Shown piece after piece: positions 1 to 64,000 of a stretch of DNA of 64,000 nt. The notes under the pieces were generated by a model. The model saw only the letters and a program-made list of their open reading frames with translations. It made no database searches and was not told the origin of the DNA. Location: contig NZ_LT629735.1 in the NCBI RefSeq assembly GCF_900104925.1, positions 3,517,001 to 3,581,000 of the forward strand. Reading direction: 5' to 3'. The number at the start of each line of letters is the position of its first letter. Within the stretch, counting starts at the first letter, position 1. The position numbers and the translations under genes are program-made. This stretch comes from Opitutus sp. GAS368 (GTDB lineage Bacteria; Verrucomicrobiota; Verrucomicrobiia; Opitutales; Opitutaceae).

Positions 1-1
1 C

Positions 2-1339
2 AATGCGGATACGAACACCCAGAATGACGCCCGGTTCAGTTGGACCCAGATCGTCTCCGAGAACTGGCAGGTGAAATCCCAGGCCACTTTCTTCAACGTG
101 AAGCGCCTCGGCTCGGTTGCGTTCCCCACCACGGTCAACTGGAACAACAACACTATGACCTACACGCTCCGGAAGGACAATGGGTTCAACGAGGCCCTGG
201 ATGTCCAGACCGACGTGTCCGGGCAATACAACATCAAGTCCATTCCCATGCGGACCGCGTTTGGCTTCAATCTCCATGATCAGACGATCAAGAGCGAATT
301 CTGGGTCAAGCCCACGGTCACCATTCCGATCGGCGATGCGGCGGCCATCAACAATCTCGTGCTGCCCCCCATCGATTCCTATACTCCGCCGGCCAATCCC
401 GGTTCCCGCACCAAGCAGTATGTTTCGAACGCCTATTTCATGCAGACGGCTGACGTGATCCCCAACTGGCTCACGTTGGTCGGTGGCTTCACCTATTCCA
501 ACATCGAGACGATCGCCGACACCAATCTGGCGCTGCGCAATCCCTTTACCGCGACGGACTCCAACGCGCATCAATACCTGCACCGCTTCGGCGCGGTTGC
601 CTATCTCACCAAAAGCATCACGGCCTACGTGTCGCAGTCGACGACCTTCAATCCGGCGGTCGGCGTCACCTACGACAACTCCCCGCTGCCTTCCGTTCTG
701 GGCAAGAGCGAGGAAGCCGGCCTGAAGGCGAGCTTCTGGGATGGCAAGCTGTCGGCCTCTGTCGCGGCCTATAAGATGGAGCTGACCAATCAGGCGATTT
801 TGGCCCCCTTTCCGGCCCTCAACGTCGCCGGGCTCAACTACTACATTCCGATCGGCACCACCAATTCGAGGGGTTGGGACGCTTCGCTGACCTTGGCCCC
901 GCTGCCCGGCCTGCAGATCGTTGCCACGGGTTACATGGGCACGGTTCACGACCAGAACGGAAATCCCATCACGGCGACCGTCGAGAATTCCTGGAGCACA
1001 TTCGGGCGCTACGACTTCAGCAAGGACAGCCCGCTCAAGGGCCTGGCGGTCGGTGGCGGCGCGACCAAGGCGGGCGGGAAATGGTTCAACATGGGTGGCC
1101 TCGTGCTGCCGAATGGGGCCGCGTTGCCCACGAATAGCAGCGGCAACGCGCTGTTCAAATTGAAGCAGGATGTCCTGGTCAACCTGTTCGCCGGCTACCG
1201 CCTGAACCGGCATTGGAACTTCCGGATCGATTGTCAGAACGTCCTCGACAAGGTCTACCCGATCGGCGCCCAGGGCGTGGGTCTTGTCGATGCGGTCGAG
1301 CCGCGCTCGTTCAGTTTCCAGACGACGTATCGGTATTAA
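2..1339 (+). CDS. TonB-dependent outer-membrane receptor, C-terminal part (5' end outside window)
   Basis: The reading frame is open from the left edge to the stop, giving about 445 residues, so the plug domain and start lie outside the window. The sequence consists of alternating beta-strand-like segments typical of the 22-stranded barrel. It ends in SFSFQTTYRY, whose terminal aromatic residue suits barrel-insertion signals. The segment near the end reading RIDCQNVLDKVYP matches the usual NVxNLxDxxY region of siderophore-type receptors. Such proteins import scarce ligands across the outer membrane using TonB/ExbBD energy. The MFS transporter and dehydrogenase genes that follow on the same strand suggest the ligand is a sugar or organic acid derivative, but the sequence does not identify it. 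Confidence 0.9.
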   Translation, partial: NADTNTQNDARFSWTQIVSENWQVKSQATFFNVKRLGSVAFPTTVNWNNNTMTYTLRKDNGFNEALDVQTDVSGQYNIKSIPMRTAFGFNLHDQTIKSEFWVKPTVTIPIGDAAAINNLVLPPIDSYTPPANPGSRTKQYVSNAYFMQTADVIPNWLTLVGGFTYSNIETIADTNLALRNPFTATDSNAHQYLHRFGAVAYLTKSITAYVSQSTTFNPAVGVTYDNSPLPSVLGKSEEAGLKASFWDGKLSASVAAYKMELTNQAILAPFPALNVAGLNYYIPIGTTNSRGWDASLTLAPLPGLQIVATGYMGTVHDQNGNPITATVENSWSTFGRYDFSKDSPLKGLAVGGGATKAGGKWFNMGGLVLPNGAALPTNSSGNALFKLKQDVLVNLFAGYRLNRHWNFRIDCQNVLDKVYPIGAQGVGLVDAVEPRSFSFQTTYRY

Positions 1340-1485
1340 GCCGGGATTTCTCTGTTCTCCCCGCCGCCGTCCGGCTTCGCGATCCGCGGGGTTGGACGGC
1401 GTTGGTTTAAAGATGGGTGCGGGCATTCTCCGACCGAAGCGGCGGCGGTCGCGGCCCGTGCGTTTAAGCCCGCCCAATTTCCCCG

Positions 1486-2766
1486 ATGAGCCAGCCCTCA
1501 ATGTCCGAAAGCATCCTGCCGACCCGCCGTTCCCTGGCGTTGGCGTGGGCCACGGTCGCGCTCCTGTGGCTGGCGGGCGGATCGAATTATCTGACCCGCA
1601 CGATGCTGACCACCATGCGTGGTTCGGTCATTGAGGAAATACCGATGACCGAGGCGCAGTTCGGGCTGCTGACCTCGGGCTTCCTCGTGTTTTATGCCGC
1701 GGCCAGTCCGTTCGGGGGATTTTTGGCGGACCGCTTCAGCCGTCGCCGGGTCGTCCTCTGGAGCATATTCTCATGGTCGGCCATCACATGGATCACGGCC
1801 TATGCCAGGACGCTCGAGGTTTTCCTGGTTCTGCGGTGTCTGCTGGGGCTCAGCCAGGCCTTCTATATTCCCGCGGCGGTCGCGTTGATCGTGGACTATC
1901 ACCGGGGGTCAACGCGGGCGCTGGCCACGGGCATTCATCTCACCGGGATGATTGTCGGCGCGGTGATCGGCGGGGTGGGCGGCTGGTTGGCTGAGAAGCA
2001 CGGTTGGAGCTACGCCTATACCACCATCGGGCTGCCGAATCTGGCCCTGGGGATTCTGCTTTATCTTTTCCTGCGGGACAGCCCGCGCGAGCCCGTGGGT
2101 CAGTCGGTCACCGGCGCCCCGCCGGAGATCAGGCTGGGCGACGCGGTGCGCAGCCTGACCAAACCAGGAGCCTTCTACTACGTGGCGGCCTGTATGGGCG
2201 TGCAGGGCGGTGTCAGTTGGATCATCATCGGTTGGATGCCGACGGTCATGCGGGAGCAGTTCCAGATGGCGCAGGGTGAGGCCGGTTTTTCCACGTTGGG
2301 TTGCCTCTATGTGGCGCAGGCCATCGGACTGCTTAGCGGAGGTTTCTGGTCCGATCGCCAAAGTGCGAGCAATCCGCGCGCCCGGATCATCATTCCGGCC
2401 GTGGCAATCCTGCTTACGACTCCGCTGTTCCTGCTCACGGGCTGGTTCCATCATATCGGCTTTACTATCGTGAGCCTTGCTGCGTGGGGCTTGGCGATGG
2501 GTTTTCTGGGCGCCAATACGATGCCCATGGTTTGCCTGGTCGTTGATGCGCGCTACCGGGCCACCGCCATCGGAGTCCTGAATGGCCTCACTTCCATCTG
2601 CGGGAGCCTGGCCATCTACGGAGTCGGGGCGTTGCGCGATGCGAAAGTAGGCGTCTCGTTGATCCTGACCTTTGCGGCGATCGGGGTGTTTTTGTGCGGC
2701 TCACTCCTTTGGCTGGCCAATCTCGCGGTCAAAAAGAACGGCCCGGTCCCGTCATCCGGGCAATGA
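1486..2766 (+). CDS. MFS transporter, probable organic anion or sugar acid permease
   Basis: The 426-residue product has about 12 hydrophobic segments. The MFS motif A appears as GFLADRFSRRRV at about residues 70-81, between helices 2 and 3. This is standard major facilitator architecture, nearest in feel to the anion:cation symporter group. A second ATG five codons downstream (1501) is an equally possible start. The gene lies 146 bp after the TonB receptor and 56 bp before the Ldh2-type dehydrogenase, so it probably moves the same ligand from periplasm to cytoplasm. Substrate assignment is inference from context only. Confidence 0.9.
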   Translation: MSQPSMSESILPTRRSLALAWATVALLWLAGGSNYLTRTMLTTMRGSVIEEIPMTEAQFGLLTSGFLVFYAAASPFGGFLADRFSRRRVVLWSIFSWSAITWITAYARTLEVFLVLRCLLGLSQAFYIPAAVALIVDYHRGSTRALATGIHLTGMIVGAVIGGVGGWLAEKHGWSYAYTTIGLPNLALGILLYLFLRDSPREPVGQSVTGAPPEIRLGDAVRSLTKPGAFYYVAACMGVQGGVSWIIIGWMPTVMREQFQMAQGEAGFSTLGCLYVAQAIGLLSGGFWSDRQSASNPRARIIIPAVAILLTTPLFLLTGWFHHIGFTIVSLAAWGLAMGFLGANTMPMVCLVVDARYRATAIGVLNGLTSICGSLAIYGVGALRDAKVGVSLILTFAAIGVFLCGSLLWLANLAVKKNGPVPSSGQ

Positions 2767-2822
2767 TCAAAGCCCCATGTCCCTAGTCCAACCATTGAAG
2801 CCCGGTGAGGTCTCCGCTCCGT

Positions 2823-3923
2823 ATGCCTCATCCTGAAATCTCTCCGGACAGCCCGCTGACCGTCCTGCGGTCAGCGGAGTCACTCCGCGTCCTGTGCCGC
2901 CAGTTGCTGCAGGCACTGGGTGCCGCGGAACCGCACGCGGGCATCGTCGCTGACTCGCTGGTGGCGGCCAACCTGCGCGGCGTGGACTCACACGGCATCC
3001 AGATGCTCACGACCTACATTCAGCAGCTGCGGGCGGGCGGGATCAACGTGCCCGCGGCCGGCCATGTGGTGCGGGAAGACGGGGTCTGTTTGCGATACGA
3101 CGGCGAGAACGGCCTCGGACAGGTCGTCGCCGACCGTTGCACCGACCACGCCATCCGGATCGCCCGGAATCTCGGCGTGGCCGTGGTCGTGACCAGCCAT
3201 TCGAACCATTTTGGCGCGGGGGCCTGGTGGGGCGAGAAGCTCGCGCGGTCCGGCTTCATCGGGATCGTGATGAGCAACGCCTGTCCGGCCGTGGCGCCGT
3301 GGCAGGGCCGGGCTGCGATTCTCGGCACCAATCCGCTGTGCGTCGCCGTGCCGGGCGGCGGCGGCCGGGGGCGCTGGCTGCTCGACATGGCGACCACGAC
3401 GGTCGCCTTGGGCAAGCTCACCCATGCTGCCCATCTCAACCAGCGGGAGATTCCGCGGGAGTGGGGCTTTCTCGATGCCGCGGGCCGGCCGACGACCGAG
3501 ACCGCCGCGGCGCAGCGGGGCGCGCCGACCCCGACCGGCGGTTACAAGGGGACGGCCCTGGCCATGATGGTGGAGATACTCTGCGCGGGGCTCAGCGGCG
3601 GAGGCATGACGACCGAGCTGCCGGTCTACCGCACCGGCGGCGACCCGCTGGGCATCAGCCACACATTCATCGCCATCGACCCCGTGCGGTTTCTGCCGGC
3701 CGGAGAATTTGAATCGCGCATGGACCGGCTGGCGGGATTGGTGAAAGCCGCCGGGCCGGCGCCCGGTTACGATGAGGTTCTGCTGGCCGGTGAGCCCGAG
3801 TGGTGCAGCCAGCAGATTCGCGAACGCACCGGCATTCCGGTGCCCGTGAAACTCTGGGGCAAACTCGCCACCCTGGCCGGCGAGCTCAAGGTTGACCTGC
3901 CCCCGGCCTCATCGGGAAGCTGA
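2823..3923 (+). CDS. Ldh2/YlbC-family NAD(P)-dependent 2-oxo/2-hydroxy acid dehydrogenase
   Basis: This 366-residue protein belongs to the malate/L-lactate dehydrogenase-2 fold (MdhB, AllD, YiaK, DpkA group). Visible landmarks are DSHGIQML near residue 60, HSNHFGAGAWW near residue 125 and GTNPLCVAVP near residue 170. These correspond to the catalytic His and nicotinamide-binding regions. The family interconverts 2-oxo acids and 2-hydroxy acids, or reduces cyclic imines. I chose the ATG at 2823; a GTG at 2805 would add six residues. The gene is 12 bp upstream of a Gfo/Idh/MocA gene, which supports one catabolic transcript. The exact substrate is not deducible. Confidence 0.88.
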   Translation: MPHPEISPDSPLTVLRSAESLRVLCRQLLQALGAAEPHAGIVADSLVAANLRGVDSHGIQMLTTYIQQLRAGGINVPAAGHVVREDGVCLRYDGENGLGQVVADRCTDHAIRIARNLGVAVVVTSHSNHFGAGAWWGEKLARSGFIGIVMSNACPAVAPWQGRAAILGTNPLCVAVPGGGGRGRWLLDMATTTVALGKLTHAAHLNQREIPREWGFLDAAGRPTTETAAAQRGAPTPTGGYKGTALAMMVEILCAGLSGGGMTTELPVYRTGGDPLGISHTFIAIDPVRFLPAGEFESRMDRLAGLVKAAGPAPGYDEVLLAGEPEWCSQQIRERTGIPVPVKLWGKLATLAGELKVDLPPASSGS

Positions 3924-3935
3924 CCGAAGAACCTT

Positions 3936-4988
3936 ATGAATAAAATCCGCTTTGGTATCCTTGGATCCGGCTTCATGGGCCGGACGCACGCGGAGGCTGT
4001 CCGCCGTCTGCCCAACGCCGAACTGGTGGCCATCCACGGCGGCACTCGCGCCCCGGCGCTGGCCGACCGTTATGGCGTTGCCTTTGAAGCCGACAAGGCG
4101 GCGCTGCTGCAGCGCGCGGATATTGACGCCGTGATCGTCACCACCCCGCATCATCTCCACGCAGACGAGACACTGGCCGCGCTGGCGCAAGGCAAGCATG
4201 TCCTGGTGGAGAAGCCGCTGGCGACCAGCGCGGCGGATTGTGAGCGGATGCTGGGCTTTGCACGGCAGCGGCAGCTCACGCTGGCCGTCGGATACCAGCA
4301 GCGTTTCCGCATCAACAATCGCAAGGCCCACGAACTGATCCGGGCCGGCGCCATCGGCCGGGTCCTGGCGGTCCAGGTGTCGATGCCCATGTATGCCGGG
4401 GCCATCAAGGCCGGGGGCTTCGGCGGCAATTGGGCGTGGTGGAACGATCCCGCCAGTGTCGGCCATCTGATCAACAGCTCCCCCCACGCCATCGACCTGG
4501 TGCGCTGGTTCACGGGCGGCGAGGTGCTGACGGTCTCGGCCTTCTCCCGCACGTTTCTGCCGGACGTGCCGGTGGAGGACACCACCATGGGCCTGCTTGA
4601 ATTCTCCACCGGCACGATCTGCTCCCTCTTCTCGAGCCGGGCGTTGCCGGCACCTTCCTTTCCCGGCGAGGATTTCCGCTTCCGGATCACCGGCAGCACC
4701 GGCCTGCTCGACCTTGATCCCTACGGTGAGCTGCGCCAGTCGGATGAAAAAGGCTGGCGCACGGTTTCGCAGCAGCCCCCGGTGAAGCACGAGGGGGCGG
4801 ACACGGCCTTCGCCGATGTGCGCATGCAGGCTTACTGCGACCAGACGACCGCATTCATCGCGGCCATCCAAGGCCGGCCGAGTGACGTGGGCACCGGCGC
4901 GGATGGTCTGGCCGGGGTGGCGGCCTGTCTCGCCATGATCGAGTCATCCAAGGCCCGTGCCTGGATTCATCTCGGCGGGAAGAAATAG
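3936..4988 (+). CDS. Gfo/Idh/MocA-family NAD(P)-dependent oxidoreductase (copy 1)
   Basis: The product has 350 residues. It opens with a Rossmann motif (GILGSGFMGRTHAEA), followed by VTTPHHLHADETL and VEKPLA, the EKP segment that carries the family's active-site lysine. The C-terminal half is the usual alpha/beta substrate domain, with a GHLINSSPHAIDLVRW stretch that supplies the catalytic His/Asp area. These enzymes oxidise or reduce cyclitols, sugars and their phosphates. It is 12 bp after the Ldh2-type gene and 3 bp before the flavin oxidase gene, so the three are almost certainly co-transcribed. It is one of three family members in this locus. Confidence 0.9.
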   Translation: MNKIRFGILGSGFMGRTHAEAVRRLPNAELVAIHGGTRAPALADRYGVAFEADKAALLQRADIDAVIVTTPHHLHADETLAALAQGKHVLVEKPLATSAADCERMLGFARQRQLTLAVGYQQRFRINNRKAHELIRAGAIGRVLAVQVSMPMYAGAIKAGGFGGNWAWWNDPASVGHLINSSPHAIDLVRWFTGGEVLTVSAFSRTFLPDVPVEDTTMGLLEFSTGTICSLFSSRALPAPSFPGEDFRFRITGSTGLLDLDPYGELRQSDEKGWRTVSQQPPVKHEGADTAFADVRMQAYCDQTTAFIAAIQGRPSDVGTGADGLAGVAACLAMIESSKARAWIHLGGKK

Positions 4989-4991
4989 CTC

Positions 4992-6209
4992 ATGCGGATT
5001 GTCGTCATTGGCGGCGGCATCGTCGGACTCGCCGTGACGCGTGAGCTTCTGCAGTCTGTGCCAGGAGCGGCCGTCACCCTGCTGGAGAAGGAGGCCGAGG
5101 TCGGGCGCCACCAGAGCTCGCACAATAGCGGGGTCCTGCATGCGGGATTATATTACCAGCCGGGTTCGCTCAAGGCGCGGCTGGCGGTGGAAGGCATCCG
5201 GCTCATGACGGCCTTCTGCCGGGAGCACGGCGTCGCGCACGAAATCTGCGGCAAAGTGGTCGTGGCGACCGAGGCCCGCGAGCTGCCGGCGCTCGACACG
5301 CTGTGGGAGCGCGGCCGGCGGAACGGGTTGCGCGGCTTGCGCCGTCTCACGCCGGGGGAATTGCGGGAGGTCGAGCCGAACGTGGCGGGCGTGGCGGCAA
5401 TCCATGTGCCGGAAGAGGGCATTGTGGACTACCAGGCGGTGTGCGCCGCCCTGCGGCTGGTGATCGAGTCCGCCGGCGGAACGGTGGGCACGGGCAGCCG
5501 CGTGAACCGCATCGGCGAGACGACCACGGGTTGGGTCGTGGGGACGGGAACAGGGATTCATGAATGCGACTACCTGATCAATTGCGCCGGGCTTTTCTCG
5601 GACCGGGTGGCCGAGCTCGCCGGCATCAGGCGCACGGTGCGCATCGTCCCGTTTCGCGGCGAATATTTCCTGCTCCGGCCCGCGGCGCAGTCCTTGGTGC
5701 GCCATTTGGTCTATCCGGTGCCGGATTCGCGGTTTCCGTTCCTCGGGGTTCACTTCACGCGGATGATCCATGGCGGGGTGGAGGCGGGGCCAAACGCCGT
5801 GCTGGCGCTGGCTCGCGAGGGTTATTCCTGGCGCGACTTCTCGGCCCGGGATGTGGCGGATGCCGTCAGCTTCCCGGGATTGTGGCGCTTTCTGAAAAAA
5901 TACCCGGCCTTGTGCGGTGAGGAGATGGTGCGCTCGCTCAGCCGCCGGCTCGCCTGCCGGTCGCTGCAAAGATTGGTGCCCGCCCTCACCCCCGACGATC
6001 TGCGGCCCGGCGGCGCGGGCGTGCGGGCCCAGGCCATGCATGGGGATGGTACGCTGATTCAGGATTTCTGGCTGGAGCAGCGTCCGCGGGCGCTGCACGT
6101 CCTGAACGCGCCGAGCCCCGCGGCGACGGCCTCGCTCGCCATCGCCCGCGAGTTGGTCAGCCGGCTGCCATTTGCCCCCGTCAGGACCGGGGGACTCAAT
6201 CCCACTTGA
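4992..6209 (+). CDS. lhgO: L-2-hydroxyglutarate oxidase-like FAD enzyme
   Basis: The 405-residue protein starts with the FAD-binding motif IVVIGGGIVGLAVTREL and then LLEKEAEVGRHQSSHNSGVLH, characteristic of LhgO and D-amino-acid-oxidase-like flavoproteins. The family oxidises L-2-hydroxyglutarate to 2-oxoglutarate and passes electrons to the quinone pool. Conserved GLYYQPGSLKA and a PFRGEYF segment in the middle agree with LhgO. The gene follows the Gfo/Idh gene by 3 bp. Its last 14 bases overlap the end of the convergent medium-chain dehydrogenase gene. Another 2-hydroxy acid could be the true substrate given the locus context. Confidence 0.85.
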   Translation: MRIVVIGGGIVGLAVTRELLQSVPGAAVTLLEKEAEVGRHQSSHNSGVLHAGLYYQPGSLKARLAVEGIRLMTAFCREHGVAHEICGKVVVATEARELPALDTLWERGRRNGLRGLRRLTPGELREVEPNVAGVAAIHVPEEGIVDYQAVCAALRLVIESAGGTVGTGSRVNRIGETTTGWVVGTGTGIHECDYLINCAGLFSDRVAELAGIRRTVRIVPFRGEYFLLRPAAQSLVRHLVYPVPDSRFPFLGVHFTRMIHGGVEAGPNAVLALAREGYSWRDFSARDVADAVSFPGLWRFLKKYPALCGEEMVRSLSRRLACRSLQRLVPALTPDDLRPGGAGVRAQAMHGDGTLIQDFWLEQRPRALHVLNAPSPAATASLAIARELVSRLPFAPVRTGGLNPT

Positions 6210-7212
6210 ACGCGATGCCCAGCCAGCCCGTGCTGCCGCGCAGCACCATTTCGTAGATCGCGGGCGCGTCACCGGCCGGAACCACGTGGGTCAGCAGATG
6301 CCCCAGCTGTAGCTGGCCGGAAGCCAGCAGCCGGAGGTAGGCCCGCCGGTTGCGTTGCCGGGTCCAGCGCCAGTAGACATGGGACTGGGTCAGGCCGCTC
6401 TCATAGGTTCCTGTCAGCTTGAGTTCCTTGCGCAGCAGTTCCTCCTTGAGGCGGATGGTGGCCGTGCCCGGCGGGCTGCTGGTCAGCACGACGGTCCCGC
6501 GGTCGGCCGCGCACTCCATCGCTGACTGGAGAATCCCAGCCGCCTGCGCGCAGTGAAAGACCACCTCGGCCCCGGCACCCTGGGTGATCTCCTGCACGCG
6601 CTGCACGACATTTTCGCGAGAGGGATTGATCACGTGGGTGGCGCCGCTGCGCCTGGCCAGTTCCAGGCGTTCGTCCACCAAGTCGATGGCGATCAGCGGG
6701 TGGGCGCCGGAGCACCGGGCCAGTTGCAGCACCAGTTGTCCGACGATACCCATCCCGAAAATCGCGACCGATTGGTCGATTTGCAGTTGCGCGCGGCGCA
6801 CACCGTGCAGCGCCACGTCGCCCAGTGCGGCGAAGCCCGCCGCTTCGTCGGATGCGCCGTCCGGCACGGGATCGATGGCGGCGGTCGGCGTGAGATCGAC
6901 CAGGGAGTGGCTGGCGTGGGCTGCGGAGGTGACCACGCGATCACCCACGGCAAACCCCGTGACCCCCGGGCCGACGGCGGCGATGCGCCCGGCGGTCATG
7001 TAGCCGATGTTCGCCCGCAGCTGTCCGTCGGGCAGGCCGTAGGATTGGGGCCCGCAGCGCAGGAAGTTGGATTCACTGCCGGCGCTGACCTGGGTGTGGG
7101 TGTTGCGCACGAGCACCTGCCCGGCCTGCGGATCGGGGATGGGGAAGGATTCGAGTTCGACCCGCGGGGCGGCGGGTGATGAGACAAACATCAGGCGTTG
7201 GGCGGAATGCAT
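6196..7212 (-). CDS. Medium-chain dehydrogenase (zinc-type alcohol dehydrogenase superfamily), apparently lacking catalytic zinc ligands
   Basis: The 338-residue product begins MHSAQRLMFVSSP. It has the MDR layout: GroES-like N-terminal domain, then a Rossmann domain with FGMGIVGQLVLQLA. In true zinc enzymes the N-terminal catalytic site reads CGxCGTD followed by GHE; here the same place reads VSAGSESNFLRCG, without the expected Cys and His/Glu ligands. The structural-zinc Cys cluster is also absent. It may therefore be a zinc-independent sugar or polyol dehydrogenase, as in some bacterial MDR branches. It is the last gene of the leftward operon, 37 bp after a Gfo/Idh gene. Confidence 0.82.
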   Translation of the reverse strand: MHSAQRLMFVSSPAAPRVELESFPIPDPQAGQVLVRNTHTQVSAGSESNFLRCGPQSYGLPDGQLRANIGYMTAGRIAAVGPGVTGFAVGDRVVTSAAHASHSLVDLTPTAAIDPVPDGASDEAAGFAALGDVALHGVRRAQLQIDQSVAIFGMGIVGQLVLQLARCSGAHPLIAIDLVDERLELARRSGATHVINPSRENVVQRVQEITQGAGAEVVFHCAQAAGILQSAMECAADRGTVVLTSSPPGTATIRLKEELLRKELKLTGTYESGLTQSHVYWRWTRQRNRRAYLRLLASGQLQLGHLLTHVVPAGDAPAIYEMVLRGSTGWLGIAFKWD

Positions 7213-7249
7213 AAATGGGTTTCGGTCGGGAACGGGTGAGGCATGCGGT

Positions 7250-8329
7250 TTAGGATCGGACGGATAGGCAAGCCGGCTTGATTTCGACGACCCGGCCGTG
7301 CCGCGCCGACTCCTCCGCCGCCTCGATGATCCGCGCGGTGCACTCGGCGTCACCCAGGGTCGTCGGCGGGGCTCTCTCGCCCCGTATTGCCGAGAAAAAT
7401 TGCCGGAAGAAATCCTCGCCACCGCGCCCGCCATAGGAGCTGCATGGCTCCAAGGTGAAGTTTTCCACCCGGACGGGTGATTCGCCGCGGGCCGGCGGGC
7501 TTTCCACCAGGAGGCGTGGGTTGAGATCGGGCCAGACGACGCGGCCGGTGCGGCCATTGATGCCCAGATACGAATCATATCCGGCAAGATTCACATAACC
7601 TTCGCCGCTGTAGGCGAGGGTATAACCGGCGTGGAAACTACCGATGGCCCCGGAGCGGAACTTCAGGGCGAGCACGGCGGTATCTTCGACGTCAATCGCC
7701 TCGCCCGAGCGCGTGGCTAGCATCGCGCTTACGGCCGTGATCTCGTCGCCCGAAATATACTGGAGCAGGTCCAGGCTGTGGCATCCAAGCCAAAGCAATA
7801 TGCCGCCTCCCGCCTGCGCGCGGTGGAACAGCCAGGAGGAGGGCTCACGGAACTTGACCTGGGTGGTCAGGAAACGTGACTCCAGGGTGAGCAAGGAACC
7901 GAGGGCGCCGGACTGGACCAGTTTGCGCGCGGCGACGACGCACGGGTGCATCCGCCGCGCATAGAGGACGCTTGCCACTATGCCGGCGCGGTCGGCGGCC
8001 GAGTGCAGGGTCGCGATCTCGGCGGCGGTGAGGCCGGCCGGTTTTTCGGCGAGCAGGTGCTTGCCCGCGGCCATGACGCGGAGTGAAATCGCGGCGGACT
8101 GATCCGTGCGCACGCAGACAATCGCGAAAGCGAGGCCCGGTTGCGCGAGAACGGCGTCAAGATCCGTGGTGGGCGCCTGCGCCTTGCGGCTCGTGGGCAG
8201 CGCCGGCCGGGCGGCGACAGCGGGGTCGGCATCCCAGAGACACACGCTCGTGATTTCCGGCAGATTCTCGAGTGTGGTCAGCAGGATGCCCGAATGCGGA
8301 TGGCTGAGGCCAAGCAGGGCGGCTTTCAT
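7250..8329 (-). CDS. Gfo/Idh/MocA-family oxidoreductase (copy 2)
   Basis: This 359-residue enzyme shows the family's order: an N-terminal nucleotide-binding strand (MKAALLGLSHPHSG, a variant that lacks the full GxGxxG), LLAEKPAGLT with the EKP lysine near residue 100, and a C-terminal domain with LWLGCHSLDLLQYISGDEITAVSA. The HPHSG start resembles a subgroup found in Verrucomicrobiota and Planctomycetota sugar loci. Its start codon is 13 bp from the end of the aldo/keto reductase gene upstream, so they share a transcript. The substrate is unknown. Cofactor preference may differ given the altered glycine motif. Confidence 0.87.
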   Translation of the reverse strand: MKAALLGLSHPHSGILLTTLENLPEITSVCLWDADPAVAARPALPTSRKAQAPTTDLDAVLAQPGLAFAIVCVRTDQSAAISLRVMAAGKHLLAEKPAGLTAAEIATLHSAADRAGIVASVLYARRMHPCVVAARKLVQSGALGSLLTLESRFLTTQVKFREPSSWLFHRAQAGGGILLWLGCHSLDLLQYISGDEITAVSAMLATRSGEAIDVEDTAVLALKFRSGAIGSFHAGYTLAYSGEGYVNLAGYDSYLGINGRTGRVVWPDLNPRLLVESPPARGESPVRVENFTLEPCSSYGGRGGEDFFRQFFSAIRGERAPPTTLGDAECTARIIEAAEESARHGRVVEIKPACLSVRS

Positions 8330-8342
8330 TTGCAGGCAGGAG

Positions 8343-9245
8343 TCAGGCCGACTCCAGATCGGCGAAAAGCGCGGAATCGTTCAAAGCCAGGGCGGCCAGG
8401 CCCTGATCCAAATGGATGGGATCCCGGCCGCCAATCAGCACGGAAGCGACCCCGGGCCGGTGCAGAGCCCAGGCCAGTGCGAGATGCGGCATCGGATGGC
8501 CCGTGCGGGCGGACACGGCCGCGAGGTGCGCGAGCCGGCGCTCGGGACCGGGTTGAAAATAAATGGCCTGGTGGCCCGGTGCCACGTCGAACCGCGAACC
8601 GGGTTGCACGCCCTGCCGGTGTTTGCCGGTGAGAAAACCCGCCCCGAGCGGGCTGTAGGTTACGATGGCCACCTCGTGCGTGGCGCAGAGGGTGAGCAAA
8701 GGCGCGTCGACCTCGCTCACGGCTAGGTTGTTGACGTTTTGGACCGCGCGGAAAGGCGTGAGACGGAGCTGCGCCTGCACATGAAGGGCGTTCTGCAGTT
8801 GGGCCGCGGTGAAATTGCTGGCGCCGAGGGCCCGCACACGGCCGGCCCGCACCAGTCGGTCGAGCGCGGTCAGCGCGGCCGGGGTCGCCGCGGCGGGATC
8901 CCACTTGTGCAGATAAAGCAGGTCGATCGTTTCGACGCCAAGGCGACCGGCGCTGGCGGTCACGGCCGAGTCGATCGCTTCCGGGGCGAAGGGAGGATAG
9001 ATCTTGGTCGCCACGGTCAGGCTGCCAGGCGCGGGCCTGCGCGAGGCAAGCCAGGCGCCGACGATCTGTTCGGAAGCCCCGGCGGAGTAAGTCGCGGCGG
9101 TGTCGAAGAGCGTGATGCCGCGGGCCTGGGCGCGGTCCATCAGCGCAAACGCCGCCGCTTGGCCGATTTCCCGGCCGAACGTCGAGCTGCCGAGGCAGAT
9201 TGGGCTGACGGCCGGCGTGGAGGGATGCAGGACGAAGGGTTTCAT
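8343..9245 (-). CDS. Aldo/keto reductase
   Basis: The product has 300 residues with the AKR catalytic tetrad visible: Asp in LFDTAATYSAG, Tyr in the same segment, Lys in VATKIYPPF and His in LLYLHKWD. A C-terminal run ending VLIGGRDPIHLDQGL matches the NADP(H) phosphate-binding region. AKRs reduce aldehydes and ketones of sugars, or oxidise pyranoses to lactones, for example galactose or fucose dehydrogenases. Here it lies between SDR and Gfo/Idh genes, so a sugar-to-sugar-acid oxidation step is plausible. It begins 12 bp after the SDR stop codon. Confidence 0.9.
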   Translation of the reverse strand: MKPFVLHPSTPAVSPICLGSSTFGREIGQAAAFALMDRAQARGITLFDTAATYSAGASEQIVGAWLASRRPAPGSLTVATKIYPPFAPEAIDSAVTASAGRLGVETIDLLYLHKWDPAAATPAALTALDRLVRAGRVRALGASNFTAAQLQNALHVQAQLRLTPFRAVQNVNNLAVSEVDAPLLTLCATHEVAIVTYSPLGAGFLTGKHRQGVQPGSRFDVAPGHQAIYFQPGPERRLAHLAAVSARTGHPMPHLALAWALHRPGVASVLIGGRDPIHLDQGLAALALNDSALFADLESA

Positions 9246-9257
9246 TGGGGACGAGGT

Positions 9258-10049
9258 TCAGTGCGCGGTGTAGCCGCCGTCGACGGGCAGGTTGACGCCG
9301 GTGACGTAGCGGGCGGCGTCGCCCAGCAGGAAAATCACCGGCCCGCCGAGATCGCGGTCGTCGGCCATGCGGCGCAAAAACGTGGCCTTGGAGTAACGCT
9401 CGACAAAAGTGGGATGCTGGCCGCTGAGGAATCCACCGGGCGACACGCAGTTGACGCGCACGCCTTGCGGCCCGTAGAGCCCCGCGAAGTAGCGGGTGAG
9501 GTTTACCATGCCGGCCTTGTGGAAGAAGTAGTCGGGAATGGCGTGCATATTCAGCCCCTCGTAGAGCGGGAAATCCGGGCCGACCATGCCTTGGATCGAC
9601 CCGATGTTCACGATGCTCCCGCTGCCGCGCGCCGCCATGGCGTCGCCGAAGGCGCGGGTGATGGCGAAGAGTCCGGTGGCATTGGTCTTCATCGAAGCCT
9701 CCCAGTCGGCGAGCGGGGCGTCGGCCGATTTCATCGGCCGGGCCACCGCATTGTTGATGAGACCGTCCACCCGGCCAAACTCGGCCAGGAGGCGGTCGCG
9801 CAGCCGGAGAATGGACGATTCCTCCGACTGGTCGAGCGGGCGGGCGTGCACCGTGCGGCCGAGGGTGCGCTCCTCCGCGGCGACCTTCTCCAGCGCCGCG
9901 ACATCGCGCGAGGCCAGAACGAGCGTGGCCCCCGCTTCGGCCACCTGGCTGGCCAGTCCCCGGCCGTAGAGCCCGGCGCCCCCGGTGAGCAGGATGATTT
10001 TGCCGGCGAGCGAGAAGCCCGGCGTGGTTTTGGCGGGAGACGGTTTCAT
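9258..10049 (-). CDS. Short-chain dehydrogenase/reductase (SDR)
   Basis: The 263-residue protein starts MKPSPAKTTPGFSLAGK. It shows the classical SDR features: TGGAGLYGRG for cofactor binding, a NNAVARP segment replacing NNAG, a serine in IVNIGSIQG, and the catalytic Tyr/Lys pair in DYFFHKAGM. The end reads YVTGVNLPVDGGYTAH, the usual SDR C-terminal signature. Its ATG overlaps the stop of the upstream Gfo/Idh gene in an ATGA arrangement, which indicates translational coupling. The closest functional type is a gluconate 5-dehydrogenase or 3-oxo-sugar reductase-like enzyme, but this is only a family-level statement. Confidence 0.9.
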   Translation of the reverse strand: MKPSPAKTTPGFSLAGKIILLTGGAGLYGRGLASQVAEAGATLVLASRDVAALEKVAAEERTLGRTVHARPLDQSEESSILRLRDRLLAEFGRVDGLINNAVARPMKSADAPLADWEASMKTNATGLFAITRAFGDAMAARGSGSIVNIGSIQGMVGPDFPLYEGLNMHAIPDYFFHKAGMVNLTRYFAGLYGPQGVRVNCVSPGGFLSGQHPTFVERYSKATFLRRMADDRDLGGPVIFLLGDAARYVTGVNLPVDGGYTAH

Positions 10050-11044
10050 GGCAGGATGGGGCGGTTCTCGCTCCACGATTGCAGGGCGGCGAGATTGAAG
10101 CGCAGGGTCTGTATCCCTTCCTCCAGGGTGCAGAGTGGATTGGGTTTGCCCTCGGTGCCGTCGAGGAAGGCGGCCGCTTGGGCGGCGTAGATTTGGTCGC
10201 GTTCCGCCAGGGGCGCCGCGTGCCATTTCCACTCGGTCTCGCCGCGGGCGAGCACCCCCCAGCGCTGGGCGTTCATCTCCACCCGCACCGACCCGGTATC
10301 GGCGTGGAAGTCCCACCGGGTCTCGTTGACGGCTTGGAACTGGTTCAGGGCGTAACTGACCAGCGCCGGGCCGTTGCGGGCGGTGGCGTTGACGGTGTCT
10401 TCCACGGTCACGCCCTCGAGCACTTGATGGGCGGCGTCGCAAAAGACGCGCGTGGTCGGGCCGACAATCCACTCGATGGCGTTCGCCATGTGCGTGAGGG
10501 CGTCCTGAATGGCCCCTCCGCCCTGAGCCCGGTCGCGATAGTAGATCTCGCGGTAGGCGGGGCGGAAGAAGGGGAAATGCTGCCCGGTGTTGACCGCCAC
10601 GTGCCGGACCGGGCCCAAGGAGCCGGCCTGGATGAACTGACGCGCCGCCTGCAAGGCGGGAACGAAATGCAGCACGTAGGCCACGCCGGCGAAACGTCGT
10701 GCCCGGTCCCGGGCGGCCACCAGCCTGTCCGTGTCGGCGAGACTGAGCGCAAGCGGCTTTTCAATCAACACGTGCCGTCCCGCCTGGAGGCAGCGGATGG
10801 CGATTTCCATGTGCGACTGAGCCGGGGTGGCAATCACCACACCGGAGACCGCGGGGTTTTCCAGCACCGGAACCCAATCCGAAACCGCCTCGATTCCGTA
10901 GCGATTGGTCATGTCCTCGCGAACGGCCGCTCGGCTGTCGCAGCCGACGACACCGGCCCGGCCGGTGGCGAGGAAAGTGCGCACGTGGCGTTCGCCGATG
11001 GAGCCACAGCCGATAACAAGGACGGATGGGTCGGAAGCGGACAT
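10046..11044 (-). CDS. Gfo/Idh/MocA-family oxidoreductase (copy 3), first gene of leftward operon
   Basis: The 332-residue product opens MSASDPSVLVIGCGSIGERHVR, a perfect GxGxxG Rossmann motif. It continues with IATPAQSHMEIAI and LIEKPLALSLADTD, where the EKP lysine lies. The C-terminal half carries GGGAIQDALTHMANAIEW, corresponding to the substrate-binding helix. It is the promoter-proximal gene of a five-gene operon running left to 6196, coupled to the SDR by a 4-bp overlap. No regulator gene is nearby. The upstream region (11045-11160) is the probable promoter but shows no site I can name. Confidence 0.9.
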   Translation of the reverse strand: MSASDPSVLVIGCGSIGERHVRTFLATGRAGVVGCDSRAAVREDMTNRYGIEAVSDWVPVLENPAVSGVVIATPAQSHMEIAIRCLQAGRHVLIEKPLALSLADTDRLVAARDRARRFAGVAYVLHFVPALQAARQFIQAGSLGPVRHVAVNTGQHFPFFRPAYREIYYRDRAQGGGAIQDALTHMANAIEWIVGPTTRVFCDAAHQVLEGVTVEDTVNATARNGPALVSYALNQFQAVNETRWDFHADTGSVRVEMNAQRWGVLARGETEWKWHAAPLAERDQIYAAQAAAFLDGTEGKPNPLCTLEEGIQTLRFNLAALQSWSENRPILP

Positions 11045-11217
11045 CTGAATTGGAATGGCTTTGGTTTTGTTGGGGAGCCTTGAGCGGCAAGAGACGGTAT
11101 AGCGTGTCTCGCCGGACCGGCTGCCGTCTCCAACTCCTGTGATGGCATTGGCCTATTAGCGAGTGAGCATCACTGGTAACATGATATGCTCTGAACCGAC
11201 TGGTGTTCCGGTCGGAT

Positions 11218-11393
11218 CGGAAAACCGGGGGCGGTTACCTCGACCGGCTTCACGGCTAGATCGAAGTCGCCTGCTTGCCCGCCTACGCCTCCGAACGCAA
11301 TCCTATCGAATACCTCTGGGCTATTGGAAACGCACCGAACTGGCCAACTTCTGCCCGAAAGACATCTGGGAACTCGGACACTTTGCTCGTCTT
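11218..11393 (+). pseudogene. IS630-family transposase remnant (C-terminal DDE region)
   Basis: Translating from the tac at 11236 gives YLDRLHG, a TAG stop at 11257, then IEVACLPAYASERNPIEYLW. This is the IS630 segment LPxYxPELNPVEYLW around the final catalytic Glu. After the Trp codon one base is missing (about 11320), and the next frame reads YWKRTELANFCPKDIWELGHFAR, the usual continuation in this family. So at least one nonsense change and one frameshift have occurred, and the N-terminal two-thirds of the transposase is missing. No inverted repeats or target duplication were recognised. It is a decayed fragment next to the operon promoter region. Confidence 0.75.
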
Positions 11394-11399
11394 TGCCGG

Positions 11400-11843
11400 C
11401 ACAGCTCGATTGGAATTTGCGAGTGAATGCATCTAAGCATGTCTCGGACATGCGAATCCGCGTGGGGCCGCGAATAAATCCCCCATCCATCAACCACTCA
11501 GACGAAACATGAAAAAATCAATCACGACCGCACAGCGTCGTCGCCTTGAGGCGGGAGTCACCGCCGCATCCCCCAGCCCGAGCGTTTTCGCAAACGGCTC
11601 GTCGGGTGGATCGTGCGATGCTTGCGGCGAGACTGGATCTTTGCCAATCGGAGGCGGGGCTCGCCTTGTGGTTTTGCGAGTCCGCCTTGGCTTTGGGCGG
11701 CAAGACTCCGCTCAGTGGCATGCGCACCGCGAAAGGACGGAGATGGGTGGCAGCGACCCTTCGTCAAATCGCCTACGGGGTCTACCTCTGAATCGCGGGT
11801 CTCCGGCAGGTTGCTTGCTCTTCCTGTGGAAAGGCGGTCCCGC
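11400..11843. other. Intergenic stretch with no recognised gene
   Basis: About 440 bp between the transposase remnant and the GspB-like gene. Several short open frames overlap here in both directions, but none has a start context, family motif or consistent codon use that I trust. The stretch 11600-11790 looks coding-like in more than one frame, which is more typical of a decayed or repeated non-coding element. I see no tRNA or terminator. Confidence 0.4.
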
Positions 11844-12545
11844 TCAGAAGGTGCGGGTGTATCGGCCGCCTTTCTCGTCCTCGAAGGTGAGCGAGTTGCT
11901 CGTGATGCCGACCAGCTTCAGGCCCATCTCGTGCTCGACCATGTCCCCGATGCGATAGACGCGGTCGTTCATCAGCACCTTGCTGTCCGTGGCCGAGGCG
12001 CGGATGCCGAGGACCTTGATATTGTCGATGAAGTTCATGGCGCGCGGCTCAAGCTTCAGCGCCGGCTTGGGCGGTTCTGCCGCCTGAACCGGCGGCGAGA
12101 CCTGAGACCTGAAACCTGAAACCTGAGGTGAGGGCGAAGACGAAACCTGAGGTGCCGGCGAAGAAGAGACCTGAGGTGGCGCGACTTGAAGAGTAAACGA
12201 AGGTGTCGCTGCCGGAATGGTCGGTGTCGTGACCGGCTGAGTGTCAGCTGTTGCAGGTGCCTGAGTCGGAGGGGTCTGGGCCGTAGAGGCCTTGGAACCC
12301 TCAGGTTTCAGGTTTCGAGTTTCAGGTTTCTCTCGCAGGACGAGCCATCCTCCGATGGCGAGGACCAGCACCACGGCCGCGCCGATGCCGGCGCGCAGGA
12401 CCAGCGTGTCGAACCCGCCCGGCTTGGCCCGCCGGGAGATCGACGCGGCCGACTCGCCGCCGACGCTTGGCATCGAACCCAGCGACGGGGCCTCGCCCGT
12501 CCGCTGCTTCTGGGCCTTCTTGAGGGCGTCGTTGATCAAACTCAT
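11844..12545 (-). CDS. GspB/ExeB-like secretion accessory protein with low-complexity linker
   Basis: The 233-residue product begins MSLINDALKKAQKQR, the signature opening of GspB/ExeB-type proteins that pair with the GspA ATPase. A single membrane segment spans about residues 52-70. The linker is rich in Pro, Ala, Thr and Gln and is followed by a small C-terminal domain (about 165-233) like the PilP/GspC-type homology domain, ending ENKGGRYTRTF-like. Two heptamer repeat arrays lie inside the gene and encode KPETRNLKPEG and QVSGFRSQVS in the linker. The GspA-like ATPase gene is 170 bp upstream on the same strand, separated by a palindromic repeat element. Confidence 0.72.
   Translation of the reverse strand: MSLINDALKKAQKQRTGEAPSLGSMPSVGGESAASISRRAKPGGFDTLVLRAGIGAAVVLVLAIGGWLVLREKPETRNLKPEGSKASTAQTPPTQAPATADTQPVTTPTIPAATPSFTLQVAPPQVSSSPAPQVSSSPSPQVSGFRSQVSPPVQAAEPPKPALKLEPRAMNFIDNIKVLGIRASATDSKVLMNDRVYRIGDMVEHEMGLKLVGITSNSLTFEDEKGGRYTRTF
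12097..12329. repeat. Pair of inverted heptamer arrays inside the GspB-like gene
   Basis: Positions 12097-12124 hold four 7-bp units (GAGACCT twice, GAAACCT twice), with single units again near 12151 and 12170. Positions 12302-12329 hold the complementary form (CAGGTTT, CAGGTTT, CGAGTTT, CAGGTTT). The two arrays face each other about 180 bp apart within the coding sequence and are translated in frame as linker residues. Confidence 0.85.
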
Positions 12546-12560
12546 GTTGCTGCAGGAAAA

Positions 12561-12710
12561 TTAACCACGGAATGCACGGAAGACACGGAATAATTCAGGC
12601 TATTGAACAGGAGTTAACGGAGGAAACTGAGATTGGGGAATTAGATCCTCTGTTCTCTCTGTTGCCTCCGGTAAGATTAATTTCCGTGTATTCGGTGTGT
12701 TCTGTGGTGA
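12561..12710. repeat. Nested palindromic repeat element (three-core arms)
   Basis: The left arm (12561-12590) has three CACGGAA cores at 9-bp spacing. The right arm (12677-12710) carries the complementary cores (TTCCGTG and variants). Inside are a second pair of arms, around 12607-12631 (acaggag, cggagga, actgag) and 12648-12675 (complement). The element fills the gap between the GspB-like start and the GspA-like stop. Confidence 0.85.
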
Positions 12711-12714
12711 TCAC

Positions 12715-13530
12715 TCAGTCGGTGAGTTTCTCGAGATCCTTCGCGGCGCGGCGGGCGTCCCAGTAGTTGACCTCGTCCGACTCGCGGATGAAGGCCGAGA
12801 GGAGCGACTTGTCGCAGAGATTGTTGATGATGCGCGGAATTCCGCGGCTGGCCTTGAACATGTGCCGCAGGGCCCAGGGCGTGAAGTGCGGCCGGCCCAT
12901 GCTGCCGGAGACCGTCAGGCGGTGGTGGATGTAGCGGTCCATCTCGTCCCGGGTGAAGGGCCGCAGCTCGTAGTGGACGAGGATGCGCTGGCGGAGCTGG
13001 CGCAGCTCCTCGGCGGCGAGGCGGTCCTTGAGCTCGGTCTGACCCATGAGGACGATCTGCAGGAGCTTCTGCTTGTCGGTCTCGAGGTTGGAGAGGAGGC
13101 GCACCTGCTCGAAGACCTCGAAGGAAAGGTTCTGGGCCTCGTCGATGATGAGGACGATCTCGCGGCCCTTGGCAATGCGGTCGAGCAGCACCTGGTTCAT
13201 CTGGGCGACCAGGTCGTTCTTGCTGCGGGCGAGGTTGGGTTCGCCGAGCTCGGTCAGGATGGCCTTGAGCATCTGCGTCTCGGTGACGCGCGGGTTGAGC
13301 ACCAGGGCGGTGTCGTAATGGTTGGGATCGAGATCGCCCAGGAACTTGCGGCAGAGGGTGGTCTTGCCGCAGCCGACCTCGCCGATGAGCACGATGAAGC
13401 CCTTTTTCTCGTGGACGCCGTATTTCAGGTGCTGCAAAGCCTCCTGGTGGGTGGCGCTGAGGTAGAGGAACTTCGGGTCCGGAGTGATGTGAAACGGCAT
13501 CTCCGTAAAACCGTAGTAGCTTTGATACAT
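12715..13530 (-). CDS. GspA/ExeA-like AAA ATPase
   Basis: The product has 271 residues and opens MYQSYYGFTEMPFHITPDP, the standard N-terminus of ExeA/GspA-type ATPases. Walker A is GEVGCGKTT at about residues 50-58 and Walker B is VLIIDEAQNLS near residue 130. A RQRILVHYELRPFTRDEMDRYIHHRL segment matches the sensor/AAA C-terminal part. Full-length GspA often carries an extra peptidoglycan-binding domain; here the protein ends after the ATPase, as in the shorter family branch. With the GspB-like protein it probably helps place a type II secretion or pilus secretin in the envelope. Confidence 0.87.
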   Translation of the reverse strand: MYQSYYGFTEMPFHITPDPKFLYLSATHQEALQHLKYGVHEKKGFIVLIGEVGCGKTTLCRKFLGDLDPNHYDTALVLNPRVTETQMLKAILTELGEPNLARSKNDLVAQMNQVLLDRIAKGREIVLIIDEAQNLSFEVFEQVRLLSNLETDKQKLLQIVLMGQTELKDRLAAEELRQLRQRILVHYELRPFTRDEMDRYIHHRLTVSGSMGRPHFTPWALRHMFKASRGIPRIINNLCDKSLLSAFIRESDEVNYWDARRAAKDLEKLTD

Positions 13531-13617
13531 CGCGTGGGCAACTATCTGGGCCGCACGGGAAAAAGCACGCCAAAACCGCGTGAAAGGGCTTTGAAAAACG
13601 TTGCCGAAATCAATCCA

Positions 13618-14001
13618 ACCAAGGCATTTTTAACACAGAGGCCCCAGAGGCCACAGAGGATTTTAACCACTAATGAACACTAATGAGGCACTAATTGGGA
13701 TTGGTGAGATGAAATCAATCGATCCAGACCAAGGCATTTTAACGCAGAGGTCGCGGAGAGCGCAGAGAGATGGAACCAAGATATCTTTTAACCACGAAGG
13801 ACACGAATGGACACGAAGTTGAACCAAGGCATTTTACCGCGGATTGCGCACTGTTGCGGCATGCTTGCCACCCGGTGTTTGTCCCGGAACTCCGTCGTCC
13901 CGCGGATTCACGGGCAAACGGATGAACACGGATGGGATGAAAATCACCCGAGCTATGTCTTTATCCGCCAAATCCGCGCCATCCGCGGAAAAATCCGTTT
14001 G
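13618..14001. repeat. Block of dispersed repeat modules with CCAAGGCATTTT headers
   Basis: Successive modules begin ccaaggcatttt (about 13618, 13730, 13823). Their arms carry triple 7-nt cores: CACAGAG-type (13633), CACTAAT-type (13664), GCAGAG-type (13743), CACGAAG-type (13791) and CGCGGAT-type (13837). Only the last is closed inside the block, by tttatccgccaaatccgcg-like sequence near 13970-14000. The complements of the others appear after the FtsB-like gene. No protein-coding gene is supported here. Confidence 0.85.
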
Positions 14002-14012
14002 ATTGCTCTCCG

Positions 14013-14303
14013 GTGAATCCCCGCAAGCTGATCCTTGGATTTTATGGGGCGCTGTTTGTGGGGGTGACCCTGTGGGCCGTGACCTTCTTCGTGCAGATGC
14101 ACCGCGACATCACCGCGCTGCGCGCCCAGGAAACCATCAACCAGCGCCGGCTGGCCGAGGCGGAAGCCCGGCTGTCGGCGCAGGAGAAATACCTCGAGCA
14201 ACTGCGCCACGACCCCGTGCTGGTCGAGCAGCTCATCCGTCAGAAGCTCGGCTACGTCAAGAACCAGGAATTCGTTTTCCGCTTCGAGGAAGAGAAGAAA
14301 TGA
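14013..14303 (+). CDS. FtsB/DivIC-like septum formation initiator protein
   Basis: This small protein of 96 residues starts at GTG (14013). It has one N-terminal membrane helix (about residues 6-27), then a charged coiled coil (about 32-70) and a C-terminal segment VEQLIRQKLGYVKNQEFVFRF. The last part is the FtsB/DivIC hallmark, where a conserved Arg-x-x-LGYV-x-x-xE region follows the coil. Proteins of this family form the FtsQLB divisome subcomplex. The gene is isolated between two repeat blocks, so the operon context that usually helps (eno in many bacteria) is missing. The length and topology match the family well. Confidence 0.82.
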   Translation: MNPRKLILGFYGALFVGVTLWAVTFFVQMHRDITALRAQETINQRRLAEAEARLSAQEKYLEQLRHDPVLVEQLIRQKLGYVKNQEFVFRFEEEKK

Positions 14304-14314
14304 CCATGGCACCC

Positions 14315-14645
14315 AAGGCATTTCCGCGGATAACGCGGATAAGACGGATGGAAACAGCCAATCCGACCCCGCATTTATCCGTATCATCCGCGATATCCGC
14401 GGGGAAAACGGAGTAAGAAACCAAGGCATTTTAAACCACGGATTACGCGGATGAACACGGATGATAGAAATCCAAGGCAACGGATTTTTGAACCACTAAT
14501 CCCCACTAATCCCTCACTAATGATTAGTGACAAATTAGTGTGCATTAGTGGTTAAACCGCATTGGCTTTTATCCGTTTAATCCGTGCCATCCGTGGTCAA
14601 ACTGTTTGTCTCGGTGTTCTCTGTGACCTCTGTGTTTAAATCAGT
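14315..14645. repeat. Nested palindromic repeat block between FtsB-like and UAP1-like genes
   Basis: This block contains a CGCGGAT hairpin (14323-14404), another ccaaggcatttt header (14423), and a CCACGGAT arm (14437-14461) closed at 14569-14601. Inside that lies a complete CACTAAT hairpin (14490-14556). A final arm (14613-14640, ctctgtgacctctgtgttta) complements CACAGAG arms located upstream of the FtsB-like gene. It is a strictly nested arrangement with no gene. Confidence 0.87.
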
Positions 14646-14653
14646 CTGCATTC

Positions 14654-16177
14654 ATGGAAATTGAACAATTGATCGCTTCCTACCGTGCCGCCGGCCAGGG
14701 GCAGGTTTTTGCCTTCTGGGATTTCCTGCCGCCGAGCGAACGCGCCGCCCTGGCCAACCAGGCGGCCGAGATCGACCTGGCCGAGGTCGAGCGGCTGAAC
14801 CGCACCCTGGTGTTCAATCAGGGCGGGACGGGGGTGAACCTGGACGGCCTGGCGCCGGCGCCGTGCGAGCGCCTGCCGGAGAACGGCGGCGACGCCGCGC
14901 AATGGGCGGCGGCCAAGGCCGCGGGCGAGGCGGCGTTGCGCGCGGGCCGCGTGGCGGCGTTCACGGTGGCGGGCGGGCAGGGGACGCGCCTCGGTTACGA
15001 CGGCCCGAAGGGCACGTTCGCCGTCACGCCGCTCAAGCAGAAGCCCCTCTTCCAGGTTTTCGCCGAGAAGATCAAGGCGGCCGGGCTGCGTTACGGAAAG
15101 CCGCTGCACTGGTTCATCATGACCAGCCACGCCAACCACGAGCAGACGGAGCAGTTCTTCGCGGCGAACAAGTGCTTCGGTCTCGACAGGGGCCGTGTGC
15201 ATTTCTTCCGCCAGGGACGCATGCCGGCGGTGGGCTTCGACGGCAAGATCCTGCTCGAGACGCGCTCATCGCTGGCGCTGAGCCCCGATGGACACGGCGG
15301 CTCCCTGCGGGCGCTGCATCGCAGCGGGTCCCTCGACCTGATGGAACAGGAAGGGATCGACACCATCAGCTACTTCCAGGTGGACAATCCGCTCGTGCGT
15401 TGCATCGACCCGGCTTTCATCGGCTTTCACCTGCGGGCGAAGGCCGGCATGTCGAGCAAGATGGTGCCCAAGGCCTATCCCGAGGAAAAGGTGGGGCATT
15501 TCTGCCGGCAGAACGGCAAGGTCGTCGTGGTCGAATACAGCGACATGCCGTTGGCGCTGCAGCGGGAGACGAATCCCGACGGTTCACTCCGCTACAGTGC
15601 GGGGAGCATCGCGATTCATATCATTGATCGCGAGTTCGCCCGTCGAATGGCGGGCGGCGCGGACGCGCAGAAACCTGTAACCGGAAACCTGAAACCTGAA
15701 AGTTCCGAACCCCCTCAGGTCTCAGGTCTCAGGTCTCAGGTTTCAGGTTTCCAGGCCGCCCCATCCCCGGCGCTCCCATTTCATAGGGCCGATAAGAAAA
15801 TCCAGACGGTGGATGCCGCCGGGCAACCCGTGCGGCCGTCGACGGCCAACGGCGTGAAGTTCGAGATGTTCGTCTTCGATGCGCTGCCGTTTGCCGACAA
15901 TTCCATCGTGATCGAGACGGCGCGGGCGGACGACTTCAGCCCGGTCAAGAACGCCGAGGGCGTGGACTCGCCGCAGACCTGCCGGGACGACCAGCTCCGG
16001 CAGTTCGCCCGCTGGCTCAAGGCGGTGGGCGCCGCCGTCGAGACCGACGCCACCGGGTTGCCCCAATGCGGGTTGGAAATCTCGCCGCTCTTCGGGTATG
16101 ACGCCGACTCGTTCGCCGAGCGCTGGCACTCCCTGCCGATCAAGCCGGTCGTCGCCGACGGCCTTTACTTGGAGTAG
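14654..16177 (+). CDS. UAP1-like UDP-N-acetylhexosamine/UDP-sugar pyrophosphorylase (UDPGP family)
   Basis: The 507-residue product has FTVAGGQGTRLGYDGPKGTF at about residues 104-123, the nucleotide-binding signature of the UDPGP family. It also has FIMTSHANHEQTEQFF and a YFQVDNPLVRCIDPAFIG segment like eukaryote-type UAP1 (UTP plus GlcNAc-1-phosphate to UDP-GlcNAc). Specificity between GlcNAc-1-P and hexose-1-P cannot be set from sequence alone. Residues about 339-366 are a non-conserved insertion encoded by heptamer repeats. The phosphohexomutase gene follows 180 bp later and could supply the sugar-1-phosphate. Confidence 0.85.
   Translation: MEIEQLIASYRAAGQGQVFAFWDFLPPSERAALANQAAEIDLAEVERLNRTLVFNQGGTGVNLDGLAPAPCERLPENGGDAAQWAAAKAAGEAALRAGRVAAFTVAGGQGTRLGYDGPKGTFAVTPLKQKPLFQVFAEKIKAAGLRYGKPLHWFIMTSHANHEQTEQFFAANKCFGLDRGRVHFFRQGRMPAVGFDGKILLETRSSLALSPDGHGGSLRALHRSGSLDLMEQEGIDTISYFQVDNPLVRCIDPAFIGFHLRAKAGMSSKMVPKAYPEEKVGHFCRQNGKVVVVEYSDMPLALQRETNPDGSLRYSAGSIAIHIIDREFARRMAGGADAQKPVTGNLKPESSEPPQVSGLRSQVSGFQAAPSPALPFHRADKKIQTVDAAGQPVRPSTANGVKFEMFVFDALPFADNSIVIETARADDFSPVKNAEGVDSPQTCRDDQLRQFARWLKAVGAAVETDATGLPQCGLEISPLFGYDADSFAERWHSLPIKPVVADGLYLE
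15670..15752. repeat. Inverted heptamer arrays inside the UAP1-like gene
   Basis: The left arm (15670-15700) has GAAACCT-type units. The right arm (15714-15752) has CAGGTCT three times and CAGGTTT twice. Bases 15683-15699 and 15736-15752 are perfect 17-bp inverse complements, so the insertion can fold into a hairpin. It is translated in frame as a linker reading NLKPESSEPPQVSGLRSQVS. Confidence 0.88.
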
Positions 16178-16178
16178 G

Positions 16179-16330
16179 TAAACCACGGAATACACAGAAT
16201 ACACGGAATGGTCCGGACGATTGCACAGGAGATAACGGAGAAAACTGAGGCACTCCGAACCAAGAACTCCGTTCCCTCTGTTTCCTCCTGTGAGATTATT
16301 TTCCGTGTTTTCCGTGTGTTCTGTGGTTAA
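16179..16330. repeat. Nested palindromic repeat element (three-core arms)
   Basis: Outer arms of CACGGAA/CACAGAA cores (16179-16209) are matched by ttttccgtgttttccgtgtg-type sequence to 16330. Inner arms carry acaggagataacggag (16225-16245) and its complement (16268-16295). This is the same element as at 12561-12710 and fills the gap between the UAP1-like and mutase genes. Confidence 0.87.
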
Positions 16331-16357
16331 TCCCTCTGTTGCAGAAATACCCCGTTC

Positions 16358-18316
16358 ATGAATTCCACCGACAAAATCTCCGCGGCCGTCAAGGACGGCA
16401 AACTGATGGCGAGCGCCGCCGACAACCTGAACGCCTGGCTGAAGGGCGGCCTGCCCGCCTGGGCGCAGTCGAGCCTCGCGGAGCTGATCGAGCGGGGCGA
16501 GTGGAGCGAACTCAACGACCGGTTCTACCGCTACCTTGAGTTCGGCACGGGCGGCATGCGCGGCCGCACCATCGGCCGGGTGGCGGCCAAGGCCGAGACC
16601 GGCACGCTCAGCGCGACCGGCTCGCCCGAGCACGCCAATGTCGGCAGCAACCTGCTCAACGAGTTCACCCTGACCCGCGCCGTCATCGGCCTGCACCGCT
16701 ACATCGCGAAATACCTCGCGACGCAGCAGAGCAGCGCGAAGCCGAAGATCGTCATCGCGCATGACATCCGGCATTTCTCGCGGCATTTCTGCGAACTGGC
16801 GGCGTCCACCTGGACGAAGCTGGGCGGCGAGGCGGTGATCTTCGACGGTCCGCGCTCCACGCCGCAGCTGAGCTTCTCGGTGCGCCATCTGAAGGCCCAC
16901 ACGGGTGTGGTCATCACGGCGAGCCACAATCCGCCGCACGACAACGGCTTCAAGGCCTACTTCGACGATGGCGCCCAGGTCACACCGCCGCACGACAAGG
17001 GCATCATCGCCGAGGTGGACGCCGTGCCGCTGTCGGCCGTGCACGGGTTTCTCACCAAAGACGTCACGAAAGTCGTCACGCTTGGGTCGCAGGCCGACGC
17101 CGCCTATCTCGCGACGGCCGCCCAGGCCTTGCTGGACCCGACGGTCATCAGGAAGACCCCGTTGAAGGTGGTGTATACGAACATCCACGGCGTCGGCGCG
17201 GTCTCGGCCATACCGCTGCTCCGGCAGGCCGGGGTCGACGTTACGCCGGTGCCGGAGCAACTGGCTTTTGATCCACGTTTCCCGACGGTGAAGTCGCCGA
17301 ACCCGGAGAACGCCGAGGCCATGACGCTGGCGCTGGCGCTCGCCAACAAGGGCGGCCACGACCTCGTGATGGCGACGGACCCCGATGACGACCGCATGGG
17401 CGCGGCCGTGCGCAACAAGGCCGGCGGGCTCGAACTGCTCACCGGCAACCAGGTCGGCGCCCTGATGGCCGACTACCGGATCGCGAAATACAAGGAGCTC
17501 GGCTGGATCCCGGCGGCCGGCACGCAGTCGGCGGCCATCGTGAAGACCTTTGTCACCACGCCGCTGCAGGACGCCATCGGCGCCGGCCACAAGGTGAAGG
17601 TCATCAACACGCTGACCGGCTTCAAGTGGATCGCGGGCAAGATGCGCGGTTACGAGGAGAAGCTCGTGCAGGCGATGGGCCCGGGCTTCGACTACGACCA
17701 GACGCCCTTCAAGGAGCGCGCGGCGCTGCTGCAGAAGCACAGCACTTTCTACCTCTTCGGCACGGAGGAGAGCTATGGCTACCTGCCGAACGACCTGCTG
17801 CGGGACAAGGACGGCAACGCGGCGTGCCTGATGTTCGCCGAGGTCTGCGCCTGGGTGAAGTCGCGTGGCCTGACCGTGCCGGAATACCTCGACGAGATTT
17901 ACCTGAAATACGGCTTCTTCCTCGAGGGCGTCATCAACATCTATTACGAGGGCGCCAGCGGGGCGGCGAAGATCAAGCGCATCCTCGACACCTACCGGTC
18001 GGCCCCGCCGAAGGCGTTCGGCGACACGAAGGTGACGAAGTTCCAGGACTTCGGCCGCGAGAAGTTCCACGACGCAGACGGCGAGCGCATCCCCGCGCAG
18101 GACCTCTACCTCGTCACGCTGGCGAACGGCTACTCGTTCGCCGCGCGCGGCAGCGGCACGGAGCCGAAGATGAAGTTCTACCTCTTTGCGCAGGAGCCGG
18201 TGAAGAGCGCGGCGGATTTGCCGGCCGCCAAGGCGAAGGCCAGGGCCACCCTCGACGCGCTCAAGGCCATGATGGAAGCGGATGCGCGCAAGCGCGCTGA
18301 ACCGCCTTCGCCGTAG
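16358..18316 (+). CDS. Phosphohexomutase (phosphoglucomutase/phosphomannomutase family)
   Basis: The protein has 652 residues with all four alpha-D-phosphohexomutase motifs in order. These are the phosphoserine loop TASHNPPHDNGFK (about residues 187-199), the metal site ATDPDDDRMG (about 341-350), the sugar loop GTEESYGYL (about 468-476) and the phosphate-binding RGSGTEPKMKF (about 598-608). An early LEFGTGGMRGR is typical of PgcA-type enzymes. It interconverts hexose 1- and 6-phosphates. Placed behind the UAP1-like uridylyltransferase and in the same direction, it probably feeds nucleotide-sugar synthesis. The start at 16358 follows a repeat element. Confidence 0.92.
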   Translation: MNSTDKISAAVKDGKLMASAADNLNAWLKGGLPAWAQSSLAELIERGEWSELNDRFYRYLEFGTGGMRGRTIGRVAAKAETGTLSATGSPEHANVGSNLLNEFTLTRAVIGLHRYIAKYLATQQSSAKPKIVIAHDIRHFSRHFCELAASTWTKLGGEAVIFDGPRSTPQLSFSVRHLKAHTGVVITASHNPPHDNGFKAYFDDGAQVTPPHDKGIIAEVDAVPLSAVHGFLTKDVTKVVTLGSQADAAYLATAAQALLDPTVIRKTPLKVVYTNIHGVGAVSAIPLLRQAGVDVTPVPEQLAFDPRFPTVKSPNPENAEAMTLALALANKGGHDLVMATDPDDDRMGAAVRNKAGGLELLTGNQVGALMADYRIAKYKELGWIPAAGTQSAAIVKTFVTTPLQDAIGAGHKVKVINTLTGFKWIAGKMRGYEEKLVQAMGPGFDYDQTPFKERAALLQKHSTFYLFGTEESYGYLPNDLLRDKDGNAACLMFAEVCAWVKSRGLTVPEYLDEIYLKYGFFLEGVINIYYEGASGAAKIKRILDTYRSAPPKAFGDTKVTKFQDFGREKFHDADGERIPAQDLYLVTLANGYSFAARGSGTEPKMKFYLFAQEPVKSAADLPAAKAKARATLDALKAMMEADARKRAEPPSP

Positions 18317-18344
18317 GCTACGGCGAGTCAAGAGGCTGGTTCAG

Positions 18345-19168
18345 TTTTAACACGAGGACACAGAGTTCGCAGAGAGAGGAAACAAGAGGTTTTTAACCAC
18401 GAAGGGCACGAAGGAACGCGAAGTCGAACCAAGGTGAGTTAAACACAGAGGACACAGAGACAGATGTTTTGACCACGGATTGCACGGATGATCACAGATA
18501 AATATCCCGGCCGGTTTGCTTGCCTCCATCCGTGTCAATCCGTGTAATCCGCGGTAAACTGCCTTGAGTCTTCTTCGAGCCGGGCAGAAAACCTGAGCGC
18601 TGAGAGCTGACGGAGCGCAAAGCGCGGAGATGGCGAAGCAAACCTGAGGAAGGGACCAAGGCATTTTAACCACGGATTACGCAGATGAACACGGATGGAT
18701 TCCAAGGCATCTTTTCACCACTAATCTTCACTAATTGGTCACTAATACCAATCGCCTCAAGCTCCTGCACTCTACACCAAGGTCGCCAAGACCGCGAAGC
18801 AGATCCTGCGAGGGGAAATATCTCTGCGTTCTTTGCGGCCTTCGTGTAAAAGCTTTGGGTGTTTGGTAGTAGAGACCAAGGCATCTCACAGGAGCCAACG
18901 GAGATAACGGAGGAATTCAGAAGCCAGAAAGCCATGCTTCCGGTTCTTGGTTTTATGGATTCTGTATAAATCACTCCTGCCTTTCCTCTGTTCCCTCCTG
19001 TGAAATATTCCGTGTATCCGTGTGTTGTTCCCTGCACTGCCCCGCGGGCACCCGTGCAGGTCACCCCTGCGGAGCCATGCCTGTGGCATGACCATCTCCG
19101 CGCTGCCGCGCTTCGTCCGTGGTCAAACTGCCTGATTCTGTGATCCCTGCGACCTCTGGGTTGAAAAA
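18345..19168. repeat. 830-bp block of nested dispersed repeats
   Basis: No gene is supported. Modules seen are CACAGAG arms (18357, 18444), a CACGAAG arm (18397) and a CCACGGAT hairpin (18471-18557). There is also a heptamer-flanked module (18585-18650) that matches the inverse complement of 23203-23268, then ccaaggcatttt headers (18657, 18700, 18879), CACTAAT arms (18717-18750) and acaggag/cggag arms (18894-19000). Closing arms end at 19107-19168 (gtccgtggtc, tgtgatccctgcgacctctggg). It fills the gap between the mutase and PdhC genes. Confidence 0.85.
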
Positions 19169-19183
19169 TGATCGGGATCCGGC

Positions 19184-20614
19184 TCAGACGAGCAGCAGGG
19201 CCGGCTTCTCCATGAGATCCTTGAAGGCGCCGAGATACTGCGCGCCGACGGCGCCGTCGAGCACGCGGTGGTCGCAGCTGAGGGTCACGGTCAGCGTCTG
19301 GCCGGGCACGATCGCGCCGTTCTTGATCACGGGCTTGGCGACCGTGGTGCCGACGGCGAGGATGGCGGAGTTCGGCGGGTTGATGATGGCGGTGAACTTC
19401 GGGATGCCCATCATGCCGAGGTTGGAGACGCAGAAGGTGCCACCGGTGTATTCATTCGGGGCGAGCTTCTTGTCCTTGGCCTTTTTGCCGAGGGCCTTGG
19501 CCTCGGTACTGATCTGGAAGACGCTCTTGAGGTGACAGTCGCGCACCACGGGGGTGATCAGGCCGTCCTCGAGGGCGACGGCGAAGGCGACGTGCGCGGC
19601 ACCGTGGTAGCGGATCTGGGTGCCTTCCCAGGAACTGTTGACCGCAGGGACGCGGCGCAGGGCCTCGGCGGAGGCCTTGAGCACGAAATCGTTCACGGAG
19701 AGCTTCACGCCCTCCTTCTCGAGGCCGGTGTTGAGCTGCGCGCGAACGGCCAGCAGCGGCTCGGCGTCGATCTCGATGTCGAGGTAGATGTAGGGGATGG
19801 TCGTCGTGGACTCGAGCATGCGCTTGGCGATGACGCCGCGCATCGTGGAGACGGGGACGGTGCGGTCCGGCTGGATCGGGCTGCCCGATCCAGAGAAACC
19901 TGAAACCTGAGACCTGAGACCTGAAGGGGCGGAGGACGGACCGGAAGGGGATTTGAGCAGGGCTGGGTTGGCCGCCGCGGCGAGGACGTCGGCCTTGACG
20001 ATGCGGCCGTGCGGGCCGGTGCCGGTGACACGCGAGGCGTCGACCTTCTGGTCGGCGGCAATCTTGCGGGCCAAAGGGGAGATGCGCAGACGGCTGTCGC
20101 CGTCGGAAACCTGAGAGCTGAAACCTGAAGCCTGAGGGGCTGCAGCCGGAGCAGCGGCCGCCTGCGCCGTTACCGGTGCAGTTGTTGGCACTGGCGCGGC
20201 CGGCTGTCCGCCTTCGCTCTGCGAGCTACGGCGCGATTCGTCCTGAGGCTTTGCTTCAGGCGAAGAAGCAGGGGCCGTCTTCTGTCCTCCGTCCTCTGAT
20301 TTCCGTCCTCCGTCCTCTGTCTTCTGGGCGGGCGCCGGCGCAGCCGGTGCCGCCGGTGCCGCCGGGGCGGCCTCGCCGGGCTTGCCGATGGCGCAGAGCG
20401 GGGCGCCGATGGCGACCTGGGCGCCGGGCTGGGCGTAGATCTTGATCAGCGTGCCGGTGAAGAACGACTCGAGCTCCATCGTCGCCTTGTCGGTCTCGAC
20501 CTCGGCGAGCATGTCGCCGGACTTGACGGCGTCGCCTTCCTTGCGGAGCCACTTGACCAGCGTGCCCACCGTCATGGTGTCGCTGAGCTTGGGCATATCG
20601 ATGATGTCGGCCAT
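19184..20614 (-). CDS. pdhC: Pyruvate dehydrogenase E2, dihydrolipoamide acetyltransferase
   Basis: The product has 476 residues. One N-terminal lipoyl domain (about 1-80) has the lipoylated Lys43 in ETDKATMEL. A long Ala/Pro-rich linker (about 81-165) follows, then a peripheral-subunit-binding domain (RISPLARKIAADQKVDASRVTG, about 166-200), a second linker and the catalytic domain, with the active-site motif SCDHRVLDGAVGAQ near the end. It transfers acetyl from E1-bound hydroxyethyl-TPP to CoA. The linkers contain three heptamer arrays translated in frame. E1beta and E1alpha genes lie upstream on the same strand, giving a complete E1/E2 set; E3 is not in the window. Confidence 0.95.
   Translation of the reverse strand: MADIIDMPKLSDTMTVGTLVKWLRKEGDAVKSGDMLAEVETDKATMELESFFTGTLIKIYAQPGAQVAIGAPLCAIGKPGEAAPAAPAAPAAPAPAQKTEDGGRKSEDGGQKTAPASSPEAKPQDESRRSSQSEGGQPAAPVPTTAPVTAQAAAAPAAAPQASGFSSQVSDGDSRLRISPLARKIAADQKVDASRVTGTGPHGRIVKADVLAAAANPALLKSPSGPSSAPSGLRSQVSGFSGSGSPIQPDRTVPVSTMRGVIAKRMLESTTTIPYIYLDIEIDAEPLLAVRAQLNTGLEKEGVKLSVNDFVLKASAEALRRVPAVNSSWEGTQIRYHGAAHVAFAVALEDGLITPVVRDCHLKSVFQISTEAKALGKKAKDKKLAPNEYTGGTFCVSNLGMMGIPKFTAIINPPNSAILAVGTTVAKPVIKNGAIVPGQTLTVTLSCDHRVLDGAVGAQYLGAFKDLMEKPALLLV
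19895..20323. repeat. Three heptamer arrays in the PdhC linkers
   Basis: 19895-19922 has GAAACCT twice and GAGACCT twice. 20106-20133 has GAAACCT, GAGAGCT, GAAACCT, GAAGCCT. 20275-20323 has seven units of the CCGTCCT/CTGTCTT type, translated as EDGGRKSEDGGQK. All three fall in flexible linkers, between folded domains, and keep the reading frame. Confidence 0.88.
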
Positions 20615-20640
20615 TTGCGGAGGCGCGCCGGGGGCGCGCG

Positions 20641-20750
20641 GTTAGGAGTTAAAAGTTAGGAGTTAAGAGGGATGATTGATCGTTCATTTTTCAATTTTCA
20701 TTGTTCAACGTTCATTGGGGCGCGGCGCATCCGGCAAATGAACGATGAAC
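20641..20750. repeat. Heptamer arrays between pdhC and pdhB
   Basis: 20641-20668 is four units (GTTAGGA, GTTAAAA, GTTAGGA, GTTAAGA). 20682-20716 is five units (GTTCATT, TTTCAAT, TTTCATT, GTTCAAC, GTTCATT), and 20737-20750 carries the inverse complement AATGAAC, GATGAAC. The array ends one base before the pdhB stop codon. Confidence 0.88.
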
Positions 20751-20751
20751 A

Positions 20752-21729
20752 TTACTTCAGGGTTTCCAGGGCCGCCTGGTAGATGCGGTCGACCGAGGGG
20801 AGCTGGAGTTTCTCGAGCGGCATGCTGTAGATGGCCGGGGAGTCGATGGAAGTGAGGCGCTTCACCGGGGCGTCGAGGTAGTCGAAGGCCTTGTCCGAGA
20901 TGATGGCGGCGACCATGGCGCCGACGGAGCAGAAGGGCTTGGATTCCTCGACGTAGAGGGCGCGGTTGGTCTTCCTGACGGACTTGAGGATCGTCTCCTC
21001 GTCGAGCGGGCGGATGGAGCGCAGGTCGATGACCTCGGCGCTGATGTTGTGCTTCTCCTTGAGCAGGTCGGCGGACTTGAGGGCCATCTGGATCGCGCGG
21101 CCGTGGCCGATGATGGAGAGATCCTTGCCCTCGCGCATGACGCTGGCCTGGCCGAGCGGCACGAGATACTCGCCGTCCGGCACCTCCATGGTTTCGCCGT
21201 AGAGGATGGTGTTCTCCATGAACATGACCGGGTCGTTGTCGCGGATGGCGGACTTCATCAGGCCCTTGGCGTCGTAGGCGTTGGACGGCACGACGACCTT
21301 GATGCCCGGGTGGTAGGCGGCGATGGACTCGGGCGTGTGCGAGTGGGTGGCGCCGACGTTGGTGCCGCCGTTGGCGGGGCCGCGGAGCACGATCGGGCAG
21401 TTGATCAGGCCGCCGGACATGTAGCGGATGTTGGCCGCGTTGTTGAAGATCTGGTCGAAGGCGACCGAGTAGAAGCTGAAGAACATCAGCTCCATGACGG
21501 GGCGCAGGCCGAGCATGGCGGCGCCGACGCCCATGCCGATGAAGCCGGCCTCGCTGATGGGCGTGTCGACGATGCGCTTGGGGCCGTATTTGGCCAGCAT
21601 GCCCTCGGAGACCTTGTAGGCGCCGTTGAACTGGGCGACTTCCTCGCCCAAGAGGACGACGTTCGGGTCGCGTTCGATTTCCTCGGACATGGCGGCCCGG
21701 AGGGCTTCGCGGTAAGAGATGACGGGCAT
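20752..21729 (-). CDS. pdhB: Pyruvate dehydrogenase E1 component, beta subunit
   Basis: The 325-residue protein starts MPVISYREALRAAMSEE and shows VVLLGEEVAQFNGAYKVSEG near the N-terminus. It continues with ISEAGFIGMGVGAAM and a central IVLRGPANGGTNVGATHSHTPE segment, all typical of the transketolase-like pyrimidine-binding half of E1beta. The C-terminal half (transketolase C domain) includes IDLRSIRPLDEETI. With E1alpha it forms the TPP-dependent decarboxylase that passes acetyl groups to E2. It is preceded by the E1alpha gene with a 44-bp gap that contains a short heptamer array (21745-21765). Confidence 0.95.
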   Translation of the reverse strand: MPVISYREALRAAMSEEIERDPNVVLLGEEVAQFNGAYKVSEGMLAKYGPKRIVDTPISEAGFIGMGVGAAMLGLRPVMELMFFSFYSVAFDQIFNNAANIRYMSGGLINCPIVLRGPANGGTNVGATHSHTPESIAAYHPGIKVVVPSNAYDAKGLMKSAIRDNDPVMFMENTILYGETMEVPDGEYLVPLGQASVMREGKDLSIIGHGRAIQMALKSADLLKEKHNISAEVIDLRSIRPLDEETILKSVRKTNRALYVEESKPFCSVGAMVAAIISDKAFDYLDAPVKRLTSIDSPAIYSMPLEKLQLPSVDRIYQAALETLK

Positions 21730-21744
21730 GGGAAAAGAAAAGGA

Positions 21745-21765
21745 GTGAGTAGCGGGTAGTGAGCA
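21745..21765. repeat. Short period-7 array between pdhB and pdhA
   Basis: Three units GTGAGTA, GCGGGTA, GTGAGCA occur in the 44-bp gap between the two E1 genes. Weak alone, but the period matches the other arrays. Confidence 0.6.
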
Positions 21766-21773
21766 GGTGGGGC

Positions 21774-22865
21774 TCAGCTGAAGAAGAGCGTGCCCTGCGA
21801 TTTGCGGTCGGCGGGATTGTCGGCCTCCCAATAGACGTCCTTCTGGATATCCTCGGGGGTGGGGAAGGGGCTCGCCTCGGCGAACTGCGCGGAGGTCTCG
21901 GCCTCGGCGCGGGCGGCCTCGTCGATCTTGGCGACGAGCTCGTCGGTCAGGACCTTTTCGCCGAGGAGCTGGTTCTGGCAGAACATGAGCGGGTCCTTGG
22001 TGGCCTTGTATTCCTCGATCTCCTTCTTGTCGCGGTAGGTGGTGTCGGGGTCGGCGACGGAGTGGCCGCGGTAGCGGTAGGTACGGATCTCGAGGACGCT
22101 CGGCAGGGACTTCTCGTGGGCGAGCTTGATGGCGGCGGCGACCTTGTCGCGCACCTCGAGGACGTCGTGGCCGTTCTCGATGATGTCCCAGTTCATGCCA
22201 TAGCCCTCGGCGCGCTGGGCGAGGCTCGGGCCGGCGGAAGAGCGCTCCTGCGAGGTGCCCATGGAGTAGCCGTTGTTCTCGATGACGAAGATGACCGGCA
22301 GCGACCAGAGGGCGGCGAGGTTGTAGGATTCGTGGACCGCGCCCTGGTTGACCGCACCGTCACCCATGAAGGCGAGGGCGCAACCCTTGAGGCCCTTGTA
22401 TTTGAGGGCGTAGGCGAGGCCGGTGCCGAGTGGGATCTGGCCGCCGACGATGCCGTGGCCGCCCCAGAAATTGCGGGAAGGGTCGAAGTAGTGCATCGAG
22501 CCGCCCTTGCCCTTGGAGCAGCCGGTGTATTTGCCGTAATTCTCCGCCATCATCTCGTTCATGCCCATGCCGACCGCCAGGCCGTGGCCGTGGTCGCGGT
22601 AGGCGGTGATGATGTGGTCGTTCTTGCCCATGACGGAGACGACGCCCACGGCGATGGACTCCTGGCCGATGTAGAGGTGGAGGAAGCCGCCGATCTTGCC
22701 CTGCTGGTAGCTGCGCAGGCAGCGCTCCTCGAAACGCCGGATGCGCACCATGTCGCGGTAGAGGGCGATCAGCTCGTCGTTTCCGAGCCTGGCGTTGATG
22801 GGGGCCTGCCGGGCATCATAGCCAGCGACTTCGGGCTTTTTGGGGGGAGCGGGTTTCTTGGTCAC
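21774..22865 (-). CDS. pdhA: Pyruvate dehydrogenase E1 component, alpha subunit
   Basis: About 363 residues if translation starts at the GTG at 22865; no in-frame ATG lies further upstream without running into repeats, so the start is moderately sure. Seen motifs are MVRIRRFEERC, GFLHLYIGQESIAVG, KGKGGSMHYF and the TPP-binding region GDGAVNQGAVHESYNLAALW, where GDG begins the cofactor motif and N ends its core. A YRYRGHSVADPDTTYR loop holds the usual regulatory/phosphorylation-loop position. The gene heads the pdhA-pdhB-pdhC cluster. Confidence 0.93.
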   Translation of the reverse strand: MTKKPAPPKKPEVAGYDARQAPINARLGNDELIALYRDMVRIRRFEERCLRSYQQGKIGGFLHLYIGQESIAVGVVSVMGKNDHIITAYRDHGHGLAVGMGMNEMMAENYGKYTGCSKGKGGSMHYFDPSRNFWGGHGIVGGQIPLGTGLAYALKYKGLKGCALAFMGDGAVNQGAVHESYNLAALWSLPVIFVIENNGYSMGTSQERSSAGPSLAQRAEGYGMNWDIIENGHDVLEVRDKVAAAIKLAHEKSLPSVLEIRTYRYRGHSVADPDTTYRDKKEIEEYKATKDPLMFCQNQLLGEKVLTDELVAKIDEAARAEAETSAQFAEASPFPTPEDIQKDVYWEADNPADRKSQGTLFFS

Positions 22866-22964
22866 AGGGAATGGTTTGAGTTTGAAGCAATGTCCGGAGC
22901 GCAGGTTTCCGTTCTTGGGCACCCTCTCGTGAACACAAGGGAAAAGTTGGAATCCGGAGCAGGA

Positions 22965-23268
22965 CCAAGGCATTTTTAAACACAGAGGCCGCAGAGGACA
23001 CAGAGAGCTGAATTTTTTGACCGCGGATAACACGGATGAACACGGATGAACACGGATCAAGCAAAGGCAGGGTTTGGCCACAAAAAGCACAAAACTCACA
23101 AGCCCCGAATTCTGAATCGATGTTTCAATCCGTGGCAAACCGCTTTGAGCCTGCTTTGTGACCTCCGCGACCTCTGTGTTTAAAAAACGCTGTGGCTCGA
23201 AACCTTCAGGTCTCAAGTTTGCTTCGCCATCTACGCAGACGCTCCGTCAGGTCTCAGGTCTCTCTGCC
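22965..23268. repeat. Repeat block upstream of pdhA with nested arms and a heptamer-flanked module
   Basis: Header ccaaggcattttt (22970) is followed by CACAGAG arms (22980-23006), CGCGGAT/CACGGAT arms (23020-23060), a CACAAAA/CACAAAG arm (23079-23100) and closing arms (23125-23180, ctctgtgtttaaa). Then 23206-23268 holds CAGGTCT heptamers around a core (tttgcttcgccatctacgca). That core is shared, inverted, with 18585-18650. The right end overlaps the 3' end of the Nudix gene. Confidence 0.82.
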
Positions 23269-23760
23269 GGTGATCTGCTCGATCGTGATTTTGATGGGCG
23301 AACGGGCGCAATCAGCTTTCAAGGCCACGAAGCTGTCGCGGTATTGGTCGAAAATCGGCCAGAGCGCGGCCTTGTCGGTCTCCGGGATGGGTAGGCCCTT
23401 GATTTTTTCGCGCGAGAAGAACGCGAACTTTCCTTCGCTGATGTCCGGCGGCAGGGAGGCGATGGGCTGCCGGCAGCGGAAGAGAAACATCAGCCAGTGC
23501 GTGTCACCCTGGTAGGCTTTCTCGGCGATCATGGCGAAGAGATGCAGCTCGGCGGCCGTGACCTGCAGGCCGGTCTCCTCGGCGGTCTCGCGCACGGCGC
23601 ACTCAAAGGGTGATTCGCCGGTCGTCATCTCCAGCTTGCCCCCGATGGGCGTCCAGACGCCGAGATTGGGCTGCTTGGCTCGCAACAGCAGCAGCTGCTC
23701 TCCGGCGGCGTTTTCGATGAAGACCAGCACGCTGATCTTGTAGGGCAGGACGGAAGCCAT
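23254..23760 (-). CDS. Nudix hydrolase
   Basis: The 168-residue protein begins MASVLPYKISVLVFIENA. Its Nudix box reads GGKLEMTTGESPFECAVRE followed by TAEETGL, at about residues 41-66. The REUXEEXGU part is intact, while the loop between GGK and the first Glu is two residues longer than the standard box. It would hydrolyse a nucleoside diphosphate linked to another moiety; the substrate is unknown. The last few residues (TGRET) are encoded within a CAGGTCT heptamer array, so the C-terminus has been altered or extended by the repeat. Confidence 0.87.
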   Translation of the reverse strand: MASVLPYKISVLVFIENAAGEQLLLLRAKQPNLGVWTPIGGKLEMTTGESPFECAVRETAEETGLQVTAAELHLFAMIAEKAYQGDTHWLMFLFRCRQPIASLPPDISEGKFAFFSREKIKGLPIPETDKAALWPIFDQYRDSFVALKADCARSPIKITIEQITGRET

Positions 23761-23908
23761 GTGCGCAGGAGCATTACCTTTGCTCCCGCCCGGGCAAACA
23801 AATCCTCCGCGCGGGATTCATCCGCGGGCGCCGGCGGAAACCTTCTGGCGCGGGCGGCGGGCAGCGACCACCTGATTTCAGGGCATCAGATGCGCTGGCA
23901 AAAAGAGC

Positions 23909-25552
23909 GTGACCTTTGGATGGCCCCCGGCGACAAATCCGGGCGCCGTGGCGTCCAACCGCACATTGATCCTCGATTGTGGAGCCAGTCGCACGGCGCT
24001 GGGCGCTTTCAGCCGGCAAGGCCGGCGGTTGCGGTTCGACCATTACGCGGTCGGGAACCTGCCGGTTCATGCCGGCAGCGAGGACCACTGGCTGGAGCAC
24101 ACGCGGGCGGCGCTCGCGACCCTGCGGGCGAAGCTGAAGCCGGGTGGCCCGGTCGTGCTGGTCCTGCCCGCCCACCTGTCGCTGACGAAGCTCATCAAGA
24201 CGCCCCGCGTGGACCCGGCCAAGCGGGAGAAGGTCATCCGTTTCGAAGCGGAGCAGAGCATACCTTACGCCTTGGACGACGTCGTCTGGGACAGCGTCGT
24301 GGCCGCCGAGCACGACCTCGACCTGGAGGTGTTGCTCGCCGCCGCCAGGCTGGAGGCGGTCGAACCCTTGTGTGCCGCGGTGCAGGCGGCGGGCTTCGAG
24401 CCGCGCCTGATCCTGCCCTCGTCGCTGGCGACCCTCGCGGCGTTCCGGCTGGTGCACGACACGCCCAAGGAGCCCGCGCTCGTGCTCAACCTGGGCGGCC
24501 GCTCAACGACGCTGCTGCACGTGGAGGGGCCGCGGTTTGTCGCGCGCACGCTGGCGCTGGGCGGGCAAGGCATCACCCAGCAGCTGGCGGAGAACCAGGA
24601 TTGCGATCCCGAGGAGGCCGAGGCGATCAAGCTTTCCGAGCGCAGCGGCGGCCTGACCGCCGACGCCATGGCATCCCTCGCCACCCGGCTGGCGCAGGAG
24701 ATCACGCGGTCGGTGCTGCATTTCCGGCGTCAGAGCGGCATGAAGAACCCGGCGCGCGTCCACCTCACCGGTGGCGGGGCCCGGCTGGCCGGCCTCGGCG
24801 AGGCCCTGGCCGCGAAACTCAAGGTGCCCGTCGACCGCCTCGATGTGCTCGGGGCCCTCGAGATCGGTCCGGGCGCCGCGCGCCACGATGCGGCCGAGCA
24901 CGCGCTCACGCTGGCCGACCTCGCGGGCGCGGCCACGACCCAGCTGCGACCGGGACTGCCGCTGCTCGACCTCCTGCCGCCGCGGCGGCGGCGCCATGAA
25001 AACCTGCGCCGGCGGCAACCCTGGCTGGCCGCGGCGGCCGTCCTGGCGGTGGCGGCGCTGCTGCCCCCGCTGCTGCATTTCCGCGCGGTGGCCGCCGAGG
25101 CCCGACACCAGACGGACACCATCGAACGCGAACTGGCGCCCCTGCGCGAGCGTGACGCCCGCAATCGCGCCAACCTGCAGAGATTCGAGGTAATCAAGCA
25201 GGAGGTTGCCCAGCTGCAGGGCATCCATGACCGGCGCGTGAGCTGGCTGAACCTGCTGGCCGACCTGCAGGACCGCATGGTGCGCGTCGAGGACGTATGG
25301 CTGGAGCGGATGTCCGTGGCGTCCACCCCCGGCACGCCCCTCAAACTCGCCGTGTCCGGCCGCATGCTCGACAAGACCAACCCGCTTTCCAAGGTCAGCC
25401 CCGAGACCTTCAACCGCGTGAAGGCGCTGCTCGCGAGCTTCGTGGAGTCGCCGTTTGTCGCCAGCGTCGAGGCCGAGCGCTTCGACAACGAGCAGCCCGG
25501 CATCCTGAAATTCGACTTCGTGCTCGTGGCCAACCCGGCCCGGCCGCTCTGA
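23909..25552 (+). CDS. Amuc_1101-like PilM protein fused to a PilN-like segment
   Basis: The 547-residue product (or 534 if the GTG at 23948 is used, which would begin ASNRTLILDCGASR) has an ASKHA actin-like fold. Evidence is LILDCGASRTALGAF as phosphate-1, ALVLNLGGRSTTLLHVEG as phosphate-2 and VHLTGGGARLAGLGEAL as the adenosine motif. After about residue 365 come a basic stretch and a single membrane helix (about 372-392), then a periplasmic coiled coil and PilN-like domain. PilM normally binds the cytoplasmic tail of a separate PilN; here both are in one chain. It is the first gene of the pilus-like locus. Confidence 0.82.
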   Translation: MTFGWPPATNPGAVASNRTLILDCGASRTALGAFSRQGRRLRFDHYAVGNLPVHAGSEDHWLEHTRAALATLRAKLKPGGPVVLVLPAHLSLTKLIKTPRVDPAKREKVIRFEAEQSIPYALDDVVWDSVVAAEHDLDLEVLLAAARLEAVEPLCAAVQAAGFEPRLILPSSLATLAAFRLVHDTPKEPALVLNLGGRSTTLLHVEGPRFVARTLALGGQGITQQLAENQDCDPEEAEAIKLSERSGGLTADAMASLATRLAQEITRSVLHFRRQSGMKNPARVHLTGGGARLAGLGEALAAKLKVPVDRLDVLGALEIGPGAARHDAAEHALTLADLAGAATTQLRPGLPLLDLLPPRRRRHENLRRRQPWLAAAAVLAVAALLPPLLHFRAVAAEARHQTDTIERELAPLRERDARNRANLQRFEVIKQEVAQLQGIHDRRVSWLNLLADLQDRMVRVEDVWLERMSVASTPGTPLKLAVSGRMLDKTNPLSKVSPETFNRVKALLASFVESPFVASVEAERFDNEQPGILKFDFVLVANPARPL

Positions 25553-25555
25553 GTT

Positions 25556-25752
25556 TCATTTTTTAACCCAGAGATCCCAGAGGACACGGAGCCCAAACAT
25601 TCTTAACCACGGATTACACGGATGAACACGGATGGATTAATTGGAGGGCCCGCGTCCCTGCGGGCCACGGCTCGCAGGGACGCGAGCCTTCCACAACCAG
25701 GCCCAGGAAAGGGGCCCTCTGTGTTCTCTGAGACCTCTGGGTTAAAAATTTC
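25556..25752. repeat. Nested palindrome with an internal cruciform element inside the pilus locus
   Basis: Outer arms aacccagagatcccagagg (25563-25588) and ctctgagacctctgggtt (25726-25745) are inverse complements built on CAGAG cores. Between them lie a CCACGGAT arm (25606-25634), left unclosed, and a complete cruciform element (25645-25693) with two hairpins, ggcccgc/gcgggcc and ggctcgc/gcgagcc. The element separates the PilM-like and Amuc_1100-like genes by 224 bp. Confidence 0.87.
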
Positions 25753-25776
25753 GTTTCCAGTTCAGGAGGTCGCGCC

Positions 25777-26712
25777 ATGAACTGGTTGAAACGCAATCCG
25801 CTGCTGGGGGCCGTGCTGCTGGCCTGCACACTCGCGCTTGCGGCGGAGGGCTGGTTGCTGGCGCAGGCCCGACAGCAGGCGGCGCGGGCCGTCGCGGGAT
25901 TGCAGCAGAAGCAGCAGGAACGCGAATGGCTGGGCCGGCAGTCGCCGGCGCCGAGCGAGGCCAACGAGCAGGCCATCGACCGGGATTTCGCCCAGGCCGT
26001 CAAGGTGTGGGAGGATTTGCGCACGGCCCTGCAGGGTCGCGATCCGAAAATTCTCGAGACGCCGCCGCCCGCAAAGCCGACCGACGCCTATTTCGACATC
26101 GCCGCTTTCGTCGAGAAGATGCGCGCCACGGCGGCGCGCGCCCGGGTGATGATCAAGTCCGACGAGCGCTTCGGTTTTGCCACGCATTCGAACGAGGGGC
26201 CGGAGGCGGACCTGGTGCCGGCGGTGTTCCGCCAGCGGCTCGTCAGCCAATATCTCGTGGAGGCCCTGCTGGAAGCCCGGCCCCGCGTGCTGGTGAGCGT
26301 GCAACGGGAGCGGCCCTTGACTGCCGCGCAACGGGACCAGCGCAACCAGACCGGTCAGGCCAATGCGCCGGCCGCGGTCACGCCCGCCACCGGCGGGGTG
26401 GCGGCGGATTTCTTCGAGTTCGACGCCCCGAGTTCGCTGCGGGTGCCCGGCCGGGTGGAAAGCATGGCCTTCCGCCTCGAGTTCACCGGACAGACGCCGG
26501 CCTTGCGCGCGTTTTTGAACAGCCTCGCGGCCCTGCCGCTGCCCGTCATCGTCCGCCGCGTCGAAGTGGAGCCCTTGGCGGGCGAGGCAACGCCGGCCGC
26601 GGCGCTGGCTCCCGGCGCGCCCGTGCCCCTGGTGACGCAGAATCTTTCAAAGTTTGCGGTCGTCGTGGAATGTGTTGAGCTGCTGACCGCCTCGGAGCGG
26701 TCCGTCCTATGA
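25777..26712 (+). CDS. Amuc_1100-like pilus-system protein
   Basis: The 311-residue protein has one N-terminal membrane helix (about 10-28), a coiled-coil stretch (about 30-60) and a periplasmic alpha/beta domain. The latter includes an FEFDAPSSLRVPGRVESMAFRLEFTGQTPALRAFLN segment like the PilO-type ferredoxin-like fold. Gene position between the PilM-like and Amuc_1099-like genes, size and topology match Amuc_1100 of Akkermansia; direct sequence identity is low by eye. It probably bridges the inner-membrane platform and the secretin. It overlaps the next gene by 4 bp (ATGA), a sign of coupled translation. Confidence 0.72.
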   Translation: MNWLKRNPLLGAVLLACTLALAAEGWLLAQARQQAARAVAGLQQKQQEREWLGRQSPAPSEANEQAIDRDFAQAVKVWEDLRTALQGRDPKILETPPPAKPTDAYFDIAAFVEKMRATAARARVMIKSDERFGFATHSNEGPEADLVPAVFRQRLVSQYLVEALLEARPRVLVSVQRERPLTAAQRDQRNQTGQANAPAAVTPATGGVAADFFEFDAPSSLRVPGRVESMAFRLEFTGQTPALRAFLNSLAALPLPVIVRRVEVEPLAGEATPAAALAPGAPVPLVTQNLSKFAVVVECVELLTASERSVL

Positions 26713-27629
26713 GCCAACTCATCAAGACCAATTACGACAAACTGCTGGCCGCCCTGGCGGCGGCCGTGCTGGCCGTGAGCGGCGGGTGGATGTGGTCGCA
26801 CCAGGCGGAGATCGCGCGTTTGCAGCACCAGCCCGTGGCGGTCGACCTGGCCGGCGCGGCCTACGCCCTTTCCGGCCTGACCTCGCCGGAGACCAAGCCG
26901 GTGGTCTGGGCCAAGCCCGCCGCGCAATCCCACGGCAGCGGCTGGCTCTACGAGGTCTTCACCCCGCCGGTCATCTACTACAACACGCTCGCCCGGTCCT
27001 TCACGGTGACCCCGCCCATGAATCTGGCCGACGGCGGCACGCCGTTCGGCCTTGAGTTGCTCGAGGTGAAACTCGAACCCTACCGGTTGCAACTCGCGGG
27101 CTACTTTGGCGAATCGGGCGACTACCTCGCGGCGTTTGTCAGCCCGGGCCAGCCCGAAACCCTGCTCGCGCGCAGCGGCCGCCGCTTTGAGCAGCTCGGC
27201 CTTACCCTGAAAAGTTTCGACGTGAGAAAGATCGAGGTGGCGAACACCGACGCGCTGCCGGTCTACGACGTGGCCGCGCTCGCCGTGCTGCTCGACGAGA
27301 AGACGGGCGAGGAGATCGTGCTCGACAGCCGCCAGCGCAAGCTGACCGACACGCCGCTGGCCGTGCTGCGCCTGTCCGCCCAAGGCGCCGCGCCGCGAAT
27401 CCTGCATGAGGGCGACACCTTGGCCGACGATACCGCCACCTATCGCATCGAGCGCATCCAGCTCGATCCGCCCGAGGTGGTCGTGGCCAAGCAGACCCCG
27501 GGGCTGCCGCTGCCGGAGATCCAGATCCTCCGGCCCGCGGGCAAGGAAGGGGGCATTGCCGCCAAGCCGGCCAAGACCCGGAAATTTTCCGCCCCGCCCA
27601 AGACCGGCCTTGCCACCAACGGCAACTGA
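26709..27629 (+). CDS. Amuc_1099-like pilus-system protein
   Basis: The 306-residue product starts MSQLIKTNYDKLLAALAAAVLAVSGGWMW, giving a single membrane helix at about residues 12-30. The rest is a periplasmic domain with repeated beta-rich segments (FGLELLEVKLEPYRLQLAGYF, YRIERIQLDPPEVVVAKQ). A basic tail ends PKTGLATNGN. No catalytic motif is seen. Its position between the Amuc_1100-like protein and the secretin, and its topology, match Amuc_1099, a PilP-like role at the platform-secretin interface. The end is 11 bp from the secretin start. Confidence 0.68.
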   Translation: MSQLIKTNYDKLLAALAAAVLAVSGGWMWSHQAEIARLQHQPVAVDLAGAAYALSGLTSPETKPVVWAKPAAQSHGSGWLYEVFTPPVIYYNTLARSFTVTPPMNLADGGTPFGLELLEVKLEPYRLQLAGYFGESGDYLAAFVSPGQPETLLARSGRRFEQLGLTLKSFDVRKIEVANTDALPVYDVAALAVLLDEKTGEEIVLDSRQRKLTDTPLAVLRLSAQGAAPRILHEGDTLADDTATYRIERIQLDPPEVVVAKQTPGLPLPEIQILRPAGKEGGIAAKPAKTRKFSAPPKTGLATNGN

Positions 27630-27640
27630 TCGCCCCACGC

Positions 27641-30175
27641 ATGAACCGCCCTGTCCGTCTTTCCGTCGCGCTGCTGGTCCTCGCCGGCCTCGTTTTGGGG
27701 CGGGCCTTCGCGGCGCCGCCCACCGCCCCCGACGCGGCCGAGACGAAGCTCCGCCTGCTCTCCGCCGCCCTGCAGGCCCGCGACACCGGAGATACGGCCG
27801 CGGCCCGCAAGAACCTGGAGGAACTGCTCGCGCTCAGCCCGAACGACGAGACGGTGAAGCGCCTGCTCGCCAGCCTGGACCGGCTGCCGGCGAAAAAAGT
27901 CACCGTGTCGGGCGGCACGCCGGCGCCGGCCACCAATTCCGCCGCCCTCGCCGAGGCCGACCAGCTCGCCCGGGCCGAGGAGGAACGGGTGGGCCGCCTG
28001 CTCATCGCCGCCGGCGCCGCGGCCAAGGAGGCCCGGGCCCTGGCCCGGCAGAACCAGTTTTCCGCGGCCCTCGACACCCTGGATCGCGCCCGGGCCAGCC
28101 TGCCGGAGAACAACCTGACCAAGGACGCGATTGCCGAGCTTGGCATCGCCAAGGCGGAGATCACCGAGGCCCGCGAGAAATATCTCCTGCCCGCCCCCGC
28201 CGCGGCGCCCGGGCCGGCGGCACCGGCCAAGGTGGAGGAACCGGTGGGCGGGGCGGCTCCCCCGGCGCCGGCCCCGAACGGCGTCTCCCGCCTGGTCGCG
28301 CGGGCCCGCAGCCAGTATCTCGCCGGCGAACCGGCCGCGGCCGCCGATACCTTCCGGCAGGTCGAGGCGCTCGAACCCGGCAACGCCGACGCCAGGTATT
28401 TTCTGGCCCGCATCGCGAGCGAGCGGGCCGCCGGATCCGCGCGGGCGCGCACCACCGGCCAGATGATCAGCGAGGTGGACCAGGCCTGGCAGCGGCCGGC
28501 CGTGATCGAGGAGAAGCCCGCCAGCGAGGCCGCGCACGCCGGACCGTCGCCATTGCTGGAGAAACTGAACACGATCGTGCTCCCCAGCGTGAACTTCAGC
28601 GGCATGGAACTGGGCCGCGTGGTCAACACGCTCAGCGTCATCTCGGAGGAATTCGACAAGACCGGCAGCAACCCCAAGGGCGTGAACATCGTCCTGCTCG
28701 ACCAGAGCAACGCCAACCCGGTGGTCAACCTCACGCTGCGCAACCTGCCGCTGAAGCGCGTGCTCGACTTCATCACCGATTCCGTCGGCTACCAATACGA
28801 GGTGCAGGCGGATGCCGTCGTCGTGCGCCCCGGCGGCGAGCAGTCGGCGATGGAGACCCGGTTCTTCCCCGTCTCGCGCTCGACCGTGCTCCGCATGACA
28901 GGCAAGGGGGCGGCGGCCCATGCCGGCGCGGACCCGCTGGCCGGAGGGGCGGCGGCGAGCATGGAAAGCGAGGGCCAGGCCATCCGCAACTTCCTGCAGC
29001 TGGCGGGCGTGAGCTTCGAGGGCGTGACGGGCAGCACGCTGGCCTTCGACGGCTCGCAGCTCATCGCGACGCAGACCCCGCGCAACCTCGAGCGCATCCG
29101 CAACATCCTGAACCGTTACAACGACGTGCGGCAGGTCGAGATCGAGGCGAAGTTCATGGAAGTCCAGCAGGGGGCGCTGGACGAGCTCGGCGTGCAATGG
29201 AACATCGCGACGAAGGCCACGCAGAACAACGCGACCCAGGCAACCTACACGACGGGCAACGGCATCAACCGCACGCTCGCCGATGCCTTCCTCAACGCGA
29301 CGACCTCCCAGCAGATTTCGATTTCAGGCACGGGCCAGCCGGCGGGCGGGCTCAACCTGCCCGCCGCGGCGCCGACCATTCCCGGCGGCGTGCTGCTGGG
29401 CGCGGGGGCCGGGCCGTTGGCCAACATCGCCGGCATTGTCGGCGAGTTCGATGTCCAGGCCGTGATCCGGGCGCTGTCGCAGAAGAGCGGCACGGAACTG
29501 CTCAGTGCGCCGAAGCTCACCGTGCTTTCGGGCAACCCGGCGACGATCACCGTGGCGCAGGAACTCCGCTACCCGCAATCCTACGGCCAGATCCAGAGCC
29601 AGGTGGGCACCGGCAGCCTGAACGGAGGCGGTTCGGCGGGCGTGTCGATCACCTCGGGCACGCCCCAGGACTTCACGACGCGGAATGTGGGCGTGGAACT
29701 CAAGGTCACGCCGACCGTCGAGGAGGACGACTATTCGGTGAGCCTCGACCTGAATCCCAAGGTCACGGAGTTCGAGGGCTTCGTGGAATACGGCGGGCCG
29801 AGCATCGCCATCTCCGGCGGCACGACGGTGACGGTGCCGCCCGGATTCTACCAGCCGATCTTCGCCGTGCGCGAGATGACCACCAAGGTGACGATCTGGG
29901 ACGGCGCCACGATCGTCATGGGCGGCCTGACGCGCGAGGACGTGAAGAAGGTCAGCGACAAAGTGCCGGTGCTCGGCAGCCTGCCCGGCATCGGCCGGCT
30001 GTTCCGCAGCCAGGGGGAGAGCACGCAGAAACGCAACCTGCTGATCTTCGTCACCGCGAACCTCGTCAGTCCCGGCGGCTCGCTGAAAAAGCAGACGGGG
30101 ACGGGCGTGACGCCCGGCACGCTTTACCAGAATCCCACGATCGTGACGCCCGCCGGCCCGGCCCCGCGGAAGTAG
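27641..30175 (+). CDS. Type IV pilus-like secretin (Amuc_1098/PilQ type)
   Basis: The product has 844 residues with a signal peptide (LVLAGLVLGRAFA, cut near residue 25). TPR-like helical repeats occupy about residues 30-290, instead of the AMIN domains seen in proteobacterial PilQ. An STN/N0-type domain follows (about 310-395). The secretin barrel (about 490-840) ends with VPVLGSLPGIGRLFRSQGE and NLLIFVTANLV, the signature of the family. It forms the outer-membrane gate of the machine. Together with the three upstream genes it makes a four-gene set; no pilin, PilB or PilT ATPase or prepilin peptidase is in the window. Confidence 0.9.
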   Translation: MNRPVRLSVALLVLAGLVLGRAFAAPPTAPDAAETKLRLLSAALQARDTGDTAAARKNLEELLALSPNDETVKRLLASLDRLPAKKVTVSGGTPAPATNSAALAEADQLARAEEERVGRLLIAAGAAAKEARALARQNQFSAALDTLDRARASLPENNLTKDAIAELGIAKAEITEAREKYLLPAPAAAPGPAAPAKVEEPVGGAAPPAPAPNGVSRLVARARSQYLAGEPAAAADTFRQVEALEPGNADARYFLARIASERAAGSARARTTGQMISEVDQAWQRPAVIEEKPASEAAHAGPSPLLEKLNTIVLPSVNFSGMELGRVVNTLSVISEEFDKTGSNPKGVNIVLLDQSNANPVVNLTLRNLPLKRVLDFITDSVGYQYEVQADAVVVRPGGEQSAMETRFFPVSRSTVLRMTGKGAAAHAGADPLAGGAAASMESEGQAIRNFLQLAGVSFEGVTGSTLAFDGSQLIATQTPRNLERIRNILNRYNDVRQVEIEAKFMEVQQGALDELGVQWNIATKATQNNATQATYTTGNGINRTLADAFLNATTSQQISISGTGQPAGGLNLPAAAPTIPGGVLLGAGAGPLANIAGIVGEFDVQAVIRALSQKSGTELLSAPKLTVLSGNPATITVAQELRYPQSYGQIQSQVGTGSLNGGGSAGVSITSGTPQDFTTRNVGVELKVTPTVEEDDYSVSLDLNPKVTEFEGFVEYGGPSIAISGGTTVTVPPGFYQPIFAVREMTTKVTIWDGATIVMGGLTREDVKKVSDKVPVLGSLPGIGRLFRSQGESTQKRNLLIFVTANLVSPGGSLKKQTGTGVTPGTLYQNPTIVTPAGPAPRK

Positions 30176-30231
30176 CGAGCGGCGCCACAAAATAGGTTTA
30201 CGCGCCGCGGGTTTGCGGTTTGCGTCGGGCG

Positions 30232-31116
30232 ATGGCGAAATGGCTTTTGGTGGACGGCTACAACATGGCGTTCCGGGCGTTCTACGGGATGCCCGAGCTG
30301 ACGCGGGCCGACGGTTTCCCGACCGGGGCGCTGCACGGCTGGGTGAAGACCATGTGGCGGCTGCAGGACCAGGAGAAGCCCGACGCCATGGTGGTGTTTT
30401 TCGACCTCGGCGGCTCCCAGGACCGGCTGGCCCTGCACCCGGAATACAAGGCGCAGCGCAAGGAGACGCCCGAGCCGCTGGAGAAGCAGATCCCGGTGAT
30501 CAAGGAGCTGACGCGGGCGATGGGCCTCGTGGGCGTGGAGCTGGACGGCGTGGAGTCGGACGACCTGCTGGCCGCGCAGGCGCGGATCCTGGCGCGAGCG
30601 GGGCACGAGGTGCTCATCGTGAGCGCCGACAAGGATTTTGCCCAATGCGTGGACGGGCGGATCAAAATCCTGCTCCCGCCGCCGACCGCCAACCCGAAGC
30701 TCGGCTGGCGCGTGCTCGACCCGGCCGGGGTGGTGGAGAAATTCGGCGTGCCGCCCGCGCAGATCGCGGAGTATCTGGCGTTGATCGGCGACACCTCGGA
30801 CAACATTCCCGGCATCAGCGGCGTCGGCCCGAAGACGGCGGTGAAGTGGTTCCAGGAGTTCGCGAGCCTCGAGGGCATCATCGCGCACGCCGCGGAGCTG
30901 AAGCCCGAGCGTTTCCGCGAGGTGGTCGCCCGGGAGGCCGACAAGCTGCGGATGAACCTGAAGCTGACCACGCTGCCCGCGGAGTCGCCGCTGCCGTCCG
31001 TGGCGGCGGGCGAGCCGCAGGCGGGCGAACTGTTCGCCCTGCTGGAAAAACTCGAGATGAAGTCGAGCCTGACCGAGGCGAAGGAGCGTTACTCGGGGCA
31101 GAAAGAGCTGTTCTGA
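30232..31116 (+). CDS. Stand-alone 5'-3' exonuclease (PolA N-terminal type, flap nuclease)
   Basis: The 294-residue protein starts at ATG 30232 (MAKWLLVDGYNMAFRAFYGM); a TTG four codons earlier is less likely. It has DGYNMAFRAF, FFDLGGSQDRLALHPEYKAQR, VELDGVESDDLLAA and VSADKDFAQCV, which carry the conserved metal-binding acidic residues. The helix-hairpin-helix IGDTSDNIPGISGVGPKTAVKW lies near residue 190. Such proteins remove RNA primers or flaps. Independent copies beside full-length PolA are common. The gene is alone on its transcript, with the small unknown protein next. Confidence 0.92.
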   Translation: MAKWLLVDGYNMAFRAFYGMPELTRADGFPTGALHGWVKTMWRLQDQEKPDAMVVFFDLGGSQDRLALHPEYKAQRKETPEPLEKQIPVIKELTRAMGLVGVELDGVESDDLLAAQARILARAGHEVLIVSADKDFAQCVDGRIKILLPPPTANPKLGWRVLDPAGVVEKFGVPPAQIAEYLALIGDTSDNIPGISGVGPKTAVKWFQEFASLEGIIAHAAELKPERFREVVAREADKLRMNLKLTTLPAESPLPSVAAGEPQAGELFALLEKLEMKSSLTEAKERYSGQKELF

Positions 31117-31215
31117 ACCGGCGCCAGTGCGGCGGCCTGACAAAAGGCTGTTTTGGGAGGCAAACCGGACTTGCCAACGCGAGCGGGCAAACAAGTATCG
31201 GGTCAGGAGACGCCC

Positions 31216-31428
31216 ATGGACAAAAAGACCATCATGAAGGAAATCATCGCCAAGGTGGGCCGCGAGCGGGCCATCGACATGGTGATGCAGTCCTACAACA
31301 CCGAGCTCCTCACGACCCTGCTCAACCGCCTGGAAGAAGGAAAACCGAAGATGATCGGCGGCTACAAGCGGCGCGACCACCTGGAGGCCGCGCTGCAGCG
31401 CGTGGTGGAAGTTTGCGAACTGGCCTGA
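31216..31428 (+). CDS. Small protein of unknown function
   Basis: A 70-residue product starting at ATG 31216, chosen because CAGGAGA at 31204-31210 is a good ribosome-binding site at normal spacing. It is highly charged and helical in character (MDKKTIMKEIIAKVGRERAIDMVM, then NRLEEGKPKMIGGYKRRDHLEAALQRV), with no cysteine motif or membrane segment. I do not recognise the family. The codon use is like that of neighbouring genes, so I think it is real. A heptamer array begins two bases after its stop codon. Confidence 0.65.
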   Translation: MDKKTIMKEIIAKVGRERAIDMVMQSYNTELLTTLLNRLEEGKPKMIGGYKRRDHLEAALQRVVEVCELA

Positions 31429-31430
31429 TG

Positions 31431-31493
31431 ACAGAGGACGGAGGACAGAGGACGGAGGACAGAATACAGAGGACGGAAGACGGAGGACGGAAG
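31431..31493. repeat. Nine-unit heptamer array, left arm
   Basis: Nine perfect-phase 7-bp units of ACRGARG type: ACAGAGG, ACGGAGG, ACAGAGG, ACGGAGG, ACAGAAT, ACAGAGG, ACGGAAG, ACGGAGG, ACGGAAG. The inverse complement occurs at 31902-31930, on the other side of the broken four-helix-bundle gene. Confidence 0.92.
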
Positions 31494-31526
31494 GGAATTA
31501 ACTTACGGGCCAACAATGAATGAAGC

Positions 31527-31901
31527 ATGCAAATCAGCCACTTCACGGAGCTCCGGGTGTATCAACGTTCATCTGAACTGGCCGGGCAGATATTTCTGCT
31601 CTCCTAGCATTGGCCGCCGGAAGAAAGGTTTGCGCTGACTGATCAGATCCGTCGCGCGGCGCGTTCAGTGGGGGCCAATGTCTCGGAAGCTTGGGGCAAA
31701 CGACGCTATGAGGCGCACTTCCTCAGCAAACTGTCCGATGCTGACGCCGAGAATCACGAAACCGAGCACTGGTTGCTCACGGCCAAGCGTGACGGCTATT
31801 TAACGGACTCGGAATTTGGCGGACTGCTGGAAATCAAAAAAGACGTTGGCCGGATGCTGGGTGCAATCATGCAAAATCCCGGCCCCTTCCTGCTCGGGTA
31901 G
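31527..31901 (+). pseudogene. Four-helix-bundle (S23/IVS-type) protein gene with in-frame amber stop
   Basis: From ATG 31527 the frame reads MQISHFTELRVYQRSSELA, then a TAG at codon 27 (31605-31607), then HWPPEERFALTDQIRRAARSVGANVSEAWGKRRYEAHF in the same frame to the stop at 31899. This is the family's usual order (elxVyqkA..lAgelF.lsk.FP.eErysLtdQiRrSsrSv.aNiaEaw.kr). The stop replaces one of the conserved helix-1/2 loop codons. Only one lesion is seen, so loss is recent, unless the stop is read through. The function of the family is unclear; it is known from 23S intervening sequences and many mobile-like contexts. Confidence 0.82.
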
Positions 31902-31930
31902 CCGTCCTCTGTCTTCCGTGCTCCGTCCTC
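31902..31930. repeat. Heptamer array, right arm (inverse of 31431-31493)
   Basis: Units CCGTCCT, CTGTCTT, CCGTGCT, CCGTCCT plus CTG. They are in phase with, and complementary to, the left array, so the broken gene lies between facing inverted arrays. The array begins at the stop codon of the gene and ends next to the response regulator stop. Confidence 0.9.
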
Positions 31931-31932
31931 TG

Positions 31933-32667
31933 CTACTTCGTCGGCGGCTCGAAGATGTAGCCGATGCCGTGGACGGTCCGGAAGCAGTCGAGGGAGAGTC
32001 CGTTCTTCTCGAAAGCCGCGCGCACCTTGACGATGTATTGGTCGAGCGAGCGGCTGCGGATGTCGGCGTGCATGCCCCAGACGGAATGGATCAGCTCCTT
32101 GCGGGTGATGACGACGCCGACGTGGGTGTGGAGGTAGGCGAGGATGCCCAGCTCCTTGCGGCCGGTCTTGAGCGTGACGCCGTTGGGGAAATCGAGCTCG
32201 AGGCGCTCCGGGTGCACCTTGACGCCGAGAAACTCGAAGGGGCCGTCGGTGGTGCGGACGTTCTTGGTGACGTTGAAATCCGTCTGGCCCTCGGCGCGGC
32301 GGAGGACGGCATTGATGCGGGCGACCAGCTCGGTGTAGCTGAAGGGCTTGGTGATGTAGTCATCCCCGCCGAGGTTGAGGCCCTTGACCTTGTCCTCGTC
32401 CTGCGAGTTGGCGGTGAGGAAGATGGCCGGGGTGTTGATGTCCTGCTCCTTCATCTGCCGGAGGAGATCGAAGCCGGAACCTTCCGGCATGTTGACGTCG
32501 AGCAGGACCAGGTTGGCGAAATTGTGCTGGAGGAAGCGCAGCGCGGGGGCAATGCGGTTGTAAGCCTGGATGTTCATGCCGGCATCCTCGAGATGCTGCG
32601 CGATGACTTTCGACAGCTCTTCCTCGTCTTCGACGACGACAATCAGGGGGCGGGGTTCGGCGCACAT
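31933..32667 (-). CDS. OmpR/PhoB-family response regulator
   Basis: The 244-residue protein starts MCAEPRPLIVVVEDEEELS. The receiver domain has the acidic pair in VVEDEEEL, the phospho-acceptor Asp in VLLDVNMPEGSG (about residue 54), a Thr in IFLTANSQ and the conserved Lys in YITKPFS. The C-terminal winged helix (about 140-240) includes GRKELGILAYLHTHVGVVITRKELIHSVWG and ends VHGIGYIFEPP, typical of DNA-binding OmpR effectors. No histidine kinase gene is adjacent in the window, so its partner is unknown. It is divergent from AguB with a 138-bp intergenic region. Confidence 0.93.
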   Translation of the reverse strand: MCAEPRPLIVVVEDEEELSKVIAQHLEDAGMNIQAYNRIAPALRFLQHNFANLVLLDVNMPEGSGFDLLRQMKEQDINTPAIFLTANSQDEDKVKGLNLGGDDYITKPFSYTELVARINAVLRRAEGQTDFNVTKNVRTTDGPFEFLGVKVHPERLELDFPNGVTLKTGRKELGILAYLHTHVGVVITRKELIHSVWGMHADIRSRSLDQYIVKVRAAFEKNGLSLDCFRTVHGIGYIFEPPTK

Positions 32668-32805
32668 GGTGGGATGACAGAGGAGTGTCGGGCTTGCTTT
32701 TACAATTAAGCGGCGGGTTGTCAAAGCCTTGTTGCAAGGTTTCACAGGCACTTGGAGCGGAGAGATTTCTTGTCATTCCGGCCCGGAGGCGTTCGCTCGT
32801 GGCTG

Positions 32806-33681
32806 ATGAAAGTCACTTTGGGGCTGCTCCAACACGCCTGCGCCGCGTCGCCGGCCGAAAATCTCAAGAAAACCCTCGCGCTGGCCGAACAGGCCGCGAA
32901 GAAGGGCGCCAGGATCATTTGCACGCAGGAGCTCTTTCGCTCGCAGTATTTCTGCCAGAGCGAGAACCACGACTATTTCAAGCTGGCCGAGCCGATCCCG
33001 GGGCCCAGCACGGTGGCTTTCCAGAAACTCGCGAAGAAGCACAAGGTCGTGATCATCGCGTCGCTGTTCGAGAAGCGCGCCGGCGGGCTTTACCACAACA
33101 CCGCGGTCATCATTGATGCGGACGGCAAACTGCTCGGCATCTACCGGAAGATGCACATCCCGGACGATCCGCTCTACTACGAGAAATTCTACTTCACCCC
33201 CGGCGACACGGGCTTCAAGGCCTGGCAGACCAAGTATGGCAAGATCGGCGTGCTCATCTGCTGGGACCAGTGGTATCCCGAGGGCGCGCGACTCACGGCA
33301 CTGCAGGGCGCGGAGATCCTGTTCTACCCGACGGCGATCGGCTGGCATCCCAGCGAGAAGCAGGAATTCGGGACCGACCAGCACGGCGCGTGGGAGACCA
33401 TCCAGCGCTCGCACGGCGTCGCCAACGGCTGCTATGTCGCGGTCACCAACCGCATCGGCACCGAGACGCCCATTGGCGGCGACGGCATCGAGTTCTGGGG
33501 CCAGAGCTTCGTCGCGGGCACCAGCGGGCAGATCCTCGCCAAGGCCAGCGTCAACAAGGAGGAAATCCTCCTCGTGCCGATCGACCTGGGCAAGGTGGAC
33601 GTCACCCGCACGCACTGGCCGTTCCTGCGCGACCGGCGCATCGACGCCTACGGCGACCTGACCAAACGCTACATCGACTGA
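32806..33681 (+). CDS. aguB: N-carbamoylputrescine amidase
   Basis: The 291-residue product starts at ATG 32806 (MKVTLGLLQHACAASPAEN). The nitrilase-superfamily triad is visible: Glu in CTQELFRSQYFC, Lys in YRKMHIPDDPLYYEKFYF and Cys in GVLICWDQWYPE. The LYYEKFYFTPGD segment and the ending RTHWPFLRDRRIDAYGDLTKRY are specific to the AguB branch. It hydrolyses N-carbamoylputrescine to putrescine, CO2 and ammonia. The agmatine deiminase gene follows after a 72-bp gap containing a cruciform-type repeat. Confidence 0.94.
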   Translation: MKVTLGLLQHACAASPAENLKKTLALAEQAAKKGARIICTQELFRSQYFCQSENHDYFKLAEPIPGPSTVAFQKLAKKHKVVIIASLFEKRAGGLYHNTAVIIDADGKLLGIYRKMHIPDDPLYYEKFYFTPGDTGFKAWQTKYGKIGVLICWDQWYPEGARLTALQGAEILFYPTAIGWHPSEKQEFGTDQHGAWETIQRSHGVANGCYVAVTNRIGTETPIGGDGIEFWGQSFVAGTSGQILAKASVNKEEILLVPIDLGKVDVTRTHWPFLRDRRIDAYGDLTKRYID

Positions 33682-33685
33682 ATCA

Positions 33686-33742
33686 CCCGTGGTGGAGGGC
33701 TCGCGTCCCTGCGAGCCGGCCCGCAGAAACGCGGGCCCTCCA
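33686..33742. repeat. Cruciform-type palindromic element between aguB and aguA
   Basis: Outer arms tggaggg/ccctcca enclose two hairpins (ggctcgc...gcgagcc and ggcccgc...gcgggcc). It is the same architecture as 25645-25693, with the two inner hairpins in swapped order. Confidence 0.87.
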
Positions 33743-33753
33743 TCCGCACCACG

Positions 33754-34806
33754 ATGTCCGCGTCGAAATTCACCAACACGCCCGCCGCCCTCGGCTTCCG
33801 CATGCCGGCCGAGTGGGAGCCACAGGCCGCCCTCTGGCTGTCCTGGCCGCACAACCGGGAGACGTGGCCCGGCCAGTTCCGACCGATCCCCGGCGTGTTC
33901 GCCGGCATCGTCGCGCAGATCAGCCGCTTTGAGCCGGTGCGGATCAATTGCGCCGCCGCGTTGCAGCCGCGGGCCCGGCGCCTGTGCGGGCAGGCCGGCG
34001 CCGACCTGACGCGGGTCACCTTCTACAACCACCCGACCAACGACGCCTGGTGCCGCGATCACGGCCCGATCTTTGTGCGGAACGACCGGTCGCGCGAAGT
34101 CGCCGTGACCGACTGGGTGCACAATGCCTGGGGCAACAAGTATCCGCCCTACGACCTCGACAACCAGATCCCGCCGCGCATCGCGCAGAAGCTCGGGATG
34201 CGCCGCTTCGAGAACGACATGGTGCTCGAGGGCGGCTCGATCGACGTGAACGGCCAGGGCCTGCTGCTGACGAGCGAGCAGTGCCTGCTGAACAAGAACC
34301 GCAACCCGCACCTGTTCCGCGAGGAAATCGAGCGAAACCTGATGGATTACCTCGGGGTGAAGCAGGTGCTGTGGGTGGGCGAGGGGATCGTCGGCGACGA
34401 CACCGACGGCCATATCGACGACATCACGCGCTTCTTCAAGCCCGACGGCTTCGTCACCGTGGTGGAGCCGAACAAGCGCGACCCGAACCACAAGCTGCTC
34501 GAGGAAAATCTGGAACGTCTGAAAGGCTTTCGCACGCCGGCCGGCAAGAAGTTCGACATCGTGAAGCTGCCGATGCCGAAGCCGTTCGGTTTCCGCGGCC
34601 AGCAGGTGCCGGCCAGCTACGCGAATTTCCTCGTCATCAACGGCGCGGTGCTCGTGCCGCAGTTCCGGCAGAAGAAACGCGATGCCGAAGTGTGTGCAAT
34701 CATCGGGAACTGCTTCCCGGGGCGGGAGGTCATTCCGATCGATTGCTACCACCTGATCTGGGGCCTCGGCACCCTGCACTGCATCTCGCAGCAGCAGCCC
34801 GCCTGA
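33754..34806 (+). CDS. aguA: Agmatine deiminase
   Basis: The 350-residue protein has the peptidylarginine-deiminase-type signature. It starts with MPAEWEPQAALWLSWPHN near residue 23, then DAWCRDHGPIFV, DTDGHIDDITRFF with the catalytic His/Asp, and GLGTLHCISQQQPA, whose Cys is the nucleophile close to the C-terminus. It converts agmatine to N-carbamoylputrescine plus ammonia. With AguB just upstream and the biosynthetic arginine decarboxylase at 61.1-63.0 kb, the plant-type route from arginine to putrescine is complete within the window, though in two separate places. Confidence 0.95.
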   Translation: MSASKFTNTPAALGFRMPAEWEPQAALWLSWPHNRETWPGQFRPIPGVFAGIVAQISRFEPVRINCAAALQPRARRLCGQAGADLTRVTFYNHPTNDAWCRDHGPIFVRNDRSREVAVTDWVHNAWGNKYPPYDLDNQIPPRIAQKLGMRRFENDMVLEGGSIDVNGQGLLLTSEQCLLNKNRNPHLFREEIERNLMDYLGVKQVLWVGEGIVGDDTDGHIDDITRFFKPDGFVTVVEPNKRDPNHKLLEENLERLKGFRTPAGKKFDIVKLPMPKPFGFRGQQVPASYANFLVINGAVLVPQFRQKKRDAEVCAIIGNCFPGREVIPIDCYHLIWGLGTLHCISQQQPA

Positions 34807-34814
34807 ACCTCCTT

Positions 34815-34905
34815 TTCTGTCATTCGGCGCAGCGCGAAGAATCCATCATGATATCCGCAATCAACCATCCCGATGGAGCCTTCACTTCGTTCAGGATGAC
34901 ACCCC
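34815..34905. repeat. Dispersed inverted element of the tgtcattc...gaatcc type
   Basis: Arms tgtcattcggcgcagcgcg-like (34818) and ggatgaca-like (34896) face each other across a 60-bp loop. It resembles the two elements at 46050-46290 and fills the gap between AguA and the lipoprotein. Confidence 0.7.
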
Positions 34906-34912
34906 ATAAACC

Positions 34913-35368
34913 ATGAAACTCATTCGAAGCTTCCTTTTGCTGGTGGCGTCCGCCTTTTTGCTCGGCGGCTGCGAATCCATGGAGGACCGTTTCAGTGCGG
35001 TGCCGCCCAAGGTGCAGGTGTTCAATGGCGACCAGGTGGTCGTCAGTGCGGCGGCGCTGCAGGCCTTCAAGCGGCTGGATTTTCTCGTGACCCGCTCCAA
35101 GGGCCGGGACTTGGAGGCGGTCAGCCGCATCCACACCAGCGCGGCCTTTGCCGACTCGCGCCAACTTACGGCGAAGGTGCACCTGAGCGATGTCGGGCCG
35201 GGCAAAACCGAGGTCGAACTGGGCCTGACCGAGCAGGTGCAAAGCGAGCATCTAGGCGGGACCAGCCAGCAGACCCTGCGCGACCACAGTTTCTTCCAGC
35301 TTTATTTCACTACCCTGCAGCAGGTTCTGGATGAAGGCGGCGCGGCCGGGGCGGCCAATAAAAACTGA
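34913..35368 (+). CDS. Small lipoprotein of unknown function
   Basis: The 151-residue product has an N-terminal signal with a lipobox, LLGGC (the Cys near residue 21), so it is predicted to be lipid-anchored. The mature part is a compact domain of about 100 residues with strands such as KVQVFNGDQVVVSAAALQAFKRL and TEVELGLTEQVQSE. The tail is alanine-rich. I do not recognise a family; size and lipobox resemble small DUF3568-like or similar Verrucomicrobiota lipoproteins, which is only a resemblance. It lies 190 bp upstream of ribosomal protein S1. Confidence 0.72.
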   Translation: MKLIRSFLLLVASAFLLGGCESMEDRFSAVPPKVQVFNGDQVVVSAAALQAFKRLDFLVTRSKGRDLEAVSRIHTSAAFADSRQLTAKVHLSDVGPGKTEVELGLTEQVQSEHLGGTSQQTLRDHSFFQLYFTTLQQVLDEGGAAGAANKN

Positions 35369-35560
35369 TTTTGCTCTTGCCGGGGACGGAGGGATAAGGG
35401 ACTTTGAACCTTCCGCGGCGTTCTTAAGTCAAGCCGGTGTTGCCGCGACACTTCCACCGGTTTGTCCGACAGTCCAACCCTCAACCAACGGATCCGCAAG
35501 GATCCACGCCGGAAGCCGTCCGCCCCGAAGTAAGCGGCCGTCGTTCCGACCACAGTCAAT
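35369..35560 (+). other. Leader region upstream of rpsA
   Basis: A 192-bp gene-free stretch that probably holds the S1 promoter and an untranslated leader. S1 is often autoregulated through its leader mRNA. I see no named riboswitch or terminator here. Confidence 0.3.
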
Positions 35561-37234
35561 ATGAGTTCGTTAATGCAAGACCTGCTCGCCCAGAGCTCCT
35601 TCGACAAGCTGAAGGAAGGCTCGATCGTCTCGGGCGTCATCACCGAAATCCGCGCCAATGAAGTCGTCGTCGACATCGGCGGCAAAGCGGAAGGCGTCAT
35701 CCCCGCCAATGAGTTCGCCGATCTCGGCGAGCTCCAGATTGGCTCCACCATCGAGGTCATCCTCGAGAAGCTCGAGGACAAGGAGGGCAACCCCATCCTC
35801 TCCTACGAGCAGGCCCAACAGAAGAAGAACTGGGAGAACATCCTCATCAAGTGCCAGGAGGGCTCCGTGGTCCCCGGCCGCGTCAAGGCCAAGGTCAAGG
35901 GCGGCCTGATCGTCTCGATCGGCGTCGATTCCTTCCTGCCCGCCTCGCACATCGACATCCAGCCCCCCAAGAACCTGGATCAATACGTCGGCCAGACCTA
36001 CGATTTCAAGGTCCTCAAGATCAACCACGAGCGCCAGAACATCGTCCTCTCGCGCCGCGAACTGATCGAGGAGCAGCGCGTCAACAAGCGCCGCGACCTG
36101 CTGGAGAAGCTGCAACCCGGCCAGATCCGCAAGGGCGTCGTCAAGAACATCACCGACTTCGGCGCGTTCATCGACCTCGACGGCATGGACGGCCTGCTGC
36201 ACATCACCGACATGAGCTGGGGCCGCATCGGCCACCCGTCCGAGCTGCTGAAGCAGGGCGAGGAGATCGAGGTGATGATCATCGACATCAACCGCGAGAA
36301 AGAGCGCGTGTCGCTCGGCCTCAAGCAGACCAAGAACAATCCGTGGGACAACATCGACCACAAGTTCCCCGTCGGCTCCAAGATCCACGGCAAGGTCGTC
36401 AACCTCGTCCCCTACGGCGCGTTCATCGAACTCGAGCCGGGCGTCGAGGGCCTCGTCCACATCACCGAGATGTCCTGGACCAAGCGCATCAGCAAACCCT
36501 CCGAGCTGCTCAAGGTCGGCCAGGAGCTCGATGCGGTCGTCCTCGGCATCCAGAAGGAAGAGCAGAAGATCTCCCTGGGTCTCCGCCAGCTGGAGCCGAA
36601 CCCGTGGGACATGGTCCGCCACAACTACCCGGTGGGCGCCCGCGTCCGCGGCAAGGTCCGCAACATGACCACCTACGGCGCCTTCGTCGAACTCGAGGAA
36701 GGCATCGACGGCATGGTGCATGTCTCCGACATGTCCTGGACCCGCAAGATCAACCACCCGTCCGAGATGCTCAAGAAGGGCGACGAAGTGGACGCCATCG
36801 TCCTCGACGTCGATCCGAACCAGCAGCGCATCAGCCTCGGCATGAAGCAGCTCGCGACGGATCCGTGGACCGACATCGACAGCTTCTTCCGCATCGGCGA
36901 CGTCGTCCCGGGCGTGATCTCCAAGGTCACGACCTTCGGCGCCTTCGTCGAGCTGAAGGACGGCATCGACGGCCTCGTGCACATCTCGCAGATCCAGGAA
37001 GACCGCGTGGACAAGATCAAGGACGTGCTCAAGCCCGGCCAGGAAGTCACCGCCCGCGTCATCAAGATCGACCGCGAGCAGCGCCGCATCGGCCTCTCGA
37101 TCAAGGCCGCCAACTACTCCGCCGAGCAACTGGCGCAGGAGACGGCGACCTACGACCAGTTCGCGAAGAGTTCCGGCGCTTCCGACCTCACGAACCTCGG
37201 CGACATCTTCGACGAGGCTTCCAAGAAGGAATAA
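35561..37234 (+). CDS. rpsA: 30S ribosomal protein S1
   Basis: The 557-residue product has six S1 (OB-fold) RNA-binding domains starting near residues 18, 101, 187, 272, 359 and 446. Domains 3-6 share the canonical GxVxxxxxxGAFVxLxxGxxGLVHxSxMSW form, while domains 1-2 are more divergent, as in all S1 proteins. S1 unwinds mRNA and brings it to the 30S subunit. The start MSSLMQDLLAQ is certain from the alignment of domain 1. The gene is followed by a strong terminator. Confidence 0.97.
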   Translation: MSSLMQDLLAQSSFDKLKEGSIVSGVITEIRANEVVVDIGGKAEGVIPANEFADLGELQIGSTIEVILEKLEDKEGNPILSYEQAQQKKNWENILIKCQEGSVVPGRVKAKVKGGLIVSIGVDSFLPASHIDIQPPKNLDQYVGQTYDFKVLKINHERQNIVLSRRELIEEQRVNKRRDLLEKLQPGQIRKGVVKNITDFGAFIDLDGMDGLLHITDMSWGRIGHPSELLKQGEEIEVMIIDINREKERVSLGLKQTKNNPWDNIDHKFPVGSKIHGKVVNLVPYGAFIELEPGVEGLVHITEMSWTKRISKPSELLKVGQELDAVVLGIQKEEQKISLGLRQLEPNPWDMVRHNYPVGARVRGKVRNMTTYGAFVELEEGIDGMVHVSDMSWTRKINHPSEMLKKGDEVDAIVLDVDPNQQRISLGMKQLATDPWTDIDSFFRIGDVVPGVISKVTTFGAFVELKDGIDGLVHISQIQEDRVDKIKDVLKPGQEVTARVIKIDREQRRIGLSIKAANYSAEQLAQETATYDQFAKSSGASDLTNLGDIFDEASKKE

Positions 37235-37257
37235 GGTCCGCCCAGTCGAAACACTTC

Positions 37258-37292
37258 AAAGGCGTCCCGCACGAGCGGGGCGCCTTTTTTTT
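37258..37292 (+). terminator. Rho-independent terminator of rpsA
   Basis: A GC-rich stem (ggcgtcccgc / gcggggcgcc, loop acga) is followed by a run of eight T. It begins 24 bp after the rpsA stop codon. Confidence 0.93.
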
Positions 37293-37873
37293 CAACCCAT
37301 GGTGCCGGTCGCATTGCCCAGGCTTTCCATCAGGGCGGAGGTCTCGGCGAGATAGTCCCGGGCCCAATGCAGGACGAGGAGGGCGAGGGCGGAAGACGAC
37401 GCGCGGCCGCCGGCTTGGTCGTTTTCCCGGGAAACCCCCGCGGGCAAACCGGCGGTGCGGCCGGAGGGTTCTTTTTTGACGGCAATGAAGCGGGCCTGGA
37501 GGCCGGGCAGCCGCCGGAACGCCTGGTCGGTGGTGATCAGCGGGATGTCGTGCTCCAAGGAGTGGGCTGCGATCCAGCAGGACAAATCCGGCAGCTCGGC
37601 TCCCTGGGCGGCCAGCTCCGCCCGCAGCTCGGCGTAGTGATCGGCCGTGCGGGCCGTGGGAACCAGCACCTCGAAGGGCGCGAGGAAGAGCCGGGCCGCG
37701 ATCACCGTGGCGGCGGTCGCCTGGGTCTGGAATTGCGCGTGCAGGTATTCGCCCAACACCTGCGTGCATACCACGGGCGGATAAAGTTTCAGCGCGAGGG
37801 CTTCGACCCGCCGGTCGCGCCGGCGGAGCAGTTCCAGCGCTCCAGTGTCAAACAGGGCCGGCACGGGTCGCAA
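37292..37873 (-). CDS. PIN-domain (VapC-like) ribonuclease, putative toxin
   Basis: The 193-residue protein has the PIN acidic residues in the usual order: Asp in ALFDTGALELL (residue 9), Glu in VLGEYLHAQF (about 43), Asp in LPDLSCWIAAHSL and Asp in LITTDQAFRRL (about 120). These form the Mg2+-dependent nuclease site that cuts RNA in VapC toxins. About 60 residues follow the PIN core and are less conserved. A small 77-residue ORF overlaps its start and could encode an antitoxin. The gene is convergent with rpsA and its 3' end meets the rpsA terminator. Confidence 0.82.
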   Translation of the reverse strand: MRPVPALFDTGALELLRRRDRRVEALALKLYPPVVCTQVLGEYLHAQFQTQATAATVIAARLFLAPFEVLVPTARTADHYAELRAELAAQGAELPDLSCWIAAHSLEHDIPLITTDQAFRRLPGLQARFIAVKKEPSGRTAGLPAGVSRENDQAGGRASSSALALLVLHWARDYLAETSALMESLGNATGTMG

Positions 37874-38081
37874 CCTTGGCCCGGGTGATGGTGAGGGTTT
37901 TCAGCAGCCAGTCTCCCGCCCGGTCAAGTTCCGCGTTGGCCGGACGTGCCCAGAACACCTTGTTCGCCGTGGTGACTTTTCTCGGCGAGCGGGTTGTTGT
38001 CTTGGGCGGGAGCGCAGCGGCCATGGACAGAAGGAAATCGCCGGCCCGCTTGGGTTCAACCGAAAATGAAAAGGCGCTCAT
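37848..38081 (-). CDS. Possible small partner (antitoxin candidate) of the PIN protein
   Basis: A 77-residue open frame whose end overlaps the PIN gene start by 26 bp. It is basic in its middle (PPKTTTRSPRKVTTANKVFW) and ends in a short helix-like stretch. No known antitoxin fold is recognised. Its ATG lies inside the terminator hairpin at 38070-38098, which makes independent expression less certain. The overlap with a PIN gene is the main argument for it being real. Confidence 0.4.
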   Translation of the reverse strand: MSAFSFSVEPKRAGDFLLSMAAALPPKTTTRSPRKVTTANKVFWARPANAELDRAGDWLLKTLTITRAKVATRAGPV

Positions 38082-38098
38082 GTGAAATGAGCGCCTTG
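38070..38098 (-). terminator. Rho-independent terminator of the sigma factor gene
   Basis: On the minus strand, stem aaggcgctcat / atgagcgcctt with a short loop, followed by ttttcatttt. It lies 17 bp past the sigma factor stop codon. On the plus strand the T-run is poor, so the main direction is leftward. Confidence 0.85.
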
Positions 38099-38114
38099 AT
38101 TTAGGTGGCTGGAG

Positions 38115-39203
38115 CTATTGCGCTACGCCGGCGCCCTTCAAAACGAAATCCCGAATGACCTCGGCGCGCTGCTCGGCGTGGCGCTCTTCCTCGACCTCGT
38201 CGGCGGTGCGGATCTTGTTATGGCTCTGCATCTGCCGGCGGATCTTCGCCAGGGCGAGATACTCGAGCTGACGGATGCGCTCGCGGGTGACCTTGAACTT
38301 CTTGCCGACCTCCTCGAGCGTCAGCTCCTTCTGGCCCTCGAGGCCGAAGCGCAGCTTGATGATGCTGGCCTCGCGGGGATCGAGGGAGTTGACCATGGCG
38401 CTGAGGTCCTCCTTGAGGTTCTTGTCGCCCAGGCCCTCATAAGGGCTGACGGCCGCGTCGTCGCCGACGAGGTCGCCGAGCGTCGCGGAGTCGTTGTCTT
38501 CGCCGACGGGAGCGTCCAGCGAGGCCGGGCGCACACTGACGGTCTTGAGCAGGGCGACCTTTGCGGTCGGGATCTGCAACTCGGCGGCGATCTCCTCGTT
38601 CTCGGGTTCGCGGCCGAGCTCGTCGGTGAGCTTGGCGATCATCTTCCGCATGCGGGAGATCTTGTCCACGAGGTGGACGGGGAGGCGGATGGTCTTGGAC
38701 TGGTTGGCCAGGGCGCGCTTCATCGACTGCTTGATCCACCACGCAGCGTAGGTGGAAAGCTTGCCGCCCTTGGCGGGATCGAAGCGCTCGACGGCCTTGA
38801 TCAGGCCGAGGTTGCCCTCGCTGATGAGGTCCATCAGCGGGAGGCCCATCTGGTTGTAGTCGTAGGCGATCTTCACGACGAGGCGCAGGTTGGCCTTGAT
38901 CATGTGGTCGCGGGCCGCCTTGTCGCCCTTCTTGATGCGGGCGGCGAGCTGGATCTCCTCGGCGATGGTCAGGAGGGGAGTCTGGCGGATCTCGTTGAGA
39001 TAGAGCTGGAGGTTCGAGCGCTCGTCGCGCCGATCGACCGGGGAGGCCTGGTCGAACTGGGAAGGAGCGGCGGCGGCCTTGATCTCCGGCCGGAGGGAAA
39101 GGCCTTCCTCGGGGGAAGGGATGTGCACGGGAGCCGAGGTGCGATCCGCAGGCATCGCGACTGCTACCGGCGTGGAGCGGAGAGTCTTTTTGCGGTTAGG
39201 CAT
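38115..39203 (-). CDS. RNA polymerase sigma-70 factor (RpoD/SigA-like, no region 1.1)
   Basis: The 362-residue product starts at ATG 39203 (MPNRKKTLRST); a TTG nine codons earlier is also possible. After a basic Pro-rich N-terminus it has region 1.2 (NLQLYLNEIRQTPLLT), region 2 (NLRLVVKIAYDYNQMGLPLMDLISEGNLGLIKAVERFDP and STYAAWWIKQSMKRAL), region 3 and region 4 with the helix-turn-helix LTLEEVGKKFKVTRERIRQLE. Region 1.1 and the long non-conserved insert of classical primary sigmas are missing. It could be the primary or an RpoS-like group 2 sigma. A terminator follows. Confidence 0.92.
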   Translation of the reverse strand: MPNRKKTLRSTPVAVAMPADRTSAPVHIPSPEEGLSLRPEIKAAAAPSQFDQASPVDRRDERSNLQLYLNEIRQTPLLTIAEEIQLAARIKKGDKAARDHMIKANLRLVVKIAYDYNQMGLPLMDLISEGNLGLIKAVERFDPAKGGKLSTYAAWWIKQSMKRALANQSKTIRLPVHLVDKISRMRKMIAKLTDELGREPENEEIAAELQIPTAKVALLKTVSVRPASLDAPVGEDNDSATLGDLVGDDAAVSPYEGLGDKNLKEDLSAMVNSLDPREASIIKLRFGLEGQKELTLEEVGKKFKVTRERIRQLEYLALAKIRRQMQSHNKIRTADEVEEERHAEQRAEVIRDFVLKGAGVAQ

Positions 39204-39339
39204 GATTGGTAAGTCTGACGTTTGAGCCAACTGGGTTGTTACCCCGCGACTCTTTGCATATTGGATGCCTAAGAGCGGAAGGAAATTCCCGGCTGTGCTG
39301 TTCCGACCCCATTTACGCGGCTCTGTGCCGCGTGGACGC

Positions 39340-40779
39340 TCAACCGGAGAGCTTATCAGCCAGGATGATAGCCTTAAACAAGGCGGAAGCCTTGTTGATC
39401 GTCTCTTGGTATTCGGCGGCCGGCACCGAATCGGCCACGATGCCGGCGCCAGCCTGGATATGCACCCGGCCGTCCTTAACCAATGCCGTGCGGAGGGTTA
39501 TGCAGGAGTCGAGATTGCCGTCGTAGCTGAAATACCCAAGGGCGCCCGCGTAACTGCCGCGCTGCGTGCCTTCCATTTGTGAAATCAGCTGCATGGCGCG
39601 GATTTTCGGGGCACCGCTGACGGTGCCGGCGGGAAAGGTGGCACGCATGAGGTCGAAAGCGGAACGTTCTGGCGCAAGTTGTCCCTCCACCTGTGACACA
39701 ATGTGCATCACGTGGGAGTAGCGCTCGATGGTCTTGAATTCGGGCACCTGGATCGTGCCGTAGCTGCAAACGCGGCCGATATCGTTGCGGGCCAGGTCAA
39801 CCAACATGAGATGTTCCGCCAGTTCCTTCTCGTCGGCGAGCAGGTCCCTTTCAAAGGCGAGATCCTCGGGCGTCGTCTTGCCGCGCGGCCGGGTGCCGGC
39901 GATGGGGCGGATCTCGACCTTGCGGCCGGTGAGGCGCACATGCACCTCGGGCGACGCGCCGACCAGCGCGAAGTCGCCGGTCTCGAGCAGGAACATGTAG
40001 GGCGACGGGTTCACCGTGCGGAGGGCGCGATACAGATCGAGCGGTGACTGCCTGAATTCGCGCGAGAAGCGCTGCGAGAGCACGATCTGGAAGATGTCGC
40101 CGGCCCGGATGAATTCCTTCGAGTCGTCGACCATCTTCTCGAAGGCGGCCTTGGTGAAATTTCCCGCGGGCACCTGCACGGGGCCGGTGTCGCCGAGCGT
40201 GGAGGAGGCGAGGGCGCCCGGCCGGGCCAGGGCGGCCTGCATCCGCTGCAGCTCGGCGCAGGCGGCATCATAGGCCGCGCCGGCGTCGGTGCCGGTGTGG
40301 GCGTTGACGATGAGCCGCATCGTCTGGTGGGCGCGGTCGAAGGCCAGGACCGAGTCGCACAGCATGAACCACATCATGGGCACGCCGAGTTCATCCCGGG
40401 CGGCCAGCGGCACGGTCTTCTCGACACTGTGGATGAATTCGTAGCCCAGGTAGCCGACGGCGCCGCCGGTGAAAGGCGGCAGGCCCGGCACCGCGACGGG
40501 CTGGTATTGGGCCAGCTCGGCCTGCAGGGCGGCGAGGGGATCGGCGTCGCCGGGCTGGGCGCGGAAAATCTTGCGCGGGTTGCAGCCGATGAAGCTGTAG
40601 CGGGAGACGTTCTCGCCGCCCTCGACCGACTCCAGCAGGAAGGCCGGCCCGGTGCCGCGGAGCTTGGCGTAAGCCGAGACGGGGGTCTCCAAATCGGCGA
40701 GCAGGTCGGCCCGCACCGGGATGACATTGCCCTGCCGGCTCAGGCGCAGGAACTCCTCGCGCGTGGGAACGACTTGCAT
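39340..40779 (-). CDS. trpE: Anthranilate synthase component I
   Basis: The 479-residue protein has the TrpE feedback segment PAFLLESVEGGENVSRYSFIG near residue 45. The catalytic chorismate-binding domain carries PIAGTRPRGKT, ELAEHLMLVDLARNDIGRV, and FPAGTVSGAPKIRAMQLI. The LLES and SRYSF parts favour anthranilate synthase over aminodeoxychorismate synthase, and tryptophan feedback is likely. The start lies two bases after the glmS stop codon on the same strand, so the two genes may be co-transcribed. No trpG or trpD is next to it. Confidence 0.93.
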   Translation of the reverse strand: MQVVPTREEFLRLSRQGNVIPVRADLLADLETPVSAYAKLRGTGPAFLLESVEGGENVSRYSFIGCNPRKIFRAQPGDADPLAALQAELAQYQPVAVPGLPPFTGGAVGYLGYEFIHSVEKTVPLAARDELGVPMMWFMLCDSVLAFDRAHQTMRLIVNAHTGTDAGAAYDAACAELQRMQAALARPGALASSTLGDTGPVQVPAGNFTKAAFEKMVDDSKEFIRAGDIFQIVLSQRFSREFRQSPLDLYRALRTVNPSPYMFLLETGDFALVGASPEVHVRLTGRKVEIRPIAGTRPRGKTTPEDLAFERDLLADEKELAEHLMLVDLARNDIGRVCSYGTIQVPEFKTIERYSHVMHIVSQVEGQLAPERSAFDLMRATFPAGTVSGAPKIRAMQLISQMEGTQRGSYAGALGYFSYDGNLDSCITLRTALVKDGRVHIQAGAGIVADSVPAAEYQETINKASALFKAIILADKLSG

Positions 40780-40781
40780 GG

Positions 40782-42632
<1,851 letters not shown>

Positions 42633-42707
42633 AAATGGGTTTAAGCTGGCGATTTCTGACGGTCTTCAAATCATTCCGCAAGGAATTAGAACCCCCACCT
42701 TTACCCC

Positions 42708-43994
42708 ATGGCCGAATCCAAGAAAATCCTTTCCGTGATCATGGGCGGCGGGCGCGGGACACGGCTGTTCCCGCTGACCAAGGAGCGCTGCAAGCCGGCC
42801 GTGCCCCTCGCGGGCAAATACCGCCTCGTCGACATTCCGATCAGCAACTGCCTCAACTCGGGCTGCAACCGGATCTTTGTCCTCTCCCAGTTCCTCACGG
42901 CTTCGCTGCACCGGCACATCCAGAAAAGCTACCAGTTCGACCCGTTCGGCGGCGGCTTCATCGACATCCTCTCGGCCGAGCAGACGGAGAAGAGCAACGC
43001 CTGGTATGAGGGCACGGCCGACGCCGTGCGCCGCAACCTCGTCCACTTCCACCGCCACGGGCATGACTTTGTCCTGATCCTTTCGGGCGACCAATTGTAT
43101 CGGATGGATTTCAGCAAGATTGTGGACCAGCACGTCGCGACGGGCGCGGATGTGACCATCGCCGCGATCCCATTCCCCATCTCCAAGGTCGAGGGTCTCG
43201 GTCTCATGCGCGTGGCGGACGACCTCTCGATCGCCGCGTTCGTCGAGAAACCCAAGGACCCCGCCATCATCCAGGGGCTGGCCATCAGTCCGACGCTGCA
43301 GGCGAAACTCACGACCACGAGCACCGAGAAGCACTGTCTCGCCTCGATGGGCATCTACGTCTTCAGCCGCGAGGCGTTGCGCGACTCGCTCGACAACAAC
43401 ATGAAGGATTTCGGCAAGGAGGTCATCCCGGCGCTCCTGGGCAAGAAGAAGCTCTTCAGCCACATCTTCGAGGGCTACTGGGAGGACATCGGCACGGTGA
43501 AGGCGTTCTTCGACGCCAACCTCGCGCTCGCACAGCCGCTGCCGCCGTTCAACTTCTTCGACCGCAGCGCCCCGATCTACACGCATCCCCGCTACCTGCC
43601 CGCGTCCAAGGTCAACAAGTGCAACATCGATCACGTGGTCCTCGGCGACGGCTGCCTGGTCACGGACTCGACGCTCAAGCACTGCGTCATCGGCATCCGT
43701 TCCATCCTGGGCGAGAACTCCCACCTCGAGGATGTGGTGATGATGGGCGCCGACTATTACCAGACGGAGAAGGAGGTGCTGGCGGACAAGGCGCACAACC
43801 GCCCGTCCATCGGCGTCGGCCGCAACTGCCGCATCCACCATGCGATCATCGACAAGAACGCCCGCATCGGCGACGGCGTGTCACTCTCGCCGGCCGGCAA
43901 GGCCGACGGAGATTACGCCCACGGGGTCGTCATCCGTGACGGCATCCTCTGCGTGATCAAGGGCGCGGTGATCCCGTCAGGCTTTGTGCTGTGA
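42708..43994 (+). CDS. glgC: Glucose-1-phosphate adenylyltransferase
   Basis: The 428-residue protein has the nucleotide-binding signature MGGGRGTRLFPLTKERCKPAVPLAGKYRLVDIPISN-like, broken here into GGGRGTRLFPLT and KPAVPLAGKYRLVDIP. It continues with an ILSGDQLYRMDF segment and a left-handed beta-helix C-terminal domain. It makes ADP-glucose for glycogen. Allosteric Arg/Lys at the N-terminus (KERCK) suggests regulation by glycolytic intermediates. The last 18 bp overlap the convergent lgt gene. Confidence 0.96.
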   Translation: MAESKKILSVIMGGGRGTRLFPLTKERCKPAVPLAGKYRLVDIPISNCLNSGCNRIFVLSQFLTASLHRHIQKSYQFDPFGGGFIDILSAEQTEKSNAWYEGTADAVRRNLVHFHRHGHDFVLILSGDQLYRMDFSKIVDQHVATGADVTIAAIPFPISKVEGLGLMRVADDLSIAAFVEKPKDPAIIQGLAISPTLQAKLTTTSTEKHCLASMGIYVFSREALRDSLDNNMKDFGKEVIPALLGKKKLFSHIFEGYWEDIGTVKAFFDANLALAQPLPPFNFFDRSAPIYTHPRYLPASKVNKCNIDHVVLGDGCLVTDSTLKHCVIGIRSILGENSHLEDVVMMGADYYQTEKEVLADKAHNRPSIGVGRNCRIHHAIIDKNARIGDGVSLSPAGKADGDYAHGVVIRDGILCVIKGAVIPSGFVL

Positions 43995-44786
43995 GCTCCG
44001 CGCGGCGAGGGCGATGAGCACAAAGCCGCCGGCCACGAGGAAGACCGAATAAAAAGTCCCCCGACTCAGACCGAGGATGAGCGCGGCGTCCGGCTCGCGG
44101 AAGATCTCGCAGACGGCCCGGGCCAGCGAGTAGGCGAGGAGAAATTCGCCGGACAACCGCCCGGGCTGCTGCCGGGCGACATCGGTTTTCCAGAAACGCC
44201 ATTGGACGAAGGCGAACAGCACCAGGCCCTCCAGGGCGGCCTCATAGAGCTGCGAGGGATGACGCGGCATGAGCGGCGCCGGGCTGGCGGGAAAGAGGAC
44301 CGCCCACGCCACCCGTGAGGGTTTGCCCCAGAGTTCACCGTTGATGAAGTTGGCCACCCGGCCGCAGAACAGCCCGACGGGCACGGTGGTGACAATTAAA
44401 TCACCGAGGTGAAACAGCGGGACCTTCTGCCGGCGCGACCACCACCACAAGGCGACGGTCACGCCGACAAACCCCCCATGGCTCGCCATGCCGCCCTCCC
44501 ACACGCGGAACAGGATGAGCGGATCGTGCAGAAAGGAGTCCGGCTGGTAGAGCAGGAAGTAGCCAAGCCGCCCGCCGACGATAACCCCGAGCACGAGGGC
44601 CGTCATCAGGTCGAGGATGGTATTGGTCCCAAAGGGCGAACGCCCGGCCTGATGGTAGCGTTTTAGAAGCCAGCCCGCCCCCCCGAAGCCCGCCAGGTAG
44701 GCCAGGCCATACCAGCGGATGCCGAAATTCTCCCCGAAGCGGACGAGGAAGGGGCTGAGGTCGTGGGTCCAGTAGGCGAGGAGCAT
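43977..44786 (-). CDS. lgt: Prolipoprotein diacylglyceryl transferase
   Basis: The 269-residue membrane protein starts at ATG 44786 (MLLAYWTHDLSPFLVRF). It has seven or more hydrophobic segments, the FGIRWYGLAYLAGF start motif, CGRVANFINGELWGKPS with the conserved Arg/Asn/Glu, and HPSQLYEA before the last helices. It adds diacylglycerol to the lipobox Cys of prolipoproteins, such as the one at 34.9 kb. Start codons further upstream lie within a heptamer array. Confidence 0.95.
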   Translation of the reverse strand: MLLAYWTHDLSPFLVRFGENFGIRWYGLAYLAGFGGAGWLLKRYHQAGRSPFGTNTILDLMTALVLGVIVGGRLGYFLLYQPDSFLHDPLILFRVWEGGMASHGGFVGVTVALWWWSRRQKVPLFHLGDLIVTTVPVGLFCGRVANFINGELWGKPSRVAWAVLFPASPAPLMPRHPSQLYEAALEGLVLFAFVQWRFWKTDVARQQPGRLSGEFLLAYSLARAVCEIFREPDAALILGLSRGTFYSVFLVAGGFVLIALAARSSQHKA

Positions 44787-44794
44787 GATGGAGC

Positions 44795-44829
44795 ACAGAA
44801 GACAGAAGACGGAGGACAGAAGACACAAA
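44795..44829. repeat. Five-unit heptamer array between lgt and gcvT
   Basis: Units ACAGAAG, ACAGAAG, ACGGAGG, ACAGAAG, ACACAAA. It is the same family as 31431-31493 and lies between the divergent lgt and gcvT starts. Confidence 0.82.
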
Positions 44830-44919
44830 TTCTTTCAGCCCCAGTCGGGTCCGTTAATGACTGCCGCCCGGAGGCAATCTTTCCTTGCCCGGGCCGCGGG
44901 CCGCCCGCTTAGTTATGAC

Positions 44920-46017
44920 ATGAGTCTTCCCCAGACCACTCCGCTCAACGCCTTCCACCGCCAGCATGGGGGTCGCATGGTGGATTTCGCCGGTTGGGAC
45001 ATGCCGGTCCAATACAAGAGCATCCTCGAGGAGCACAAGGCCGTGCGCACCCGCTGCGGACTCTTCGATGTGAGCCACATGGGCGAGGCGGACGTGAAGG
45101 GCCCCGAGGCCCTCAGGTTTCTCCAACACCTGGTCACCAACGACTGCAGCAAGCTTTTCCCGGGGCGCGTCCTTTACACCGTGATGTGCTATCCCCACGG
45201 CGGGGTGGTGGACGATTTGCTGGTCTACATGCGCGGCGAGGGCGACTACCTGCTGTGCATCAACGCCGGCAACATCGCCAAGGACATCGCCTGGATGCAG
45301 GAGCAGGCGAAGGGCTTCAACTGCACGGTGGTGGACCGCTCGGCGGACTATGCCCAGCTCGCCATCCAGGGGCCGGCGGCCGTAGCGCTCGTCCAGACGC
45401 TGACCAAGACCGATCTCGCCGGCATCAAATACTACCATTTTGCGGACGGGGAAGTCGCCGGCGTGAAGTGCATCATCAGCCGCACCGGCTACACCGGCGA
45501 GGATGGCGTGGAGCTCTATTGCGCGGCGACCGCCGGCGTGCGGCTGGCCGAGGCGGTGGTCGCGGCCGGCGGCCCGTTCGGCCTCGAACTCACCGGACTG
45601 GGGGCGCGCGACTCGCTGCGCCTCGAGGCGGGCTTCCCGCTTTACGGCCACGAGATCACCGACCAGATCACACCCATCACCGCCGGGCTCGGCTGGGTGG
45701 TGAAGTTCGACAAGGGGCCGTTCATCGGTTCCGACGTGCTCAAGGCGGAGAAGGAGAAGGGCTCCGCGAAAAAGATCGTGTTCTTCAAGACCGGCGACCG
45801 CCGCATCGTGCGCGCCGAGACGCCGGTGCTCAACGCCGCCGGTGCCGTGGTCGGCCGGGTCGTCTCCGGCACGCTGTCACCCATTCTTAACGAAGCCATC
45901 GGCTCGGCCCTCGTCGACGCGGCGGCGACCAAGGAGGCGCTCGCGGTCGACATCCGCGGTACGAAACTCAATTTGTCACTGGTCAAGCCCCCCTTCGTGA
46001 ACCTAAAGAAGAGCTAG
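44920..46017 (+). CDS. gcvT: Glycine cleavage system T protein (aminomethyltransferase)
   Basis: The 365-residue product begins MSLPQTTPLNAFHRQHGGRMVDFAGWDMPVQY-like, with the folate-binding DMPVQYKSILEEH and the FDVSHMGEADVKG segment typical of GcvT. Later landmarks are RTGYTGEDGVELYC and the C-terminal OB-like barrel. It transfers the methylene group from GcvH-lipoate to tetrahydrofolate. I preferred the ATG at 44920 because open frame upstream runs into a repeat array. GcvH follows, but with a 340-bp repeat block between; GcvP is not in the window. Confidence 0.95.
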   Translation: MSLPQTTPLNAFHRQHGGRMVDFAGWDMPVQYKSILEEHKAVRTRCGLFDVSHMGEADVKGPEALRFLQHLVTNDCSKLFPGRVLYTVMCYPHGGVVDDLLVYMRGEGDYLLCINAGNIAKDIAWMQEQAKGFNCTVVDRSADYAQLAIQGPAAVALVQTLTKTDLAGIKYYHFADGEVAGVKCIISRTGYTGEDGVELYCAATAGVRLAEAVVAAGGPFGLELTGLGARDSLRLEAGFPLYGHEITDQITPITAGLGWVVKFDKGPFIGSDVLKAEKEKGSAKKIVFFKTGDRRIVRAETPVLNAAGAVVGRVVSGTLSPILNEAIGSALVDAAATKEALAVDIRGTKLNLSLVKPPFVNLKKS

Positions 46018-46024
46018 GGAGTGT

Positions 46025-46343
46025 CTTCAACCCCAACCAATACCGGTTTCCTGTCATTCTGAACTAAGTGAAGAATCCATGCTTTCGCTCGCGATATGGC
46101 CTTCGCTGCCCTGGATCCTTCGCTCCGCTCAGGATGACAAACCGGGTTTTAAAACACTCCCTGGTTTGACCACGGATTTCACGGATACCACGGATAAAGC
46201 CAATGCCGCCCGTATGTCATTCTGAGCGAAGCGAAGAATCCAGGGCAGTTCGCTGCCAGTGGATCCTTCGCGTTGCTCAGGATGACATGGCCCGGGAATC
46301 GGTTTTTCATCCGTGACCATCCGTGTGATCCGTGGTTAATAAA
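46025..46343. repeat. Nested dispersed repeats between gcvT and gcvH
   Basis: A first inverted element (46049-46137, tgtcattctgaac... with ggatgaca) is followed by a CCACGGAT arm (46169-46195) that closes at 46308-46340. Between these two arms is a complete second element of the tgtcattctgagcgaagcg type (46215-46288). The block interrupts what would normally be a tight gcvT-gcvH operon. Confidence 0.87.
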
Positions 46344-46360
46344 TTTCCACAAACATTCCC

Positions 46361-46744
46361 ATGAGCAACATCCCCGCTGATCTCCGTTACGCGAAGTCCC
46401 ACGAATGGCTGAAAGTCGCCGCCGACGGCACGGCCCTGGTCGGCATCACCGACTACGCCCAGGCCAGCCTCGGCGACATCACTTACGCGCAGCTGCCCAA
46501 GGTTGGCGCGGCGCTCAAGGCCGGCGAGACCTTCGGGGTCGTCGAGTCGGTCAAGGCCGCCTCGGACGTGTATGCGCCGGTGGCCGGCACGGTGCTGGAG
46601 GTCAACAAGGCGCTCGATGCCAATCCGGAAAAGCTGAACCAGTCGCCCTACGGGGAAGCCTGGATCATGAAGCTCAAGCTCGCCAATCCGGGTGACGCGG
46701 CCTCGCTGTTGAGTCCGGAAGACTACGGGAAACTTACCGGCTGA
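46361..46744 (+). CDS. gcvH: Glycine cleavage system H protein
   Basis: The 127-residue lipoyl carrier has Lys65 in FGVVESVKAASDVY as the lipoylation site, surrounded by the typical hairpin. It also has GDITYAQLPKVG near residue 38 and NQSPYGEAWIMKLKL near the end. It shuttles the aminomethyl group between GcvP, GcvT and Lpd. Length and motifs match the family exactly. Confidence 0.97.
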   Translation: MSNIPADLRYAKSHEWLKVAADGTALVGITDYAQASLGDITYAQLPKVGAALKAGETFGVVESVKAASDVYAPVAGTVLEVNKALDANPEKLNQSPYGEAWIMKLKLANPGDAASLLSPEDYGKLTG

Positions 46745-46752
46745 GCCGGCAC

Positions 46753-47376
46753 ATGCGAATGAGGGTGACGGCATGGCGGCATTTCCTGGCCGGACTGTTG
46801 CTGGCCGTGGTCTCCGCGGCATTCGCGGCGGCTCCCGCCACCACCACCCGTGCGGACGAGCTCAAGGTGGCCCAGAACGAGCTGACCGCCCTGCAGGAGC
46901 GCTACGGCGACCAGAATCCCCGGCTGGCCGCGGCCCGGCTGCGGGTTGCCGTCTGGCAGCGGCTGGTGAAGGAGGACCGCAAGGAGCCCCTGATCCTGCA
47001 GCGCGCCTGGGTCGAGCGCGACGTGCTGCGGCTGCGCTATCTCGAAAAGCATCCCGATTTCATCGCCCAGCAGGCGCGGGTTGCCGCGATGGAGCAGCAA
47101 TTCAAGGCCGCCCCGGCCAGCCCGGATGTGCTGCTGGAGGCGGTCGGCGAGCTGGCGGCGCTGGGCACGCACTTGGATGAGAGGCACCCGAAATACCAGG
47201 ACCAGGCGCGCAAGGTGGCGGCCCTGCGCCGATACCTGTTGGGTCCCGGGGCGGAATCATACGACCTGCGGCTCGCGCGAGCCATGCAGGAATATTACGG
47301 CGGCCGCTACGACGTGAATCACCCGAAGATGCGGGAGATCGCCGCGCAGATCGCGGAGCTGGAGAAGAAACCATAA
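46753..47376 (+). CDS. Secreted coiled-coil protein of unknown function
   Basis: The 207-residue product has a signal peptide (residues about 1-26, cut after AFAAA). The rest is mostly alpha-helical with repeated spaced motifs, LQERYGDQNPRLAAARLRV, YLEKHPDFIAQQARVAAME, LDERHPKYQDQARKVAALR and YDVNHPKMREIAAQIAELEKK. These read as four degenerate repeats of about 45 residues, each containing a (D/H)P(R/K/D) turn followed by a helix. I do not recognise a family. It follows gcvH by 8 bp and may share its transcript. Confidence 0.72.
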   Translation: MRMRVTAWRHFLAGLLLAVVSAAFAAAPATTTRADELKVAQNELTALQERYGDQNPRLAAARLRVAVWQRLVKEDRKEPLILQRAWVERDVLRLRYLEKHPDFIAQQARVAAMEQQFKAAPASPDVLLEAVGELAALGTHLDERHPKYQDQARKVAALRRYLLGPGAESYDLRLARAMQEYYGGRYDVNHPKMREIAAQIAELEKKP

Positions 47377-47377
47377 G

Positions 47378-47465
47378 GTCTGCCTTGGAGGCGGGACTAT
47401 CAGTCCCGCGAGGCATGGGTCTCGTTGCAGGCAACCAGCGGGACTGATAGTCCCGCCTCCACAGA
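47378..47465. repeat. Long palindromic element downstream of gcvH operon
   Basis: Arms around ggcgggactatcagtcccgc (47386-47411) and its inverse complement (47440-47461) are themselves internally palindromic. It has the outer-stem-plus-two-hairpins architecture and could terminate transcription between convergent transcripts. Confidence 0.87.
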
Positions 47466-47526
47466 GCTTGGGCCAAAAAAATCGCCGCACGGTGAGGTGC
47501 GGCGACGGGGAGGGGAACGGTGGGCC

Positions 47527-49344
47527 TTACTTGCCCTGTTTGGCGGCCTTCTGGCGGGCGCCGTTGTTCAGGATGCGCTTGCGGAGACGCAGGCTCTTGG
47601 GCGTGACCTCGACGAGCTCGTCGGCGGCAATGTATTCAATCGCACGTTCGAGGGAGAGCTTCGACGCCGGCGTCAGACCGGTGGCGACGCCCGAGCCCTG
47701 CGAGCGGAAGTTGGTGAGCTGCTTCTCGCGCACGGCGTTGATGGCGATGTCCTCGTTGCGGGGATTCTCGCCGACGATCATGCCTTCATAGACCTGCTCG
47801 CCGGGGTTCACGAAGAGCTTGCCGCGCTCCTGGCACATGACCAGGGCGTAGCCGGTGGTCTCGCCGGCCTCGGTCGCGATGAGCGTGCCGGTGATGCGGG
47901 TGAGGACCTCGCCGGCGTAGGGGCCGTATTCCTTGAAGAGATGGCTGAGCACGCCGCGGCCGCTGGTGGCGTTGACGACGTCGATTTCCATGCCGATGAG
48001 GCCGCGGGTCGTGATGGTCGCCTCGAGCATCGTGGAGTGCGGGAGCTTCTCCATGTTGGTCAGGCGGCCCTTGCGGTTGGCCATGTTCTGCATGATGGCG
48101 CCGACGCACTCGTCGGGCACCTCGATCCAGACGGTCTCGTAGGGCTCCAGGCGCTCGCCTTTCTCGCCGGTCTTCTCGATCACCGTCGGGCGGGAGACGA
48201 GGAGCTCGAAGCCCTCGCGGCGCATCGTCTCGACGAGCACGGCGACCTGCATGGCGCCGCGGGCCTTGACGTTGAAGATGCCGGCTTTGTCGGAGTCCTC
48301 GATGTAGATGGAGACGTTGGTTTTCAGCTCGCGCATCAGGCGCTCGCGCAGCTGGCGCGAGGTGACGAGCTTGCCTTCCTGACCGACGAGCGGGCCGTCG
48401 TTGACGCAGAACTGCATCTCAAGGGTCGGCGGGTCGATCTGGGTGAAGGGCAGGGCATGGCCGGCCTCGTCGGCGGTCAGCGTGTCACCGATGTCGACAT
48501 CCTCGAAGCCCGAGATGCCCACGATGTTGCCGGCGACGGCGGTGTCGGTCTCGCGCGTGCCGAGGCCGGTGAACTCGAAAACCTTGGTGATCTTGGCGCG
48601 GACGCGCTTGCCGTCGGTGTGGCGGACGACGAACACGGTCTCGCCGACATTGGCGGTGCCGCCGAGGATCTTGCCGACCGCGATACGGCCGACGTAGTCG
48701 CTCCAGTCGATGTTGGAGACGAGCATGTGGAAGGGCTCGCTCGGCTTGGCGAACGGGGGCGGGACATGGTCGAGGATGGTCTGGAAAAGCGGCGCCATGT
48801 CCTTCTTCTCCTCGCCGAGGTGATACATCATGTAGCCGTCGCGGCCGGAGCCGTAGACGACGGGGGCGTCGAACTGCTCCTCGGTGGCGTTGAGCTCCAT
48901 CAGGAGCTCGAGCACCTTGTCATACATCTTGGCCGGCTCGGCGTTCTCGCGGTCGATCTTGTTGATGACGATGACGACCTTGAGGCCGTGGGCGAGGGCC
49001 TTGCGGAGCACGAAGCGGGTCTGCGCCTGCGGCCCGTCGTAGGCGTCGATGACGAGCAGCACGCCGTCGACCATGCGGAGGGCGCGTTCGACCTCGCCGC
49101 CGAAGTCGGCGTGGCCGGGGGTGTCGACGATGTTGACGGTCTTGTCCTTCCAGTGAACGGACGTGTTCTTGGCCTTGATGGTGATGCCCTTCTCCTTCTC
49201 GAGGTCCATGGAGTCCATGGCGCGTTCCTCCACCTGCTGATTGGCGCGGTAGACGCCGCCCTCCTTGAGGAGTTTGTCGACGAGCGTGGTTTTGCCGTGG
49301 TCGACGTGGGCGATAATGGCGATATTGCGGATGTTCTGGTTCAT
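47527..49344 (-). CDS. typA: Translational GTPase TypA/BipA
   Basis: The 605-residue protein has all G motifs: G1 [13 protein letters not shown]2 in [10 protein letters not shown]3 [16 protein letters not shown] and G4 [12 protein letters not shown]. It is followed by EF-Tu-like domain II, EF-G-like domains and the BipA-specific C-terminal domain ending [13 protein letters not shown]. It acts in ribosome assembly and stress or cold adaptation. It is transcribed alone; about 1.4 kb of gene-free DNA lies upstream. Confidence 0.97.
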
Positions 49345-49493
49345 GTTCGGGCGGACCTGTTTAAAGGGAGAAAACGGTCAAGGTGCGTCCCGGTCCAGAG
49401 CTTGGCAAGCAGAACTTGGCCCGCAAGCGCCGGCAAAGGCCGCGAGCCGCGCGGCCTGCGTAACTCCCTGATACACCGGATCACGGAGGGTAG

Positions 49494-49552
49494 GGCGGTG
49501 AGTCCCTTCACCGCCGGATCGCCGTGGCGCGGAGCGGAGTCCGCGCCCTACC
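49494..49552. repeat. Cruciform-type palindromic element
   Basis: Outer arms gtagggc/gccctac enclose hairpins ggcggtga/ttcaccgcc and ggcgcgga/tccgcgcc. It lies between typA and the candidate RNA. Confidence 0.87.
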
Positions 49553-49710
49553 AATAAAGAAAGACGCCCTGATACACCGTTGCCGCGTGCTCGCGGCCCG
49601 GTGTTTGTCCCCGCCGTCGCGAGGCAAACGGTCAGCGCGCCAGGCCGGGGTGGGGCTCGAGGTTCCGGGCAACACACTGGCCCAGCGCGCTGACAAAGGG
49701 TGTCTGTTTA

Positions 49711-49738
49711 AAGATAAAGGCCCGGGCATCTTGCGATG
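49711..49738 (-). terminator. Strong hairpin with leftward T-rich tail
   Basis: The perfect stem ggcccgggcatc / gatgcccgggcc has a 4-nt loop. On the minus strand it is followed by tttatcttt, which fits a leftward rho-independent terminator. No coding gene precedes it in that direction for 1 kb, so it suggests a non-coding transcript from the right. Confidence 0.72.
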
Positions 49739-49739
49739 C

Positions 49740-50690
49740 CCGGGCCAAAATCGGAGGTGGGTGCTCGCCACGCACTCTTCTCCATTCGCACAGCATTGGG
49801 CGCCTCGCTTTCGCGGGCCGTGTGCTTCCCGACGCTACTCACCGCGGCATGCGATGGTGTCGGTCTCATAGCGGGACCGTCCCGGTCTTTTCAGCACCGG
49901 AATCTTTCGAGTGAGGCCTCTGCGCCTGGTTCGGCTCCATCTGCCGATGGGTGGCTCGCCGGACGGGTGTTGGCACGCCTGCAACGTCTGCATTTCGCAC
50001 CAGCACCTTGCCAGGAGGACGGCCCCGGCTTTTGGCCGGGCGTTGGCCCCCTGTAACGGGTCTGACCTCTTACCTCTCAGGTTGCTTTCGACTTGCGGTT
50101 GGGTGACGCGGTTTTACGCGCCGCCCCAAGGAGGAGGTTTTGCGAGCTTTGCCAGACTCGCCCGCTCCCCGCTGCGCCGTGGCCCTTTCGCGCCCCGCTT
50201 TTTAGAGCCGGGCCTTTTGGTGGGGTGGACCCACCGGAACACTGCGCTGCGTCCTGGTTATACAGTAGCAACCGAAACCCTCTGGGTAACTGCATCAGTG
50301 CAAGGCCCGAAACTGGCCTTGGACCTGACTCGACTCGGACGCGGTTTCTGAGTTCGCGCCTCGTCGCACAGCTCCTTTGTCGCAATACTGGATCGGCTGC
50401 GACACCGTCCAGAGGAACTGGTGATATTTGCCTGCCTGTGGCTCGCGCCACTGAGGGGAGGACGTCACCAATTAACGCCCTCCTTTCCCCGGTTGCCCGG
50501 GATTATCCCAGTCGCGCTCTCGGCGGGTTTTTCATGCCGCCGCGCTGCGACTGTTCTATCAAGGAACAGGTGAAATCAATGCGGCAATCGCGCGGAAAGT
50601 CACGGGCTTCTTCCTCCCATCTTGTTCACCGCGCTCGCGCCGGGCCTTTGCATCAGCGGGCGTGAATAACTTGTGCCCAACCGCTTGCTC
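49740..50690 (-). ncRNA. Candidate long structured RNA of unknown class (no coding gene seen)
   Basis: About 950 bp with many local stems (for example 50462-50486, 50304-50322, 50024-50041, 49873-49886) and no credible protein. It ends in the leftward terminator at 49711-49738. I tested by eye for RNase P RNA (the GAGGAAAGTCC core), tmRNA (tRNA-like ends, ALAA tag), 4.5S and rRNA and found none. Open frames overlap in several directions, as is common in structured RNA genes. The class, ends and direction are uncertain; it might also be a decayed element. Confidence 0.3.
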
Positions 50691-50710
50691 CCCGGTTGTT
50701 CACATTCAGT

Positions 50711-50787
50711 CATGTAGGAGCCTGCTTGCAGGCGATGCCTTGGTGAGACCGGCCGCTTAAAATCGCTTGCAAGCAAGCTCCGACAAA
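50711..50787. repeat. Inverted repeat upstream of hrpB
   Basis: Arms ggagcctgcttgcaggcgat (50711-50730) and atcgcttgcaagcaagctcc (50762-50781) face each other. Each is internally palindromic. Upstream alternative starts of hrpB fall inside it. Confidence 0.85.
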
Positions 50788-50805
50788 AAGCATATCGACC
50801 CCTCC

Positions 50806-53388
50806 ATGTCCCCGCGCGAACTGCCCATCTACGAGCTCGAAGACCGCCTGATCGCGGCTGTCACGGGGCCGGGCCGGCTCATTGTCCAGGCGCCCACCGG
50901 CTCGGGCAAATCCACGCAGGTGCCGCAGATGCTGCTCAACCACGGCCTGCTCGGGCAGGGCGAGGTGGTCGTGCTCCAGCCGCGCCGGCTGGCGGCCCGC
51001 ATGCTGGCCAAGCGCGTGGCCGAGGAGGTCGGCACGAAACTGGGCGACGTGGTCGGCTACCAGATCCGGCTCGACTCCCGGGTCTCGAAGGCGACGCGCA
51101 TCCGCTTCGTGACGGAGGGCATTCTGCTCCGGCAGATGTCCTTCGATCCGACATTGCGCGGCATCAGCGCGATCGTCTTCGACGAGTTCCACGAGCGCCA
51201 CCTCTACGGCGACATCTCCCTGGCCCGCGCCCGGCAGATCCAACAATCCATCCGTCCTGATTTGAAGCTGGTCGTGATGTCGGCCACGCTCGACGCGGCG
51301 CTGCTGAAGAACTACCTCGCGCCGTGCGAGGTGTTGGCGTCGCAGGGCCGCACCTTCCCGGTGCAGGTCGAATACCTGCCGAAAGCGGTGGATTTCGAGC
51401 ATGACCCGGTCTGGGCCGTCGCCACGCGCGAGTGCGAGCGCGTCGCCGCGCAGACCAAGGGCGACATCCTCGTCTTCATGCCCGGGGCCTATGAGATCAG
51501 CCGCACGGTGCAGGACGTGCAGGGTTCGCACGCGCTGCGGGGCTTCATCTGTTTTCCGCTCCACGGCGAACTGCCGCCCGACCAGCAGGACCGCGCCGTG
51601 GCCCGCTACGATACCCGCAAGATCATCGTCTCGACCAACGTCGCCGAGACCTCGCTGACCATCGACGGCGTCACGGCCGTCGTGGACTGCGGCCTGGCGC
51701 GGGTGGCGCGCTACGACGCGCACCGCGGCATCAACACGCTGCTCATCGAGAAGATCAGCATCGCCTCGTCCGACCAGCGCGCCGGCCGCGCCGGCCGCAC
51801 GGCGCCGGGGGTATGCGTGCGGCTCTGGACGGAACGCGAGCACGAGAAGCGTCCGCTGCAGGAATTGCCCGAGGTCAAGCGCCTCGACCTCGCCGAGGTC
51901 GTGCTGACGCTCAAGGCGGCCGGCATCGACGACATCTACAACTTCCCCTGGCTGGAGAAACCCGAGGCCAAGGCGCTGGAACGCGCCGAGACGTTGCTGG
52001 AGGATCTGGGCGCCTTGGGTGGTCGTCGCGCTCCGCGCGACGACAGTCCGCGCGCGGAGCGCCCGGACCACCTAAGGATCACCGAGGTCGGCCGCCGGAT
52101 GCTGAAGTTCCCGATGCATCCGCGCTACGCCCGGATGTTCCTGGCGGCGCAGGACTACGGTTGCGTCCGGTCGGTGGCGCTCATGGCCGCACTGACGCAG
52201 GGCCGGAATTTTCTCCTCCGCAACGTGGACAAGCGCACGCAGGAGGCGCGCGACGATCTTTTCGGCGAGGAGCACGAGTCGGACTTTTTCCTGCTGATGC
52301 GCGCCTGGCGCTATGCCGACAAGGCCGGCTACAATCCGGACGCCTGCCGGCGCATCGGCATCCACGTGCAGGGCGTGCGGCAGGTCGGGCCGCTGTTCGA
52401 GCAGTTCCTGGAGATCGCTGCGGCCGAGAAACTGGATGTGGCCGAGAAACGCATCGACGGCGTCGCCGTTCGCAAGTGCGTGCTGGTCGGCTTCAGCGAC
52501 CAGTTGTCGCGCCGGCTGGACAAGGGCACGCTGCGCTGCGAGCTGGTGCACAAGCGCAAGGGCGTGCTGGCCCGCGAGAGCTGCATCGACGAGGCGCCGC
52601 TGTTCGTCGCCGCCGAGATCACCGAGATCGAGAGCCGGGGCGAGGTGAATGTGCTGCTCAATCTTTGCACGGCGGTGGAGGAAACCTGGCTCAAGGAGCT
52701 TTTCCCGGAAGACTTCGTTGATGCGGGCGGCGTGACCTACGACGAGACGGCGCGCCGCGTGCTGGCCCGCAAGGAGCGCCGCTTTCGCGACCTTGTGCTG
52801 GAATCGAAACAGACCGCAGAGGAACCGCCCGAGGGCGAGGCCGCGGCACTGCTGGCGAAGGAGGTCATGGCCGGCCGGATCACGCTGACCGAGTGGAACG
52901 AGGCGGTGGAGCAGTGGATCATCCGTGTCAATTGCCTCGCCAAGTGGTGGCCGGAACTGGAGGTCAACCCGATCACGGATGCCGACCGCGCCACGTTGAT
53001 CGAGCAGATCTGCTACGGCAGCCATGGGGCCCGCGAGCTGAAGGACAAGCCGGTCATGCCCGTGCTGCGCGACTGGCTGCTGGCCGAGCAGCTGGCGGTG
53101 CTCGATGACTATCTGCCGGAGCGCCTGGTCATGGCCAACGGCCGCAAGGCGCGCCTGACCTACACCAAGGACGGCCCGCCGGTGCTGAGCGCCCGCATCC
53201 AGGAGCTTTACGGGGTGACCTCCAAGTTCACGCTCGGCCACGGCCGGGTGGCGGTGAAGATCGAGGTGCTCGCGCCCAACCAGCGCCCCATCCAGGTCAC
53301 CGACGACCTGAGCAATTTCTGGAAGGAGCAATACCCCAAGATCAAGACGGAGCTGTCGCGCCGCTATCCGCGCCACGAGTGGCGGTGA
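50806..53388 (+). CDS. hrpB: ATP-dependent helicase HrpB
   Basis: The 860-residue protein starts at ATG 50806 (MSPRELPIYELEDRL). It has Walker A APTGSGKST (about residues 29-37), the DEAH-box variant DEFHER (about 125), motif III SATLD, motif V VSTNVAETSLTIDGV and motif VI SDQRAGRAGRTAPG. The HrpB-specific C-terminal domain has PPVLSARIQELYG and NQRPIQVTDDLSNFWKEQYPKIKTELSRRYPRHEW. After LEDLGAL (about residue 404) a GGRRAPRDDSPRAERPDHL insertion is encoded by a cruciform element. Confidence 0.94.
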   Translation: MSPRELPIYELEDRLIAAVTGPGRLIVQAPTGSGKSTQVPQMLLNHGLLGQGEVVVLQPRRLAARMLAKRVAEEVGTKLGDVVGYQIRLDSRVSKATRIRFVTEGILLRQMSFDPTLRGISAIVFDEFHERHLYGDISLARARQIQQSIRPDLKLVVMSATLDAALLKNYLAPCEVLASQGRTFPVQVEYLPKAVDFEHDPVWAVATRECERVAAQTKGDILVFMPGAYEISRTVQDVQGSHALRGFICFPLHGELPPDQQDRAVARYDTRKIIVSTNVAETSLTIDGVTAVVDCGLARVARYDAHRGINTLLIEKISIASSDQRAGRAGRTAPGVCVRLWTEREHEKRPLQELPEVKRLDLAEVVLTLKAAGIDDIYNFPWLEKPEAKALERAETLLEDLGALGGRRAPRDDSPRAERPDHLRITEVGRRMLKFPMHPRYARMFLAAQDYGCVRSVALMAALTQGRNFLLRNVDKRTQEARDDLFGEEHESDFFLLMRAWRYADKAGYNPDACRRIGIHVQGVRQVGPLFEQFLEIAAAEKLDVAEKRIDGVAVRKCVLVGFSDQLSRRLDKGTLRCELVHKRKGVLARESCIDEAPLFVAAEITEIESRGEVNVLLNLCTAVEETWLKELFPEDFVDAGGVTYDETARRVLARKERRFRDLVLESKQTAEEPPEGEAAALLAKEVMAGRITLTEWNEAVEQWIIRVNCLAKWWPELEVNPITDADRATLIEQICYGSHGARELKDKPVMPVLRDWLLAEQLAVLDDYLPERLVMANGRKARLTYTKDGPPVLSARIQELYGVTSKFTLGHGRVAVKIEVLAPNQRPIQVTDDLSNFWKEQYPKIKTELSRRYPRHEWR
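52018..52073. repeat. Cruciform-type element inserted in frame in hrpB
   Basis: Outer arms ggtggtc/gaccacc enclose two hairpins, gtcgtcgcgc/gcgcgacgac and gtccgcgcgc with gagcgcccggac. It has the same build as intergenic elements at 25645, 33686, 49494 and 59596, and is translated as about 19 residues in the loop before ITEVGRRML. Confidence 0.87.
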
Positions 53389-53676
53389 TCAATGGCGAAA
53401 TATGGCCCCGATGATGGCGGCCCCGATGATCGCGGCGACCGCCAGCACCGCCAGCATCATGAACCAGTGCGGCACGAAGCGGGTCCCGGTGAATGTCACG
53501 GGCTTTGGCTTGGGCTTCGGCAGCAGCGGCATGGCCGCCAGGGCCAGAAAAAACAAGGTGAAGACGCCGAACAACCATCTGCCGGAATCGCCAGCCCGCC
53601 ACATCAGAAAGGTCATGTAGCCCGCGCCGAGGGCGGGAAGCAGAAACACTCCGGCCAGAATCCAGCGGCCTTTCAT
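53389..53676 (-). CDS. Small integral membrane protein of unknown function
   Basis: The 95-residue product has three predicted membrane helices (about 5-25, 33-51 and 70-92), separated by a KPKPKPVTFTG loop. Its stop codon abuts the hrpB stop on the other strand. No family is recognised. The initial MKGRW and the short charged loops suggest an inner-membrane protein. Codon use is normal for the region. Confidence 0.68.
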   Translation of the reverse strand: MKGRWILAGVFLLPALGAGYMTFLMWRAGDSGRWLFGVFTLFFLALAAMPLLPKPKPKPVTFTGTRFVPHWFMMLAVLAVAAIIGAAIIGAIFRH

Positions 53677-53801
53677 GGCTGCAGGTTGGTGGCGGTGGCA
53701 CGGACTGTCAATTGCCCTGCCGAATGGGTCGCGCGCTTATGACGTCGGGAGCGGATAATTTCGCTTTAGTGCCGGCATAATACCTGCGTATTTCACGGGC
53801 G

Positions 53802-56555
53802 ATGGCGGCACCCAACAAGGCTCTGGACCAGCTCAACAACCTGCGGGCGGAGGTCCGCAGCCTGGGCAACACCCTTGGCCGCACCATTGCCGCGCTGGAA
53901 GGCGAGAAGACCCTCGAGACCGTCGAGACGCTCCGCACCCTGGCCAAGAGCAGCCGCGCCGGCGAGGCCGCCGCCGCCCGCAGCCTGGCCCAGGCCGTCA
54001 GCCGGCTCACCCCGGCGGAGGCGCTCAACCAGGCGATGGCCTTCACGCTTTACTTCGAGCTGGTCAACCTGGCCGAGGAGAACTTCCGCATCCGCCTCCT
54101 GCGCGAGCGCAACCAGAAGCACCGCAACGCCCTGGCCGCGGGCACGCCCAGCGAACCGATGCGCGAGTCCATCGAGACGGCCGTGCGCGAGCTGAAGGCG
54201 GCCGGCGTGCCCAAGGCGCGCATCCAGAAGCTCGTCCGCCAGCTGGACATCGAGCTGGTCTTCACGGCGCACCCGACGGAGTCGAAGCGCCGCACGATGC
54301 TCGAGAAGCTGGCGACGCTCGGCGCCATCCTGCGCCGGCACACGCTGGAGGAAATCCAGCACGCGCCCGACGACATCAAGCGCGAGATCGTCTCGCTCTG
54401 GTTGACCGACCGCAGCCGCACGGAGCGGCCCGAGGTGGCGGACGAGGCCCGCACCGGCCTGTGGTATTTTGACCGGACGCTCTTCCAGCTGCTGCCGCGC
54501 CTGCACGAGGACCTGCAGGGCGCGCTGGACCGGCATTATCCCGGCGTGAAGGCGCCGCGCCGCTGGCTGTCGTTCGGCTCGTGGATCGGCGGCGATCGCG
54601 ACGGCAATCCCGGCGTGACCGCCGAGGTCACCGCGCAGGTGCTGCGCATGAACCGCCGCATGGCCATCAAGAAGCTGGCCGAGACCCTCTACAACCTGGC
54701 CGGCTCGCTCACGGTGTCCGACCGCCGCGCGAAGTTTGCCCCGGCCATCCGCCGGATGGCGGAGCAATGCCGCGACTCCTCCGAGCTGATGGCGCGGGTG
54801 GGGCAACGCTATCCCCGCGAGCCGTATCGCATCATCCTGAGCAGCCTGCGCGAGCAGCTCATGGCGCAGGCCGAGGCCGGCCTGCTGGACGCGGCCGACC
54901 CGAAGGCCGGCCGCGTCACGCCCGCCGATGTGCGCGAGACGCTGGCGGCCATCGCGGCCGACCTGCGACACGGCCGCGCCGCGCCGCTCGCCGGCGGTGA
55001 GTTGAAGGACACCCTGACCGCGGTGGACGTCTTCGGGCTCAGCATGGCCCGGCTCGATTTGCGGCAGCACTCCGCCTGGCACGCCAAGGCGGTGGCGGAG
55101 ATCCTCGGGCGGAAAGATTACGAGCAGCTGCCCGAAGCGGAGAAGCAGGGGCTGCTGACCGGCGCGCTGGCCGGGGCGAAGGAATTGGGCGCGGAGAAGC
55201 TGACTGGTTTCTCCACCGACGCCCGGGTGGTGCTCGATCCGCTGCGGCTGGCCGCGCGGGCGCAGGCCGAATACGGGGCCGACGCGCTGGGCATCTACGT
55301 CATCAGCATGACCAACGAGGTGTCGGACGTGCTCGAGGTGCAGTTGCTGCAGGCGCTGGCCGGCGTGCGGCTGCCGATCGCGCCGCTGTTCGAGACCCTC
55401 GACGATTTGCAACGGGCACCGGCGATCCTGGCGGCACTGGTTGAGAACCCGGCCTACGCCCCGGTGCTGGCGTCGCACGGCCGGCACCAGCACGTGATGC
55501 TCGGCTACTCCGACAGCAACAAGGACTGCGGCTACCTGACGGCCAACTGGGCGCTCTACCAGGCGCAGGACGCGATCATGCGCGTCTGCAAGCAGCACCA
55601 GCTGCGCATCACGCTTTTCCACGGTCGCGGCGGCAGCATCGCGCGCGGCGGCGGCCCGGCGGCCAAGGCCATTCTCGCCCAGCCCGTCGGCCTGAAGGAC
55701 GGCGGCATCCGCGTGACCGAGCAGGGCGAGGTGCTCTCGACGCGCTACCACGACGTGGACCTGGCGCACCGCGTCCTCGAGCAAATGGCCTACGGCGTGC
55801 TCCTCGGCGCCAACGAGGCGCAGAAGGGCGCCCGCCAGCTGCCGAAACGCTGGGTGCAGGCCATGGAGGAGATGAGCGCCGCCTCGCTGGCGGCCTACCG
55901 CGAGTGCGTGCACGACGACCCTGAGTTCCTTACTTTCTGGCGGCAGGCCACGCCCATCGACGAGATCGGCGAACTGAACTTCGGCTCGCGCCCGACCTAC
56001 CGGCGCAAGGGCAGCGTGAGTGTGGCCGATCTCCGCGCCATCCCGTGGGTTTTCTCGTGGATGCAGAGCCGGTTCAACTTCCCCGGCTGGTATGGGCTCG
56101 GCCGCGGACTCGATGTCATTCTGCGACGCGGCCCGGCGGGTGAGAAGCTGCTGCGCGAGATGTATCAGCGCTGGCCTTTCTTCCAGACCGCCATCGCCAA
56201 CGCCCAGCTCACGATGTGCAAGGCCGACATGTCCATCGCCAAGGTCTACGCCTCGCTGGTGGAGGACGAGGGCATCCGCGACCGCGTGCTGACGCGCATC
56301 CTCGACGAGTTCCGCCTGGCCGAGAAGGCCGTGCTGGCGGTGACGGGCCAAGGCGAGCTGCTGGAGAACGAACCCGTGCTCGCGCGCTCCATCAAGCTCC
56401 GCAATCCCTACGTCGATCCGCTCAATTACCTGCAGGTGGAGATGATCAAGCGTCGCCGCGGCAGCCGCCTCAAGAAAGCAGATCGCGAGGGCATCCGTGC
56501 GGTGTTGGAACTGACGGTCAACGGCATTGCCGGCGGCTTGAAGAACACCGGCTGA
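53802..56555 (+). CDS. ppc: Phosphoenolpyruvate carboxylase
   Basis: The 917-residue enzyme has the catalytic His in VFTAHPTESKRR (about residue 157), GSWIGGDRDGNPGVTAE (about 263), LGYSDSNKDCGYL and the glycine-rich loop FHGRGGSIARGGGP, followed by QGEVLSTRY. The C-terminus ends in VNGIAGGLKNTG, as expected for the allosteric aspartate site. It carboxylates PEP to oxaloacetate to refill the TCA cycle. The gene is isolated, with a promoter likely in the 125 bp after the small membrane protein. Confidence 0.97.
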   Translation: MAAPNKALDQLNNLRAEVRSLGNTLGRTIAALEGEKTLETVETLRTLAKSSRAGEAAAARSLAQAVSRLTPAEALNQAMAFTLYFELVNLAEENFRIRLLRERNQKHRNALAAGTPSEPMRESIETAVRELKAAGVPKARIQKLVRQLDIELVFTAHPTESKRRTMLEKLATLGAILRRHTLEEIQHAPDDIKREIVSLWLTDRSRTERPEVADEARTGLWYFDRTLFQLLPRLHEDLQGALDRHYPGVKAPRRWLSFGSWIGGDRDGNPGVTAEVTAQVLRMNRRMAIKKLAETLYNLAGSLTVSDRRAKFAPAIRRMAEQCRDSSELMARVGQRYPREPYRIILSSLREQLMAQAEAGLLDAADPKAGRVTPADVRETLAAIAADLRHGRAAPLAGGELKDTLTAVDVFGLSMARLDLRQHSAWHAKAVAEILGRKDYEQLPEAEKQGLLTGALAGAKELGAEKLTGFSTDARVVLDPLRLAARAQAEYGADALGIYVISMTNEVSDVLEVQLLQALAGVRLPIAPLFETLDDLQRAPAILAALVENPAYAPVLASHGRHQHVMLGYSDSNKDCGYLTANWALYQAQDAIMRVCKQHQLRITLFHGRGGSIARGGGPAAKAILAQPVGLKDGGIRVTEQGEVLSTRYHDVDLAHRVLEQMAYGVLLGANEAQKGARQLPKRWVQAMEEMSAASLAAYRECVHDDPEFLTFWRQATPIDEIGELNFGSRPTYRRKGSVSVADLRAIPWVFSWMQSRFNFPGWYGLGRGLDVILRRGPAGEKLLREMYQRWPFFQTAIANAQLTMCKADMSIAKVYASLVEDEGIRDRVLTRILDEFRLAEKAVLAVTGQGELLENEPVLARSIKLRNPYVDPLNYLQVEMIKRRRGSRLKKADREGIRAVLELTVNGIAGGLKNTG

Positions 56556-56556
56556 G

Positions 56557-59500
56557 CTATTTCACCGGAGCAGCGGCGTTCACGAGGACGACATACATGT
56601 TGGCCCGCACGGGCGTTCCGTCGGTGTTCGACCCCAGGGTGAGGCTGCCGTCCTTTTCCATCTTTCGCTCGAAGATCTTCATCGGCTTGTCATGGATGAC
56701 CAGGACGAGATCGGTCGGCTGGAACTGCTGCGTCAGCCATGCGGGCAGGGGGGCGCGCTCATCGTGGGCGATGGAGACCACGGTTCCGCCGCTCACGGCC
56801 ATCTCGATCAGGTCCACGGCGCTGTAGCGCTGGTCCGCGTCGGCCAGCTGGGTCCAGTCGGCGCCCGCCAGCGCGCCGGGGAGGCGGTCGAAGGTATAAT
56901 CCCGGTCGACGTAGATGTTCCGTCCGTCCCGGGCATCCGTCTCCACGTGGACCGTGGCGGCCGTGGGCCCGGTGTAGTTGAAGGTGCGGATGAACTTGCC
57001 GAGCATCGTCGGGCCGGCGGCCTTGGCCGCGGGGGCGTTCGCGGCGACGATGGTCCGGGCGGGCGCAGCGCCCAGGCTGACATCGGGGGTGACCGGCATG
57101 CGGCCGGCATATTCCCCCGATTCGACGCTGATGGTCGCGGATGCCAGGCCCGCGCTGCGGGCGGTGAGGGTGAGCTTGCCCGGTGTGCGGCCGGCGCGGA
57201 CGGCGACGCGGTTGATGCCGGCTTCGAGGTCGAGGAAGGTGTTGTTGATCGAATTGATCTTGCCGCTGTTATAGCCGCCGCGCCAGGTGCCGGGGCCGGT
57301 GAACTCGAAATCGGCCCGCTGCTGGAACGTCGGCACGCGGTCGCCCCTGGCGTCCACCGCCTCGACGTCGAAGAGGGCGATGTCCGCGCCGTCGGCGCGC
57401 AGACCGTCCGGCCCGAGGATTGGGGTGAGGCGCAGCGCGACGGCCGGGCCGACGGTGTGCTTGGCCGTGGTGGCGATGACCTGGCCCCCGCGGGAGGCAA
57501 CGGCCTTGAGTTCACCCGGCGCAAACGTCACGTCGGGAAACGTGAAGAGATAGCGGTTCGAGACCTGGCCGTGTCCGAGTGATTTGCCGTTGAGGAAGAG
57601 TTCGACGTCGTCGCCATTGGACGCGACGTAGACGGTCTTTTTCGTGCCGGCGGGGTAGGACCAGTGGCCGATGATGTGCACCTGCGGGTCGTCGCGGAAC
57701 ATGGCGGCCACGACGTAGTAGGCTTCCTTGGGCAGCCGCACACCGTCCACCTCGCCGCTGGCGCGCGCGACTTCCGTGGCCACGCGGCCGCCACTCGTGC
57801 TGTCGGAGAAGATCCAGTTGGCGCCGCCGGCGTGGTTTTCGGCGCCGAGCTTCTTCACATATTGGCCGACCTCGTTGACGGCATACTGCTCGGAGGTGAG
57901 CTGGTAGGTCTGGCCCTTGCCCTCGGGGTAGCCGAAGTTGGGCGGCGAGGCGTCGTCCCACACGCGGCGGGGGGATTCCTCGCGGTCGTATTCGCCCTCG
58001 ACGACGGGCAGGCGGGCGATCTCGCGGCCGCCCTCCGTGCCGATGCCAATGTCCATGAACCCGGCCGTGATGGCGTCGGCCCGGCGGAAGGCGAGGGCGC
58101 GGCCGCCGTGGAGATCATATTTGTCGAGGAGGTCACGCAGTTCCTTCGCGTGCTCGCGGGTGACCTTTTGGTTGCCGCCCTCCCAGATGAAGATGGAGGG
58201 ATTGTTGCGGAAGTAGATCAGGGCGTCGCGAAAGTCGGTTGCCCGCAGCGCCCAGGCGCCGCCGACCGTGTCGTGCTCGCCGTCGCCGCCGGGCTGGAGG
58301 GTGATGATGCCCAGCCGGTCGCCCGCGGCGATCTGGGCCGGCCCGGCGGGCGTGTGGCCCCAGCGGATGAAGTTGCCGCCGGCCTCCTTCATGAGCTGCG
58401 AGGTGTAGAAATGCATCCAGTCCGGCTGGGCGGCGCCGAGACCCGGCCACTCGTTGGTGGGCTTCTGGCCCCAGCCGTGGAGCTTCAAGTGCGCGCCGTT
58501 GACGAAGAGGCCGTGATCGGCGTCCCAGCGGATGGCGCGGATGCCGAGGGGGATTTCCGTGCGATCGACCGTCTCGTCATTCACCTGGAGGGAGATTACC
58601 ACGCGGTAGAGGTGCGGATAGGCCGGCTCCCAGAGACGCGGATGGGCCAGCGTGCCGTAAATCCCGGTCAGCTTGCTGCGGGCGCCGGCGGCCAGGGGCA
58701 GGTTGCTGTTGAAGAGGAGCACGGACCGGCCGTCGGCGTCGAAGATTTCCGCGTGGACTTTGGCGGTGACGGCGACGGGCCGTTCATTGTGCAGCGGAAT
58801 CTCGATGGCAACCCGGGCCGAGGCCTCCGTGATGTCGGTTGCGTAGGCGTAGGGGCCCTCGGTCTGGAGAAAACTGTAGAGGGGCAATTCGACATGCAGC
58901 GGGTCCGTGACGATCAGCCGGACATTGCGGTAAATGCCGCCGTGGGCGGGGTGCCAGTGCGGGTTGTTCCAGGGGATCTGGCCGGCCTGCAGTTCCTCGA
59001 TGGTGGCGGGAATGTCCTCCTGGAATTTCTCGGAGATCTGCGCGAGGTTGAGCTGGGTTTTTTCGTTGGTGGCGGCTTGCGGCGCGATCGCCGGGTCGAG
59101 CGGGTCCTTCATGAACCGGTTGTCGACCATGACGGCGAGGACGTTGGATGCCCCGACCTTCAGGTGGGGCGTCAGGTCGAAGCCGAACGGCGTGAAGCCG
59201 CCCTTGGCGGTGCCGAGCCTGGTGCCATTGAGATAAACCTCGGCGACCTGCCGCACGGCCTCGAATTCGATGAAAACCTTTTTGCCCTGCCATGCGGCGG
59301 GCGCGGTGAACGTCTTCCGATACCAGGTGCGGCCGCTCCACTGTTCCTGCTCGCCGCGGTGCCCCGGCAGCGACCAGTTGTCGAAGGTGTCGGTGTCGTT
59401 GTAGGTGTGCGGCGTGGAGACGGTGGTCCACGCCGAATCGTCGAAGCCCGGGGCGGACGCGCCGGCGGGATCGGCCTTGAGGAACTTCCAGTCGGGGTTG

Positions 59501-59580
59501 AAGTTGAGGGTCTGGCGCCCGGCGAAGGCGAAGCTTGTGCCGGCGGCAAGGGCGAGCAGGGCGATGAGGGTGAGTCTCAT
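56557..59580 (-). CDS. Glycoside hydrolase family 2 enzyme (beta-galactosidase/glucuronidase-like, secreted)
   Basis: The 1007-residue product has a signal peptide (LIALLALAAGTSFAFA). The GH2 sugar-binding domain (WYRKTFTAPAAWQGKKVFIEFEAV), immunoglobulin-like domain and TIM barrel follow. After residue about 620 come DUF4982-like and further beta domains. The nucleophile Glu530 lies in PVVEGEYDREE. At the acid/base position the usual Asn-Glu is replaced by IFIWEGGNQ (Gln471), so catalysis may be altered. It follows a GH88 gene in the same direction with an 80-bp palindrome between. The substrate is probably a uronate- or galactose-containing plant or algal polymer. Confidence 0.9.
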   Translation of the reverse strand: MRLTLIALLALAAGTSFAFAGRQTLNFNPDWKFLKADPAGASAPGFDDSAWTTVSTPHTYNDTDTFDNWSLPGHRGEQEQWSGRTWYRKTFTAPAAWQGKKVFIEFEAVRQVAEVYLNGTRLGTAKGGFTPFGFDLTPHLKVGASNVLAVMVDNRFMKDPLDPAIAPQAATNEKTQLNLAQISEKFQEDIPATIEELQAGQIPWNNPHWHPAHGGIYRNVRLIVTDPLHVELPLYSFLQTEGPYAYATDITEASARVAIEIPLHNERPVAVTAKVHAEIFDADGRSVLLFNSNLPLAAGARSKLTGIYGTLAHPRLWEPAYPHLYRVVISLQVNDETVDRTEIPLGIRAIRWDADHGLFVNGAHLKLHGWGQKPTNEWPGLGAAQPDWMHFYTSQLMKEAGGNFIRWGHTPAGPAQIAAGDRLGIITLQPGGDGEHDTVGGAWALRATDFRDALIYFRNNPSIFIWEGGNQKVTREHAKELRDLLDKYDLHGGRALAFRRADAITAGFMDIGIGTEGGREIARLPVVEGEYDREESPRRVWDDASPPNFGYPEGKGQTYQLTSEQYAVNEVGQYVKKLGAENHAGGANWIFSDSTSGGRVATEVARASGEVDGVRLPKEAYYVVAAMFRDDPQVHIIGHWSYPAGTKKTVYVASNGDDVELFLNGKSLGHGQVSNRYLFTFPDVTFAPGELKAVASRGGQVIATTAKHTVGPAVALRLTPILGPDGLRADGADIALFDVEAVDARGDRVPTFQQRADFEFTGPGTWRGGYNSGKINSINNTFLDLEAGINRVAVRAGRTPGKLTLTARSAGLASATISVESGEYAGRMPVTPDVSLGAAPARTIVAANAPAAKAAGPTMLGKFIRTFNYTGPTAATVHVETDARDGRNIYVDRDYTFDRLPGALAGADWTQLADADQRYSAVDLIEMAVSGGTVVSIAHDERAPLPAWLTQQFQPTDLVLVIHDKPMKIFERKMEKDGSLTLGSNTDGTPVRANMYVVLVNAAAPVK

Positions 59581-59595
59581 GGGGAGGTATTAAAT

Positions 59596-59675
59596 TGTAG
59601 GGCGGGATCACCGTATCCCGTCTTGAAAATGATAGCACGCTCGCCCGAAGGCGGGATACGGTGATCCCGCCCTAC
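59596..59675. repeat. Perfect long palindrome between GH88 and GH2 genes
   Basis: 25-bp perfect arms (59596-59620 and 59651-59675, starting tgtagggcgggatcaccgta) contain the internal hairpins gggatcaccgtatccc and gggatacggtgatccc. It could attenuate GH2 expression relative to GH88. Confidence 0.93.
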
Positions 59676-59677
59676 AT

Positions 59678-60910
59678 TTACGGCTTCCTGCGGGCCCGCA
59701 AGAGGGCCTCGAGGAAGTAATAGTCCGCGTAATTGATGGGTCCATCCACCTCGCTGTCCTTCGGCTTGTGGCCGGTGGAATGTTTCAGCAGGAAGCCGCC
59801 GTTCGTGCCCGGTTCGGCGAGATAGGCCGGCGAGGCGAGGCTGCGCAGCTGCGCTTCGGCAAAGGCGCGGTATTCCGCCGCGGCGTCCCCTTGCACGTAG
59901 GTGCAGAGTTCAAACAGCGCCGAGCTCATGATGGCGGCGGCGGAAGCGTCGCGCGGGACGTCGGGGATGCCGGGTGCGTCGAAGTCCCAGTAGGGCACCT
60001 TGTCGGCGGGCAGGCGCGGATGGTGCATGATGAACGCCGCGATCTTCCGCGCGTGGGCGAGGTAGCGCGGGTCTTTGGTCTCGCGATACATCACCGTGTA
60101 GCCGTAAAGCCCCCAGGCCTGGCCGCGGGCCCAGGCCGAGTCATCGGCCGCGCCCTGGTGCGTCACGCGGGCTTCGACGTGACCGTCCTTGGGATCGTAG
60201 GCGACGACGTGAAAGGAGCTGCCGTCCGCGCGAAAGTGGTTCTTGAGCGTCGTGTCGGCGTGGCGGATGGCGATGTCGCGATAGCGCCCGGCCGGGCCCT
60301 CGCGGGCGGCCCAGAGCAGGAGCTCGAGGTTCATCATGTTGTCGATGATGACGGGGAAGTCCCAGCCGTTGCGCGCGTCCCAGGATTGCAGGCAGCCGAC
60401 GGTCGGGTTGAAGCGGGTGCTGAGCGACTGCGCGCCGTTGAGCAGGACCGGCTTGTAGGCGGCATTGCCCGTCAGGCGCAGGCCGTTGCCATAGCTGCAA
60501 TACAGGATGAAGCCGACGTCGTGGGTCTTGGTGTTGTGCTGCTCGGGCGCGAGGAGGGCGGTGAACTTCTCCGCGGAGGCGCGCCACCGGGCGTCGCCGG
60601 TGGCCTCGAAGAGATACCACATCGAGCCGGGGAAGAAACCGCTGGTCCAGTCGCGGGTGGAGATGGTCACCAGCTTGCCCTGCTCGACGGTGCGCGGCAT
60701 CGGCCTGGCGGCATTGTCCGGCAAGTGGGCGAGCATCCACTCGTATTGCCTCGCCGAGGTGGCGAGGGCGGAGTTGATGACCTCGGCCAGCGGCCGCTCG
60801 GCGGCCCAGAGATTCAAAGCCAGGCTGGCGGCGAGCGCGGCGAAGGAAACGAGACCGAGGCGGTGGAGCGGGGTGGGCACGGCGGGGTTCTTTAGTCCCG
60901 GGAGACACAC
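59678..60910 (-). CDS. Glycoside hydrolase family 88 (unsaturated glucuronyl hydrolase), secreted
   Basis: The product has 410 residues from a GTG at 60910; a GTG at 60880 would give MPTPLHRLGLVSFAALAASLALNLWA, a cleaner signal peptide. Catalytic aspartates are in KTHDVGFILYCSYG (about 131) and VIIDNMMNLELLLW (about 191), the two positions known in GH88. It hydrolyses the unsaturated uronic acid left by polysaccharide lyases. With the following GH2 gene it suggests breakdown of glycosaminoglycan-, ulvan- or pectin-like chains. Confidence 0.88.
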   Translation of the reverse strand: MCLPGLKNPAVPTPLHRLGLVSFAALAASLALNLWAAERPLAEVINSALATSARQYEWMLAHLPDNAARPMPRTVEQGKLVTISTRDWTSGFFPGSMWYLFEATGDARWRASAEKFTALLAPEQHNTKTHDVGFILYCSYGNGLRLTGNAAYKPVLLNGAQSLSTRFNPTVGCLQSWDARNGWDFPVIIDNMMNLELLLWAAREGPAGRYRDIAIRHADTTLKNHFRADGSSFHVVAYDPKDGHVEARVTHQGAADDSAWARGQAWGLYGYTVMYRETKDPRYLAHARKIAAFIMHHPRLPADKVPYWDFDAPGIPDVPRDASAAAIMSSALFELCTYVQGDAAAEYRAFAEAQLRSLASPAYLAEPGTNGGFLLKHSTGHKPKDSEVDGPINYADYYFLEALLRARRKP

Positions 60911-61069
60911 CGAGCCAAATTAATAATCATTACCCCCCTCTTTTGAGGGATACGCCAACCGCGCTTTTGCCGGTATCGTTAAGCGGATGGCCGATTGGTC
61001 CCCTCTTCATAGAGGGGATCTCAAATCCCGGTCCGGCGACGAGCGCCGACCCTACAGGGAGAAAGAGCT

Positions 61070-63010
61070 CTACCGTTTCTTGGCCCCGTTCTGCTCGATG
61101 TTGAGGTAGGTCTTGGCGAGCATCTGGGATTCGTAGAACTCCACGAGCCGCACGCCCTCGCGGGGCTTGATGAGGTCCTTCTTCGTGGCGTGGTCGATCT
61201 GCTGCTTGATGCGGCGGCAGAGCTCCTCCCACTGGTATTGCACCCCCTCGATGACGTCGGCGATGCGGGAGCCGGCCAGCGCCTCCTCGATGTAGAAGCC
61301 GTTGGGTTCGTCGTCCTCGAGGAACACGTGCACCTCGTTGACGCGGCCGAAGAGGTTGTGCAGGTCGCCCATGATGTCCTGGTAGGCGCCGGTCAGGTAG
61401 ATGCCGAGGTAGTAGGGCTCGCCGTGGCGGAGCGGGTGCAGCGTGATGTAGTCCTTCACGTCCTGCAGGTCGATGAAGCTGCCGACCTTGCCGTCGGAGT
61501 CGCAGGTGATGTCGACGAGGATGGCGTTGACGGTGGGCTTTTCCTTGAGCCGGTGCAGCGGCGTGATGGGGAAGAGCTGCTTGAGCGCCCAGCTGTCGAG
61601 GAGGGACTGGAAGACGGAGAAATTGCAGACGTATTGGTCGGCGAGAAGCTTCTTGAGGTCGTGGAGCTCCTCCGGCTGGTAGCCGGATTTGGTGCCCTCG
61701 AGGTCGATCTTCTCGCAGATCTGCCAGAAGATCTGCTCGGCGGCGGCGCGGTTCTCGAGGTCGAGGTAGCCGAGGTTGAAGAGCGAGAAGGCCTCCTCCT
61801 TCTTCTGGAGCGCGTCGTGGAAGCGTTCGAGGCGGCCGAGCTTGGCCTTGTTGTTGAGCAGGATGGCGAGGTCGTCGACGATCTTGTGGCGCGCCTTGGG
61901 CTGGTGCTGCTTGCCGAGGGACTCGTGCTTGTTGATGCGCTCGAAGACCTCGACGACCAGCATGGAGTGGGGGGCGGCGACGGCGCGGCCGGACTCGGTG
62001 ACGATGTCGGGCACCTTGACGCCCGAGGCCTCGCAGATCTCGCGGATGTTGAAGACGACGTCGCGGGCGTATTCGCCGAGCGTGTAGTTCATCGAGGACT
62101 CGAAATTCGTGCGCGAGCCATCGTAGTCGATGCCGAGGCCGCCGCCGACATCGAGGTAGCCCATGGGGAAGCCCATCTTGGCGAGCTGGCAGTAAAAGCG
62201 CGCGGCCTCCGTGACCGCGGCCTTGATCGTGATGATGTTCGGGACCTGCGAGCCGATGTGGAAATGGACGAGCTTGAGGCAGGCCTGCATCTTGGCGGCC
62301 TTGAGTTTCTCGACGGCGAAGAGGATCTCGGCGGTGTTGAGGCCGAACTTGGCGTTGTCGCCGGTGGACATGGCCCACTTGCCCTCGCCGCGGGTCTGGA
62401 GCTTCACGCGGAAGCCGATCAGGGGCTTCACGCCGGTCTCCTTCGAGATCTCGATGATGCTGTCGACCTCGGAGAGCTGCTCGATGACGATGATGATGCG
62501 CTTGCCCAGCTTGCGGCCGAGGAGGGCGAGGCGCATGTAATCGTGGTCCTTGTAGCCGTTGCAGATGATGAGGCGCTGGGCGCCCTCGTGCATGGCCAGG
62601 GCGATCATCAGCTCGGGCTTGGAGCCGGCCTCGAGGCCGTAGTTGAAGTCCTTGCCGGCGGCGACGATCTCGTCGACCACCTCGCGGAGCTGGTTGACCT
62701 TGATGGGGAACACGCCGCGGTATTCGCCCTTGTAGCCCTCTTCCTTGATGGCCTTGTGGAAGGCCTGGTTGATCTGGGTGACCCGGTAGCGGAGCGTATC
62801 CTGGAGGCGGATGACCAGCGGGGCCTTGAGGCCCATGCTTTTGGCCTCGTCAATCACGTCCATCAGGCGGATGTTCCGGTCGTCGGCGAGGGGCTGGACC
62901 TGCACAAATCCCTCGGAATCCACCGAGAAGTGATTGGCGCCCCAGCGCTTAAAACCATAGTGTTCCTCGGACTGCGCGGCCGACCAGTTGGATGCGGATT
63001 TGGTCTTCAA
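61070..63010 (-). CDS. speA: Biosynthetic arginine decarboxylase
   Basis: The 646-residue enzyme begins at TTG 63010 (MKTKSASNWSAAQSEEHYGFKRWGANHF); no better start was found. The PLP-binding Lys is in RGVFPIKVNQLREVV (about residue 106). HFHIGSQVPNI, LDVGGGLGIDYDGS and CDSDGKVGSFID match the alanine-racemase-like and C-terminal catalytic regions of SpeA. It makes agmatine, which AguA/AguB then turn into putrescine. It diverges from yajC with 95 bp between. Confidence 0.94.
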   Translation of the reverse strand: MKTKSASNWSAAQSEEHYGFKRWGANHFSVDSEGFVQVQPLADDRNIRLMDVIDEAKSMGLKAPLVIRLQDTLRYRVTQINQAFHKAIKEEGYKGEYRGVFPIKVNQLREVVDEIVAAGKDFNYGLEAGSKPELMIALAMHEGAQRLIICNGYKDHDYMRLALLGRKLGKRIIIVIEQLSEVDSIIEISKETGVKPLIGFRVKLQTRGEGKWAMSTGDNAKFGLNTAEILFAVEKLKAAKMQACLKLVHFHIGSQVPNIITIKAAVTEAARFYCQLAKMGFPMGYLDVGGGLGIDYDGSRTNFESSMNYTLGEYARDVVFNIREICEASGVKVPDIVTESGRAVAAPHSMLVVEVFERINKHESLGKQHQPKARHKIVDDLAILLNNKAKLGRLERFHDALQKKEEAFSLFNLGYLDLENRAAAEQIFWQICEKIDLEGTKSGYQPEELHDLKKLLADQYVCNFSVFQSLLDSWALKQLFPITPLHRLKEKPTVNAILVDITCDSDGKVGSFIDLQDVKDYITLHPLRHGEPYYLGIYLTGAYQDIMGDLHNLFGRVNEVHVFLEDDEPNGFYIEEALAGSRIADVIEGVQYQWEELCRRIKQQIDHATKKDLIKPREGVRLVEFYESQMLAKTYLNIEQNGAKKR

Positions 63011-63105
63011 TTTGCGGGAGCGGAAAGGTGGGGGTTAGGCTTGCTTTTTGATATGCGGCTGGGCTTATTCGCCCTTTTCAATTTTTCAAAACACCCGAAG
63101 ACGCA

Positions 63106-63441
63106 ATGACTAAGTTATACCTGTTCCTCGCCCAAGCCTCTCCCGCCTCGCCTGCCGGTTCCGGCGGCAGCCCCACCTTCATGCTGGTGGGCTATGGTTT
63201 GCTGATGGTGGCGCTCTATTTTTTCATGATCGCGCCGCAAAACAAGAAACGGAAGGAGCACGAGAAGATGCTGACCGAGTTGAAATCCGGTGACGAGGTG
63301 GTCACGGCCGGCGGCATCTACGGCACCATCACGAGCGTCAAGGAAGACCGGTTTGTCATCCGCATCGGCGACAACAACGCCAAGGTCGAGGTGGGCAAGG
63401 GCTTCATCAGCACCGTCGTGAAAAAGACCGACGCCGCCTGA
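63106..63441 (+). CDS. yajC: Preprotein translocase subunit YajC
   Basis: The 111-residue product has one membrane helix (about 25-47, LMVALYFFMIAPQNKKRKEH) and the YajC signature LKSGDEVVTAGGIYGTI. A short C-terminal beta domain follows. It associates with SecDF. The secD gene begins 97 bp downstream, the usual yajC-secD arrangement. Confidence 0.95.
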   Translation: MTKLYLFLAQASPASPAGSGGSPTFMLVGYGLLMVALYFFMIAPQNKKRKEHEKMLTELKSGDEVVTAGGIYGTITSVKEDRFVIRIGDNNAKVEVGKGFISTVVKKTDAA

Positions 63442-63538
63442 GCGTCCGCGGCCCCCCGTCCGACCAACCCGGCCAGAGGCCGGGTTCCACCCCAAGGCCC
63501 ACCCCCGCCGCCCGGCCCAATTTAACAACCAAATACCC

Positions 63539-64000
63539 ATGCTCCGTCGTCATCTCTGGAAACTGATCCTGTCCGCCACCCTCGTGTTGTGGGCCGTGTT
63601 CACCCTCATGCCGCTGAAGGACCAGCCCTTCGGCGACTACGTCAAGGCTTCGGCCGCCGCCAAGCCCGCCGAGTTCGCCAAGCTCATGGGCGAGGTCTCC
63701 ACCCGCGTCCAATCCCGCCGCGCCCCCAGCGTCTACGTGGCGCTCAAGCAGCTCGGCCAGGAGCAGAACCTCGACCTCTCGCAGTTCTTTCCCCAGATCA
63801 AGCTCGAGTCGTCCATGACGAACATCGAGAAGCGCAACAACCTGCTGCTCGACGAGCTGCTCCGTCTCTCCAAGGGCAAGCTGCAGCTCGGCCTCGACCT
63901 GAAGGGCGGCGTGGCGTTCACCCTCGAGGCGGACCCCAAGGTCATGAACGCGGAAAGCGAGCAAAGCCGCGGGCAGAAGCTGAGCAAGGCCGTGGAGATC
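63539..64000 (+). CDS. secD: Protein-export membrane protein SecD, N-terminal part (3' end outside window)
   Basis: The open frame starts at ATG 63539 (MLRRHLWKLILSATLVLWAVF) and runs off the window after 154 codons. It has the first membrane helix and the hallmark KLQLGLDLKGGVAFTLEAD near residue 120. About 90 extra residues lie between helix 1 and that motif, longer than in most SecD proteins, and form a helical periplasmic segment. SecDF uses proton motive force to help secretion. Confidence 0.92.
   Translation, partial: MLRRHLWKLILSATLVLWAVFTLMPLKDQPFGDYVKASAAAKPAEFAKLMGEVSTRVQSRRAPSVYVALKQLGQEQNLDLSQFFPQIKLESSMTNIEKRNNLLLDELLRLSKGKLQLGLDLKGGVAFTLEADPKVMNAESEQSRGQKLSKAVEI

What the first reader, a model, noticed from the sequence alone, without database searches (positions are those of the whole stretch)
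31431..31930. Broken four-helix-bundle gene lies exactly between inverted heptamer arrays
Nine ACRGARG units lead in and four complementary units begin right at the gene's stop codon. Genes of this family (S23/IVS type) are known from 23S rRNA insertions and scattered positions, and it has never been clear how they spread. Here the gene plus facing arrays look like a unit, similar to a gene carried in a long hairpin.
Basis: partly seen in the sequence, partly recalled or inferred. Interest (0 to 1): 0.8.

Follow-up and report, generated by a model that had tools for sequence, protein, structure and literature searches.

The report
Mobile genes bounded by facing repeats
A small, now broken bacterial gene sits between two mirror-image arrays of a seven-letter repeat, and the same layout recurs around its relatives in many bacterial groups, each copy with its own repeat, which marks gene and arrays together as an overlooked kind of small mobile element.

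Summary
The broken S23/four-helix-bundle gene (PF05635, one in-frame TAG) lies between nine ACRGARG units and four to five complementary units. The same anatomy surrounds its relatives: 59 of 74 S23 genes sampled from the same order and 64 of 77 from a scan of named genomes of many phyla pass a facing-array test (period 7/8), against 8 of 3000 random intervals and 0 of 21 RAYT genes. Each copy has its own unit, shared by its two arms. Some related copies at different sites match up to the outer array edges and no further. Orthologous junctions in relatives are empty or differently filled; at this window site none of 15 relatives has the gene. An unrelated family, GxxExxY/PDDEXK_3, has the same layout with three units of 8-10 bases (33 of 40). 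Gene-less arrays with the same units are common. Best reading: single-gene mobile units ending in arrays, mostly placed in sense behind a host gene, with the encoded protein probably the array-binding specificity factor; the cutting chemistry is unknown. They resemble intervening sequences of 23S rRNA, but this one is not in rRNA. No movement was observed directly.

The parts
31430..31491 (+). 5' array: nine 7-base units (ACRGARG), starts right after the stop codon of the upstream 70-aa ORF (31426-31428)
31527..31901 (+). S23 / 23S_rRNA_IVP four-helix-bundle gene, broken by one in-frame TAG at 31605-31607
31902..31934 (+). 3' array: four to five complementary units, beginning at the S23 stop codon and running into the stop codon of the convergent response regulator (31933)
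31216..31428 (+). host gene upstream (70-aa ORF, no confident Pfam match); in six relatives it lies beside the response regulator without the element
31933..32667 (-). host gene downstream: response regulator (Response_reg + Trans_reg_C)
20275..20326 (-). gene-less array of the same ACRGARG-type unit (as CCGTCCT), inside an acyltransferase gene (19184-20614)
44795..44828 (+). gene-less array of the same ACRGARG unit, no facing arm recognised
12097..12330 (.). facing period-7 arrays (GAAACCT / AGGTTTC) with a loop of about 174 bases, no S23 gene, inside ORF 11844-12545
15672..15751 (.). facing period-7 arrays with a loop of 12-20 bases, no gene, inside a UDPGP-family gene (14654-16177)
16184..16328 (.). 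gene-less three-core (CACGGAA) element of the GxxExxY type, with a second, L192-type repeat nested inside
   Evidence: nesting read by eye

Best explanation
The feature is a decayed copy of a single-gene mobile unit. SHOWN: the unit is array - S23 gene - inverted array; in several pairs of related copies its ends coincide with the outer edges of the arrays; it sits in one genome and is absent from the same junction in relatives; arms tend to be shared by copies with similar proteins at different sites; both arms of a copy share a 7- or 8-base unit that differs between copies; the genes look to be under purifying selection; most copies point the same way as the gene upstream, with a median of 75-96 bases between that gene's end and the S23 match. 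INFERRED: the transcript or a single DNA strand folds into a long hairpin with the gene in the loop. The S23 protein (solved relatives have five chains per entry; distant kin of the retroelement protein Avd) binds its own array, at several registers along a period-7 ladder, and marks the unit for copying or re-insertion by host enzymes. Gene-less arrays with the same unit are served in trans. Unit sequence and protein drift together, and slippage plus template switching between the arms keeps the units of a copy alike. In this window the gene is interrupted, so this copy could only move with help from another. I hold 'mobile array-bounded unit' at about 0.85, 'protein is the array-specificity factor' at about 0.45, and make no firm claim on the enzyme that cuts and joins.
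For: Facing arrays: 59/74 (relatives) and 64/77 (80 named loci from many phyla, 77 measurable) vs 8/3000 random intervals, 73/1500 mismatched 5'/3' flanks, 0/21 RAYT genes (9 of 30 RAYT loci were too short and left out). Mobile unit: G043 carries two copies at different sites, 453 bp, 92.7% identical, with the match ending at the arrays, and a third copy with the inside replaced; pairs L021-L051, L019-L051, L019-L049 and L049-L051 match to within 6 bases of the array edges on both sides at different sites. Empty sites: atpG-atpD junction 27-39 bp in 13 of 17 readable genus loci, 72 bp in one, 449-455 bp with S23 and arrays in three (S23 confirmed by profile); window site without S23 in all 15 relatives read, six of them with the same gene order and 27-107 bp between the genes; trpB-yicC junction with S23 in 7 of 18 loci, of two different array types by eye, and with no spacer at all in three. 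Arms follow proteins: after removing same-site pairs by flank comparison, arm similarity rises with protein identity (S23 rho 0.12, 33/2000 permutations as high; GxxExxY rho 0.30, 0/2000, replacing the laxer filter). dN/dS median 0.10 over 53 usable of 125 pairs, both families and some same-site pairs included. Upstream gene co-directional in 50/64 and 52/58 vs 146/262 neighbouring ORF pairs in same-order genomes. Gene-less ACRGARG arrays at 15 further loci of this genome (my count from the listing).
Against: No transposition, excision product or target duplication was seen; at atpG-atpD the original spacer is replaced, not merely split. S23 has no known catalytic site (recalled). Array-protein coupling is weak overall for S23. 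The G.U versus A.C test gave 59 vs 79 in S23 (p 0.11) and 12 vs 27 in GxxExxY (p 0.02), the opposite of what pairing in the sense RNA predicts. 15/74 and 13/77 S23 genes failed the joint test, and one weak S23 match in this genome (L006, below cut-off, left out of all counts) has no facing arrays (score 8.0). Genus relatives in which I know no ACRGARG-armed S23 copy also hold such arrays (0-6 loci). Most different-site pairs are too diverged to show the ends: their match stops inside the arrays or gene.
Confidence: 0.72

Rival explanations
1. Passenger of pre-existing hairpins: short period-7 inverted arrays are a general genomic repeat, and S23 genes insert into them; the arrays are landing sites rather than part of the unit.
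For: Gene-less facing arrays are common: 23 short-loop pairs in 1.12 Mb of random stretches, several in this window.
Against: Empty junctions at atpG-atpD and at the window site show no array (by eye); several pairs of copies at different sites share the arrays and match to their outer edges; arms resemble each other more when proteins do.
Confidence: 0.1
2. Non-coding function only: the arrays are processing or regulatory hairpins (RNase III substrate, repeated ribosome-binding-like purine stretches) of a vertically inherited host gene.
For: Sense orientation behind a host gene; predicted folds with z -5.6 and -3.9; inward-read units are G-rich and C-poor; 23S rRNA intervening sequences are cut by RNase III in the stem (PMC4990558, passages and discussion read).
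Against: Presence/absence at orthologous junctions and several copies per genome; sense-RNA wobble signature absent; units differ from copy to copy.
Confidence: 0.1
3. Passenger of another transposase: the units are MITE-like and are moved by an IS or RAYT enzyme elsewhere in the genome.
For: S23 has no recombinase fold (recalled); gene-less derivatives exist; Y1/RAYT genes are present in 16 of 21 genus genomes.
Against: Of 21 RAYT loci measured none passes the array test, and the inverted repeats seen at seven of them look like REP palindromes; five genus genomes, among them G019 with 8 S23 matches, show no Y1 match; a single transposase would not explain units private to each copy. IS transposases other than Y1 were not surveyed.
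Confidence: 0.25
4. Arrays arise locally by slippage at each insertion and are kept equal by template switching; the gene moves by some other route and arms are secondary.
For: Unit differs per site; unit counts differ even between near-identical copies (about eight vs four units, L008 vs L036); spacers in the atp-site orthologues vary while the CTGAA core stays (by eye).
Against: Units are shared by a good part of the copies with similar proteins at different sites, so they can be carried along; spacers match in mirrored register between arms, 56/102 vs 39/114 (GxxExxY).
Confidence: 0.15

Closest known systems
Intervening sequences (IVS) of 23S rRNA with S23 ORF (Leptospira, Coxiella and others)
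   Same: Same protein family; ORF in sense inside a stem made by complementary ends; 428 nt in Coxiella against about 505 here; the Coxiella IVS has two to three tandem GACAGAT heptamers plus one GACAGAA before the ORF (PMC4990558, passages read). Its authors call function and origin unclear and cite the idea of a mobile element.
   Different: This copy lies between protein genes; no rRNA was found in the window or in 20 of the 80 named loci, nor six short exact 23S motifs in L001-L075 and L286-L419 (crude). Units differ from copy to copy; several copies per genome; gene-less derivatives.
REPIN-RAYT systems
   Same: Short inverted repeats dispersed in intergenic spots, gene-bearing and gene-less forms.
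   Different: RAYT is a Y1 transposase; its REPs are palindromes, not period arrays; 0 of 21 RAYT loci pass the array test.
Heptamer tandem repeats without a known carrier: TAACTGA repeats of Beggiatoaceae, cyanobacteria and Bacteroidetes (PMC4679880, passages read); cyanobacterial STRR (recalled; one search gave a listing only)
   Same: Period 7, mostly intergenic and sense-oriented; [quoted passage not shown]
   Different: Described as direct repeats (one inverted case) without a facing arm or gene; whether S23 genes lie nearby was not tested here.
Avd of diversity-generating retroelements
   Same: Sequence kinship: NCBIfam Avd model hits L001 at 2e-5, below its cut-off; weak bAvd match of the window protein.
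   Different: Below the Avd cut-off; no search for a reverse transcriptase was made.
Foldback transposons of eukaryotes (recalled)
   Same: Ends made of short tandem repeats in inverted orientation.
   Different: Eukaryotic, long, no S23-like gene; recalled, not compared.

Membership tests
S23 / four-helix-bundle protein family (PF05635, TIGR02436) | profile match over the curated cut-off | tested here: met
   97.2 bits over the broken frame; part after the stop 41.5 bits and TIGR02436 43.7 vs cut-off 24
S23 / four-helix-bundle protein family (PF05635, TIGR02436) | intact reading frame | tested here: not met
   one in-frame TAG at 31605-31607
23S rRNA intervening sequence | located inside a 23S rRNA gene | tested here: not met
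   lies between a 70-aa ORF and a response regulator gene; no rRNA family in the window
23S rRNA intervening sequence | complementary ends forming a stem around the ORF | tested here: met
   (predicted)
23S rRNA intervening sequence | excised by RNase III without ligation | not testable with these tools
   needs RNA work
REPIN-RAYT | cognate Y1 (RAYT) transposase gene with the same repeats | tested here: not met
   0 of 21 measured RAYT loci in the genus have period-7/8 arrays; repeats seen there are palindromic
Classical insertion sequence / MITE | fixed terminal inverted repeats shared by copies | tested here: not met
   ends are arrays whose unit differs from copy to copy
Classical insertion sequence / MITE | target-site duplication | tested here: inconclusive
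   none recognised by eye at L008, L036 or atpG-atpD; not analysed systematically
Array-bounded single-gene unit (the class proposed here) | facing inverted period arrays around one small gene | tested here: met
   (window copy L002: score 25.5, period 7 on both sides)
Array-bounded single-gene unit (the class proposed here) | absent from the orthologous junction in relatives | tested here: met
   S23 profile finds the gene in the own locus only, 0 of 15 relatives

The most novel reading that the evidence does not exclude
S23 and GxxExxY genes define a bacteria-wide class of transposase-less mobile units: one small gene whose own product recognises a private ladder of short units forming both ends, with unit and protein drifting together and with cognate gene-less derivatives. 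The intervening sequences of 23S rRNA and at least some orphan heptamer repeats would be members that landed in rRNA or lost their gene.
Probability: 0.5. Interest if true: 0.93.

Novelty: new variant of a known kind. Interest (0 to 1): 0.86.

Why it matters
How S23 genes and rRNA intervening sequences spread is an open question (PMC4990558 calls their function and origin unclear). The finding gives a defined unit, its ends, empty sites and many copies per genome, so mobility becomes directly testable. It also offers a possible common origin for unexplained short tandem repeats, links two unrelated small-protein families of unknown function (four-helix bundle and GxxExxY nuclease-like) through one architecture, and suggests protein-repeat recognition codes that could be read from many genomes.

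Tried and rejected
Sense-RNA pairing test by G.U excess: not supported. RAYT/REPIN as the carrier: judged unlikely. Known RNA family: only MISL elsewhere in the window, none in 20 of the 80 named loci. Defence-system membership: no PADLOC match for two S23 proteins and one GxxExxY protein. Seeding of the array by host target sequence: suggested by L001 and L036, where the array begins at the upstream stop codon, but the empty atp and window sites show no matching heptamer by eye; left open. A high-copy repeat of about 130 bp with ATACCAA ends contains three-core arms but looks like a separate MITE; not pursued. Other genes inside gene-size facing arrays: in 1.12 Mb of random stretches (56 pieces) seven pairs had loops of 220 bases or more; one holds GxxExxY, one an ORF that looks isochorismatase-like by eye between ACRGARG-type arrays, and five have loops of 867-2133 bases over coding sequence and look like chance (judged by eye).

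Counting caveats: L006 (below cut-off) was dropped from all S23 counts. In one search two truncated GxxExxY loci (L097, L111) were sliced wrongly; they stayed in the counts (both below score 12). L440 likewise. Three of 80 named loci lacked enough flank. The 40 extra S23 loci were taken from the upper part of the listing, skipping a few partial ones, so weak family members are under-sampled; that listing is itself capped. The arm score alone also rises with ordinary palindromes (7 of 21 RAYT flanks of 450 bases reach 14), hence the joint score-plus-period test. The same-site filter let some orthologous pairs through (seen); one search repeats it with a flank comparison and its numbers are the ones used. 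The 82 of 100 core match covers the first 100 of 285 arms and includes overlapping arms and the full-length elements' own arms. Random intervals, control ORFs and the ORF-direction control come from same-order genomes only; many dS values exceed 1 and are rough.

Literature: nine searches of the open-access library turned up, in the listings and the three papers looked into (PMC4990558, PMC4679880, PMC8934634), no description of facing arrays around S23 or GxxExxY genes in general; subscription papers are not covered.

Full report
WHAT IS THERE. The window (bases 3517001-3581000 of a 4.15-Mb single-contig genome) holds, between a 70-aa ORF and a convergent response-regulator gene, nine 7-base ACRGARG units (31430-31491), an S23/four-helix-bundle gene with one in-frame TAG (31527-31901, stop at 31605-31607), and four to five complementary units (31902-31934). 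The 5' array begins right after one stop codon and the 3' array runs into the other. In the predicted RNA fold the arrays pair with each other around the gene, z = -5.6.

IS IT GENERAL IN THIS GENOME? Five of six PF05635 matches are over the family cut-off. All five sit between facing arrays (scores 12.5 to 25.5), each with its own unit: TAAGCTT, ACRGARG, GTGCGGA, ACTGAAGG (period 8) and a CCAAA-type unit, the last with weak periodicity. The sixth, weak match (L006) has no facing arrays and is left out of all counts.

IS IT GENERAL ELSEWHERE? S23 genes occur in 40 of 57 relatives searched. Of 74 loci measured, 62 reach an arm-to-arm score of 12, against 7.8% of 2000 random intervals and 7.8% of 1500 comparisons of the 5' flank of one locus with the 3' flank of another; at 16 it is 42 of 74 against 0.3% and 2.1%. 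A scan of named genomes returned the best 80 loci, from Bacteroidota, Planctomycetes, Acidobacteria, Proteobacteria, Chloroflexi, Clostridia, Nitrospirae, candidate phyla and one archaeal bin; 63 of 77 measurable reach 13, against 3.3% of mismatched comparisons. Of 54 loci on contigs labelled viral in IMG/VR, 48 of 53 measurable reach 13. The stricter joint test (score 12 plus period 7 or 8 in an arm) gives 59 of 74 and 64 of 77, against 8 of 3000 random intervals, 73 of 1500 mismatched comparisons and 0 of 21 RAYT loci. Size-matched ORFs of 80-200 aa reach 13 in 1 of 72 cases, all control ORFs in 10 of 286.

A SECOND GENE FAMILY. The unrelated GxxExxY/PDDEXK_3 genes (PF13366, TIGR04256) occur in 42 of 57 relatives. 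They lie between facing arms of three units of 8-10 bases, typically C(A/G)C..A cores. Of 40 loci, 33 pass the joint test with periods 8-10 (16 of 3000 random intervals). Of 24 further loci from the phylum, 23 reach score 13; a few of these arms have other units or only a plain inverted repeat. In this genome all 11 have facing arms (scores 12 to 27.5), nearly every copy with a different core. Where three canonical cores could be parsed on both arms (22 of 40 loci), spacers match in mirrored register (56 of 102) more than otherwise (39 of 114), so the arms look like copies of each other.

IT MOVES AS A UNIT. Genome G043 has two S23 copies at different sites, 453 bp at 92.7% identity; the match ends at the arrays. 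A third copy nearby keeps only its two ends, with other sequence inside. Among 36 S23 pairs at different sites, L021-L051, L019-L051, L019-L049 and L049-L051 match to within 6 bases of the outer array edges on both sides; of six GxxExxY pairs, L115-L189 and L118-L189 do so to within 3; most other pairs are more distant and match over the gene or part of the arrays only. With same-site pairs removed by flank comparison, arm similarity follows protein identity: S23 rho 0.12 (33 of 2000 permutations as high), GxxExxY 0.30 (0 of 2000). Arms are clearly alike (similarity over 0.6) in 6 of 20 S23 pairs at 65% protein identity or more and in 2 of 1584 below; for GxxExxY in 4 of 8 and 5 of 566. So units are carried along but change fast. 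Both proteins look to be under purifying selection: median dN/dS 0.10 in the 53 usable of 125 pairs, both families together, some pairs same-site, many dS values high.

EMPTY SITES. At atpG-atpD, 17 genus loci could be read: 13 have 27-39 bp between the genes, one 72 bp, and three carry S23 with arrays (449-455 bp) beginning directly after the atpG stop. A profile search confirms S23 in those three and finds it elsewhere in the atp neighbourhood in three more (L130, L131, L141). At trpB-yicC, the profile finds S23 in 7 of 18 loci, four with CCAAA-type and three with CAAGTAA-type arrays; three loci have overlapping stop and start codons with no spacer, and eight have other sequence, some with nested three-core repeats (types judged by eye). 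At the window site the profile finds S23 only in the own locus, in none of 15 relatives. Six relatives keep the 70-aa ORF beside the response regulator: three with 27-32 bp between the genes, three with 58-107 bp holding REP-like palindromes.

PLACEMENT. The gene upstream of S23 points the same way in 50 of 64 (relatives) and 52 of 58 (named loci) cases, against 146 of 262 neighbouring ORF pairs in random stretches of same-order genomes. The median distance from a co-directional upstream ORF to the S23 match is 75-96 bases, about one array. Read inwards, units are G-rich and C-poor; a weak shared core appears in the 108 loci with clear arrays (period 7 resembling YYAGRGK, n 83, likelihood 149.6 vs at most 142.5 in 20 shuffles; period 8 resembling RAGGNACA, n 25, 69.6 vs 55.8).

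GENE-LESS RELATIVES. Three exact ACRGARG units occur 35 times, at 16 loci by my count, in this genome (0 with the reversed pattern); only the window locus has an S23 gene. In the genus such arrays are most frequent in G000 and G017 (16 and 7 loci), the two genomes where I found ACRGARG-armed S23 copies, but G018 and G007 also have six loci each, the rest 0-3. Three-core arms number 285 against 8 for the reversed pattern; 82 of the first 100 listed carry the core of a full-length GxxExxY copy in the same genome (overlapping arms and the copies' own arms included). In 1.12 Mb of random stretches, 23 facing pairs had short loops and 7 had loops of 220 bases or more. Several gene-less arrays of the window lie inside protein genes, as in the linkers of an acyltransferase.

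HOW IT PROBABLY WORKS. Shown: a unit with array ends, present at some junctions and absent from others, mostly in sense, with a conserved protein and with gene-less derivatives. Inferred: the protein reads its own array. S23 is a four-helix bundle; its solved relatives 2gsc and 2rld have five chains per entry, and it is distantly related to Avd. A ladder of equal units is what an oligomer or filament of such a protein would need, and co-drift of unit and protein follows if each protein serves its own arrays, including gene-less ones. The cutting and joining enzyme is unknown. RAYT is unlikely; other transposases were not surveyed. A sense-RNA pairing signature was looked for and not found, so the hairpin may matter as DNA, or pairing may simply be tolerant.

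RELATION TO WHAT IS KNOWN. The 23S rRNA intervening sequences carry the same gene in a stem; in Coxiella a run of GACAGAT heptamers stands before the ORF (PMC4990558, passages and discussion read). That paper calls function and origin unclear and cites the mobile-element idea. The present unit is not in rRNA, so it is not an IVS by definition, but it may work like one and be related to its source. [quoted passage not shown] In the searches made I saw no text that describes facing arrays around S23 or GxxExxY genes in general (open-access library only).

VERDICT. Observation confirmed, interpretation supported and widened. I file it as a new variant of a known kind because of the link to intervening sequences; the class with two gene families and copy-private arrays may deserve a category of its own.

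Noticed in passing
window 49760-50508 (-): Full-length match to MISL RNA (RF03079, 506 bits), a large structured RNA.
   Followed up: no
window 13620-14640: Dense cluster of nested three-core repeats (CACAGAG, CACTAAT, CACGAAG, CGCGGAT, CACGGAT cores) around a small ORF (14013-14303).
   Followed up: partly
window 19184-20614 (-): 2-oxoacid dehydrogenase acyltransferase gene with period-7 arrays of two types outside its Pfam domains, so such arrays are translated there.
   Followed up: partly
L206-L217 and other places of this genome: Near-identical repeat of about 130 bp in at least 12 copies with ATACCAA...TTGGTAT ends enclosing three-core arms; looks like a recently active MITE.
   Followed up: partly
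G007:C223, G044:C9, L130, L131: S23 or GxxExxY genes elsewhere in the atp neighbourhood of further genomes, so the atp operon has been hit repeatedly.
   Followed up: partly
L237, L238, L239, L248, L249, L253, L254: RAYT genes flanked by inverted repeats that look like classical REP palindromes, a separate system in the same genus.
   Followed up: partly
L366-L419: S23 genes with facing repeats on contigs labelled viral in IMG/VR (48 of 53 score 13 or more); whether the contigs are truly viral was not checked.
   Followed up: partly
L448 2108-5002: ORF that looks isochorismatase-like by eye between ACRGARG-type arrays, with a third array nearby; perhaps separate gene-less repeats.
   Followed up: no
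L311: S23 gene with facing period-7 arrays on a contig of an archaeal (Methanophagales) bin; binning not checked.
   Followed up: no
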